DNA of 34,284 bases from a virus. The DNA is taken from IMG/VR virus record IMGVR_UViG_3300027801_000082, positions 1-34,284 of that record; one strand, 5' to 3'. Below the pieces are notes generated by a model that ran no database searches, was not told where the DNA came from, and saw only the letters and a program-made list of their open reading frames with translations. Positions 1-34,284 of the stretch are shown here, one piece after another (within the stretch, counting starts at the first letter, position 1; every line of letters begins with the position of its first letter). Made by a program: the position numbers and the translations under genes.

Positions 1-289
1 CTGATTCTGGACATCGACATTGAATTTCAATATCATCTCTGTCTGACAATATTGCCCAATGCACCCACGATTTGAGTGCTGCAGAGGATAATTTTCCATA
101 AAACTTTTCTTCCAAATCTCTTGTTCGGGACTCAGGAGTATCTATTCCAAGTAAACGAATTCTATTACATATACGTACATCAAAACCTAAATCAAAAACT
201 GCATCGATAGTATCTCCATCGACAACTCTTTCCACAGTAGATATGTTATAGATAAACTCGCATGGTTCTTCGTTAATATATTCAGCCAT
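1..289 (-). CDS. Thermonuclease (SNase-like) family protein, C-terminus beyond window
   Basis: I translated this frame directly: it is open from an ATG at 289 to the window edge (96 codons). Residues about 17-52 carry the staphylococcal-nuclease hallmark: VERVVDGDTIDA, then an arginine-rich strand and RLLGIDTPESR. In SNases the DGDT and GIDTPE aspartates bind calcium and an Arg contributes to phosphodiester cleavage. No signal peptide is present, so a cytoplasmic nuclease acting on DNA or RNA is inferred. The catalytic C-terminal part is cut off. The gene lies 9 bases downstream of the next gene on the same strand. Confidence 0.85.
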   Translation of the reverse strand, partial: MAEYINEEPCEFIYNISTVERVVDGDTIDAVFDLGFDVRICNRIRLLGIDTPESRTRDLEEKFYGKLSSAALKSWVHWAILSDRDDIEIQCRCPES

Positions 290-298
290 TTTTTTCCT

Positions 299-586
299 TT
301 AATATCTTCGATCTTCCCATTCAAAGGTCCAATCATTGTCTATATGTGTAACTTTAACTCTACCCAAATCCATAGTTTCAGGATAAAAGAAAATGTAATT
401 TTCTCCACCTAAATTAGTTTCTCTTCCAGCATATCTAGGATTAACAGCATTAGGTTCTCCTCTATTAACTCCTGCTTGCCGTTCTGCTAAATCAGCTGTT
501 AAGGTAGCTTCATATTTTTTTCTTTGAAATCCAGCCTGAATAAATCTTGCTGGTTGATTTCTATAACCACCCCTATACTCTGACAT
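299..586 (-). CDS. Hypothetical phage protein (95 aa)
   Basis: The start ATG is preceded by AAAGGA at a good distance. The N-terminus is rich in Arg, Gln and Tyr (SEYRGGYRNQPARF), and the C-terminus ends in an aromatic/acidic stretch (NDWTFEWEDRRY). There are no membrane segments or recognisable motifs. It lies between the tmRNA coding piece and the thermonuclease gene. Function unknown. Confidence 0.75.
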   Translation of the reverse strand: MSEYRGGYRNQPARFIQAGFQRKKYEATLTADLAERQAGVNRGEPNAVNPRYAGRETNLGGENYIFFYPETMDLGRVKVTHIDNDWTFEWEDRRY

Positions 587-605
587 ATTTTTAATTCCTT
601 TATGA

Positions 606-805
606 TGAATGTGGTGGCCGGTTCTTCTGTTTCCAAGCGACCGGCCGGAGGACTATCCTCTAACTCAGCTATAATCTACGCAGCGAGTGCGTAAGAATAT
701 GCGGTATAATCGTTGTTATTTGCGATTAAGTTATTTGATTGTAGGTAATCACCCTATTCGTTCTCTCTGATACCTTCATTAGCAATCGAATTCCATAACA
801 GCCCC
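606..805 (-). ncRNA. ssrA: tmRNA coding piece (circularly permuted ssrA), tag ANNNDYTAYSYALAA
   Basis: The minus strand begins at 805 with GGGGCTG, the universal tmRNA 5' acceptor strand, followed by TTATGGAATTCGA, which matches the D-loop-like segment of bacterial tmRNAs. A resume codon GCA at 721-723 opens a 15-codon tag frame ending at a TAG (676-678): ANNNDYTAYSYALAA. The terminal ALAA is the classic ClpXP degradation signal. Downstream hairpins are GAGGA/TCCTC and GGCCGGT/ACCGGCC (640-646 with 616-622). The matching 3' acceptor strand lies upstream at 909-919, so the gene is permuted and would give a two-piece tmRNA. The 3' end of this piece is approximate. Confidence 0.9.
676..723 (-). 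other. tmRNA proteolysis-tag reading frame
   Basis: Fifteen codons plus TAG encode ANNNDYTAYSYALAA. The context ATCGCAAAT resembles the resume-codon context of Escherichia coli tmRNA (GTCGCAAAC). It is translated after trans-translation switches to the tmRNA. The hydrophobic C-terminal LAA is what ClpXP and ClpAP recognise in known tags. Confidence 0.88.
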
Positions 806-806
806 A

Positions 807-899
807 TCAACGAAAATCATACCCAATATAGAGTGTGGCATAAGTTAAACACAATCCAAGTAATATCATTATTGCAAGCCACATTAATTTCTTTTCCAT
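807..899 (-). CDS. 30-aa membrane microprotein inside the tmRNA intervening segment
   Basis: An ATG at 897-899 is preceded by AAGGA eight bases upstream and opens a 30-codon frame: a short basic N-terminus (MEKKL), a hydrophobic helix of about 18 residues, then YIGYDFR and TGA. The stop ends one base before the mature 5' end of the tmRNA coding piece. The gene therefore occupies almost the whole segment between the two tmRNA pieces. A single transmembrane helix is predicted by eye. Function unknown; a holin-like or regulatory membrane peptide is possible. Confidence 0.6.
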   Translation of the reverse strand: MEKKLMWLAIMILLGLCLTYATLYIGYDFR

Positions 900-908
900 A
901 ATCTTCCT

Positions 909-975
909 TGGTGGAGCTGGCCGGAATCGAACCGGCGTCTTACTTAACTATTCTTTCAGGTCATCAAACAAATTC
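909..975 (-). ncRNA. ssrA: tmRNA acceptor piece (3' tRNA-like end with CCA)
   Basis: The minus strand ends at 909 with CAGCTCC-A-CCA. A T-arm GCCGG-TTCGATT-CCGGC occupies 920-936. CAGCTCC pairs over all 7 bp with GGGGCTG at 799-805 and includes the G3-U70 wobble that defines alanine charging. The sequence just upstream (AGACGC) resembles E. coli tmRNA (GGACGC). The piece lies upstream of the coding piece on the same strand, the order found in permuted ssrA genes. Its 5' end is uncertain and may overlap the stop of the nuclease gene at 964. Confidence 0.9.
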
Positions 976-1650
976 CTTAACATTATTATTTAGTTCATAT
1001 AATTTCTTAGCTTCCCAAATTTTATATATCCAATCATTCCGTTTCTCTACAAACAATTGAGGTTGTTCATTATCAACAGCAATAATTATCACAACTTGTG
1101 AAACTGGTATCTTTGTAAGTTCTTCATATGCTACTGCATAAAAAGCACATTGTGCAAAATAACTTTCACACCATTCTTTTTTCTTGGTTCTATTACTAGT
1201 CTTGTAATCTATCACAGACAGCTTACCATCAAACTCAGCAATCAAATCTGTTCTACCAGCAACACCGAAATGATCTGAATACAAACCAAGTTCTACTCCA
1301 TGGACATTATCGATTCGTTCTAAGAATGGTTCAATGGTTTTGAATAATTCTGCAATGTGTGGTAACTCTTCTTTCAGAAAGTTTTCTTCGTTGAGGATAT
1401 ACTTTTCACAGACACCGTGTAAGCGGGTTCCTCTACGTGAAGCTTTTCCAGAGACTTTGTTCGCTTCGGTTTCTCCAACGCGTTTTCTCCATTCAAGAAT
1501 TGAAGTTTTGCTGAATTCTCCAAGTATACTCGTGATACTTGGGTATAAGGAACCGCTGGGAGTCGCATAATATCTCTTTCCGTTTCTAGATTCATGTTGT
1601 ATGTTAAACGATAGATTTGGTGACTGTCTTAAATGATTAAACTTTTTCAT
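964..1650 (-). CDS. PD-(D/E)XK (RecB/Cas4-type) exonuclease
   Basis: 228 aa. Residues about 125-152 contain GVAGRTDLIAEF, then a short turn and VIDYKTSN: the D...(D/E)xK core of the PD-(D/E)XK superfamily. It is followed by QCAFYAVAYEEL, which fits the conserved Q/Y helix of RecB-like nucleases. The N-terminal YYATPSGSLYPSITSIL is typical of phage members. Such nucleases in T4-like phages process DNA ends during recombination or degrade host DNA. No iron-sulfur cysteine cluster like that of Cas4 is seen. The stop abuts the tmRNA acceptor piece. Confidence 0.85.
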   Translation of the reverse strand: MKKFNHLRQSPNLSFNIQHESRNGKRYYATPSGSLYPSITSILGEFSKTSILEWRKRVGETEANKVSGKASRRGTRLHGVCEKYILNEENFLKEELPHIAELFKTIEPFLERIDNVHGVELGLYSDHFGVAGRTDLIAEFDGKLSVIDYKTSNRTKKKEWCESYFAQCAFYAVAYEELTKIPVSQVVIIIAVDNEQPQLFVEKRNDWIYKIWEAKKLYELNNNVKEFV

Positions 1651-1656
1651 ATCAAA

Positions 1657-1953
1657 TTATAAAGTATTACCTGGAATATTTTGTTTCATATCATTTAGTT
1701 TATCATTAAGTTGACCAACTGCCTTAGGTTGTACAAAATGTTTAGTCTTGATATTATCATAAGCAAAATATGGTGCTGATACTACTTGTGTCACTTCACC
1801 ACCACAGACCTCAAAACCCTGACTAGATGGATTATCATCATGTAGAATTTGTTCCACACAAGGAGATTCTGTTGGAATTTTTCTATCGGCTATCTTTAAA
1901 TCTTTTTCAAAAGTGTAACTACATTGGTTACACTTATAATCATACGTTGGCAT
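1657..1953 (-). CDS. FmdB-family zinc-ribbon protein
   Basis: I place the start at MPTYDYKCNQCSYTFEK, the classic N-terminus of FmdB-type zinc ribbons, rather than three codons upstream. CNQC is the first zinc knuckle. The second half is less canonical: cysteines occur in SPCVEQ and VCGGEV, and the family usually has CPxCG. The C-terminus (QLNDKLNDMKQNIPGNTL) is helical and polar. Family members are small putative regulators of unknown mechanism. It overlaps the upstream gene by 14 bases. Confidence 0.7.
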   Translation of the reverse strand: MPTYDYKCNQCSYTFEKDLKIADRKIPTESPCVEQILHDDNPSSQGFEVCGGEVTQVVSAPYFAYDNIKTKHFVQPKAVGQLNDKLNDMKQNIPGNTL

Positions 1954-2461
1954 AGGCTTCAATCCAGCTTGGAGGTGTTCTCATGTTTTCAACTAATCCA
2001 CCCCATTTAGCATTAGTGTCTTTACATTGTTTCGAATATACTTGTCTAAAAGATTCTATGGAATTTTGAACATCATCTTCAAGAATTTCAACTTTAGTGG
2101 GGCTCGGGAGTACGGTAAGTTCTCCTTCTAGGATATTTCTAGGGACATGACTTAATTTATTATAAAACTTAGACCAATCCTCATGCATGGCATCATATCG
2201 ATACCAATATTCTTTATGTAACCAGAACCACAAATCATGTAACCATTGATAGTTTGAATTATTAGCTTCAACCCACCAAGCTGGTTCTAGAATCGATTCA
2301 TCCGGAGGATCTAAGGATTTAAGTATATCACCCTCCGGATCTAAAGAATAATGTGCTGCCGTTAACATTTTAGTATATGTTAAAATTTTCAATTTCACAT
2401 CTTCATCACAATGTGCATAAGCACACATTTTTGGATCTACATCCAGAAATAATATATTCAT
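1940..2461 (-). CDS. Conserved phage protein, MNIxxLD/HxD family (copy 1)
   Basis: 173 aa. The N-terminal signature MNILFLDVDPKMCAYAHCDE, followed by a Tyr/Lys-rich helix and TAAHYSLD, is shared with the product of 13480-13980 (MNIFYLD..., HADKHCVKMI, STAHRVLD). Both also share a central W..HDLWFWL-type or YDWLFRLFRMLS helix, and a C-terminus with PPxx and a Trp near the end. This pattern recurs in marine phages. Its outline faintly recalls pyrimidine-dimer-glycosylase-like proteins, but I cannot establish that. Function unknown. The copies are diverged paralogues. Confidence 0.75.
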   Translation of the reverse strand: MNILFLDVDPKMCAYAHCDEDVKLKILTYTKMLTAAHYSLDPEGDILKSLDPPDESILEPAWWVEANNSNYQWLHDLWFWLHKEYWYRYDAMHEDWSKFYNKLSHVPRNILEGELTVLPSPTKVEILEDDVQNSIESFRQVYSKQCKDTNAKWGGLVENMRTPPSWIEAYANV

Positions 2462-2476
2462 AATAATAGTTTTATC

Positions 2477-3091
2477 TCACCGTCTTATTGACTTATAAAA
2501 AATATGTTGATCTATTGTTGCTGTTACTTTTTTCTTTTTCGTCCACCTTGGAGCTTTAATATATCTGGCGTGATAGTGAAGCGCACCATCAGTGATATCT
2601 GGGAGATTTTCATTGTTTTTCAAAACATATTGCGCTAACGAAAATGAACTATCCCATAACCTACTGTTTGTTGGTGGTATATCATCTTTGCCATCACAAT
2701 ACCATGAAAATTGACAACGATCTCTTTTTGGTAATTGTTGACCATCACTTGCTGTATAAGTTGGACCCTCATAAACTACTTCACAAACTGTATTTGGATA
2801 CCATGTTGAATTTACTCTATTTAATGTTACTTGGGCAACTGCTAATTTTCCTGCTGTACTTTCTACAGCTGCTTCGAAAAATATATTCTTTGCCATACAA
2901 TTTACTTGTGCATTATGTAATTCATTTTTAATATGTAATATTTCAACAGTCTTACTAATAGTACTCATCTTCTGTTGTTCAGCTGATACGTATACCATTT
3001 CATGTTGGTTACTTACAGTTGACGTTCCACCAATGCTACCAAGAAAACCAGTAGCAAGGAAAACAATAAGAAATAAACTTATTTTTCTCAT
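2477..3091 (-). CDS. Cell-wall hydrolase, SleB family (endolysin candidate) with signal peptide
   Basis: 204 aa. Residues 1-22 form a signal peptide or anchor (MRKISLFLIVFLATGFLGSI). From about residue 64 the SleB/Hydrolase_2 domain is clear: NIFFEAAVESTAGKLAVAQV with the catalytic Glu, then LNRV, a CQFSWYCDGK block, ALHYHA, and a final DQHIFYK. The family cleaves peptidoglycan glycan strands as lytic transglycosylases or amidases. Export through Sec would make this a signal-arrest-type lysin acting in the periplasm (inference). No holin is recognised nearby; the small membrane proteins in the window are candidates. Confidence 0.88.
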   Translation of the reverse strand: MRKISLFLIVFLATGFLGSIGGTSTVSNQHEMVYVSAEQQKMSTISKTVEILHIKNELHNAQVNCMAKNIFFEAAVESTAGKLAVAQVTLNRVNSTWYPNTVCEVVYEGPTYTASDGQQLPKRDRCQFSWYCDGKDDIPPTNSRLWDSSFSLAQYVLKNNENLPDITDGALHYHARYIKAPRWTKKKKVTATIDQHIFYKSIRR

Positions 3092-3120
3092 AGTCCTCTT
3101 ATCTTTGGGTTGCCGTTCTT

Positions 3121-3444
3121 TTAAACTTTACGTTGTGCTCTTCTCGGATTTTTAATATACGTATCAGTGTTGCCCAAAATATTCGAACTAATAAAATTTT
3201 TCCAGTCAAAATCCGATTCCCAGCTATAAGTACCTAATGTGCCAACAAATTTTTGTGTAACCCTATCAAAGTCAAACGTAGTTATTACGTTTAAGGGGGT
3301 TGTTAGCCTGACAGTTAAAGAACGTGGTACACCAGCTGTTGCGAGTAACTTTCGAATCTCGACTTCTTTTGTTACTGCTTCGCCACTACTAGACGTACGC
3401 TTAAATTTTACTATTCTGTCATCTAAATTTTTTAAATTTGCCAT
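3121..3444 (-). CDS. Hypothetical protein (107 aa)
   Basis: A compact soluble protein starting MANLKNLDDRIVKFKRTSSSGEAV, mostly beta-rich by eye (VRLTTPLNVITTFDFDRVTQKFVGTLGTYSWESDFDW is split by turns), with a basic C-terminus. It overlaps the DUF6433-like gene by one base, so the two are probably translationally coupled. Function unknown. Confidence 0.75.
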   Translation of the reverse strand: MANLKNLDDRIVKFKRTSSSGEAVTKEVEIRKLLATAGVPRSLTVRLTTPLNVITTFDFDRVTQKFVGTLGTYSWESDFDWKNFISSNILGNTDTYIKNPRRAQRKV

Positions 3445-3863
3445 TATGGTATTAAATCCGGGAAAGTTGTTTTTACTAAATTATAAGTTAAACCCCGATA
3501 GTTCAACTTTTTATCTTTTATTTGAATTACCAAATCCGCTTCTGTCGGGTGTAATCCTTCTAACATCTGAACAAATAATTGCTCTCTTCTTAATTGACCC
3601 AGACTACTATGACCACCCTCAATGAATAAATAAAATTTTCTAATATTGGGATATAGATAAGTGGGGTTATATTCGTCTGGTGAACCTACCGTTTTATAAG
3701 GAGGTGAGCCTTCTGGCAGAGCAAATTTGATATCTGGATGAAATGCATATTTTAACAATTCCATTAACGGTGTGGATTTATTTTCCAGCAAAATCTTTTT
3801 ACGTTCTGTAATAGATTTTGCCTTTGCGATGTCCTCAAATATAATTGGTATACTAAGTGCCAT
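3444..3863 (-). CDS. DUF6433-like conserved T4-type phage protein
   Basis: 139 aa. The pattern FEDIAKAKSITERKKILLEN, an NxTPLMELLKYAFHPDIKF-type segment, LYPNIRKFYLFIEGG, RREQLFVQMLEGLHPTEADL, and a final KDKKLNYRGLTYNLVKTTFP matches a family I recall from T4-like cyanophages as DUF6433. It is usually found near RNase H, as here (next gene upstream, 3 bases away). Mostly helical; role unknown. Confidence 0.7.
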   Translation of the reverse strand: MALSIPIIFEDIAKAKSITERKKILLENKSTPLMELLKYAFHPDIKFALPEGSPPYKTVGSPDEYNPTYLYPNIRKFYLFIEGGHSSLGQLRREQLFVQMLEGLHPTEADLVIQIKDKKLNYRGLTYNLVKTTFPDLIP

Positions 3864-3866
3864 AAA

Positions 3867-4703
3867 TTAAAACTCCGATAAGTTCTCTGTTAGGTTTTTT
3901 AATCTATGTTCTACAAAATATGTAAGTAATCGTTTTCTATCTCCAACATGTGGTTTCTCGAACTGATTAGATATATTTATACGAATTGTACTAGGAATTT
4001 CACCCAAATCAATTAATTGTTTGTTTCTATTGAAATTACGTAACATTTCATTATTACAAAACATACTTGGTTCCAAATCAAACCAAGCAGAAACCTTCTT
4101 CTTAGATATTGGAGTTTGTCTCCTTCCTTCATCAACAAGCACATTATCATCCGATAAAATATTTGGAACACCATCTCCCACATCACCTCTTATAAGTTTT
4201 TCATGAAGTGACCACTTAGCATCTCCGTCAATAAACTTCTTTTGTATAGGGGAATATTGTCGAACATTAAATTGGTGGAGTTGAATAAAGTCTTTGTCAC
4301 TTGACAAGATCAAAGTTCTCTCACTAGATAGTTCTACTAAGACAGCGATAATATCATCAGCTTCAGCTTTTTCAACTTGTAAAACTTTATATGGAAACCA
4401 CTCTATTAATTCAGCTTTCAATACGTTTAAACTTTCGTATAGATTTTGCCAATCAATATGAGAATTAGAGCTTCTCGCCTTTTTTCTTGATGCTTTATAA
4501 TTCGGAAAGAGTTCTTTCCGCCAAGATTTTCGGTCATCACAACACAAAACCAATTCACCATATTCACTAGCAAACTTAGTTCTATATTGTCGTAGTGAAT
4601 TTAATACCGATGGCCTCAACGTATCCATACTAGTATCACCATACTTTCCTGCTGTCATATATGAAGCAATAAAGATTTGTGAAAAATCAACTAATAGTGC
4701 CAT
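3867..4703 (-). CDS. rnh: RNase H / 5'-3' flap exonuclease (T4 Rnh-like)
   Basis: 278 aa. It aligns by eye over its length with T4 RNase H: LLVDFSQIF near the start, a LVLCCDDRKSWRKELFPNYK block, ADDIIAVLVE with metal-binding Asp residues, SSDKDFIQLH, RGDVGDGVPNIL, and a C-terminus ending YFVEHRLKNLTENLSEF, like KLTNSINEF in T4. The enzyme removes RNA primers and adjoining DNA from lagging-strand fragments. The H3TH motif region is recognisable. It overlaps the upstream glycosyltransferase gene by 17 bases. Confidence 0.92.
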   Translation of the reverse strand: MALLVDFSQIFIASYMTAGKYGDTSMDTLRPSVLNSLRQYRTKFASEYGELVLCCDDRKSWRKELFPNYKASRKKARSSNSHIDWQNLYESLNVLKAELIEWFPYKVLQVEKAEADDIIAVLVELSSERTLILSSDKDFIQLHQFNVRQYSPIQKKFIDGDAKWSLHEKLIRGDVGDGVPNILSDDNVLVDEGRRQTPISKKKVSAWFDLEPSMFCNNEMLRNFNRNKQLIDLGEIPSTIRINISNQFEKPHVGDRKRLLTYFVEHRLKNLTENLSEF

Positions 4704-5832
4704 GTATCTTTTTTTGGTTTTCGTCAGTTTCCATTACTTCTATAGGTGACTGAATTGCGTGAAGGAACTGTTGCCATTGTCCACCACGTAATTGCCAATT
4801 ATAAAACATATCAAAATAACTACGTTGTATCTTCAATAAATTTTGTACATCATCATCCCAAAAATGCTCAATTGCACGCCCTAAAATATGACCATGTACT
4901 TGTGCATGTTTATCTGGGTCTTGTTCATAACCATACATCCAAGGGAAGTTTGCTCCAGTTTCTGGAATAGCTCCAAGATTAGGAACAACTGCCAAACATC
5001 CAGCACTCATTGACTCAATCAAAGTAATACAACTAGTTTCTTCGTATACACTTGGATATGCCATGATATGTTGTGTCTTCAATGCTTCGCGGATTTCATC
5101 ATTTGATACTGTACCATGATAATTAATACCCTCTGTATCTTTAGCACGTTTATATATGTGTCTAAATTGTTCATCTAAGTGTCCACGATCATATATCTGA
5201 AAACTAGAATAAATGTTTAACTCCGCATCCAATCCTTCCTTGAGAGTATTCCTCATGAAGTCCCAAGCATTTAATAATACTTCAAGTCCACGATGAGGTG
5301 TAGAAAAATAACACACATTTATTTTGTCACCCTCTTTTGGTTTCGTATGTTCTGGAATAGGATATATGGAATTCTGTATTACTACTCCACGTTCATACGG
5401 AAATCCTAAATACACATAAAATTGATATTGCTGCCAGTGACTAACAAATACTACACGCTCAAACTTGTCCCAATTTTCTTTATTTTTTAAATGTTGAACT
5501 TCTGGGTCTTGAGCGAGATCATGTATCCAAAGAACTCTTTTTTTATCTTCTTCAAGTTCTCTAACTCTTGTAGAGATAAATTGAAATTGATCTATGAGTC
5601 CTGGTTCACGTTGTTCTATTTCTGTATAGAGCCACTTTCTCATAAGCTCCGTTCCACCCATCGCGTTTATTGATGTAGCAAGTTCAGCTGGAGTACCAGA
5701 ATCACCATCGAAATCAATTTCAAAATCAACCTCATCATCTGGGTTAGATACCGTTACTGAATCTGCTGCGGAGGTTTGTTGAGGAGGGGCTAATATTTCA
5801 AAATTTTCTTCTTGATTCACTGCCTTTACCAT
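4687..5832 (-). CDS. GT-B glycosyltransferase (GT4-like)
   Basis: 381 aa. An acidic, low-complexity N-terminus (about 60 residues, DDEVDFEIDFDGD) precedes INAMGGTELMRKWL and the GT-B fold. FVSHWQQYQF and NSIYP are typical of GT4 acceptor domains. YEETSCITLIESMSAGCLAVVPNLGAIPE near residue 265 carries the EX7E motif and nucleotide-sugar site. It probably modifies phage DNA bases, virion proteins or host surface sugars; the acceptor cannot be deduced. A sigma70 promoter at 5872-5899 drives it, and the start has weak RBS support. Confidence 0.85.
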   Translation of the reverse strand: MVKAVNQEENFEILAPPQQTSAADSVTVSNPDDEVDFEIDFDGDSGTPAELATSINAMGGTELMRKWLYTEIEQREPGLIDQFQFISTRVRELEEDKKRVLWIHDLAQDPEVQHLKNKENWDKFERVVFVSHWQQYQFYVYLGFPYERGVVIQNSIYPIPEHTKPKEGDKINVCYFSTPHRGLEVLLNAWDFMRNTLKEGLDAELNIYSSFQIYDRGHLDEQFRHIYKRAKDTEGINYHGTVSNDEIREALKTQHIMAYPSVYEETSCITLIESMSAGCLAVVPNLGAIPETGANFPWMYGYEQDPDKHAQVHGHILGRAIEHFWDDDVQNLLKIQRSYFDMFYNWQLRGGQWQQFLHAIQSPIEVMETDENQKKIHGTIS

Positions 5833-5871
5833 ATTTTTTCCAATCTTAATAATTTAGGTTGTATAGTATTT

Positions 5872-5899
5872 ATTATACCACATAATCATGATTTGTCAA
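5872..5899 (-). promoter_or_regulatory. Sigma70 promoter of the glycosyltransferase-RNase H operon
   Basis: On the minus strand TTGACA (5894-5899), a 16-bp spacer and TATAAT (5872-5877): both hexamers match consensus. It lies 40 bases upstream of the start at 5832. Its spacer sequence is unrelated to the repeated promoter module found elsewhere in the window. Confidence 0.85.
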
Positions 5900-5905
5900 G
5901 TATAA

Positions 5906-6433
5906 CTATAACGATGCATCAAATTGCCTGTCAGTTAATGCCATCCTCTTTTGGGGTTGAACATTCACAGGACGATTTTCCATTTCGTTTGTCCATACAG
6001 CATTAATATCTGGATAGAATATACCTACAGTTCGTTTTGGTGTACCATCTGGTTCATATGCCATCGCAACACACCGAGGAATCACTTTTTTCGTCTCATC
6101 TTGCCCACTAAACATCCCTATCCAGTCACCAGTTCTAATGTAATGTTCTATGTGTCGAATATATGCTTTTTTATTTTCTGCTGTTGTCAAGGCACGTTGT
6201 TTGTCTTTTACAGACATTTCTTTATTCCGTGATTGAGCAGTAAGCATGGCGATCATTTCTTTATTATGTTTAATCCAATTTTTAACATTAACCAAAGAAT
6301 ATGGATCTTCATCAGTAAGAGATAAAACATACGGATGTACATTCTTATATTCAGCAGGCTTTTTTCTAGCTCTCAACTTCGCCATTCGATCTACTTTTTG
6401 TGCTTGCGTCTCTTTCTTCTTTTTTGTAGCCAT
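5906..6433 (-). CDS. Conserved hypothetical phage protein, basic N-terminus
   Basis: The start is taken at the second ATG (MATKKKKETQAQ), because GAGAT lies at the spacing seen for many genes here. About 175 aa. A Lys/Arg-rich N-terminal 30 residues leads to YKNVHPYVLSLTDEDPYSLVNVKNWI and a helical middle. The C-terminal domain CVAMAYEPDGTPKRTVGIFYPDINAVWT looks like a small beta fold. The pattern is familiar from T4-like marine phages, but no function is known to me. Confidence 0.75.
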   Translation of the reverse strand: MATKKKKETQAQKVDRMAKLRARKKPAEYKNVHPYVLSLTDEDPYSLVNVKNWIKHNKEMIAMLTAQSRNKEMSVKDKQRALTTAENKKAYIRHIEHYIRTGDWIGMFSGQDETKKVIPRCVAMAYEPDGTPKRTVGIFYPDINAVWTNEMENRPVNVQPQKRMALTDRQFDASL

Positions 6434-6458
6434 TATCATATCTCATAAAGGTGTTAAT

Positions 6459-6683
6459 TTAATCAAAGCATTTTTCTTTGATCATTGTTTCAAAAACTCT
6501 CCACAATTTCCTGCATCGAATTTCATGTAATTCACTCAACCCAGACAAAACATTTGAAATTTCATCTTCTGTCATTGAGTCATCTGGATCATCATAATGT
6601 CTTTCTGCTATAGCAACCAAGTCATCTTTAGTTTGCCAAACATTTTGAATTTCTTCTTCTAAATTAAATCTATCGTATTTCAT
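6459..6683 (-). CDS. Conserved small phage protein (74 aa)
   Basis: Acidic helical protein beginning MKYDRFNLEEEIQNVWQTKDDL and containing SMTEDEISNVLSGLSELHEIRCRKLW and FETMIKE. This pattern recurs in T4-like cyanophages as a conserved protein of unknown role. It overlaps the upstream gene by 14 bases. Confidence 0.75.
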   Translation of the reverse strand: MKYDRFNLEEEIQNVWQTKDDLVAIAERHYDDPDDSMTEDEISNVLSGLSELHEIRCRKLWRVFETMIKEKCFD

Positions 6684-6960
6684 ATTTTAAATCTTCTTTG
6701 GGGATTACTTGATATCCTGATTTATTGTAAGCTATTGCTATCGCAAAACCTTCTGGTGTTCGTACCTCTCGTTCCGGTACAATTCTTGTAGTACCCTTTA
6801 ATCTCATAATACGTTCTGAATAATTGTCTGGTATATCTTCTAAAAAAGATTTTCTACGATAAGTAGGTTCTTTAATATTTGCAGAAGTTTTTACTCCTCG
6901 TATCGGGTCTATTGATTCTTCTTCTTCTTGTTCAAAATAACAGCCTGGTGCTACTCTCAT
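6670..6960 (-). CDS. Hypothetical protein (96 aa)
   Basis: Begins MRVAPGCYFEQEEEESIDPIRG, with an acidic N-terminus and a mixed-charge C-terminus (GFAIAIAYNKSGYQVIPKEDL). No known motif. It lies 31 bases downstream of tRNA-Tyr on the same strand and may be cotranscribed with it. Confidence 0.7.
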   Translation of the reverse strand: MRVAPGCYFEQEEEESIDPIRGVKTSANIKEPTYRRKSFLEDIPDNYSERIMRLKGTTRIVPEREVRTPEGFAIAIAYNKSGYQVIPKEDLKYEIR

Positions 6961-6991
6961 AATATTTTCTAATTAAATTTTAATGAATGGT

Positions 6992-7078
6992 TGGTGGGGG
7001 AAATAGGATTCGCACCTACTCAGGCATAAGCCACCAGATTTACAGTCTGGCCCAACTCTCTCGCTTTGGCGTTCCCCC
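6992..7078 (-). tRNA. tRNA-Tyr (GUA), CCA encoded
   Basis: 87 nt. Acceptor GGGGGAA pairs with TTCCCCC (6996-7002). The anticodon arm is CCAGA-CTGTAAA-TCTGG, giving anticodon GUA. The long variable arm is typical of bacterial tRNA-Tyr. The T-arm is GTAGG-TGCGAAT-CCTAT. CCA is encoded at 6992-6994. Phage tRNAs usually compensate for codon differences with the host. Confidence 0.95.
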
Positions 7079-7253
7079 ATAAAATAATTGTTGAGCAGAG
7101 CTCTGGATGTGCGAATGATTGAGCACCTTCATATCTTTCAATGAAACTCCACAAGTCACCCCCTAAGTTATGTATCGTCCTGTGGCGTATACCGTTGGCC
7201 TTCCCACATAACACATTAAATTTCTCCAGAGTAGAGCACTTGTACAAACGCAT
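7020..7253 (-). CDS. Possible small protein overlapping tRNA-Tyr
   Basis: The ATG at 7253 has an excellent Shine-Dalgarno (GGAGGT, 7-base spacing). The 77-residue frame (MRLYKCSTLEKFNVLCGKAN...) looks protein-like for the first 58 residues, but its last 20 codons run into tRNA-Tyr, where the sequence is fixed by the tRNA. It is either a real gene ending within the tRNA or an accident. No family recognised. Confidence 0.35.
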   Translation of the reverse strand: MRLYKCSTLEKFNVLCGKANGIRHRTIHNLGGDLWSFIERYEGAQSFAHPELCSTIILWGNAKARELGQTVNLVAYA

Positions 7254-7306
7254 GCGGTCTACCTCCGCTCCGCCTACAAGGTGTCATTTACTCAACAAAT
7301 TCAATA

Positions 7307-7456
7307 TTATACTATGTTGTTTTCTAATTCTGATTTTCGAATTTCCAGAACTTCTACTACCTGTTGAAACTTTCGTAGTTCTGTATTTATTCTTCGTAGT
7401 TCAAAAATGTTCTTCGTTATTTTTACTGCTCTCAATGTATGTAGTTCCATACTCAT
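7307..7456 (-). CDS. 49-aa small charged protein
   Basis: Found by direct translation: MSMELHTLRAVKITKNIFEL..., then a strongly helical Arg/Glu/Leu pattern ending ELENNIV, likely a short coiled coil. AGAGATTGTATT precedes the ATG, the same RBS style as other early genes here. It lies third in a run of tiny genes behind the promoter at 7880-7908. Confidence 0.6.
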   Translation of the reverse strand: MSMELHTLRAVKITKNIFELRRINTELRKFQQVVEVLEIRKSELENNIV

Positions 7457-7468
7457 AATACAATCTCT

Positions 7469-7543
7469 TTATTTTTTATTTGATTTAGCTTTTAGTGATT
7501 CTAAAAACTTTTTATAATTTTTCTGTTGTTCCCACATTTTCAT
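7469..7543 (-). CDS. 24-aa basic peptide
   Basis: MKMWEQQKNYKKFLESLKAK followed by SNKK. The ATG is preceded by GAGAATTGATT, matching the RBS-spacer pattern GAGATTGATT-ATG of the early genes. It sits between two other small genes of the same run. Very short, so expression is uncertain. Confidence 0.45.
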   Translation of the reverse strand: MKMWEQQKNYKKFLESLKAKSNKK

Positions 7544-7561
7544 AATCAATTCTCGTTTAAA

Positions 7562-7645
7562 TTATAAACTTAAAATAACAATTGCGGTCAGGTAAAACCA
7601 CCCAGCCAAAATTACCAATGTAAATATTTCTTCTATCCATTTCAT
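7562..7645 (-). CDS. 27-aa single-helix membrane peptide
   Basis: MKWIEEIFTLVILAGWFYLT and then AIVILSL: one hydrophobic helix almost end to end. The ATG follows the upstream stop after one base, so translation is probably coupled. A membrane microprotein, with a possible lysis or host-takeover role by analogy only. Confidence 0.5.
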   Translation of the reverse strand: MKWIEEIFTLVILAGWFYLTAIVILSL

Positions 7646-7646
7646 T

Positions 7647-7823
7647 TTATGCAAACTCGTGTGAGGTTATTTCTGTAACAATGCTTGTATCGTTAAACAT
7701 TCGGTGTGATACTGCAAGTTTAGATTCTTTCATACTCCAAAGTCTTGCCTTTTCTACAGACTCAAAAAGTTCTGTCTTGTGGAGTTTATCTTTGATAATT
7801 AATTTTGCTTTCCAATATGTCAT
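7647..7823 (-). CDS. Small early protein (58 aa)
   Basis: Starts MTYWKAKLIIKDKLHKTELF at the ATG of GAGATTGATT-ATG; a TTG two codons upstream is less likely. Beta-strand and helix alternate (VEKARLWSMKESKLAVSHRM). It is the first gene after the promoter at 7880-7908 and its leader hairpin. Function unknown. Confidence 0.65.
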   Translation of the reverse strand: MTYWKAKLIIKDKLHKTELFESVEKARLWSMKESKLAVSHRMFNDTSIVTEITSHEFA

Positions 7824-7879
7824 AATCAATCTCGTATTCAGGTTTGTTGGAAAGGGTTAATCCCTAACCTTCATGGACC

Positions 7880-7908
7880 ATTATATCACAGGTAGCTCAA
7901 GAAGTCAA
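7880..7908 (-). promoter_or_regulatory. Early-module promoter 1 with hairpin leader
   Basis: TTGACT (7903-7908), 17-bp spacer, TATAAT (7880-7885), preceded by TATAAACAC. The leader reads GGTCCATGAAGG, then AGGG-ATTAA-CCCT, then TTTCCAACAAACCT and the RBS. The same module recurs eleven more times in the window. The -35 lies in sequence just past the metalloprotease stop. Confidence 0.9.
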
Positions 7909-7919
7909 GTGTTTATACA

Positions 7920-8435
7920 TTATAAATTCATTCCCATGTCTTTTTCTATATTTTTCCATCTCTCCATGAAAGCATACATCAAACCTCGCTCTCGGCCGTG
8001 GGCTTCTATTTCAAATGGTTGTTCAAAATATTCATCAAAATTATCTGGTGAGTAAAAAGTTTTCTGATATAAGAATCCATTGTTAACAGGTTTGAGTTCG
8101 CCCATTACATATTGCTTAACATGAACCAGTTCGTGAGCAAGAAGTCTAAGAATTGCATGACTCCATTCAGTATCGGTCAGAGTTCTATTAAAGTCATCTA
8201 TCTCAGCACGATGGGGGTCTATTATAATTTTAAATTCTCTAGGTTTTTTTGGATTGGTAAATTCGGATAGTTTAGCTTCACCATTTACTACATGGTGCTT
8301 CAAATGAATATTGAGTGTGATATTATTTCGTAATCGTGTGGAAGGAACGAGTCTGAACATAGCAAACTCGCCCATAGCATAGATTGCAGCACGGAATTTG
8401 ATATCAATATTTCTGGCGTGTAAATTTATATTCAT
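7920..8435 (-). CDS. Zinc metalloprotease-like protein (HExxH)
   Basis: 171 aa. The zincin motif lies in LLAHELVHVKQYVMGEL (HELVH) at about residue 103, followed 40 residues later by FEQPFEIEAHGRERG, where a Glu could be the third zinc ligand as in SprT-like or M48-like enzymes. The N-terminal part is beta-rich. Soluble, no signal peptide. It may cleave host or virion proteins; the exact peptidase family is not clear. The ATG follows AAGAGATTATATT. Confidence 0.75.
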   Translation of the reverse strand: MNINLHARNIDIKFRAAIYAMGEFAMFRLVPSTRLRNNITLNIHLKHHVVNGEAKLSEFTNPKKPREFKIIIDPHRAEIDDFNRTLTDTEWSHAILRLLAHELVHVKQYVMGELKPVNNGFLYQKTFYSPDNFDEYFEQPFEIEAHGRERGLMYAFMERWKNIEKDMGMNL

Positions 8436-8450
8436 AATATAATCTCTTGT

Positions 8451-8621
8451 TTATTGTGGATTATATTTCATTTTCATTTGACCATCTTTATATAATTCAC
8501 AAGGTATTTCTTGAGTTACAAGTTTTTGATATTCATCTACTGCTTGTTGCTGTTCTGCAAAGTGAAATTGTGAAGATGCTGTTTCGACTTGAAAAAGCGA
8601 TAGTTCCGTATAATAATACAT
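8451..8621 (-). CDS. Small conserved-looking protein (56 aa)
   Basis: Read directly: MYYYTELSLFQVETASSQFH, then an FAEQQQAVDEYQKLV helix, IPCELYKDGQMKM and KYNPQ. The composition is convincingly protein-like and a TAG stop lies just upstream of the chosen ATG, fixing the start. The RBS is weak (AGAAAGC). A longer frame overlapping it in another phase looks like noise. Confidence 0.6.
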   Translation of the reverse strand: MYYYTELSLFQVETASSQFHFAEQQQAVDEYQKLVTQEIPCELYKDGQMKMKYNPQ

Positions 8622-8705
8622 AGAGCGAGCTTTCTATAGTAATTAAAATTATAGTGGTTTGGTCTTAAGAGTTCCTCCATTTTTACTAGGTATCGAAAAT
8701 GGAAA

Positions 8706-8774
8706 TCAATGAGGATCATCACGATTCTTACTATTTAGGTTTCTTCGAATTTCAGTTGCTGATGCTAAAAATTA
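8706..8774 (-). pseudogene. Short remnant resembling the end of a nucleotidyltransferase
   Basis: A frame without a start reads ASATEIRRNLNSKNRDDPH and stops. SATEIRRNL resembles the S(A/G)TxIRxxL motif near the C-terminus of NMN adenylyltransferase-like enzymes. It lies immediately after the epimerase gene and has no upstream coding part. A decayed fragment is one explanation; chance is another. Confidence 0.25.
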
Positions 8775-8783
8775 ATATTTTCA

Positions 8784-9473
8784 TTACCAACCTAGTTCTT
8801 TTAATTTTGTGTTATCTGCACATGTACTGATTGATTCACCTGTAACTTCTTTAATCGGTAAAGATTTAGTATATCCTACACTACTCAAAAAATCAACATT
8901 TTTTATTGACTGGCCATTTCCTACTTCGTAGAGTTCATTACTATCACCTTTTTCCATAATCAGTTTCACTGCTCTACACACATCATCAATATGGGTATAG
9001 TCTCTACTCTGATTAGTTATATACTCCAATTTATCATCTTTGCTTAATCCATACAACATATTCTTTCTGTAATTTTTACCACCCCATACAGTGAAGAATC
9101 TCATGATTGTACAGTTCTTAGGTTTCAATAATTCACAAGCATATTTTGACATTGCATAAGGACTTGCTAATTCACCAACAGCAGATGTTGAGGCAAATAG
9201 TATTTTAGTTTTTGTGGAAGAATAGGCATCAAATATTCTAGTGGTACTTAAAATATTATTTGAAAAATATTGGTGGGGGTTCTTAATACTTTCACGGACA
9301 CCTGTAAGTGAAGCTAAATGTATAACAAAATCAACATCTATAAATTCAGATAAAGAGCAATCAACTAAATCTATTGGTTTATCTATACCAAATAATTTAT
9401 AATCTGATTTTAACCAATCCCAGAGATTAGAACCAATATAACCAGAATGTCCAGTTATTAATATTTTTTTCAT
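8784..9473 (-). CDS. NAD-dependent epimerase/dehydratase (extended SDR, UDP-sugar type)
   Basis: 229 aa. MKKILITGHSGYIGSNLWDWL has the Rossmann GxxGxxG. VIHLAS is the usual strand-4 motif. The catalytic Ser lies in FASTSAVGE, and SPYAMSKYACE carries YxxxK. RDYTHIDDVCRAV matches the RDYxHVxDV motif of UDP-glucose/UDP-glucuronate 4-epimerases. The protein is shorter than the usual 310-340 aa, with part of the C-terminal sugar-binding domain missing. It probably makes a nucleotide sugar for virion or surface glycosylation. It overlaps the upstream gene by ATGA. Confidence 0.88.
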   Translation of the reverse strand: MKKILITGHSGYIGSNLWDWLKSDYKLFGIDKPIDLVDCSLSEFIDVDFVIHLASLTGVRESIKNPHQYFSNNILSTTRIFDAYSSTKTKILFASTSAVGELASPYAMSKYACELLKPKNCTIMRFFTVWGGKNYRKNMLYGLSKDDKLEYITNQSRDYTHIDDVCRAVKLIMEKGDSNELYEVGNGQSIKNVDFLSSVGYTKSLPIKEVTGESISTCADNTKLKELGW

Positions 9474-9985
9474 AACATAGCATTATAACATACTAATATT
9501 TCTAACGGAGTTTTAGCTTTTCTAATAGCAGAACGTTTTTCTCTATCCTCACTATTAGTTACAACATCAGTAGCAAAGACATCTAACTTTAAAGCAAATA
9601 AATCTTCTTTGGTAAAATCTTCTGTTACATTTTTTATTAAATTTTTCAAACTCCAATGAACATCAAGTTGTTCAATAGTGGGTTCAGGAACTTCAGCTAT
9701 ACCCTTTTCCCATGCATCAAACTTCTGCCAATTAGATATTTCAATTTTAGTATTTTCTATTGAATCTTCTTCTATTGCGTCAAGTGTAGTAAGTTTCATT
9801 AAGTCTTGAAACATCGGACTTTCTGGATCTACTTGACAAACATCGGTTAGTGCTTCCGGAAGACCATCAATCAGAGTTTCACCAGTTGAACATATTTTTA
9901 TAGCAGTTGCGTCAGGGTCTAAAAAAATTGCTGAAAGGATACCTCTTGGAAAAGAGGCATTGTCATTGGGGATATTTTTTTTCAT
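9470..9985 (-). CDS. Hypothetical acidic protein next to fibre genes
   Basis: 171 aa, acidic (EEDSIENTKIEISNWQKFDAW, EVPEPTIEQLDVHW), soluble, helical C-terminus (RSAIRKAKTPLEILVCYNAML). Its position directly after fibre-like genes suggests a tail-fibre assembly chaperone or structural accessory, but no motif proves it. Confidence 0.7.
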   Translation of the reverse strand: MKKNIPNDNASFPRGILSAIFLDPDATAIKICSTGETLIDGLPEALTDVCQVDPESPMFQDLMKLTTLDAIEEDSIENTKIEISNWQKFDAWEKGIAEVPEPTIEQLDVHWSLKNLIKNVTEDFTKEDLFALKLDVFATDVVTNSEDREKRSAIRKAKTPLEILVCYNAML

Positions 9986-10005
9986 AATTAAATTCCATTA
10001 TAATA

Positions 10006-10911
10006 TTAAGAAGTTCGAACTCTTAGTTCATAAGTTGCATTATTTGATTGTCCACCAGAAGGAGTACGCCATCTCTTATACCACGGATTGGAAAACTGTT
10101 GACTAGTTGTATCACTACTATAACGTGTATCAATCATAGTTCCACGTCCAGTCCCAGATCCATTAATACTATAATTCAATGCACCGTTGTTAGCAACTCT
10201 TCGATGTAACATAGGAAGAAGAAGTGTTTGAACTAAACTCCCATTCCAAGCGACAGATCGTGCTTTAAATCCACCATTATATCCTACAGGATTTGTTGAA
10301 CTTCCTGGACTTCCAGCAGAAGTTTTAAGATAAAGATTCCAAGTAGTTTGCCCAGCATTACTGTAAATTTTATTAACAAATACAGCACCTTTACTTCCCC
10401 ATCCACTGCCAGGAGATCCTGTAGATATTCTATATGTTCCTACTTCATCACCTGAAACCGCTTCTGATATAGTGTCACTTAAAATAGTATCAACAAAATC
10501 TTGTTCTGCTGAAATTACTCTCATATTAAAAGATGTTGTAGAGCCTTGCCAATACAACCAACCGTAATCACGTAAATTAGCAGCAGAAGGAAATGTTGCA
10601 TTATTCCTAGTTTGAGTAAAAGTAGTAGTGGAACGGGTTAAAGTTCCTGTAGCAGGATATCCTGGCCAATCTTCTCCTCCAGAGTTATTCCGAGCTTGTT
10701 GAGCATATCCTTGTGTTCGCTCTGTATCAATTGCTTGGCCTACATTGTTCGATCCACCTGTATATAATCTTCCATTACCGTTACTATTCAAAACTTGAGC
10801 ATATGCATATCGTAGATTGTATCTCAACAATGCCATATTAGTATCTGTCATTCTTCTTAAACTGAATGCAGATGTACTACCATTAAAATAAAAAGGTCTT
10901 TGCTCAGCCAT
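10006..10911 (-). CDS. Virion structural protein, fibre-like
   Basis: 301 aa, rich in Gly, Ser, Thr, Asn and aromatic residues with very few Lys, and beta-rich throughout, as in phage fibre or baseplate-wedge proteins. It starts MAEQRPFYFNGSTSAFSLRR after a good AGGAATAA. A GSPGSGWGSKGAV region and a second GSPGSSTNPVG turn-rich segment could be exposed loops. It sits in a fibre-like cluster with 10926-11156. Exact structural role unknown. Confidence 0.7.
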   Translation of the reverse strand: MAEQRPFYFNGSTSAFSLRRMTDTNMALLRYNLRYAYAQVLNSNGNGRLYTGGSNNVGQAIDTERTQGYAQQARNNSGGEDWPGYPATGTLTRSTTTFTQTRNNATFPSAANLRDYGWLYWQGSTTSFNMRVISAEQDFVDTILSDTISEAVSGDEVGTYRISTGSPGSGWGSKGAVFVNKIYSNAGQTTWNLYLKTSAGSPGSSTNPVGYNGGFKARSVAWNGSLVQTLLLPMLHRRVANNGALNYSINGSGTGRGTMIDTRYSSDTTSQQFSNPWYKRWRTPSGGQSNNATYELRVRTS

Positions 10912-10925
10912 TTATTCCTAGTCCT

Positions 10926-11156
10926 TTAAAATAAACGGGTTGAACCGTTAGTGTCATATACTGCAAAATCTATCCATTGAACTAATCCTGATGTTCCAGA
11001 TTGTTGTCTACAAATTCGATATTGTGCTGGACTTCCAGATGTTATTTTTACATCTCCTGAACTTGTTACTTCAGCTAGAGTTGTGGATCCTGTAACACCT
11101 AATGTTGTAGAGACAGTTGCACTTCCAGTAATATTCGTTGATTGTAATTCAGCCAT
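10926..11156 (-). CDS. Small fibre-type repeat protein (76 aa)
   Basis: MAELQSTNITGSATVSTTLG, then VTGSTTLAEVTSSGDVKIT: an alternating Ser/Thr/Val/Gly pattern as in the repetitive shaft of T4-like fibres (the TLGVTGSTTL motif is typical of the repeats). The C-terminus YRICRQQSGTSGLVQWIDFA looks like a capping strand. Possibly a short fibre segment or split gene. GGAAGAG precedes the ATG. Confidence 0.65.
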   Translation of the reverse strand: MAELQSTNITGSATVSTTLGVTGSTTLAEVTSSGDVKITSGSPAQYRICRQQSGTSGLVQWIDFAVYDTNGSTRLF

Positions 11157-11197
11157 TTTCTCTTCCTTTGATTAATATTAAAAGTTTGTGTAACTAT

Positions 11198-11446
11198 TTA
11201 GTATTTATCTATATTACCATTAGTTGATTGGGAGTCATCGAGTTTCTTTTTTCTAGAAGATATCAACGATTTTAGTTCCTCTTCAGCATTGAGCTTAGAT
11301 TCTGTTACTGGGGGAGAATTCTGTTGTTTTAATAATGCATCATTATTTCGGGTTTTATTTTTTTTGTGTTTGGAACGATTCTGCTCTTGTAGTAAATATC
11401 TCCATTGAGGAGATTGCATTTCATTCCATTGTCTTCGTTCTGACAT
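11198..11446 (-). CDS. Hypothetical basic protein (82 aa)
   Basis: Polar and highly charged: MSERRQWNEMQSPQWRYLLQ, a KHKKNKTRNN stretch, then EEELKSLISSRKKKLDDSQS. Probably largely disordered with a short helix. GATAAATA near its stop (about 11202-11210) could serve as a late promoter for the fibre gene downstream. Confidence 0.6.
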   Translation of the reverse strand: MSERRQWNEMQSPQWRYLLQEQNRSKHKKNKTRNNDALLKQQNSPPVTESKLNAEEELKSLISSRKKKLDDSQSTNGNIDKY

Positions 11447-11475
11447 ATTAATATATTTCTTTTAAAAGGTTATAA

Positions 11476-11577
11476 AAGGGGACCTAGGGGCTGTACGTGA
11501 AATATTTGAGTACTCCTTATTTCACATGTGTCAGCAGCACTTTTTGAGGTCAGCTAGCTCCCTCTCCCCAAGTCCCG
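11476..11577. other. Predicted structured RNA or hairpin region
   Basis: GGGAC near 11478-11482 pairs with GTCCC at 11572-11576. Inside, GTGAAATA (11497-11504) pairs perfectly with TATTTCAC (11518-11525) around a 13-base loop containing GAGTACTC. It lies in the 387-base gap between two genes. Strand and function are unclear. It partly overlaps a weak open frame. Confidence 0.4.
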
Positions 11578-11704
11578 TTATATTAATATATATAATATAA
11601 AAAAATGAAACAACCATGAGCTCGCCCTTGTACTTCGATACCAAGAACCTTGGGTCTGCGAACTTCTCACGAATCGTCATCACCGCTCTTGTATATGCAG
11701 TCAT
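11531..11704 (-). CDS. Doubtful 57-aa open frame in the intergenic region
   Basis: MTAYTRAVMTIREKFADPRF and what follows look like protein for about 30 residues, then an AT-rich run gives SFFYIIYINIT. There is no good ribosome binding site, and the frame crosses predicted hairpins (GCAGTC/GACTGC near 11700). Kept only as a possibility; the gap 11447-11833 otherwise holds no gene I can support. Confidence 0.25.
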   Translation of the reverse strand: MTAYTRAVMTIREKFADPRFLVSKYKGELMVVSFFYIIYINITGLGERELADLKKCC

Positions 11705-11833
11705 TCGGACTGCAACTTACTCACATAACATTCCTACCTCAGAGTCATTGAAGGGGAAGTTACCCTAGAAGTCCACTCAACGAAGCTTCCTTCTACCTCT
11801 GACCAATACCACCACCTACTCAGAATGATTAGG

Positions 11834-12010
11834 TTATCTCATATTCTTTTTAGTATTTTCAACTGTTGTCTTTGTACGTTCAATTTTTTTCTTGATGAGT
11901 TTTGTAAAATCATCATCTTTATTAGATTTTAGCTCTTGCTCCCATTTAAGAAGAGATTCTTCAGTACGTTTTAAAGCACCTTCTTGTCGATAACGTTTTT
12001 TATCACTCAT
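11834..12010 (-). CDS. Small helical protein (58 aa)
   Basis: MSDKKRYRQEGALKRTEESL, then LKWEQELKSNKDDDF and KKKIERTKTTVENTKKNMR: a charged, almost fully helical sequence, likely a coiled coil. It lies between the exported protein gene and the structured gap. Function unknown. Confidence 0.6.
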   Translation of the reverse strand: MSDKKRYRQEGALKRTEESLLKWEQELKSNKDDDFTKLIKKKIERTKTTVENTKKNMR

Positions 12011-12025
12011 GTTTAATTCTCTATA

Positions 12026-12463
12026 TTATAAGTTTTCTTCTATGACACAATCAGGACATTCTCCAGTGTCAGTATCTACCCTACACCCACCAATAGCATT
12101 ACATACAAGTCCTCTAGGAACTACAGGTAAATCTTCAACTTCCATACCAACTATAATAGCTGAACATCTTTCATCTACACGTGCTCTATTGATTATACTA
12201 TCGCATCCGTTAGCCGCACATCGATAAGGTTCCCAGACAGTATTAGTACTCCTAAAAAATGCTTTCCCCCATTTCATCATGTCTTTATTTTTACGACCTT
12301 TAACACTCTCTACACATACACTATGAAACAGTTCCCCAAAAGCCGTATTCGAACTATGCATGGGACTGAGTACTTTCAGTTTATAATTTGTCTCATAAGA
12401 GGCTGCGGACACCACACTAAAAAATGTAGAAACTGTCAACAATGTTAATAATAATTTTTTCAT
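12026..12463 (-). CDS. Exported Cys-rich hypothetical protein
   Basis: 145 aa. A clear signal peptide, MKKLLLTLLTVSTFFSVVSA, probably cleaves after VSA. The mature part has cysteines in SVCVES, YRCAANGCDSII, ERCSAII, LVCNAIGGC and GECPDC, suggesting disulfides in the periplasm. No known family. It may act on the envelope during lysis or superinfection exclusion (inference). The gene is last behind the promoter at 12678-12706. Confidence 0.75.
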   Translation of the reverse strand: MKKLLLTLLTVSTFFSVVSAASYETNYKLKVLSPMHSSNTAFGELFHSVCVESVKGRKNKDMMKWGKAFFRSTNTVWEPYRCAANGCDSIINRARVDERCSAIIVGMEVEDLPVVPRGLVCNAIGGCRVDTDTGECPDCVIEENL

Positions 12464-12465
12464 AA

Positions 12466-12618
12466 TTACACCAAGTCAATATGTTCTGATATTACCATTC
12501 GACCACCAATACTCATATGTTTGATATGGCCTGCAATATCGTCATCATAGGAAAGAACTATTTCAGCCCATCCCATCGTTCCATCCGAACACTCATAAAA
12601 ACATCTCAATCTACACAT
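12466..12618 (-). CDS. Small early protein (50 aa)
   Basis: MCRLRCFYECSDGTMGWAEI, then VLSYDDDIAGHIKHM and GGRMVISEHIDLV. GAGGATATT precedes the ATG, and the stop is two bases from the next start (TAATTATG). It is the first gene after promoter 2 (12678-12706). The N-terminal Cys residues could bind metal. Confidence 0.65.
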   Translation of the reverse strand: MCRLRCFYECSDGTMGWAEIVLSYDDDIAGHIKHMSIGGRMVISEHIDLV

Positions 12619-12677
12619 AATATCCTCTTTTTTCTATTTATTAAAATGAATGGGGTTATCCTCACTCTTCATGGACC

Positions 12678-12706
12678 ATTATACAGCATTTCGCTGATAA
12701 AGTCAA
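12678..12706 (-). promoter_or_regulatory. Early-module promoter 2
   Basis: TTGACT (12701-12706), 17-bp spacer, TATAAT (12678-12683), with TATAAACCC upstream and GGTCCATGAAG in the leader. The spacer differs from the other copies (TTATCAGCGAAATGCTG), showing that the hexamers are what is conserved. Confidence 0.88.
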
Positions 12707-12718
12707 GGGTTTATAAGT

Positions 12719-12726
12719 TATAAATA
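12719..12726 (+). promoter_or_regulatory. T4-type late promoter box on the plus strand
   Basis: TATAAATA, the T4 late-promoter -10 sequence recognised by gp55-type sigma factors, ends 14 bases before the ATG of the plus-strand zinc-finger gene. It overlaps the upstream edge of the divergent early promoter 2. Confidence 0.5.
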
Positions 12727-12740
12727 AAAAGAAATTCCAA

Positions 12741-12902
12741 ATGAACAAAGACGTATATTATAATAAGGTTTTTTACAAAGAACATGGATGGGCTTCATGT
12801 TATGAGTGTGATATCACTTTTGAAGATTTAGAAAAATTATTCATACATCAAAATATCCACCTCAAGGAAGAGATGGATAGAGCGAGACTAAAAAAGAATT
12901 AA
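12741..12902 (+). CDS. C2H2 zinc-finger microprotein (53 aa), plus strand
   Basis: Translated directly: MNKDVYYNKVFYKEHGWASC, then YECDITFEDLEKLFIHQNIH, then LKEEMDRARLKKN. CYEC and HQNIH give C-x2-C-x12-H-x3-H, a canonical single C2H2 finger with hydrophobic residues F and L in the expected positions. It is the only convincing gene on the plus strand. Its stop overlaps the stop region of the convergent gene at 12899. A late box lies upstream. DNA or RNA binding is likely from the fold. Confidence 0.65.
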   Translation: MNKDVYYNKVFYKEHGWASCYECDITFEDLEKLFIHQNIHLKEEMDRARLKKN

Positions 12903-13264
12903 CAACCCGTCCAACGTACTCCACGAAAATCATTCTCAAGAATGTTTCCACGTGCAAAGTTTTTTGTAGGCCCCGCCCATCCAGCAGGTTTCAGTATGTC
13001 ACCGAATCTAAACTTCTTATCATTGTGGACATTCACAACAAAACAACAAACACTTCCACCAGATGATACTTTAATATACTTGTTTTTTACTTCATAACTA
13101 AGTTTATCAGCATATTCTTTTTCCATTCTTTCTCGGATTTCAGTCACACGAATAAACTCTTTTCCATCTGATTCAACCGTCCGACATCTCATTGACCAAC
13201 TATTATAATCTTCTATCATATGAGCCCTCAAATTCTTCATTCCCTCTACTACATTATTTTCCAT
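12899..13264 (-). CDS. Conserved hypothetical phage protein (121 aa)
   Basis: A helical N-terminus (VVEGMKNLRAHMIEDYNSWS) is followed by a conserved-looking beta domain: KYIKVSSGGSVCCFVVNVHN, then DKKFRFGDILKPAGWAGPTKNFARGN and VRWTG. I recall this C-terminal pattern from many marine and enteric phages as an uncharacterised early protein. AAGGAAGAT precedes the start. Confidence 0.75.
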   Translation of the reverse strand: MENNVVEGMKNLRAHMIEDYNSWSMRCRTVESDGKEFIRVTEIRERMEKEYADKLSYEVKNKYIKVSSGGSVCCFVVNVHNDKKFRFGDILKPAGWAGPTKNFARGNILENDFRGVRWTGC

Positions 13265-13284
13265 ATCTTCCTTTTCTTTTTCAA

Positions 13285-13449
13285 TTAAGCGGTTTTCAGG
13301 ACAGAACCACTCTGTTCCCTGATTTCATGGTTGTTTGTGACCAAAATGTTGCCACTTTTTGTGACTACCCAACTGACTACCCAACTGATTACCCAACTGA
13401 TTACCCAGTAGTTTGTGGTCGAATATTTCGACCTTTCGCCACCTTTCAT
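13285..13449 (-). CDS. Possible 54-aa membrane peptide with WVIS/WVVS tetrapeptide repeats
   Basis: The frame MKGGERSKYSTTNY continues as WVIS-WVIS-WVVS-WVV and then TKSGNILVTNNHE. The 12-base tandem repeat at 13363-13407 is in phase and would build one hydrophobic helix of about 16 residues. The ATG lies only about 6 bases downstream of the -10 of promoter 3, so it would be nearly leaderless. Real small membrane protein or fortuitous frame; I cannot decide. Confidence 0.35.
   Translation of the reverse strand: MKGGERSKYSTTNYWVISWVISWVVSWVVTKSGNILVTNNHEIREQSGSVLKTA
13363..13407. repeat. 12-bp tandem repeat, 3.75 copies
   Basis: Units GACTACCCAACT (two copies) and GATTACCCAACT (one, plus a partial) lie head to tail. 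They sit in the leader of promoter 3. They could be operator iterons or coding repeats of the small frame at 13285-13449. Confidence 0.85.
13417..13433 (-). other. Leader hairpin GGTCGAA-ATA-TTCGACC
   Basis: A perfect 7-bp stem with a 3-base loop shortly after promoter 3. It occupies the place where the other modules carry AGGG-ATTAA-CCCT or GGGGAA-TG-TTCCCC, so structure is kept while sequence differs. Confidence 0.6.
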
Positions 13450-13454
13450 GGACC

Positions 13455-13483
13455 ATTATACCATAAGTAGCTCAGGAAGTCAA
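13455..13483 (-). promoter_or_regulatory. Early-module promoter 3
   Basis: TTGACT (13478-13483), 17-bp spacer, TATAAT (13455-13460). The -35 overlaps the stop codon of the gene at 13480. Transcription would run into the repeat leader and then the gene at 12899-13264. Confidence 0.88.
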
Positions 13484-13980
13484 GTGTTTATAAACCATGA
13501 AGGCATATTAGAGTATTTCCATACAGATATTGATGCCTTCTCTGTCATATAATAATTCCTGTAAGCAGTTACAGTGTCATCATTCTTACAATGATCTGGC
13601 ATACACTGAGGTGGATCTTTCCAGCCATTGTCTGTAATATTTTTTGGGGGAGTCTCTAAAATTTTACCAAGCTTATCCCATGTCTTGTGAACCTTAAATC
13701 CGTGCTTCTCATTACTGTATCGCATAGAATACTCTGCGCTCAACATTCTGAACAATCTAAACAACCAATCATAGTGCTGGCTAGATGAACGTGTCCAGAT
13801 TGTACTAGGGTGATTTTTGTGTGTAATCTTGTAAGTCGATGCAGGCGCCGCCTCTCCATCTAGTACTCTATGTGCTGTAGACAATAGCTGCGCATATTCT
13901 AGTATCATCTTCACACAATGTTTATCTGCGTGCATTTCCGCGCAGTCGTCTGGGCGTTTATCTAGATAAAATATATTCAT
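13480..13980 (-). CDS. Conserved phage protein, MNIxxLD/HxD family (copy 2)
   Basis: 166 aa, starting MNIFYLDKRPDDCAEMHADKH, then CVKMILEYAQLLSTAHRVLD. It is a paralogue of 1940-2461, with the same order of conserved blocks and a final SMPSWFIN. The D...H.DKH.VKMI.E..Q.L pattern is the family signature. Function unknown; a DNA-repair-like role has been suggested only by loose resemblance. Overlaps the upstream zinc-binding gene. Confidence 0.78.
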   Translation of the reverse strand: MNIFYLDKRPDDCAEMHADKHCVKMILEYAQLLSTAHRVLDGEAAPASTYKITHKNHPSTIWTRSSSQHYDWLFRLFRMLSAEYSMRYSNEKHGFKVHKTWDKLGKILETPPKNITDNGWKDPPQCMPDHCKNDDTVTAYRNYYMTEKASISVWKYSNMPSWFINT

Positions 13981-14146
13981 TTTTTTTCATTCTCCAATGT
14001 GATTTATTCTTCAGGTTAATTATTAGCTCTTCTTTACAAGTAGGGGAGCAGACATGTCCTATTCCTTCTTGACAGTTGAATAGATAACTTACGTCTATTC
14101 CAGTATCCTTTCTCCACCCTGTACGTTTACAGTTAGTGCATATCAT
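13958..14146 (-). CDS. Small zinc-binding protein (62 aa)
   Basis: Start chosen at MICTNCKRTGWRK because a purine-rich RBS (GAGAAGAG) abuts it; a start eight codons upstream would run into the inverted repeat. CTNC and HVCSPTC give two CxxC-like pairs for one zinc. The C-terminus is basic. Probably nucleic-acid or protein binding. Confidence 0.6.
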   Translation of the reverse strand: MICTNCKRTGWRKDTGIDVSYLFNCQEGIGHVCSPTCKEELIINLKNKSHWRMKKNEYILSR

Positions 14147-14165
14147 CTCTTCTCTTTTCTCTATT

Positions 14166-14226
14166 ACCACTCTTTTATGATCTGTTGAACCATTAAGACA
14201 ACCTTAACAGATCATAAAAGAGTGGT
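14166..14226. repeat. Perfect 21-bp inverted repeat (19-base spacer)
   Basis: Arms 14166-14186 and 14206-14226 are exact reverse complements. On the minus strand this is a very stable stem-loop 20 bases upstream of the zinc-binding gene, either a translation-control or processing hairpin or the scar of a mobile element. No T-run follows, so a simple terminator is unlikely. Confidence 0.9.
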
Positions 14227-14302
14227 TAGTTTCCCTAACCGTTTCCTCTATAAAAACAGGAAAATATATTTGCCTGTTCCATTGTGGGGCGTTGTTCTGA
14301 GT

Positions 14303-14315
14303 ACAGCTAAAACGG
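14303..14315 (-). repeat. 13-bp repeat CCGTTTTAGCTGT, copy 1
   Basis: The same 13 bases recur at 14439-14451, in the loop and stem edge of the hairpin there. Both copies lie in the non-coding stretch 14227-14467. Confidence 0.7.
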
Positions 14316-14409
14316 CCAGTAATGCAGGTACTTCTCCATTGAATATGCAGTCAAAAGTTTTGACCGCATCGACCAGTATTAGAACATATTAGTAGGGGGT
14401 TACATATGC

Positions 14410-14460
14410 CGAGGGACCCCTACCGCAACTATTCGGCCACAGCTAAAACGGGGTCCCTCG
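14410..14460 (-). other. Strong 11-bp stem-loop after the gene at 14468
   Basis: CGAGGGACCCC pairs perfectly with GGGGTCCCTCG around a 29-base loop that contains GTTTTAGCTGT. It starts 7 bases after the stop codon at 14468-14470. It could end or protect the transcript, but no T-run follows. The remaining gap 14227-14409 holds further small palindromes (GTCAAAA/TTTTGAC near 14350; AACAGG/CCTGTT near 14255-14278) and no gene. Confidence 0.6.
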
Positions 14461-14467
14461 CCAGGAA

Positions 14468-14659
14468 CTAGATCTGAACCACTTTGTAACGTTGTCCTTC
14501 TATTACCTCATAGCCCATCACCTTTACCATGTCAGGCATCGGCTGGACTTTAGCATCAAAATAGAGCTCCTGCGCAGGAATAAACTCCCTAGGGCGGCTA
14601 CTCTCATTCAGAATTTCTCTTAGTTCGTTGTCTGTTTCTTTTTCAAATAGATTACTCAT
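14468..14659 (-). CDS. Hypothetical protein (63 aa)
   Basis: MSNLFEKETDNELREILNES, then FIPAQELYFDAKVQPMPDMV and GYEVIEGQRYKVVQI. A helical N-terminus and a beta C-terminus. AGAGAAGAT lies upstream of the ATG. It is preceded by a leader of about 390 bases from promoter 4 that is rich in hairpins, so translation may be controlled. Confidence 0.65.
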   Translation of the reverse strand: MSNLFEKETDNELREILNESSRPREFIPAQELYFDAKVQPMPDMVKVMGYEVIEGQRYKVVQI

Positions 14660-15050
14660 GCTAACATCTTCTCTGTTATATTGTGAAAAAAGGATGAGGG
14701 GATATTGGTTTCTCCATCTGTGGGAAACTTATGCGGCTATCCGAAGACCCCCTCTACACCACTATTGTTTTCTGACCGTATTACTTTACATCGACTGTTC
14801 TCTCTCTCTATTGGATATGATACGACACCTCACGAAGTCGGAGGTTAATGCATTCGGATCTACACAAATTACAAGTGTCGTATGCTGTCTCTAAACTCTC
14901 TTTCCCTGTACCCAATCAGCCGTCATACTACAGGTGTGTAGTATGGGATACCATGAGGGGGGAGTCGAATTAGTTCTCCCTATTCTGGTTAAGGTCATCT
15001 TCCTCTACAATAGCTCTCTCTGTTGGGGTTATTCCTCATTTCCTATGGAC
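14660..15050 (-). other. Long hairpin-rich leader without genes
   Basis: Between promoter 4 and the start at 14659 I find no supported gene. Hairpins on the minus strand include CATACTACA-CACC-TGTAGTATG (about 14924-14945) and a compact fold closed by ATACGACAC/GTGTCGTAT (about 14820-14885) with an inner ACCTC/GAGGT stem. This looks like a structured 5' UTR or a separate small RNA. Confidence 0.5.
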
Positions 15051-15051
15051 C

Positions 15052-15080
15052 ATTTTATCACAGGTAGCTCAGGAAGTCAA
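15052..15080 (-). promoter_or_regulatory. Early-module promoter 4
   Basis: TTGACT (15075-15080), 17-bp spacer, TAAAAT (15052-15057). The spacer TCCTGAGCTACCTGTGA is the common version. The leader lacks the ATGAAGG of most copies. Confidence 0.85.
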
Positions 15081-15138
15081 GGGTTTATATGCTTTTTATT
15101 TGATTTATTCATTGGTCCTTACCAGGCGCTGACGAATT
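15075..15138. repeat. 64-bp direct repeat, copy A
   Basis: Identical to 15430-15493. On the minus strand it contains AAGGA-CC-ATG opening an 11-codon frame, MNKSNKKHINP, whose TGA lies within the -35 of the following promoter. The repeat ends exactly at the -35 hexamer, so a promoter plus upstream segment was duplicated. Confidence 0.9.
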
Positions 15139-15163
15139 GTTCTACTCGACTTAATGGTTTATT

Positions 15164-15228
15164 GAGAATGTCAAGGGTTTATTTTTCTTTAACCACGACA
15201 ATAGGATACGGCCGCCTTAGACATTCTC
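15164..15228 (-). other. Repeated stem-loop element, copy A
   Basis: GAGAATGTC (15220-15228) and GACATTCTC (15164-15172) form a 9-bp stem closing about 47 bases that include TAAGGCGGC and a GGTTAAAGAAAAATAAACC hairpin. A diverged copy lies at 19535-19593. It follows the tRNA-like RNA in the transcription direction. Not a class I can name. Confidence 0.5.
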
Positions 15229-15245
15229 TATAAAACATCAGGATC

Positions 15246-15377
15246 AAGGGAGACTAGGAAAGGAATCGAACCTCACCTAGACACTGGTCGTTAGACGACC
15301 TTTTAACCTGCTGGTAATCTGATTGAGAAGATCAGTCACCCACTCACCTAGAGACAGGGAAGTCTCAAGAGGGGTTC
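15246..15377 (-). ncRNA. tRNA-like structured RNA
   Basis: Transcribed from promoter 5. The stem GAGACT/AGTCTC closes three hairpins: CTGAT-CTTCTCA-ATCAG; GGTC-GTCTAAC-GACC (an anticodon-like 7-base loop with CTA in the anticodon position); and CTAGGTGAGG-TTCGATT-CCTTTCCTAG, a long T-arm with the universal TTCGATT loop. It ends in CCC rather than CCA and is too long for a standard tRNA. Either a tRNA mimic, a degenerate tRNA, or a regulatory RNA that borrows a T-arm. Confidence 0.45.
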
Positions 15378-15406
15378 TCACATTCCTCTCTCACCCTTCA
15401 TGGACC

Positions 15407-15435
15407 ATTATACCACAGGTAGCTAGTAAAGTCAA
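15407..15435 (-). promoter_or_regulatory. Early-module promoter 5 (drives the tRNA-like RNA)
   Basis: TTGACT (15430-15435), 17-bp spacer, TATAAT (15407-15412). The leader GGTCCATGAAGGGTGAGAGAGG can fold AGAGG with CCTCT. The downstream sequence is non-coding, so a dedicated RNA transcript is implied. Confidence 0.88.
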
Positions 15436-15493
15436 GGGTTTATATGCTTTTTATTTGATTTATTCATTGGTCCTTACCAGGCGCTGACGAATT
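15430..15493. repeat. 64-bp direct repeat, copy B
   Basis: Identical to 15075-15138, including the 11-codon frame MNKSNKKHINP and the adjoining -35 hexamer. Confidence 0.9.
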
Positions 15494-15552
15494 ACTCCAC
15501 AATAGTATGCTTCTCAGTGCCTCTGGCGTGTGGTTACTCGCCCTACAGGCTT

Positions 15553-15580
15553 ATTATACCACGGTATTTCCATTTGTCAA
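15553..15580 (-). promoter_or_regulatory. Consensus sigma70 promoter (tandem, proximal)
   Basis: TTGACA (15575-15580), 16-bp spacer, TATAAT (15553-15558). Downstream lies the copy-B repeat, with no long gene before promoter 5, so the product is probably a short RNA. Confidence 0.85.
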
Positions 15581-15661
15581 GTGGTCCGCGGGTGGTGTAT
15601 GTGGTAGTATTGGGGTGTATTTGTGGTGTATTGGGGGGAGCGGGTGGTGTTCCCCCTCTCT

Positions 15662-15690
15662 ATTATAACACTATCTAGCTGAAATGTCAA
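15662..15690 (-). promoter_or_regulatory. Consensus sigma70 promoter (tandem, distal)
   Basis: TTGACA (15685-15690), 17-bp spacer, TATAAT (15662-15667): a perfect consensus promoter. The transcript would start in a C- and A-rich segment with repeated ACACCAC (15581-15655). The remainder of the gap, 15691-15934, shows no gene. Confidence 0.87.
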
Positions 15691-15934
15691 GTCGAAAAAA
15701 ATTTCCACTGAAAAAAGGGTCACTAAGACGACTACTACACTACGGTTTTAATTGCTTTCTTTTATATGGCCGTCTCCTAGCTCTTCTACCGTCGCCGCCT
15801 GCTACTACATGCTCATATGGAGCAAGCCAGGGGTAATCTTGTCACAAAAAGTTGCCAGTTTTTGTGTTGTTCTCTGACGTTCTCTCCTCTTTTCTTTGAC
15901 TTATCTTATACTAATGACTGATATGAAATCAGGC

Positions 15935-16216
15935 TCATTCAAATCCTATTGGATAGGGAAAGAACATTGATACTCTTGTCTCTCTCCATTCTGTCATATT
16001 CTCTACATACTTGAGTCTCCATATGTTTTCATTTGTAATCTTGTAATAGTCTATACATTTACCACAAATGAAGTACTCTATGGCTATCTGTCTCAGGTAA
16101 AATATCTGATTGAATCCTGTAGTACACCAATCACATCTATAGCACATATTGGTGTTCGTAAGGTCTCTGATCCCTTTATAAAATATGGGAGTGTGACTTT
16201 CTGTTGAATTATTCAT
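15935..16216 (-). CDS. Small zinc-finger-like protein (93 aa)
   Basis: MNNSTESHTPIFYKGIRDLT, then CYRCDWCTTGFNQIFYL and YFICGKCIDYYKI. Two CxxC pairs (CYRC or CDWC with CGKC) about 28 residues apart suggest one zinc ribbon. The C-terminus is aromatic. It overlaps the upstream gene by ATGA, so it is operonic with 16213-17321. Confidence 0.7.
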   Translation of the reverse strand: MNNSTESHTPIFYKGIRDLTNTNMCYRCDWCTTGFNQIFYLRQIAIEYFICGKCIDYYKITNENIWRLKYVENMTEWRETRVSMFFPYPIGFE

Positions 16217-16563
16217 TTCTCGCTCTGACGCCTAGGTTCTTGCCTAAGATCTTCTCTTGATGTTTGTTTACTATACTCTTTATGTTTTTCCCACTTCGCC
16301 ATCATTCTGTCGAATTGAAGCTGGTCATTCAATGATCTTCTCTTATTCTTCTTTTTGTCATACACCTTTGCACCATCCCATTCTATCTCGCCTCTACTCT
16401 CTTGTCTTGAGTTTGAATATGGAATCTCTCCAAACTTTGTTGTAGACTCTTCAGCCTCTAGTTCTTCCTCTAACTCTGACATAGTAAGGTCATCTAGTTT
16501 CGACTTATAGTTTGACAATATCTCATCTACGAGAATGTTTCTGTCTTTATCATGAATGTTCAT
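16213..16563 (-). CDS. Hypothetical charged protein (116 aa)
   Basis: An acidic helical N-terminal half (LDDLTMSELEEELEAEESTT) and a basic C-terminal half (DKKKNKRRSLNDQLQFDRMM, ending EDLRQEPRRQSEK). Probably flexible. ATGA overlaps on both sides show tight coupling. Confidence 0.65.
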   Translation of the reverse strand: MNIHDKDRNILVDEILSNYKSKLDDLTMSELEEELEAEESTTKFGEIPYSNSRQESRGEIEWDGAKVYDKKKNKRRSLNDQLQFDRMMAKWEKHKEYSKQTSREDLRQEPRRQSEK

Positions 16564-17321
16564 ATATGCCTTGCTTTATTACGTGGTCTGTGACTTGATT
16601 GATTTTCTTCTTCTTCTGTATGTGGAAAAAGAACTGGATTATTTGCTATTTCAAACAGGTTGCATTCCCATCCTTTACCTCTGGTATCACCGCCCTCATT
16701 GTCTAAATCCGTTGGTTCATTAGGTGAATCATCTGGATAGATATATGCTATGGATTCTAGAAATTCATTGCCATCTATGTCTGTTGAGAAGAACACCAAT
16801 CGTGATTCATCGAAAACGTGATGCTCAGGTAGTTCAAATTCAGTGTAGATGAATTGCCCCTTCTCTGAAGAATATGCTGTGAAATAGTGTCCTTCGGGTT
16901 GTGGATAACTGGTTTCATCAGATGTATAGCATTGCCCTACCTCACGAATCATTTCATCATACGGAGAATACTGTAGATGGTTTAATTTCTTATTTTCAAA
17001 CATATCCCTGAGTTCATATGCATTATCGTATGTGCTAGAAGAGTCATCAGGTAGAGTAATTTCTATCCATGCTGATTCCATATCACATCCATAATTATGT
17101 GCTATATTATCACACTCGTGCCATCCTTCTTGCTCAAGGAAATCCATGTCTTCTGGAGTTTTGTTCTCTTTAACATAATCGAAGGCATCTAGTGCATAAT
17201 CCTCTAGCTTGTCATTTTGCTGTGCTTTCCAATAGTCGTGCTGTTCTTTAGTAATTGTACCTAGCACGAATTCGCCACCATATCCACCAATGTTAATTTT
17301 TATTATATTTTTAGATTTCAT
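16560..17321 (-). CDS. Large hypothetical acidic protein (253 aa)
   Basis: A beta-rich N-terminus (IIKINIGGYGGEFVLGTI), then QHDYWKAQQ and an acidic body with many Asp, Glu, Tyr and Trp (GWHECDNIAHNYGCDMESAW). Its acidity and lack of Lys clusters recall DNA-mimic proteins, but this is only an impression. No enzyme motif seen. First gene of its operon; tRNA-Gly lies 20 bases upstream. Confidence 0.7.
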   Translation of the reverse strand: MKSKNIIKINIGGYGGEFVLGTITKEQHDYWKAQQNDKLEDYALDAFDYVKENKTPEDMDFLEQEGWHECDNIAHNYGCDMESAWIEITLPDDSSSTYDNAYELRDMFENKKLNHLQYSPYDEMIREVGQCYTSDETSYPQPEGHYFTAYSSEKGQFIYTEFELPEHHVFDESRLVFFSTDIDGNEFLESIAYIYPDDSPNEPTDLDNEGGDTRGKGWECNLFEIANNPVLFPHTEEEENQSSHRPRNKARHI

Positions 17322-17341
17322 TTTACTTGATTATTTGATTA

Positions 17342-17412
17342 TGGAGCGAGCACTTGGAGTCGAACCAAGTTCTTCAGAATGGAATTCCAAAGTGTTGCCG
17401 ACAACTACTCGC
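17342..17412 (-). tRNA. tRNA-Gly (UCC), CCA encoded, short D-arm
   Basis: 71 nt. Acceptor GCGAGTA pairs with TGCTCGC. D-stem TTG/CAA has a TCGG loop. The anticodon stem TTGGA pairs with TCTGA around ATTCCAT, giving anticodon UCC. T-arm CTTGG-TTCGACT-CCAAG. CCA is encoded at 17342-17344. The D-loop is shorter than usual. Confidence 0.85.
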
Positions 17413-17417
17413 ATATA

Positions 17418-17493
17418 TGGAGCTGGTGACAGGAATTGAACCCGTGACATCGAAATTACAAGTTTCGCGCTCTACCAACTGAGCTACACCAGC
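17418..17493 (-). tRNA. tRNA-Thr (UGU), CCA encoded
   Basis: 76 nt. Acceptor GCTGGTG/CACCAGC, standard D-arm AGCTCAGTTGGTAGAGC, anticodon arm CGAAA-CTTGTAA-TTTCG (UGU), T-arm ACGGG-TTCAATT-CCTGT, discriminator T, CCA encoded. Confidence 0.97.
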
Positions 17494-17494
17494 A

Positions 17495-17743
17495 TTATTT
17501 CTTTTTCTTCTTCTTCTCAAGCTTCTTAATCTGATCTTTCAGTGAATCTAACTCTTCCTTCTTATCGACAATTTCTTCCTTCAACACCTTCAAGTCTTTC
17601 ATGTCTTCTAGTGCCATTTCCATACGATTTGCCATTGTCTGTACCTCTTCAATGAGAGAAGGGATCATTGCAAAATTCAATGTTTTTACACTTGTTCTCA
17701 TCTCTTCAAGAACATCACACACATATCGATTTAATCCATACAT
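17495..17743 (-). CDS. Coiled-coil protein (82 aa)
   Basis: MYGLNRYVCDVLEEMRTSVK leads into a long heptad pattern (ALEDMKDLKVLKEEI, then ELDSLKDQIKKLEKK) ending in a Lys run. Ends one base before tRNA-Thr. Likely oligomeric; a scaffold or membrane-associated partner role is conjecture. Confidence 0.7.
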   Translation of the reverse strand: MYGLNRYVCDVLEEMRTSVKTLNFAMIPSLIEEVQTMANRMEMALEDMKDLKVLKEEIVDKKEELDSLKDQIKKLEKKKKKK

Positions 17744-17758
17744 AATTTTATACTCTTA

Positions 17759-18106
17759 TTACCTATATATTTCTACTAATTTTTGTATCAAATTCATCGC
17801 CACTGAAGTTGCTGGAATCACGCTACCTAACATAACCGCCTTATCATTCCAATAAAATCCTACAGCCGTCCAACAGCCAGTACCAATAATATAGAAGACT
17901 TGACCGTATAGAGGTAATCCTGCATTCTGGAGAAATATTCCAAATATAGCAGCAACTACACCTATCCATTTGAGGTAAGAGTCTGGACCACCCGAAGGTG
18001 TACTAGGAGAGACTTCTTCAAACTGAGCCTGCATATCCTCAAGGTCTTCTTGCAGACGTTTCTTTTCCTTTCGGAGTTCAATAGCAAGACTTACTGCCTT
18101 GCTCAT
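17759..18106 (-). CDS. Small membrane protein with N-terminal coiled coil (115 aa)
   Basis: Start taken at MSKAVSLAIELRKEKKRLQE because AGAGAGG lies just upstream; the longer form would overlap the previous gene by 31 bases. A helical N-terminus of about 35 residues, a Pro/Ser/Gly linker, then two or three hydrophobic helices (WIGVVAAIFGIFLQ, VFYIIGTGCWTAVGFYW, and a weaker third). Could be a holin-like or spanin-like protein, though not recognised. Confidence 0.65.
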   Translation of the reverse strand: MSKAVSLAIELRKEKKRLQEDLEDMQAQFEEVSPSTPSGGPDSYLKWIGVVAAIFGIFLQNAGLPLYGQVFYIIGTGCWTAVGFYWNDKAVMLGSVIPATSVAMNLIQKLVEIYR

Positions 18107-18126
18107 CTGCCTCTCTTCTTTAAATT

Positions 18127-18276
18127 CTACTTGCGTATCAGCTTTCTCTTCACCCATGGTGTTTCATCTTTATCTTTCAAGCATCGAAGTGTGTACGTGA
18201 TGCTCCCATCATCAGATTTGATAGGATTACAAGTCTCTCTGAAATAGTATTCTTTAAGGGGTTTTCTTTTATCCAT
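18127..18276 (-). CDS. Small basic protein (49 aa)
   Basis: Direct translation gives MDKRKPLKEYYFRETCNPIK, then SDDGSITYTLRCL and WVKRKLIRK. TTTAGGA precedes the ATG and overlaps the upstream stop. Alternating strands suggest a small beta fold. An overlapping 68-codon frame in another phase is less convincing. Confidence 0.55.
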   Translation of the reverse strand: MDKRKPLKEYYFRETCNPIKSDDGSITYTLRCLKDKDETPWVKRKLIRK

Positions 18277-18280
18277 TTTC

Positions 18281-18493
18281 CTAAATCCACAGAGCAAGAA
18301 TAATTATTATTGATAGAATTATTATATGTATATAGGGATTCATCAGCAATCCCATCAGTAACCATTGTTTCCACGAATACCACGGCTCTTTCCCTAGATG
18401 TTTGTACCAGAACAGGGTAACTTTATCTCTGGGTTGATCCTGTGTCCAATTGGGATCATCTGCGTCATCATGTAATCTGAATGGATGATTCAT
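18281..18493 (-). CDS. C-terminally anchored membrane protein (70 aa)
   Basis: A soluble acidic and Trp-rich N-terminus (DDADDPNWTQDQPRDKVTL, EPWYSWKQWL), then two hydrophobic stretches ending IHIIILSIIIILALWI. Probably a tail-anchored or two-helix inner-membrane protein. It overlaps the SET-domain gene by ATGA. Confidence 0.65.
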   Translation of the reverse strand: MNHPFRLHDDADDPNWTQDQPRDKVTLFWYKHLGKEPWYSWKQWLLMGLLMNPYIHIIILSIIIILALWI

Positions 18494-18789
18494 AATTCTA
18501 TCTTATAAAGAGTGTAGCTCCAAGTTATCTCTTCATTCAGTTCTATATCTCTTATAGCAATTATTGAATACGAATTGTTATCTTTGGTGAATTTAAAACA
18601 GTTGGGTGTATTCGAATGATTTCCAAATCCACCGAGTGGTGTTCGTATAACTCCATTTGGAGAACCCTCATTAGCATAGTGTACTATACCAATATAAGAT
18701 CCTTTTAGAATATGCTCAGTAGCAAATAGACCAAACCCATCAATAGGGGATTCTTTTATTGTTACATTATCTGGTAAAGGTCTATACAT
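18490..18789 (-). CDS. SET-domain protein (putative protein lysine methyltransferase)
   Basis: Start placed at MYRPLPDNVTIKESPIDGFG so that it follows the upstream stop by 4 bases. SET features: KESPIDGFGLFATEHILKGSYIG (SAM-binding strand), FGNHSNTPNCFKF (NHSxxPN, the pseudoknot and SAM site), and RDIELNEEITWSY (catalytic Tyr region). At 99 aa it is a minimal SET core, similar to short viral and bacterial members. It may methylate host or phage proteins. Confidence 0.75.
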   Translation of the reverse strand: MYRPLPDNVTIKESPIDGFGLFATEHILKGSYIGIVHYANEGSPNGVIRTPLGGFGNHSNTPNCFKFTKDNNSYSIIAIRDIELNEEITWSYTLYKIEL

Positions 18790-18793
18790 TTCA

Positions 18794-19063
18794 CTAATCC
18801 CAAAAAGTACTTTGCTTATGTGAATTGTCACAGAATGGTTTATTAGAAGATGCTCCACACCCACACAATACAATGGGTTTTCCTTCTCCAGCAGGGCTGT
18901 CCAAAATCACCTTAGAATCAGAGGTATCTACACTTTTCCTTTGAATGACAACATTACCCTTGATGGTGATAGGCCCTTTACCCGAAACTGTTATAAGAGT
19001 TGGAGGTACTATTTTTTCTTCTATATCTTGTATACCCCCTGAAATATTACTAGTAGTCATCAT
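18794..19063 (-). CDS. CDGSH-type [2Fe-2S] protein
   Basis: 89 aa. Ligands C67-x-C69...C78-x3-H82 (LCGCGASSNKPFCDNSHK) have exactly the spacing of mitoNEET-like proteins; the usual DG is DN here. The N-terminal half is a beta-rich segment (ITVSGKGPITIKGNVVIQRK) with a GGIQDIEEKIVPP linker. It would bind a redox or sensing cluster. No membrane anchor. Adjacent to the SET gene and DUF3310 gene. Confidence 0.82.
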   Translation of the reverse strand: MMTTSNISGGIQDIEEKIVPPTLITVSGKGPITIKGNVVIQRKSVDTSDSKVILDSPAGEGKPIVLCGCGASSNKPFCDNSHKQSTFWD

Positions 19064-19064
19064 A

Positions 19065-19373
19065 TCATTTTTCCTTAGCTACACTTTGAAGCACCTCATT
19101 CAAAGTTAGGTGTGATTGATTAGTTATTGACAAGGATATTATAGCATAATGAATAACCTTGAGTAAATCTTTTTTATTATATCCACCCTTCTTGCCATAT
19201 CGTTGAGCATATTTTATAATATTGCCTATAGCAAAACCGAGTCCATGACCTGCATCTATAATAAATTCTGTTGATTGAATTTTACCAGAAGCATAATGTT
19301 GATCATAAGTCGAATCGATGTAATCTTTGACCTCTTTAAGTATTTCCTCTTCCTTGAACTTATAGTCTATCAT
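19065..19373 (-). CDS. DUF3310 (SaV-like) phage protein
   Basis: Start at ATG 19373, directly after the upstream TAA (TAATATG); a TTG 7 codons upstream is an alternative. The core FIIDAGHGLGFAIGNIIKYAQRYGKKGGYNKKDLLKVIHYAI is the DUF3310 signature (GNxIKYxxRxGKK...DLxKxxxY). The family is sometimes called a phage nucleotide kinase, but activity is unproven. Confidence 0.8.
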   Translation of the reverse strand: MIDYKFKEEEILKEVKDYIDSTYDQHYASGKIQSTEFIIDAGHGLGFAIGNIIKYAQRYGKKGGYNKKDLLKVIHYAIISLSITNQSHLTLNEVLQSVAKEK

Positions 19374-19374
19374 A

Positions 19375-19509
19375 TTAGTTAGTTTTTTGGACAATATTAA
19401 GTATGTACATTATATACCAATTCCATTCACTGAAAAAACAGCTGTAAGAATATACAACAAACATTACAATTGCAAACTTTAAATTATATCCATTTAGTAT
19501 CATACTCAT
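19375..19509 (-). CDS. 44-aa membrane microprotein upstream of DUF3310
   Basis: MSMILNGYNLKFAIVMFVVY, then SYSCFFSEWNWYIMYILNIV and QKTN. Mostly hydrophobic: one long or two short helices. Its TAA is joined to the next ATG by a single T, so coupled translation supports it. The RBS is weak (GAGTATAAGT). The 15 bases before the start contain no clear promoter. Confidence 0.45.
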   Translation of the reverse strand: MSMILNGYNLKFAIVMFVVYSYSCFFSEWNWYIMYILNIVQKTN

Positions 19510-19534
19510 ACTTATACTCAGTTTAAAATTGGGT

Positions 19535-19593
19535 GAGAATGACAAGGGTTTATTTTTTCTTTAACGGTTAGGTCCGCCGCCTTAGACATTCTC
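19535..19593 (-). other. Repeated stem-loop element, copy B
   Basis: GAGAATG (19587-19593) pairs with CATTCTC (19535-19541) and encloses TCTAAGGCGGC, a variable part and GTTAAAGAAAAAATAAACCC, conserved with copy A. The middle differs, so the ends and A-rich loop are constrained. It lies in a gap (19510-19738) without genes. Confidence 0.5.
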
Positions 19594-19599
19594 AATTGT

Positions 19600-19635
19600 G
19601 GTCCGACTACAGAGCTGGTGTCTTGATGTCAGACC
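19600..19635 (-). other. Hairpin GGTCTGAC/GTCGGACC
   Basis: 8-bp stem with one G-U pair around a 20-base loop. Together with copy B of the repeat it makes up a structured stretch after the gene at 19739. Confidence 0.4.
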
Positions 19636-19738
19636 ATTCTCCAAGTCTTTGACAGCCAAACGAATGGGAAGGGTAATTACATCCTATCTCAGAAAACCGT
19701 ATCCGTTTGATGTAGTGTCGCAACTTGAATATTATTCT

Positions 19739-20044
19739 TTAAAATAATGAAGTGTACATCCCTGTATGGGCTGTAAACTGGTCAGTCAACATATCGTTGT
19801 AAATATTGTTGTATTCTGTAACAGACTTCTCTTCAAACTTTCTGGTCAACTTACAAAATTTCATATCGTAAGTGTCCATTGAGTTCAATGTGATTTTCAG
19901 ATAGTTTGAATTTGAACTGTTTCGGCCAATTCTCATTGAAAGAGAATCTTCAGTTCCACCAAAGTTTTTGGCACCTGTCATAACTCGGAATTTATTTCCA
20001 CCAAGTTGACTCAAAATCGTTTCTGCTACTTTCAAATTACTCAT
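19739..20044 (-). CDS. Conserved phage/plasmid protein (101 aa)
   Basis: Start at the ATG of GATTATGAGT (MSNLKVAETILSQLGGNKFR). LGGNKFRVMTGAKNFGG, LSMRIGRN, LKITLNSMDTYDMKF and YNDMLTDQFTAHTGMYTSL form a pattern widespread in phages and mobile elements, with no assigned function. First gene of the transcript from promoter 8. Confidence 0.78.
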   Translation of the reverse strand: MSNLKVAETILSQLGGNKFRVMTGAKNFGGTEDSLSMRIGRNSSNSNYLKITLNSMDTYDMKFCKLTRKFEEKSVTEYNNIYNDMLTDQFTAHTGMYTSLF

Positions 20045-20098
20045 AATCAATCTCTTTCAGGTTAGTTGGAAGGGGTTAATCCCCTACCTTCATGGACC

Positions 20099-20127
20099 AT
20101 TATATCATGGGTAGGTCAGGAAGTCAA
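20099..20127 (-). promoter_or_regulatory. Early-module promoter 8 with extended leader hairpin
   Basis: TTGACT (20122-20127), 17-bp spacer, TATAAT (20099-20104). The leader hairpin is AGGGG-ATTAA-CCCCT, one pair longer than in promoter 1: both arms change together. Confidence 0.9.
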
Positions 20128-20151
20128 GTGTTTATTCAAACTTTAAATGAA

Positions 20152-20222
20152 CCCTGCTCGTCCGTCACACTACTCAAATCCATAGTGTCTATTACCTCTA
20201 ATGAGGACGTTGCCGAGCAGGG
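20152..20222 (-). other. Multibranched RNA fold after the DUF262-HNH gene
   Basis: CCCTGCTCG (20214-20222) and CGAGCAGGG (20152-20160) form a 9-bp stem enclosing two hairpins, CCTC-ATTA-GAGG and ACACTA...TAGTGT. It starts just past the nuclease stop. It lacks a T-run, so it is not a simple terminator. Could be a small RNA, a processing element or a cis-acting structure. Confidence 0.5.
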
Positions 20223-20229
20223 TAATGAT

Positions 20230-21783
20230 TTAACTACAAACCTTCTCCGAGAATTTTCCCATCCGCAAAAGTTGTTTGAACTCATCTCCTCCCATATTGG
20301 ATTTTTTGAGATTATTAGCGATAGAAGTAATCACTAAATTATGAGTTTCTGTTACTCCACCCATTTTAATTCCCCATGAACGTGGAATGTAATGATCACC
20401 CGCAGCATCTGCGTAGTCTAAAGGAAGCCCAGTGTAGTAATCTGTCTTCCCCTGTTCTATCCATTTCTGATGCTTCTGAGTATCGGAAAAGGTATCATTG
20501 GGATCAATTACAATAATTCCAAAACCTTCTGGATCCTTACTGAATTCGTGATCTAGAATCGTACAAATAGTTCCAATCGCATTCGCGTTCTTACCATTAA
20601 ACAAGTTATTAAATTCTGGTAATACTGATCCATTTAATTGGGTTATACCACCTTTAATCGCGGCAACTACTTGATCCGGACTATCCCATTTTTCATAGAC
20701 TTCAAAGAATTTCTTAACATAAGTTCCAGCAATGATTTTGCCGTATTTACTCTTAAGTTCGTCAGCATATAACACTAACATTAACGACTTCATAGAGTTC
20801 ATCTTGTTTGCGTACGACACATTTGCCGCTACAAGAACCTCATGTGCTAGATTCAAAAGAGAATCGATTTTCTTTTTATCCGTGAATCCATTTTTATATA
20901 TTCCATTTCTCTGTACATCTTTCCACCATTCCGTCAAATGTGTTTGACCCTTAATTCCTCCACGAAAGTCTGCAGACTTAAGATAGATGAGCTCAGTGAG
21001 CCATTCGTCCATTTCCATTCGACCACCTAAACTAATATTGAAAAGGTTCATTACTTGCTTTTCTTTAGTAGTTCCTGGATTTAAAGTCATCCTAGCAAAA
21101 AGTGGGTGTAAAGGCATTGAGCCTATTGGTCTTACTTTGTCTCTAACATATGTAGAAACTGGCCCAAGAACAGCATTTCTGATTTCTTGGGGTTTCATTT
21201 GAGTTACATTATTGAGAAGTTCAGTAAACAAATCTGAGGTTTCTTCGTCTGAGAGATTTTCATACCAGCGACACCTTACCCCGTAATTTATAATACGGTT
21301 GTACATAGCTGGTTCTTTATCTTTCAGATCCCTAATGTTCATTCCACCAAGATTTACGTTGGTTTCTCCTGTATTGATAATAAAATTAGATGGGAGACAA
21401 AACTTATCATCCAAGAAGCGAAGTATCGCCATTACACGTTGTTGTCCATCTATTATTTGAATCTTCCAGACATTACCCTTACGTTTTACTCTCATGTGAA
21501 TTTCAGGAACTGACTTATAATCATTTCCCAAGATAGTATGTAGAATTTTTACTTCAAAGTCTAATGAAGCAACCCTTTCTCTCTGAAAGGCTCGATTTTG
21601 AGTGTCGAGAGTGGCGAATTCGCCTGGAGCAACTCCACCAGTACCAGCAACGGCGGATTTTAGCCAACTAACTTCTGATAGCCCAGAAAAGCTTTGGTTT
21701 TTGTCAAGGGGAGTCGGGGTGGGGTTAATGTAATCACCAAGCATTGATGGTGTTACAACTACTAAATCATTTTTCTGTTTCAT
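20230..21783 (-). CDS. DUF262-HNH nuclease (GmrSD-like)
   Basis: 517 aa. The DUF262/ParB-like nucleotide-binding core is at about residues 110-125 (IQIIDGQQRVMAILRFL; IDGQQR is diagnostic). A long helical middle follows. At about 465-500, YYTGLPLDYADAAGDHYIPRSWGI and THNLVIT give an HNH/DUF1524-like site (DHxxP...HN). GmrSD proteins are type IV restriction enzymes cutting glycosylated DNA. In a phage such a protein may attack competitors or host DNA. It has its own promoter and leader hairpin. Confidence 0.78.
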   Translation of the reverse strand: MKQKNDLVVVTPSMLGDYINPTPTPLDKNQSFSGLSEVSWLKSAVAGTGGVAPGEFATLDTQNRAFQRERVASLDFEVKILHTILGNDYKSVPEIHMRVKRKGNVWKIQIIDGQQRVMAILRFLDDKFCLPSNFIINTGETNVNLGGMNIRDLKDKEPAMYNRIINYGVRCRWYENLSDEETSDLFTELLNNVTQMKPQEIRNAVLGPVSTYVRDKVRPIGSMPLHPLFARMTLNPGTTKEKQVMNLFNISLGGRMEMDEWLTELIYLKSADFRGGIKGQTHLTEWWKDVQRNGIYKNGFTDKKKIDSLLNLAHEVLVAANVSYANKMNSMKSLMLVLYADELKSKYGKIIAGTYVKKFFEVYEKWDSPDQVVAAIKGGITQLNGSVLPEFNNLFNGKNANAIGTICTILDHEFSKDPEGFGIIVIDPNDTFSDTQKHQKWIEQGKTDYYTGLPLDYADAAGDHYIPRSWGIKMGGVTETHNLVITSIANNLKKSNMGGDEFKQLLRMGKFSEKVCS

Positions 21784-21819
21784 CTTGTTCTTTCGAAAAA
21801 TCTAGGATCATTCCTAGTG

Positions 21820-21835
21820 TGTTAGAAAATTATCA
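21820..21835 (-). other. Leader hairpin CTAGGA-ATGA-TCCTAG
   Basis: A 6-bp stem with a 4-base loop between the promoter at 21875-21902 and the start at 21783. It gives this transcript the same promoter-hairpin-RBS order as the early modules. Confidence 0.5.
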
Positions 21836-21874
21836 TCCAAACTTAATTGTTTGGCTTGTTTAACTTCTACTATA

Positions 21875-21902
21875 AGTATATCATGCTTTTTTAATTTGTC
21901 AA
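21875..21902 (-). promoter_or_regulatory. Sigma70 promoter of the DUF262-HNH gene
   Basis: TTGACA (21897-21902), 16-bp spacer, TATACT (21875-21880). The leader is about 85 bases. Confidence 0.8.
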
Positions 21903-21932
21903 GCCCCCTTATATTGAATGTGAATTCTCATA

Positions 21933-22085
21933 TTATCCATTCCACCATTTTCCTATTCTACCACCATAGAGAGATATTTCTTCATGGCCATTGTGGAACA
22001 TTTTAGCAACTTGCTTAAATGCTTTATTCTTATCACTTGTTCTATAGACTACTTCGTTTTCAAGTTTTATGTGATACATTTTCAT
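21933..22085 (-). CDS. Small protein downstream of glutaredoxin (50 aa)
   Basis: MKMYHIKLENEVVYRTSDKN, then KAFKQVAKMFHNGHEEISLY and GGRIGKWWNG. A beta-helix-beta pattern. Its ATG overlaps the glutaredoxin stop (ATGA), so it is translated only if ribosomes finish that gene. Function unknown. Confidence 0.6.
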   Translation of the reverse strand: MKMYHIKLENEVVYRTSDKNKAFKQVAKMFHNGHEEISLYGGRIGKWWNG

Positions 22086-22339
22086 TCACTTTCTTTCATT
22101 GTTTTTATATCTCTTATCATAGCTTCGACTTCTGTAAATCCTCCTATCAAGATATCATCAATTACTACTTGTGGTACTGTTCTAATGGGGATACCAAACT
22201 TCTCACTAAGTTCTCCAACCACCAATGCAATTGGAATTTCCTCTACAGTGTAATTATTTTCTTGGAGTAAATCCTTTACTCTAGCACACCATGTTCAATT
22301 AGGTCCCGTATATATGATTGCTACGTTGATATTCTTCAT
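22082..22339 (-). CDS. Glutaredoxin with in-frame UGA at the first catalytic Cys (putative selenoprotein)
   Basis: Reading from ATG 22339 (AAGGA upstream), 85 codons give MKNINVAIIYTGPN-(UGA)-TWCARVKDLL, then TVEEIPIA, a TVPQVVIDD cis-Pro motif and IGGFTEVEAM: a complete glutaredoxin/NrdH-like fold. The only interruption is UGA at codon 15 (22295-22297), exactly where CxxC has its first Cys. About 20 bases after it lies a perfect hairpin GAGTAAA-GGA-TTTACTC (22265-22281) with G in the apical loop, as in bacterial SECIS elements. No alternative start lies shortly after the UGA. A point mutation or sequence error of a Cys codon is the alternative. Confidence 0.75.
22265..22281 (-). promoter_or_regulatory. 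SECIS-like hairpin in the glutaredoxin gene
   Basis: 7-bp perfect stem with a GGA loop, positioned so that 20 bases separate the UGA from the loop. Known bacterial SECIS elements lie within the reading frame at similar distance with a G in the first loop positions, where SelB binds. It also encodes RVKDLL, so chance is possible. Confidence 0.5.
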
Positions 22340-22351
22340 TTTTGTATTTCC

Positions 22352-22534
22352 TTAATCTGCCGATAGTGCTATTGATGCTTCTTCCACTAATCCAGCTTCT
22401 CGTTTTGCAAAACTATATCCTTCAGAATATGATTCAGAAATCAATTTTGTTAGAGCCTCAACAGCATCAGTTGTCTCTTCACAATGAAGAGCATATTCAA
22501 CTATCTCAGTTATTCTTTTTTCAGTCGGTGTCAT
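22352..22534 (-). CDS. Small acidic helical protein (60 aa)
   Basis: Start chosen at MTPTEKRITEIVEYALHCEE because its ATG overlaps the upstream stop (ATGA). Helical and acidic, ending GLVEEASIALSAD. Third gene of the transcript from promoter 9. Confidence 0.65.
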   Translation of the reverse strand: MTPTEKRITEIVEYALHCEETTDAVEALTKLISESYSEGYSFAKREAGLVEEASIALSAD

Positions 22535-22767
22535 TTTATTCCATAAGCTTTTGCTAAAGTAGGAATGTCCTTGACTCCACAAGAATCCCACTTCATAAAA
22601 TTTTCTGAACCAAGTTCCCAGCGAACACGTTTGTTCACTAGTGATTCTATTCTGTTGTATTCTTTCACATCCATCTCTGGTGTTCTATCAGTTACGGTTA
22701 TTACTCCACCGTTTCGTTTGAGGTAATTAAACCTCCACCAGAATTGTTTAGTTGACACTATTTTCAT
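22531..22767 (-). CDS. Hypothetical protein (78 aa)
   Basis: Start at MKIVSTKQFWWRFNYLKRNG, again an ATGA overlap with the upstream gene. Beta-rich start (GGVITVTDRTP), then a helical Arg-rich part (YNRIESLVNKRVRWEL). No family recognised. Confidence 0.65.
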   Translation of the reverse strand: MKIVSTKQFWWRFNYLKRNGGVITVTDRTPEMDVKEYNRIESLVNKRVRWELGSENFMKWDSCGVKDIPTLAKAYGIK

Positions 22768-23012
22768 ACCCTCACTCCAGCATCTTCTAAATACCAAGCT
22801 AACCCGTAAAAGTCTTTACTATTAATTCCAACTTTTTCGATTTCATCAGCCTCTAGAACACAAAAACCAAATGTTTTAACGTTCTCCATATGACCATAAG
22901 CTGTTTCTAACTTTTTCATTACTTCCCAATAAGAAGCAGTCAATGATTTCATACTTCTTCTTCTTGCATGAATTCCATTATACTCTTTGTTTAAACTCAA
23001 ATTAATTTTCAT
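22764..23012 (-). CDS. Early protein with LSLN motif (82 aa)
   Basis: Start at MKINLSLNKEYNGIHARRRS after GAGATTGACT. The segment MKSLTASYWEVMKKLETAYG resembles LEELVASYWEAQYAGLDM in the neighbouring gene at 23171, and both carry LSLN at the N-terminus, so they are paralogues. First gene after promoter 9. Confidence 0.65.
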   Translation of the reverse strand: MKINLSLNKEYNGIHARRRSMKSLTASYWEVMKKLETAYGHMENVKTFGFCVLEADEIEKVGINSKDFYGLAWYLEDAGVRV

Positions 23013-23067
23013 AGTCAATCTCTTTTGAGGTTTGTTGGAAAGGGTTAATCCCTAACCTTCATGGACC

Positions 23068-23096
23068 ATTATACAGCAAAACGGTCAGGAAGTCAA
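23068..23096 (-). promoter_or_regulatory. Early-module promoter 9
   Basis: TTGACT (23091-23096), 17-bp spacer, TATAAT (23068-23073). The leader carries AGGG-ATTAA-CCCT and TTTCCAACAAACCTCAAAAG before the RBS, as in promoters 1 and 10. Confidence 0.9.
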
Positions 23097-23174
23097 GGGT
23101 TTATAGTCAATCATTTCTTTTAAACTTCTGTTTAAACTTAAATCAATGTTATCCGCCATGAATATATGACTCAT
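23085..23174 (-). CDS. 29-aa peptide, truncated LSLN paralogue
   Basis: MSHIFMADNIDLSLNRSLKE and MIDYKPLTS. The ATG overlaps the upstream stop (ATGA). IDLSLNRSL is identical to the gene upstream, so this looks like a partial duplication that now ends inside promoter 9. Confidence 0.45.
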   Translation of the reverse strand: MSHIFMADNIDLSLNRSLKEMIDYKPLTS

Positions 23175-23341
23175 AATGCCCCCATATCGCAAAGGTAGTT
23201 TTCCAACACATAAAAATCGGTATGTGTTTTTTTCTTCATATCCAGTCCAGCATATTGAGCTTCCCAATATGAAGCGACCAGTTCTTCTAAGCTTCTGTTT
23301 AAACTTAAATCAATGACTAATCTTCCGAATTTTTCTTTCAT
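23171..23341 (-). CDS. Early protein with LSLN motif (56 aa)
   Basis: Start at MKEKFGRLVIDLSLNRSLEE after GGAGTTGATT, a strong RBS. Paralogue of the genes at 22764 and 23085. The C-terminus is HTDFYVLENYLCDMGAL. Confidence 0.6.
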   Translation of the reverse strand: MKEKFGRLVIDLSLNRSLEELVASYWEAQYAGLDMKKKTHTDFYVLENYLCDMGAL

Positions 23342-23343
23342 AA

Positions 23344-23586
23344 TCAACTCCAATTAAAAGATGGTGAGGAAGACAGTACTATATCCATACCCTCAGCGGT
23401 GGCACTGAAGTCGTGCCCCAGTTCCTTGAGTTCCTTTACCAGAGTCCACTTGGTTTCTCTGAGACTCTCTAAGGTAGTCTCAACAGTCTCTAAGGTTCTC
23501 ATAGTATCTCTGAGTTCACTCAGCCTATTCTCAATCAACATTCCTTCTACTCTTTTTTCAATCTTTTTAAGTCTATCAATTTTCAT
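23344..23586 (-). CDS. Coiled-coil protein (80 aa)
   Basis: MKIDRLKKIEKRVEGMLIEN, then LSELRDTMRTLETVETTLES and a second helix: strong heptads over about 60 residues, then a Ser-rich tail. The start lies one base after the upstream stop, so translation is coupled. Confidence 0.65.
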   Translation of the reverse strand: MKIDRLKKIEKRVEGMLIENRLSELRDTMRTLETVETTLESLRETKWTLVKELKELGHDFSATAEGMDIVLSSSPSFNWS

Positions 23587-23587
23587 A

Positions 23588-23740
23588 TTACTCGTAAAAT
23601 GAATTATCAGAGTTTACGTCCACACTCATAATGGTGAATCGTATATAGTCGTTCAAAATTCTTTTCTTTGAATTCTCTTTCTTCTTACGAGATTTTAAAA
23701 GTTTTAACATTGTTAACTTGTTTTTTTCTTTGGCTGTCAT
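23588..23740 (-). CDS. Small basic protein (50 aa)
   Basis: MTAKEKNKLTMLKLLKSRKK, KENSKKRILNDYIRF, then an acidic tail (DVNSDNSFYE). GAGATTGACT precedes the ATG. First gene after promoter 10; the Lys/Arg-rich N-terminus could bind nucleic acid. Confidence 0.6.
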   Translation of the reverse strand: MTAKEKNKLTMLKLLKSRKKKENSKKRILNDYIRFTIMSVDVNSDNSFYE

Positions 23741-23795
23741 AGTCAATCTCTTTTGAGGTTTGTTGGAAAGGGTTAATCCCTAACCTTCATGGACC

Positions 23796-23824
23796 ATTAT
23801 ATCATGGGTAGGTCAGAAAGTCAA
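23796..23824 (-). promoter_or_regulatory. Early-module promoter 10
   Basis: TTGACT (23819-23824), 17-bp spacer, TATAAT (23796-23801), with the standard leader hairpin. Confidence 0.9.
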
Positions 23825-23828
23825 GTGT

Positions 23829-23993
23829 TTATATAAAGTTTTTAAGTTCTTTTTCAAGTCTCGCGATTATCACATCTTTTCTCGCGATTATCACATCTTT
23901 TTCGTCAAGCCATTCTTTTAGAAACTCTATGTGAATTTTTTCAGCTGGAAATTCTGGATTCCAATCATGTTCTTCTATGTTATCTTTTTTCAT
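23829..23993 (-). CDS. Small early protein with duplicated KDVIIAR (54 aa)
   Basis: Start at MKKDNIEEHDWNPEFPAEKI after GAGATTGATT. The C-terminal helix contains KDVIIAR twice in tandem, encoded by a 21-base duplication around 23860-23905, which lengthens the helix by two turns. Follows promoter 11. Confidence 0.65.
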   Translation of the reverse strand: MKKDNIEEHDWNPEFPAEKIHIEFLKEWLDEKDVIIARKDVIIARLEKELKNFI

Positions 23994-24048
23994 AATCAAT
24001 CTCTTTTGAGGTTTGTTGGAAGGGGTTAATCCCCTACCTTCATGGACC

Positions 24049-24077
24049 ATTATATCACAGGTAGCTCAAGAAGTCAA
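24049..24077 (-). promoter_or_regulatory. Early-module promoter 11
   Basis: TTGACT (24072-24077), 17-bp spacer identical to promoter 1, TATAAT (24049-24054). The leader hairpin is the longer AGGGG-ATTAA-CCCCT form. Confidence 0.9.
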
Positions 24078-24195
24078 GTGTTTATAAAAACTTTTTTCAG
24101 AGTGAATGTCATGGCGGCGGGTCGCACCTTTTTTCTTTCCCACTATCTTACCTGTGGGGTAAACATTTCCATGAGCCAGGCGGTATTCACCTCAT
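24066..24195 (-). pseudogene. Small gene with a frame break after the second codon
   Basis: ATG-AGG-TGA at 24195 stops at once, but the next frame reads EYRLAHGNVYPTGKIVGKKK, then GATRRHDIHSEKSFYKHLTS and stops inside promoter 11. This is strongly protein-like. AGGGAAGA precedes the ATG. One base fewer would give MSEYRLAHG, so a one-base insertion, a sequence error or a +1 frameshift at AGG-UGA are the options. Confidence 0.4.
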
Positions 24196-24213
24196 TCTTC
24201 CCTCACTCTTTAA

Positions 24214-24492
24214 TCATTGATATCCATCTTTATCGAACTTTACGTAACTGATATTTTCACCTCTTAGGAGCCTCTGCTCCCTTCCGAAATACTCTTTGAT
24301 GGTCATACCCTTTGGGACTAGTTGATTAATTGGGATACTCCTCTTTTCATAATATGAATCTAAATCAATATGTCTAGTATCAGATTCATATTCTTCATAG
24401 GAATTATGATAATTTTTTCGTAGATGTTCTTTGAAATTATCAGAGGTTATGGATTCGTTTATCTCTATCTTCACTTTTTCATAATCATTCAT
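24214..24492 (-). CDS. Hypothetical early protein (92 aa)
   Basis: Start at MNDYEKVKIEINESITSDNF. Acidic and aromatic (NSYEEYESDTRHIDLDSYYE), then a basic C-terminal half. Its leader carries GGGGAA-TG-TTCCCC, another version of the leader hairpin; a consensus promoter is not obvious upstream. Confidence 0.65.
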   Translation of the reverse strand: MNDYEKVKIEINESITSDNFKEHLRKNYHNSYEEYESDTRHIDLDSYYEKRSIPINQLVPKGMTIKEYFGREQRLLRGENISYVKFDKDGYQ

Positions 24493-24539
24493 AATCATCC
24501 ATTATTTTAGGATTAAAATCGGGGAACATTCCCCACTCA

Positions 24540-24602
24540 CTTGAACCTTATTATCGTATGAAAACCGTATGGTCGTTTTGACTCATTTGGGTAATCCCTA
24601 AT
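24540..24602 (-). other. 9-bp stem TGACTCATT/AATGAGTCA in the gap
   Basis: The minus strand carries TGACTCATT-AGGGATTACCCA-AATGAGTCA right after the gene at 24606, followed by an A-rich segment. It is a candidate transcript-end hairpin for the 24606 gene; no T-run. Confidence 0.45.
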
Positions 24603-24605
24603 GAG

Positions 24606-24782
24606 TCACCAATCTCGTCTAGTCTTGGTAAAGGCTTCCAATAAGATATTGTACCTCAACATCGTATTTGTAGATATTGTTGGTCTTATCTTTGGTGTCT
24701 CTCTAATCTCTGGTTTCTGTGTCATATCTATTACCTGACCAGTAAAACGACCATCTCCATCAAACACATAGCATTCATTCAT
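24606..24782 (-). CDS. Small early protein (58 aa)
   Basis: Start at MNECYVFDGDGRFTGQVIDM after GAGAAATGATT. An N-terminal beta hairpin, a Pro/Thr linker and a helical end (MLRYNILLEAFTKTRRDW). Second gene of the transcript from promoter 12. Confidence 0.62.
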   Translation of the reverse strand: MNECYVFDGDGRFTGQVIDMTQKPEIRETPKIRPTISTNTMLRYNILLEAFTKTRRDW

Positions 24783-24809
24783 AATCATTTCTCATTATTA
24801 GGATTGAAA

Positions 24810-24974
24810 TTAGGACTTATCCGTAACCCTGAAGTCAAAGATTTCATCTTCTTCTCCAATTTTTCCGTTAAGATCTTTCTCACTCAGACCTACAAGAACT
24901 TCCTCTACATAGTCGTTCAATTTTTTCTCTGCCCTCTTGGCGAGAATACTAGCGACAAATTCTTCTTTAACCAT
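24810..24974 (-). CDS. Small acidic early protein (54 aa)
   Basis: Direct translation: MVKEEFVASILAKRAEKKLN, DYVEEVLVGLSEKDL, NGKIGEEDEIFDFRVTDKS. GAGGAATGATT precedes the ATG. First gene after promoter 12 and its hairpin. Confidence 0.65.
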   Translation of the reverse strand: MVKEEFVASILAKRAEKKLNDYVEEVLVGLSEKDLNGKIGEEDEIFDFRVTDKS

Positions 24975-25004
24975 AATCATTCCTCATTATTAGGATTGAA
25001 ATTG

Positions 25005-25018
25005 GGAAACATTTCCCA
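25005..25018 (-). other. Leader hairpin GGGAAA-TG-TTTCCC
   Basis: A 6-bp stem in the promoter-12 leader, the counterpart of GGGGAA-TG-TTCCCC near 24520. The two differ by paired changes that keep the stem. Confidence 0.6.
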
Positions 25019-25031
25019 ATCCCTAAGGACC

Positions 25032-25060
25032 ATTTTATCATGGGTAGCTCAGGAAGTCAA
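25032..25060 (-). promoter_or_regulatory. Early-module promoter 12
   Basis: TTGACT (25055-25060), 17-bp spacer, TAAAAT (25032-25037). Confidence 0.87.
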
Positions 25061-25159
25061 GTGTTTATAAGTCGTTGATACTATTGGGGAAATCACTAAA
25101 ATAATTGGTACATTCAAAGAAAATCTTATAATATCAATACTATACAGTGATGTTTTTAT

Positions 25160-25342
25160 CTAATTTAATTCACCATCTCGCTTGATTTCTGCGAAATAAC
25201 CTTGCTTATTCATTTGTGCGGCAAATTTATGTGCGTCTGCGGGGATATCAAAGAATCTTCTTTGAATGTATGTGGAGTCAGCTTCTATTAGCAAATTCTT
25301 TTTATCTTGATGACTATTCCATTCTACCCATATATTACTCAT
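25160..25342 (-). CDS. Small protein (60 aa)
   Basis: MSNIWVEWNSHQDKKNLLIE, then DIPADAHKFAAQMNKQGYFA. A beta-beta-helix-like order, as in small single-domain folds. AGGAGG lies 4 bases from the ATG, the strongest RBS in the region. Confidence 0.68.
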   Translation of the reverse strand: MSNIWVEWNSHQDKKNLLIEADSTYIQRRFFDIPADAHKFAAQMNKQGYFAEIKRDGELN

Positions 25343-25350
25343 TCATCCTC

Positions 25351-25575
25351 CTAATTTAAAAATGTTGGATATACGTCTTCGACTGTAGAGTTGTCGTGCC
25401 AAATTGCTGAAAGTAAATCTCCTGCTGCTGACTTATCTAATACTAGAAAATCACCATAAGTATCTATGATCAAGTAATTTCCGCTATCGTCTATAAATTT
25501 TCGAATAACATAATTCCCAGTGATGTGTACTTTGGTTGTCAACGGCAAGATTTCTTTGTGGTGTTTAATATTCAT
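25351..25575 (-). CDS. Hypothetical protein (74 aa)
   Basis: MNIKHHKEILPLTTKVHITG, NYVIRKFIDDSGNYLIIDTY, GDFLVLDKSAAGDLL: beta-rich with a short C-terminal helix. It overlaps the next upstream gene by ATGA. Confidence 0.68.
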   Translation of the reverse strand: MNIKHHKEILPLTTKVHITGNYVIRKFIDDSGNYLIIDTYGDFLVLDKSAAGDLLSAIWHDNSTVEDVYPTFLN

Positions 25576-25826
25576 CTCTTTTCCTTATTGACTATCCAAG
25601 ACGGTAATATCTTAGATTTTTTTGGTTCTACTACTGTTAATTTTGCTTTCTTGTTTATTTTGTGCCATTCACGTGCCCTCTCAAGAATAATCTCTTTGTT
25701 TTTTTGATAATATACTTTCAATTTCTCTTTTCGTAGTTCATCGTTTTTCCATTTCTCAGCAAGACGTTCTTTGTTCTTCTCGTAATATTTGTCATTAGCT
25801 ATAGATTTTCTCTCTTTCTTATTCAC
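25572..25826 (-). CDS. Lys-rich helical protein with a GTG start (84 aa)
   Basis: A GTG (25824-25826) overlapping the upstream TGA with AGAAGGA upstream is preferred over an ATG seven codons earlier. KYYEKNKERLAEKWKNDELR and KVYYQKNKEIILERAREWHK are near-repeats of the YYxKNKExxxE type that often precede HNH nuclease domains, but no HNH domain follows. Probably nucleic-acid binding. Confidence 0.65.
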   Translation of the reverse strand: MNKKERKSIANDKYYEKNKERLAEKWKNDELRKEKLKVYYQKNKEIILERAREWHKINKKAKLTVVEPKKSKILPSWIVNKEKR

Positions 25827-26410
25827 ATCATTCCTTCTACACCACATTTTGTGATAAAATACGCATCCACGAGATCAGAAATCGGATTTTTTACTTTTGT
25901 TGCTCTAGGAGTTAATTGTTCTTTGAGGTCAGTAGGAGTATGTGATTCCATTATGAATGATTCATACATCACATCTTTATTTGCAGTACCTTTACCGGTT
26001 GCAAACTTCTTGATTACAGTAGGTGGGATATTCGTAAAGTGCATTCCCTGTTTCCACATTTTGTGCTTTAGTAGTCCAGTATTTTCTGCTATTGAACGTA
26101 CATGAGATATTCCAGACGCAGCAAAAGCATATCCTTCAATATAAACTTTATCACAACCTTGTATTAACGATAAAGCCCAAGAGGAAAGAGCATCCTGTCT
26201 CTCCTCTGCGGTTTCCCATTCAGGATAGAGTTCAGCTTTTATATTACCTAACCCGTACCCGGCGGAAAGTTGTTGTTGTTTTTTGTTATTACATAGATAA
26301 TGTAACACACACCCATCAAAATCAAAATGTCCACCATTTTCTTCCTTATATACACATACTGCAGGTGAAGTTAACGAGTAATCAATCCCAGCTATTTTCT
26401 TCTGCTTCAC
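25823..26410 (-). CDS. RuvC-like Holliday-junction resolvase (RNase H fold)
   Basis: 195 aa. AGIDYSLTSPAVCVY has the first catalytic Asp. KVYIEGYAFAASG has the Glu on strand 4. GTANKDVMYESFI and a final SDLVDAYFITKCG carry the last acidic pair (DLVDA). This order is typical of phage RuvC-like resolvases that cut branched DNA before packaging. It overlaps the zinc-ribbon gene upstream. Confidence 0.82.
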   Translation of the reverse strand: MKQKKIAGIDYSLTSPAVCVYKEENGGHFDFDGCVLHYLCNNKKQQQLSAGYGLGNIKAELYPEWETAEERQDALSSWALSLIQGCDKVYIEGYAFAASGISHVRSIAENTGLLKHKMWKQGMHFTNIPPTVIKKFATGKGTANKDVMYESFIMESHTPTDLKEQLTPRATKVKNPISDLVDAYFITKCGVEGMM

Positions 26411-26573
26411 TAGTTTCTCCTGTTTCGCTGTCTACTTCAAGGTAATGTCCACAAAAAGAGCACATTTCTAACCCTGTAGTATCTTTTGATATAATTATAT
26501 ATTCCTTATCACATCCATCGCATAATATAGATACCGTAGCATCTCCATCTTCCCAGACTATATTTACAGGCAT
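26382..26573 (-). CDS. Zinc-ribbon protein (63 aa)
   Basis: MPVNIVWEDGDATVSILCDG, CDKEYIIISKDTTGLEM, CSFCGHYLEV. CDGC and CSFC, 18 residues apart, form a rubredoxin-type knuckle pair. Acidic tail. It recalls small T4-like zinc ribbons. Confidence 0.7.
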   Translation of the reverse strand: MPVNIVWEDGDATVSILCDGCDKEYIIISKDTTGLEMCSFCGHYLEVDSETGETSEAEENSWD

Positions 26574-26577
26574 ATAG

Positions 26578-26910
26578 TTATTTTACTTTCCAATTAGAGT
26601 GTTTATCAGACCCAATTTGCTCTAGTAACTCTCGACTAGTAGGCAATCTTTGTATCTGTACATAATTCCATAATAATCTATCACCAAACCATATTTTTAA
26701 ATCTTTAGGTTTAGGTAGACCAATACTACATGGAAAAACACTTTCTGCTAATCCAGTATATTCACTAAGTGCTTTACTAATAGCTTCTGCTTCTGTTTTC
26801 ATTCCAAATTCATTGTATTGAATTTTCCAATCAGCATTCTGTAATCGTGAATTAATCCACTCATTCTTATTGAAATTTACTCGCCTGCCTAACCGTATTG
26901 TATTTTGCAC
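26578..26910 (-). CDS. Hypothetical protein (110 aa)
   Basis: MQNTIRLGRRVNFNKNEWIN, then helical KTEAEAISKALSEYTG and a LLWNYVQIQRLPTSRELLEQ segment. Soluble. Overlaps the gene at 26889 by 22 bases. Unknown function. Confidence 0.65.
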   Translation of the reverse strand: MQNTIRLGRRVNFNKNEWINSRLQNADWKIQYNEFGMKTEAEAISKALSEYTGLAESVFPCSIGLPKPKDLKIWFGDRLLWNYVQIQRLPTSRELLEQIGSDKHSNWKVK

Positions 26911-27116
26911 ACATTTCCTTCCTCAGATCGTTCTTCTGTTATTAATACTGCTGGTTCGTACAAACTGCAAACACTTAAGCGTAAGAAGAATTTTGTTCTA
27001 AAAATATCATTTATATCTTGGGCTCCATTAGTACTATGTAGTGGTTGAAAAGTGGCTGATGCACAATCTAGTGCATTATCCTCATCCATCCAGTTATCAT
27101 CGAGTGAGTATCTCAT
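26889..27116 (-). CDS. Hypothetical protein (75 aa)
   Basis: MRYSLDDNWMDEDNALDCAS, QDINDIFRTKFFLRLSV, then VLITEERSEEGNVCKIQYG. TATAAATA at 27152-27159 may serve as its late promoter, and AAAGG precedes the ATG. Confidence 0.6.
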   Translation of the reverse strand: MRYSLDDNWMDEDNALDCASATFQPLHSTNGAQDINDIFRTKFFLRLSVCSLYEPAVLITEERSEEGNVCKIQYG

Positions 27117-27151
27117 TGTTTGTACCTTTATCGTTCAGAGTTTCTTTATAA

Positions 27152-27159
27152 TATTTATA
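27152..27159 (-). promoter_or_regulatory. T4-type late box (TATAAATA)
   Basis: An exact TATAAATA on the minus strand 36 bases upstream of the start at 27116, just past the end of the RNR gene. It could add late expression to the genes downstream. Chance occurrence in AT-rich DNA is possible. Confidence 0.35.
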
Positions 27160-29056
27160 TAATTTCACATGAATCACCTGAGCAAGCAACTGTCTGAGCC
27201 CCTGTAGTTTGGTCTTCTGTTTCAAATCTAGATAATTGAGAATAATCAATTTTTGGAAAAACTTTAGCCATACTGTTATAAGTTGCTTCATCAATTTCTT
27301 CATAGGGTGCTAATTGATATATGTGATCATTTTTCGGTAGAAAACTTACCCCCACTATATCATCAAAATTTTCATATACAAAATTACCTATTTTAAACCA
27401 TTCATCAGCATTTACATATATGGTTGCTGATACTGTATGTTCAGTATAATTATGCTTGATCTTCAACCATTGCTTTAATTGATCTATAGCAGTAACATCT
27501 TTTACTAGTATAGAACCTTCGGGTGCTTTTACTGGAAACTCAACTACCCATGTTAGTGCTGTTTCTTCTGGTTGTCCTACCTCAGGATAAAAGGTAACGT
27601 TTTGCTCTTTCATCATTTTATAAAGAGGATCAGTAGCAGATATCCTTACTCTTCGTATATAGTACTCCGCAAATCGTGGATGAAATCCAGAAGCAGAATT
27701 AACTAAGATAGATGCTGTACCTGAAGGTTTAGTAGTAGTAATAGAAACACTTCGATTTATTTTTAATCGTTCTGCTATTTCTACGTTTACTCCTATTGAA
27801 TAATCTCTTAATGACTGTAAGTTCTCTGGAGTTAGGATATCTGGATTATCCATTTGTCCTGTGAGAGATACACCCAATAATCTTTCTTCTTCTGCGTTCT
27901 TTTTCCAATCACCATGTAAGTCATTCAAAAGAGTAAAATCGGTCATTGAGGATTGTATTGTTCCAATCATAGTCGCAATTCGTATCTTCTCCATCAATGT
28001 CTCAAGAGTGTCATCTGCACGCACAACTACTTCTGAGAGGTTACAGAACCCTCTAGGACGTAAGATAATCTCACCACATGGGTTAGTCGTCCAATCATTT
28101 CTCTTACGTCTTCTTTTTGGAATAAGATTATTAATTGAACTTCGATTGAATATTCCACGTTCACCAGTACCACTTTGAGCAAGGGCTAACCACTCTTTCA
28201 TAAACTCAACAGAAGATGGTTTTTCATCATATATAGCACTATTGTTACTCATAGCTCTGTGACTATTTGTGTGCCAAAATTGTCCCTGTTTAGCATCTCT
28301 CATTCCAACATCATAGAGATCAGATAGAGTAATAATAGATGAACGTCTAACACCACCGACAACCACACTCGCAGCAATTTTAGTTACAATGTCAAAAGCG
28401 TTCAATGAACTTAACCTACGATCTCTATGTGCCTCTGCCATGTGCTTGATAAAATGTAACGTTTCATCCAATGGGCCAGGGCCGGATGATCTACCACCAA
28501 AAGTTTTAAGTCTCGCTCCTTGTGGTCTTAGTTTTGATAGATCCCATTCAATGGCATAACCATCCCACATTGCTTGACAACATTCCAATGTACCTAATGC
28601 CCAACCTTCTTTTGAATCTTCGAATACAATAGTTTTTGTTTCACCATTCAATTTTTTTACTTTTGGTAGTTTTTCAATGTATCTTCTGGAAACATCAATA
28701 CCTACACCACAACCACTCATTAGCAAGAAATAAACTTCAGCAAAAGAATGTAGTGTATCAATAGGTACTGTGGAACAATTATAAATTGCTACATTGTTCA
28801 ACTCAGCAGGTTTTCCCGCTGTCCACATCAAACGCATAGAGGGCATTACATGCATTCCATGAATGTTTTGGTGAATTGCTTCGTAGTCCGATTTTTTTAG
28901 TTTATTTTTACTAACTTTTTTGAAGAATGTTACTACTCTATCAACAGTTTCTTCCCATGTCTCTCTTCGATCCTTTTCATCTGTCCATCTGGAATACGTG
29001 CGCATATATACAAATTCAGCCAAATCATTTTCAAACACATAATTGTCTTCAGTCAT
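27155..29056 (-). CDS. nrdJ: Class II (B12-dependent) ribonucleotide reductase, monomeric type
   Basis: 633 aa. NCSTVPIDTL holds the first redox Cys. NPCGEIILRPRGFCNLSE holds the N-C-E triad and the second redox Cys eleven residues later, the spacing of Lactobacillus RtpR. TTKPSGTAS is the phosphate-binding loop. The C-terminal tail ACSGDSCEII has a mobile Cys pair for re-reduction. It makes deoxynucleotides using adenosylcobalamin, without oxygen or a small subunit. The tail Cys pair needs a thioredoxin or glutaredoxin, for which the UGA-containing glutaredoxin gene at 22082 is a natural candidate. Confidence 0.9.
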   Translation of the reverse strand: MTEDNYVFENDLAEFVYMRTYSRWTDEKDRRETWEETVDRVVTFFKKVSKNKLKKSDYEAIHQNIHGMHVMPSMRLMWTAGKPAELNNVAIYNCSTVPIDTLHSFAEVYFLLMSGCGVGIDVSRRYIEKLPKVKKLNGETKTIVFEDSKEGWALGTLECCQAMWDGYAIEWDLSKLRPQGARLKTFGGRSSGPGPLDETLHFIKHMAEAHRDRRLSSLNAFDIVTKIAASVVVGGVRRSSIITLSDLYDVGMRDAKQGQFWHTNSHRAMSNNSAIYDEKPSSVEFMKEWLALAQSGTGERGIFNRSSINNLIPKRRRKRNDWTTNPCGEIILRPRGFCNLSEVVVRADDTLETLMEKIRIATMIGTIQSSMTDFTLLNDLHGDWKKNAEEERLLGVSLTGQMDNPDILTPENLQSLRDYSIGVNVEIAERLKINRSVSITTTKPSGTASILVNSASGFHPRFAEYYIRRVRISATDPLYKMMKEQNVTFYPEVGQPEETALTWVVEFPVKAPEGSILVKDVTAIDQLKQWLKIKHNYTEHTVSATIYVNADEWFKIGNFVYENFDDIVGVSFLPKNDHIYQLAPYEEIDEATYNSMAKVFPKIDYSQLSRFETEDQTTGAQTVACSGDSCEII

Positions 29057-29063
29057 TTTTCTA

Positions 29064-29870
29064 TTACCCTTCTTTGTTGCTAATTTTTTCTAAAAATTCT
29101 TGTGATTCTCGGTCTGATAATTCATAATCATTCATTGTCCAGCTACCATCAAGATTATCCTTTATTATTTTCATCTCTTCTGAGGAGAAAGTACAAGAGT
29201 TAAGTACATAATCTTCGAAAGCCTCACAGCATATAGGAAAATATGGTTTCACAAGATCATACATCACATTAGCGTAGTCTTGTATTTCTTGTTGTGCATG
29301 GGAATTACTTCTTAATTTATAAAAATGGAAAAAATTATGGAGATCAATTTTCCATATGACTTCAGTATAATTGGATACAGGTAAAACTATTCTTGCTAAT
29401 TCTCTAGCCACATCCCAGTCAATTAAATTTCCATATGCAGTTTTAGCACCATCTAAAATTCTATATATTTCAAATTCAATTTCTCCTGGATTTGGTAATT
29501 CTGTCTCTTCTCTACCTTGTTTATTTGTAGTAGATTGAGATTTAATATCTTTACCTTTTGGAAAATAAAAATCATCTGACATAACTGAGTACCTACCAGA
29601 GTACTCATTCAAGTTTGCCGTCCTATGGCGAACTAATTGGCGCATAATAAAGATTGGTAATTTGATATGGAACTTGACTTCACACATCTCAAAGGGTGAG
29701 GTGTGTTTGTGTCTCATTAGGTAACGGATAAGATTCCGCGTTTGATTTACCTTTCTTGTTCCTTCTCCATAACTAATACGAGCAGAGTTCTCTACCTCTT
29801 CATCATTACCCATTGTATCTAGAAGTTTTACAAATCCATGTTCGTGGATCTTTATATTTTCACTGGACAT
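29064..29870 (-). CDS. thyX: FAD-dependent thymidylate synthase ThyX
   Basis: 268 aa. RHRTANLNEYSGRYS is the ThyX signature (RHR-x7-S). HKHTSPFEMCEVKFHIKLPIF and RELARIVLPVSNYTEVIWK are the other typical blocks, and RSNSHAQQEI holds the substrate-binding Arg and Gln region. The enzyme methylates dUMP to dTMP with FAD and methylene-tetrahydrofolate. It sits between NrdJ and primase in a compact replication operon. Confidence 0.95.
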   Translation of the reverse strand: MSSENIKIHEHGFVKLLDTMGNDEEVENSARISYGEGTRKVNQTRNLIRYLMRHKHTSPFEMCEVKFHIKLPIFIMRQLVRHRTANLNEYSGRYSVMSDDFYFPKGKDIKSQSTTNKQGREETELPNPGEIEFEIYRILDGAKTAYGNLIDWDVARELARIVLPVSNYTEVIWKIDLHNFFHFYKLRSNSHAQQEIQDYANVMYDLVKPYFPICCEAFEDYVLNSCTFSSEEMKIIKDNLDGSWTMNDYELSDRESQEFLEKISNKEG

Positions 29871-30873
29871 TTCTCCACCCCCTTGCTGCCCAATCTGCTT
29901 CTAATCCATTCATAGTGTTTTTATTTATCATTTCAAGAATCTCATCAGTTGTCATTGTATCAATAATTAAATCATTAATATCTTTGAATATTTTTATTTT
30001 GGGCCAAACAACAACGTTCCACCCATCATTGATGGCACGCATCAATTTCTTAACAGTATGTTCATTCCTCGGTTCATTGTCGAATATTAATACACACTGT
30101 TTCTTATCTAGTTTTATTGATTGAAGATCACCACCTGCGACTGCTAGGCAATTAGGAAGGAACATTGAATCAATTGGGCCTTCTACAATATATGTAGTCT
30201 CTTTGGAATTCCATCGTTCTAACCCATAAACTTTAGTACTCTCTTCAGTAACTTTAATGGTAATATATCGGAGTTCATGACTACCCAACGCTCTACCTTG
30301 AGCAGCAATTAATTTTCCTTCTGTATCATAAAAAGGAATAACCATTCTTGGTTCTCCTCTACCCAAATTCGAATAATCAATTTTGGATACTGACATTGCC
30401 CATTTTCTAAAGTCTTCAGCATAAAAAACCTTCTCCAAGAAAGTGTTTGGTATCTTTCTACCCTCATAAAATAATCGGGCGTGATGGGTATTCGTAAGAG
30501 AACCTATAGATGGTAAATCTATAGTAGTTGGTCTAGGTTTAAACTTTGGGGTTTTGAATTTAAATTCTGGTTTTTTCACTCCCCTATGGGTAGATACCCC
30601 TTCACCGTATCTATCTAAAACATATTGGCCATATAAGTGAGGATCTAAATGTTTTATAAAATTACCCAATGACGCACCATAACCACAATTATGACATTTT
30701 ACGATTAACTCTTGTTTTTTTAGGTAAATGTATAAACGTTTTTTAGATCTATTCTTAGAGGAATCACCACATATAGGACAACGTGAATTCCAGAGATTGG
30801 GCCGTACTTGTTTTAATAGGTCTAAGCGAGGTGAGAGTAGTCCCACATATTTTTGATCGGTAAATAAACTCAT
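29860..30873 (-). CDS. DNA primase, T4 gp61-like
   Basis: 337 aa. The N-terminal zinc ribbon is C32-x2-C35...C60-x2-C63 (RCPICGDSS, VKCHNCG). The Toprim part begins near KLIAAQGRALGS, with TYIVEGPIDSMFLP (catalytic Glu) and CVLIFDNEPRN (the metal-binding Asp motif). It synthesises RNA primers with the phage helicase. A promoter lies so close that the transcript would start at or beside the ATG. Confidence 0.9.
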   Translation of the reverse strand: MSLFTDQKYVGLLSPRLDLLKQVRPNLWNSRCPICGDSSKNRSKKRLYIYLKKQELIVKCHNCGYGASLGNFIKHLDPHLYGQYVLDRYGEGVSTHRGVKKPEFKFKTPKFKPRPTTIDLPSIGSLTNTHHARLFYEGRKIPNTFLEKVFYAEDFRKWAMSVSKIDYSNLGRGEPRMVIPFYDTEGKLIAAQGRALGSHELRYITIKVTEESTKVYGLERWNSKETTYIVEGPIDSMFLPNCLAVAGGDLQSIKLDKKQCVLIFDNEPRNEHTVKKLMRAINDGWNVVVWPKIKIFKDINDLIIDTMTTDEILEMINKNTMNGLEADWAARGWRNVQ

Positions 30874-30878
30874 ACTTA

Positions 30879-30906
30879 ATTATATCACGAAAAAGTAGAA
30901 TGTCAA
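30879..30906 (-). promoter_or_regulatory. Sigma70 promoter of the primase-ThyX-RNR operon
   Basis: TTGACA (30901-30906), 16-bp spacer, TATAAT (30879-30884). The ATG begins six bases after the -10, so the predicted start point is at the ATG (a leaderless message). The stop of the kinase gene at 30903 lies in the -35. Confidence 0.85.
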
Positions 30907-31664
30907 GTCTTTCCTCTATCACCCTTCTTTTTCTTCTCTAATTCATTTGCTATCCATGCTCTCGCTCTTGCATCATTAGGAGCACGTGATATTATCCTAT
31001 TCACGGAATTAAAGGCTTTATTGAATATACCCTCTCCCGCTCTATTATTTACTATTTCTATAAAACTCTTACCAAAAATATTATTGAGTCGTTTCTTACT
31101 TCTCTGTACTTCATCATGAGTGAGACGTACTATTTCATCATCTAATTTACGAGATCTTGTAGAATTTTGTTGAAGTGCAACATCAAGTGAAGTATCAACA
31201 AATATCATGTAACAATCATAACCAATTTGTTCTAGTTGATGTTTCTTTCTAGCAATCTTGCTTGGGTCTTTTGCTGTACCATCGATGATCAATCCAAGTC
31301 TTCCTTGAACCCATCCAGCCTCTTTTTTTAAGGTCACTTCTTTGGCGTCTTTTCGAATCAATTCTTTTGTTGCTAGTTCATCTGGGGTATATATGGACAT
31401 ATTGGAATGTAGTTTAGCTTTCATGAGACCAAATTCTAATTGCTCATCGGAATTGACTACCTTTAACCCAAATGGACCCGTTTTGCCCGGCTTGAGTTTT
31501 TTCCTGTCATCAATCCACGAAAATTTGCCTGGTCTCGAACCTGTTGCTTTCTCTGCAGAATATGATTTACCGGAACCCGCTCCACCAGCAAGGAAGAACG
31601 CTTTAAAGATACCTGGGTCATATACACCCTCCAAAATAGTATGTCTAAAATCTCCAAATTTCAT
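30903..31664 (-). CDS. P-loop kinase/ATPase
   Basis: 253 aa. AFFLAGGAGSGKSYSAEKA is a Walker A (GGAGSGKS). LGLIIDGTAKD looks like the Walker B strand. DCYMIFVDTSLDVALQQNSTR is a kinase-like LID region with Arg. The fold resembles zeta-toxin or polynucleotide-kinase-type P-loop kinases. The substrate is not clear. It overlaps the coiled-coil gene by ATGA. Confidence 0.78.
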   Translation of the reverse strand: MKFGDFRHTILEGVYDPGIFKAFFLAGGAGSGKSYSAEKATGSRPGKFSWIDDRKKLKPGKTGPFGLKVVNSDEQLEFGLMKAKLHSNMSIYTPDELATKELIRKDAKEVTLKKEAGWVQGRLGLIIDGTAKDPSKIARKKHQLEQIGYDCYMIFVDTSLDVALQQNSTRSRKLDDEIVRLTHDEVQRSKKRLNNIFGKSFIEIVNNRAGEGIFNKAFNSVNRIISRAPNDARARAWIANELEKKKKGDRGKT

Positions 31665-32530
31665 ATGTCAGACCTCGTTACAGTTAATATTTTGTCTTTG
31701 TGTGATTCAAGGATTGCTGTTCTGTTAGGCCATTTAATATATTCCTTAGTTTCACCATCCTTTTGAAGATTAGCGATCAATGGTAGAACCAATTTTTCTA
31801 CTGCTAGCATACGTGCTTTATATGTTTTACTCAGGTCTTTCTTTCGCTCCTCGATCTCTCTTACTACAGTACTCATATCTTGTGAAGATTTTTGAAGACT
31901 CTGAACTGCTTCTAACTGTTCCATCTTTAGAATCTTCTGTACATCTTTATCTAACCATTCAAGTTTATCCATAATTGGAGTTAAGTCTGGTGGTTCAGCA
32001 GTAACAGATTGTACTTGAGATGCCGTCAAACTATCTAACTTTCCTGATGTTCCTTCTAACAGGCTTTCAAGACTTTCTAGTTTGAGAATTTTGTCAATCT
32101 TTGGAGACATACTCTCTAAGAACTTCATGATCTCATCTTGTTTACCTACTACTTCTCCTGACTTTTTAGATGATGTACGTGATTCACCTGTAGCATCATT
32201 CAATTGAGAAAGAATATCCGCTGTTGTTTGAGCACGTTCTTCGTCTTGTTCTAAGGATAAAATTTTGTCTATCTTCAATTCGACTTCATTTAATTTTTCA
32301 CTAAGAGTTTCATTACCAACACTTACACTAGCTCCAAAATCAGGACTTGGTAAATCTTTCTGTGCGGCTAAGGTAGACATGATCTGTTCTATCTTAGCGT
32401 CCATTGATGCTAATGCATCTGGACTAGCAGAACCACCACTTCCTGTGTTTTCTCCATCGGTATTGTCTCTATCGTATTCATCTGCTGTTACAGCACTAAA
32501 TCCAAAATCGACTAATTCTTCTTCTGCCAT
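31661..32530 (-). CDS. Coiled-coil protein, late-expressed
   Basis: 289 aa. An acidic Gly/Ser-rich N-terminus, then long heptad stretches with a repeated motif (KIEQIMSTL, KIDKILSLE, KIDKILKLE, VQKILKMEQ). A conserved C-terminal domain VLPLIANLQKDGETKEYIKWP is familiar from T4-like cyanophages. Oligomeric, possibly structural or scaffolding. A TATAAATA late box lies upstream and TAGAGGAAT precedes the ATG. Confidence 0.72.
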   Translation of the reverse strand: MAEEELVDFGFSAVTADEYDRDNTDGENTGSGGSASPDALASMDAKIEQIMSTLAAQKDLPSPDFGASVSVGNETLSEKLNEVELKIDKILSLEQDEERAQTTADILSQLNDATGESRTSSKKSGEVVGKQDEIMKFLESMSPKIDKILKLESLESLLEGTSGKLDSLTASQVQSVTAEPPDLTPIMDKLEWLDKDVQKILKMEQLEAVQSLQKSSQDMSTVVREIEERKKDLSKTYKARMLAVEKLVLPLIANLQKDGETKEYIKWPNRTAILESHKDKILTVTRSDI

Positions 32531-32552
32531 TGTATTCCTCTAATGTTTAAAC

Positions 32553-32560
32553 TATTTATA
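32553..32560 (-). promoter_or_regulatory. T4-type late promoter (TATAAATA)
   Basis: An exact late box on the minus strand, 23 bases from the start at 32530, with TTTAAAC below it. The position fits T4 late promoters, which have a -10 but no -35. Confidence 0.6.
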
Positions 32561-33233
32561 AATTACTAAGTCTGCACCTAATGAACAACTCACAAAAACC
32601 TTCTCTGAAATTTTGCCAAACTATGCCATTCCACCCAAATTGTTCTTTTACTATTGTTGTAAAACTCATAAAGATGGTAAGGTCTAATATAAATATCACC
32701 ATTGCACCAAGCATACCAAAAAGAAATGATGTATAAGACCACCGTATCCACCTATACTTAACATGCGAAAGAGTCTTACCACTAGTATACATTTCATTAG
32801 CTAATGCATCATATATTGTGTCATCAGTCATTAATGTTTCTGCATAACTCTCTTTATATTCTTCCAAATCCATCTGAGAGAAATGTCCAAAATAAAGTGG
32901 CTCAAAGTATGGTGATGTCTTATCTAAATTTCCATCTTCATCTTTTGGATAATCAGTATTGGGTATTATTGCTATTATTGCACACAATAATGATATGATA
33001 CAACAAACTGCAAAAAACATCAATGGATATTTCATTGCAGGATTATCTAATTCTGCAACCGTAACCGAGAATACAATCGCCGAAACTGTAATCATTATGT
33101 TGGCCTTTTGGTCAGCCATCTGATTCAGTCTCATCTGATTGGAGACATTTAATCTAAAAATGTTATCAACAGCAGTTCTATCTTCTGGTACGTTGTTGAA
33201 TATATTTTTCTTCCCACCCATCTTGTTATACAT
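32556..33233 (-). CDS. PycTM-like (Pycsar effector, DUF5706-type) membrane protein
   Basis: 225 aa. IFRLNVSNQMRLNQMADQKA and NIMITVSAIVFSVTVAEL match the first helix of the PycTM/DUF5706 family (RxNxxMADxKAxIxIxxxA). Hydrophobic helices lie at about 45-65, 70-92, 168-190 and 190-205, and a cytoplasmic acidic loop lies between. In bacterial Pycsar, such proteins bind cUMP or cCMP and disrupt the membrane. No pyrimidine cyclase is seen here. TAATG overlap with the binding-protein gene shows coupling. Confidence 0.7.
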   Translation of the reverse strand: MYNKMGGKKNIFNNVPEDRTAVDNIFRLNVSNQMRLNQMADQKANIMITVSAIVFSVTVAELDNPAMKYPLMFFAVCCIISLLCAIIAIIPNTDYPKDEDGNLDKTSPYFEPLYFGHFSQMDLEEYKESYAETLMTDDTIYDALANEMYTSGKTLSHVKYRWIRWSYTSFLFGMLGAMVIFILDLTIFMSFTTIVKEQFGWNGIVWQNFREGFCELFIRCRLSNL

Positions 33234-34273
33234 TATTTTAGTGGTGGTGCATATAACAGCCCACCATCCGAATATAACTTATTAAGACCTCTATCTAATC
33301 CTAATTTATTCTTGATGTTACGGTCATAAATCTCTTTGTAATTCCCAACATGTTTAATAATATTATATGACCAACCTGCATCCAATCCAAACTTAGCTCC
33401 AAGATTGGGATGGTCTGCTCCATTCTTTTCGCCCATAAATCGTTGAATGTTTGGGTCTATGTTCTCTATAAATGAATCTATATTCTTTGAGTTGATGCCC
33501 ATTTCTTCTGCAATGAATAGAACAAATACTGACCATCTTACTATGTCAGACCATTGTTGATCTCCATACTTTACAACAGGTCCCAATGGTTCTTTGGAGA
33601 TAAGTTCTGGAAGTATCATATGTCTATCGGGCTCTTTGAAACCTAATCTGTTAGATGCAAGACCAGACATATCAGTACCATACATATCACAATCACCAGC
33701 CAGATATATATTTTTAGCATTCTTGTCTGGTGGTACAGGAATAGGAATATAATTTATTTCATGTTTTGTGAAGAAATCTGCAATATTTTTTGCACCAGTT
33801 CCAGTACTACTGAAACAAATCTTTGCACCCTCTAGTTGTTTAGCAGAAGATACACCAAGTGTTTTTCTTACAATGAATCCCTGACCATCATAATATGTTG
33901 TTGGTAGAAACTCAAGTTTTTTAATTACATTTCGGGTAAAGGTATAAGTAGTGGCTGCTGAAAGAACATCAATAGTTCCATCTCTCAAAAATTCAAATCG
34001 TGTCTTTCCATTTGTTGCAATGAATTCAATTGCTTTTGCATCACCGAACATTGCTGCGGCGACTGCACGACAAATATCTACATCAAATCCTACAGGCTCT
34101 TCTCGTAATACTGAGAACCCTAGAAAGTCGATATTTGTACCACAAATAACTTTCCCCCTTGCCTTTACTCTTTGGTATGTGGAACCGAATGTTGGATTGT
34201 ATTCTGGTTTTTTAATAAAACTATCTCGTACCACCACCATTTTTTTAACTTTTTCCACTTCAGATAAAGTCAT
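33233..34273 (-). CDS. Amino-acid-binding protein (AapJ/BztA-like) without signal peptide
   Basis: 346 aa. VKARGKVICGTNIDFLGFSV, GFDVDICRAVAAAMFGDAKA and RFEFLRDGTIDVLSAATTYT are clear SBP family 3 blocks, matching AapJ-type general amino-acid binding proteins. The N-terminus MTLSEVEKVKKMVVVRDSFIKK is charged and cannot be a signal peptide. It may be truncated, re-fitted for the cytoplasm, or part of the virion. The start is near the window edge with weak RBS support. Confidence 0.82.
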   Translation of the reverse strand: MTLSEVEKVKKMVVVRDSFIKKPEYNPTFGSTYQRVKARGKVICGTNIDFLGFSVLREEPVGFDVDICRAVAAAMFGDAKAIEFIATNGKTRFEFLRDGTIDVLSAATTYTFTRNVIKKLEFLPTTYYDGQGFIVRKTLGVSSAKQLEGAKICFSSTGTGAKNIADFFTKHEINYIPIPVPPDKNAKNIYLAGDCDMYGTDMSGLASNRLGFKEPDRHMILPELISKEPLGPVVKYGDQQWSDIVRWSVFVLFIAEEMGINSKNIDSFIENIDPNIQRFMGEKNGADHPNLGAKFGLDAGWSYNIIKHVGNYKEIYDRNIKNKLGLDRGLNKLYSDGGLLYAPPLK

Positions 34274-34284
34274 CTTACTATGAT

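Follow-up and report, generated by a model that had tools for sequence, protein, structure and literature searches.

Does a glutaredoxin frame broken by a single in-frame UGA, on the minus strand of a 34,284-base IMG/VR virus record (the whole of which is called the window here), represent a damaged gene or one that is decoded with selenocysteine (Sec)? A first-pass annotation, made from the sequence alone, had favoured the second possibility. As a prediction that reading is upheld, by the presence of the TGA in two lineages, an identical hairpin segment downstream of it and purifying selection on the codons that follow, and we consider it very probable that the gene encodes a natural phage selenoprotein, a glutaredoxin in which Sec takes the place of the first Cys of the CxxC motif.

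The glutaredoxin gene and its predicted product

Translation of the frame at 22082-22339 (Table 1) gave MKNINVAIIYTGPN up to the UGA and TWCARVKDLLQENNYTVEEIPIALVVGELSEKFGIPIRTVPQVVIDDILIGGFTEVEAMIRDIKTMKESE from there to the terminal stop, the second part reading TWCARVKDLL...IPIRTVPQVVIDDILIGGF...ESE. The TGA was the sole interruption of the frame and aligned to the first Cys of CxxC, and the translation contained both TVPQ (the cis-Pro loop) and GGF (the GG motif). With the TGA treated as a residue, the product matched PF00462 (E=3.9e-10, 40.2 bits against a curated Pfam cut-off of 22.9) and PHROG 22 (4.4e-15), confirming the annotated complete glutaredoxin with UGA in place of the first CxxC Cys. 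An AF2 model of the product had the glutaredoxin (thioredoxin) fold with a mean pLDDT of 90.4; its structural neighbours were glutaredoxins of Francisella, Brucella, E. coli and others, with Clostridium cGrx2 (4tr0/4tr1) among the matches.

Table 1. Coordinates of the glutaredoxin locus and of selected further features of the window.
Feature	Position	Strand	Remarks
Glutaredoxin ORF	22082..22339	-	85 residues, Sec proposed at position 15 (UxxC); translation, PF00462, PHROG 22, AF2
Terminal TGA of glutaredoxin ORF	22082-22084	-	
In-frame UGA, proposed Sec codon	22295..22297	-	Alignment with first Cys of CxxC
SECIS-like hairpin GAGUAAA-GGA-UUUACUC	22265..22281	-	7 bp; loop GGA at 22272-22274
AAGGA, Shine-Dalgarno-like	22349..22353	-	9 nt before ATG; read directly from sequence
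Class II (B12-type) ribonucleotide reductase	27155..29056	-	C-terminal CSGDSC redox tail
Direct-repeat copies (examples)	7850-7927, 20069-20146, 23038-23115, 23766-23843, 24019-24096		

The UGA codon in related phages

Three further assemblies (contigs 3300046532_002666, 3300031687_000226 and 3300008954_000142) shared the TGA of the window at the corresponding codon, which argues against a sequencing error. Two close assemblies carried glutaredoxin copies 99% and 91% identical to that of the window (the 91% copy is L003 below), both with TGA at the site. Contig 3300008954_000142 (its loci are L151 and L161, the contig itself also G003) was found by a contig scan with a three-sequence glutaredoxin alignment. 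Its glutaredoxin, which reads MKNAIVYTGAG up to the TGA and VWCARVKDLLKENDYILEE... after it, was 49% identical to that of the window and had the rest of its frame intact. Proteins shared between this contig and the window were 34-67% identical, and its gene neighbours (tRNA nucleotidyltransferase, SET-like, PurN-like) differed from those in the window; judged by sequence, it belongs to another, though related, marine T4-like phage. No TGA-bearing copy contained a further stop or a frameshift.

At this site TGT or TGC was present in the other viral glutaredoxins that were examined, among them L152 and L010/L153, the nearest Cys homologues. Alignment with Cys glutaredoxins, a check proposed in the first-pass annotation, paired UGA with Cys at this position with homology on both sides, and the different stop codons or random breaks in related phages that it had named as contrary evidence did not appear, TGA being present in every close relative as well as in the 49% identical one. 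L010 and the window had one nearby gene in common, at 87% nucleotide identity. The phylogenetic tree nested the Cys forms L152 and L153 among the Sec sequences; support for this topology, which needs two changes, was moderate (87/65). A sequence-pattern scan matched 18 contigs, in which the only glutaredoxins were the three known ones, and no Sec glutaredoxins of the KPxU[PST]xCDR type were found by scanning.

A SECIS-like hairpin downstream of the UGA

The perfect 7-bp stem and GGA loop listed in the first-pass annotation were found at the position given there, with one amendment: the 20 nt quoted as the distance from the UGA lead to the start of the GGA loop, the stem itself beginning 13 nt after the codon. 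This agrees with the expected layout of a bacterial SECIS as in bSECISearch-type models (loop 16-37 nt from the UGA, G within the first two loop bases). Such a stem is more than would be expected by chance: among window ORFs of at least 100 aa, an all-Watson-Crick stem of at least 7 bp in SECIS geometry followed 49 of 5,863 codons (0.84%), or 0.27% in a stricter geometry, and when synonymous codons were resampled with the protein fixed the hairpin arose in 1.25% (window) and 0.9% (L151). A Watson-Crick hairpin of 7 bp in this geometry was present in both Sec lineages and in none of 49 distinct Cys glutaredoxins. The 21-nt segment that holds the hairpin, GCTAGAGTAAAGGATTTACTC, recurs unchanged in L151 and at an equal distance from the TGA; the blastn match between L151 and the window extended over only 62 nt of the glutaredoxin gene, centred on this segment, and the two genes agreed in 7 of 7 codons in the hairpin versus 13 of 28 at other shared residues (p=0.012).

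Other properties of the hairpin are less distinctive. Its folding energy was ordinary (z = -0.48 in the window, -0.31 in L151), and in L151 an alternative fold was preferred over it. The stem is identical in all Sec copies and, being invariant, receives no support from covariation. It forms a perfect helix without a bulged U in its upper stem, a feature of the E. coli fdhF SECIS that is not universal among bacterial SECIS elements. Rfam contained no known element at the site. Comparison of the window with L003 revealed a second invariant run of 61 nt in the glutaredoxin gene and longer runs in other genes, so that such runs alone do not prove SECIS constraint. The Cys homologues L152 and L153 keep AGA GTA AAG ... 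TTA CTY, which forms a weaker hairpin with most of the hairpin codons retained; part of the conservation is therefore due to common ancestry. Remnant SECIS-like structures after Cys codons are known from Sec-to-Cys losses in bacteria (PMC1794560). We infer that the hairpin is probably a working SECIS.

Selection on the frame and alternative explanations

Loss of function, or an error in sequencing, could have turned TGT or TGC into TGA and inactivated the glutaredoxin, only a 14-residue peptide being made. The TGA is indeed one base from either Cys codon and the closest relatives include Cys versions, but it is common to four assemblies from two lineages with 49% protein identity, no copy has another stop or a frameshift, and the motifs and the predicted fold are intact. 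The codons downstream are also under purifying selection: the window and L003 differ after the TGA by 15 substitutions, of which 10 affect third positions; 5 amino acids are replaced and no stop is created, and a neutral simulation of this comparison gave P values of 0.0001 to 0.0026 at transition biases of 1 to 8. A pseudogene or an error is thus a very unlikely explanation. An equally small probability attaches to the insertion of an amino acid other than Sec, through a changed code in the host (Trp, Gly or Cys) or low-level readthrough by a near-cognate tRNA. tRNA-Trp can read through UGA, and such readthrough is generally known. In the window, however, Trp is encoded by TGG, and several conserved genes (primase, RuvC-like, endolysin, glycosyltransferase and gp59-like) have TGA as their stop codon, in line with the initial judgement that a changed code was unlikely; among ORFs of at least 120 aa, the window and the second phage contig (3300008954_000142) each have 13 that end in TGA. 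On the coding strand of the window, the glutaredoxin was the only gene among the matches listed with an internal TGA convincingly aligned with Cys, a Sec/Cys screen of all loci having been swamped by antisense frames. Moreover, a glutaredoxin with Trp or Gly as its catalytic residue would be expected to lack dithiol activity.

Least probable of all is a regulatory short ORF or split gene, in which the UGA would end a 14-codon leader and translation would restart to give a glutaredoxin without its first strand. The upstream codons have a Shine-Dalgarno-like sequence of their own and a hairpin lies 3' of the stop, as such an arrangement might have, but the codons that separate the UGA from the second Cys of CxxC include no in-frame ATG, GTG or TTG, and the truncated product would be without the nucleophile and strand 1. 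Conservation also extends to the residues upstream (YTG..), which belong to the same fold. The sequence comparisons favour insertion of Sec at the UGA over these three explanations.

Phage identity and genome context

The gp61-like primase of the window was closest to those of cyanomyophages, the putative endonuclease to that of Methylophilales phage Melnitz and the class II ribonucleotide reductase (RNR) to those of roseophages (about 48%). The primase and RNR genes are found near each other and the endonuclease, an endolysin-like hydrolase and a two-piece tmRNA at a greater distance, and the gene layout of Melnitz, a member of the Kyanoviridae, is much like that of the window (PMC9004378). 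Based on these affinities and the Melnitz-like layout, the window is most likely a fragment of a marine T4-like phage.

Several other features were observed. The permuted two-piece tmRNA gene lies at 676-972 on the minus strand (Rfam RF04321, 89 bits), and another tmRNA was found in L101. The window encodes tRNA-Thr(TGT) and tRNA-Tyr(GTA); the latter (6995-7078, minus strand) has a long variable arm, was matched by Rfam and missed by ARAGORN, and had been considered as a tRNA-Sec before that assignment was rejected. A direct repeat of 78-107 nt (..CTTCATGGACCATTATATCACAGGTAGCTCAGGAAGTCAAG..) is present in nine copies between 7821 and 24096 and also occurs in L090 and L091; the copies are dispersed and apparently mostly intergenic, and may serve in RNA processing or as a phage promoter. 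A 517-aa protein (20230-21783, minus strand) encoded immediately 3' of the glutaredoxin operon showed a weak GmrSD N-terminal/DUF262 match. A protein matching PycTM (Pycsar effector, PF18967, 1.6e-22) and encoded at 32556-33233 on the minus strand adjoins an AapJ-like amino-acid-binding protein (33233-34273, minus strand), and the same pair is present in L161 (9845-10525 and 10522-11592; 56% and 67% identity). A phage-borne Pycsar-effector-like membrane protein looks unusual.

Selenocysteine machinery and host

Neither selB nor a tRNA-Sec above the cut-off was found in six phage contigs, all of which are fragments, and the simplest inference is therefore that SelA, SelB, SelC and SelD are supplied by the host. 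The plasmid proteins nearest to the substrate-binding protein at 33233-34273 were alphaproteobacterial, from Sinorhizobium/Ensifer (about 47%), and selABC are carried by some Alphaproteobacteria (PMC8124441). The first-pass annotation had expected the gene to reveal the host, an expectation that was not borne out: the 5' half of the phage tRNA-Thr had no match in a scan of genome contigs, tmRNA similarity pointed to no host, and a first genome contig scan with the glutaredoxin alignment likewise gave no match.

Proposed mechanism and function

In the mechanism that we propose, Sec would replace the nucleophilic first Cys of CxxC (UxxC) in a functional dithiol-type glutaredoxin. During infection, a complex of host SelB, GTP and Sec-tRNA(Sec) would bind the hairpin just 3' of the UGA and deliver Sec at this codon in competition with release factor 2, so that translation would yield a selenoprotein of 85 residues where termination would leave a peptide of 14. 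The product would most likely use glutathione to reduce the class II RNR of the phage, or host or phage disulfides, and Sec may speed the nucleophilic step of electron supply to RNR. Family knowledge suggests this role in electron supply, and the class II RNR is the likeliest partner of the glutaredoxin in the window phage. A role in iron-sulfur metabolism is an alternative, since an IscU/NifU_N protein is encoded in the second phage and an A-type Fe-S carrier in a Cys-bearing relative. In L161 the IscU/NifU_N protein (8002-8391, 1.6e-52) is accompanied by an IscA-like protein (8910-9266, recognised by eye, without a Pfam match); in L010 the A-type carrier (4273-4662) lies close upstream of the Cys glutaredoxin.

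Relation to known selenoproteins and significance

Sec-glutaredoxin (UxxC) is an accepted bacterial selenoprotein of few species (PMC13188914, PMC9312934), examples being Clostridium/Alkaliphilus oremlandii cGrx and the protein of Geobacter sulfurreducens (Kim et al. 2011, as listed in PMC13188914 and PMC9312934), and Sec-glutaredoxins were also found in an ocean survey (PMC2398784). The phage gene resembles the bacterial ones in belonging to PF00462 and in the position of its predicted Sec at the first CxxC residue. It differs from them in being encoded by a marine phage, in falling within the clade of phage glutaredoxins and in having the Sec machinery outside the same fragment. Glutaredoxins/NrdC of T4-like and jumbo phages (PHROG 22) are of the same family and have a probable role as RNR reductants, but those examined have Cys at the site, whereas window-type genes have UGA and a SECIS-like hairpin. 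Work on Sec in phage T7 concerned engineered, laboratory recoding of UAG, unlike the natural UGA described here (PMC8923235). In huge phages, Sec use was inferred from tRNA-Sec predictions, in a report from which the word selenoprotein is absent (PMC10747093).

In a survey from 2021, most of the protein families examined were reported to have few viral sequences or none (PMC9402790). The words phage and virus are absent from the Sec reviews PMC13188914 and PMC9312934 and occur in one irrelevant mention in the ocean survey PMC2398784. A literature phrase search, outside which many subscription papers lie, found no report of a natural phage selenoprotein, and priority is not proven by it. A gene caller would close the frame at the UGA, and phage Sec-glutaredoxins may have been missed for this reason. 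What appears to be new is that known biochemistry is predicted to occur in phages, and in two of their lineages among which Cys relatives are nested. Because the nested Cys relatives L152 and L153 carry a SECIS-like remnant, the sequences suggest that Sec/Cys exchange is ongoing within phages, where it possibly tracks switches between Sec-decoding and non-decoding hosts.

Somewhat less certain than the identity of the gene, though still rather likely, is that at least two lineages of marine T4-like phages actively use a Sec-glutaredoxin and that their redox or nucleotide metabolism partly depends on selenium and on the Sec machinery of the host. If this is true, natural phages would make use of the 21st amino acid, and one of their genes would require a trace element as well as a particular translation pathway of the host in order to work. 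The gene would then provide a genetic marker for host range, as hosts must decode Sec, as well as a simple case of Sec/Cys exchange among closely related viruses, and selenium in the ocean would be linked to phage replication.
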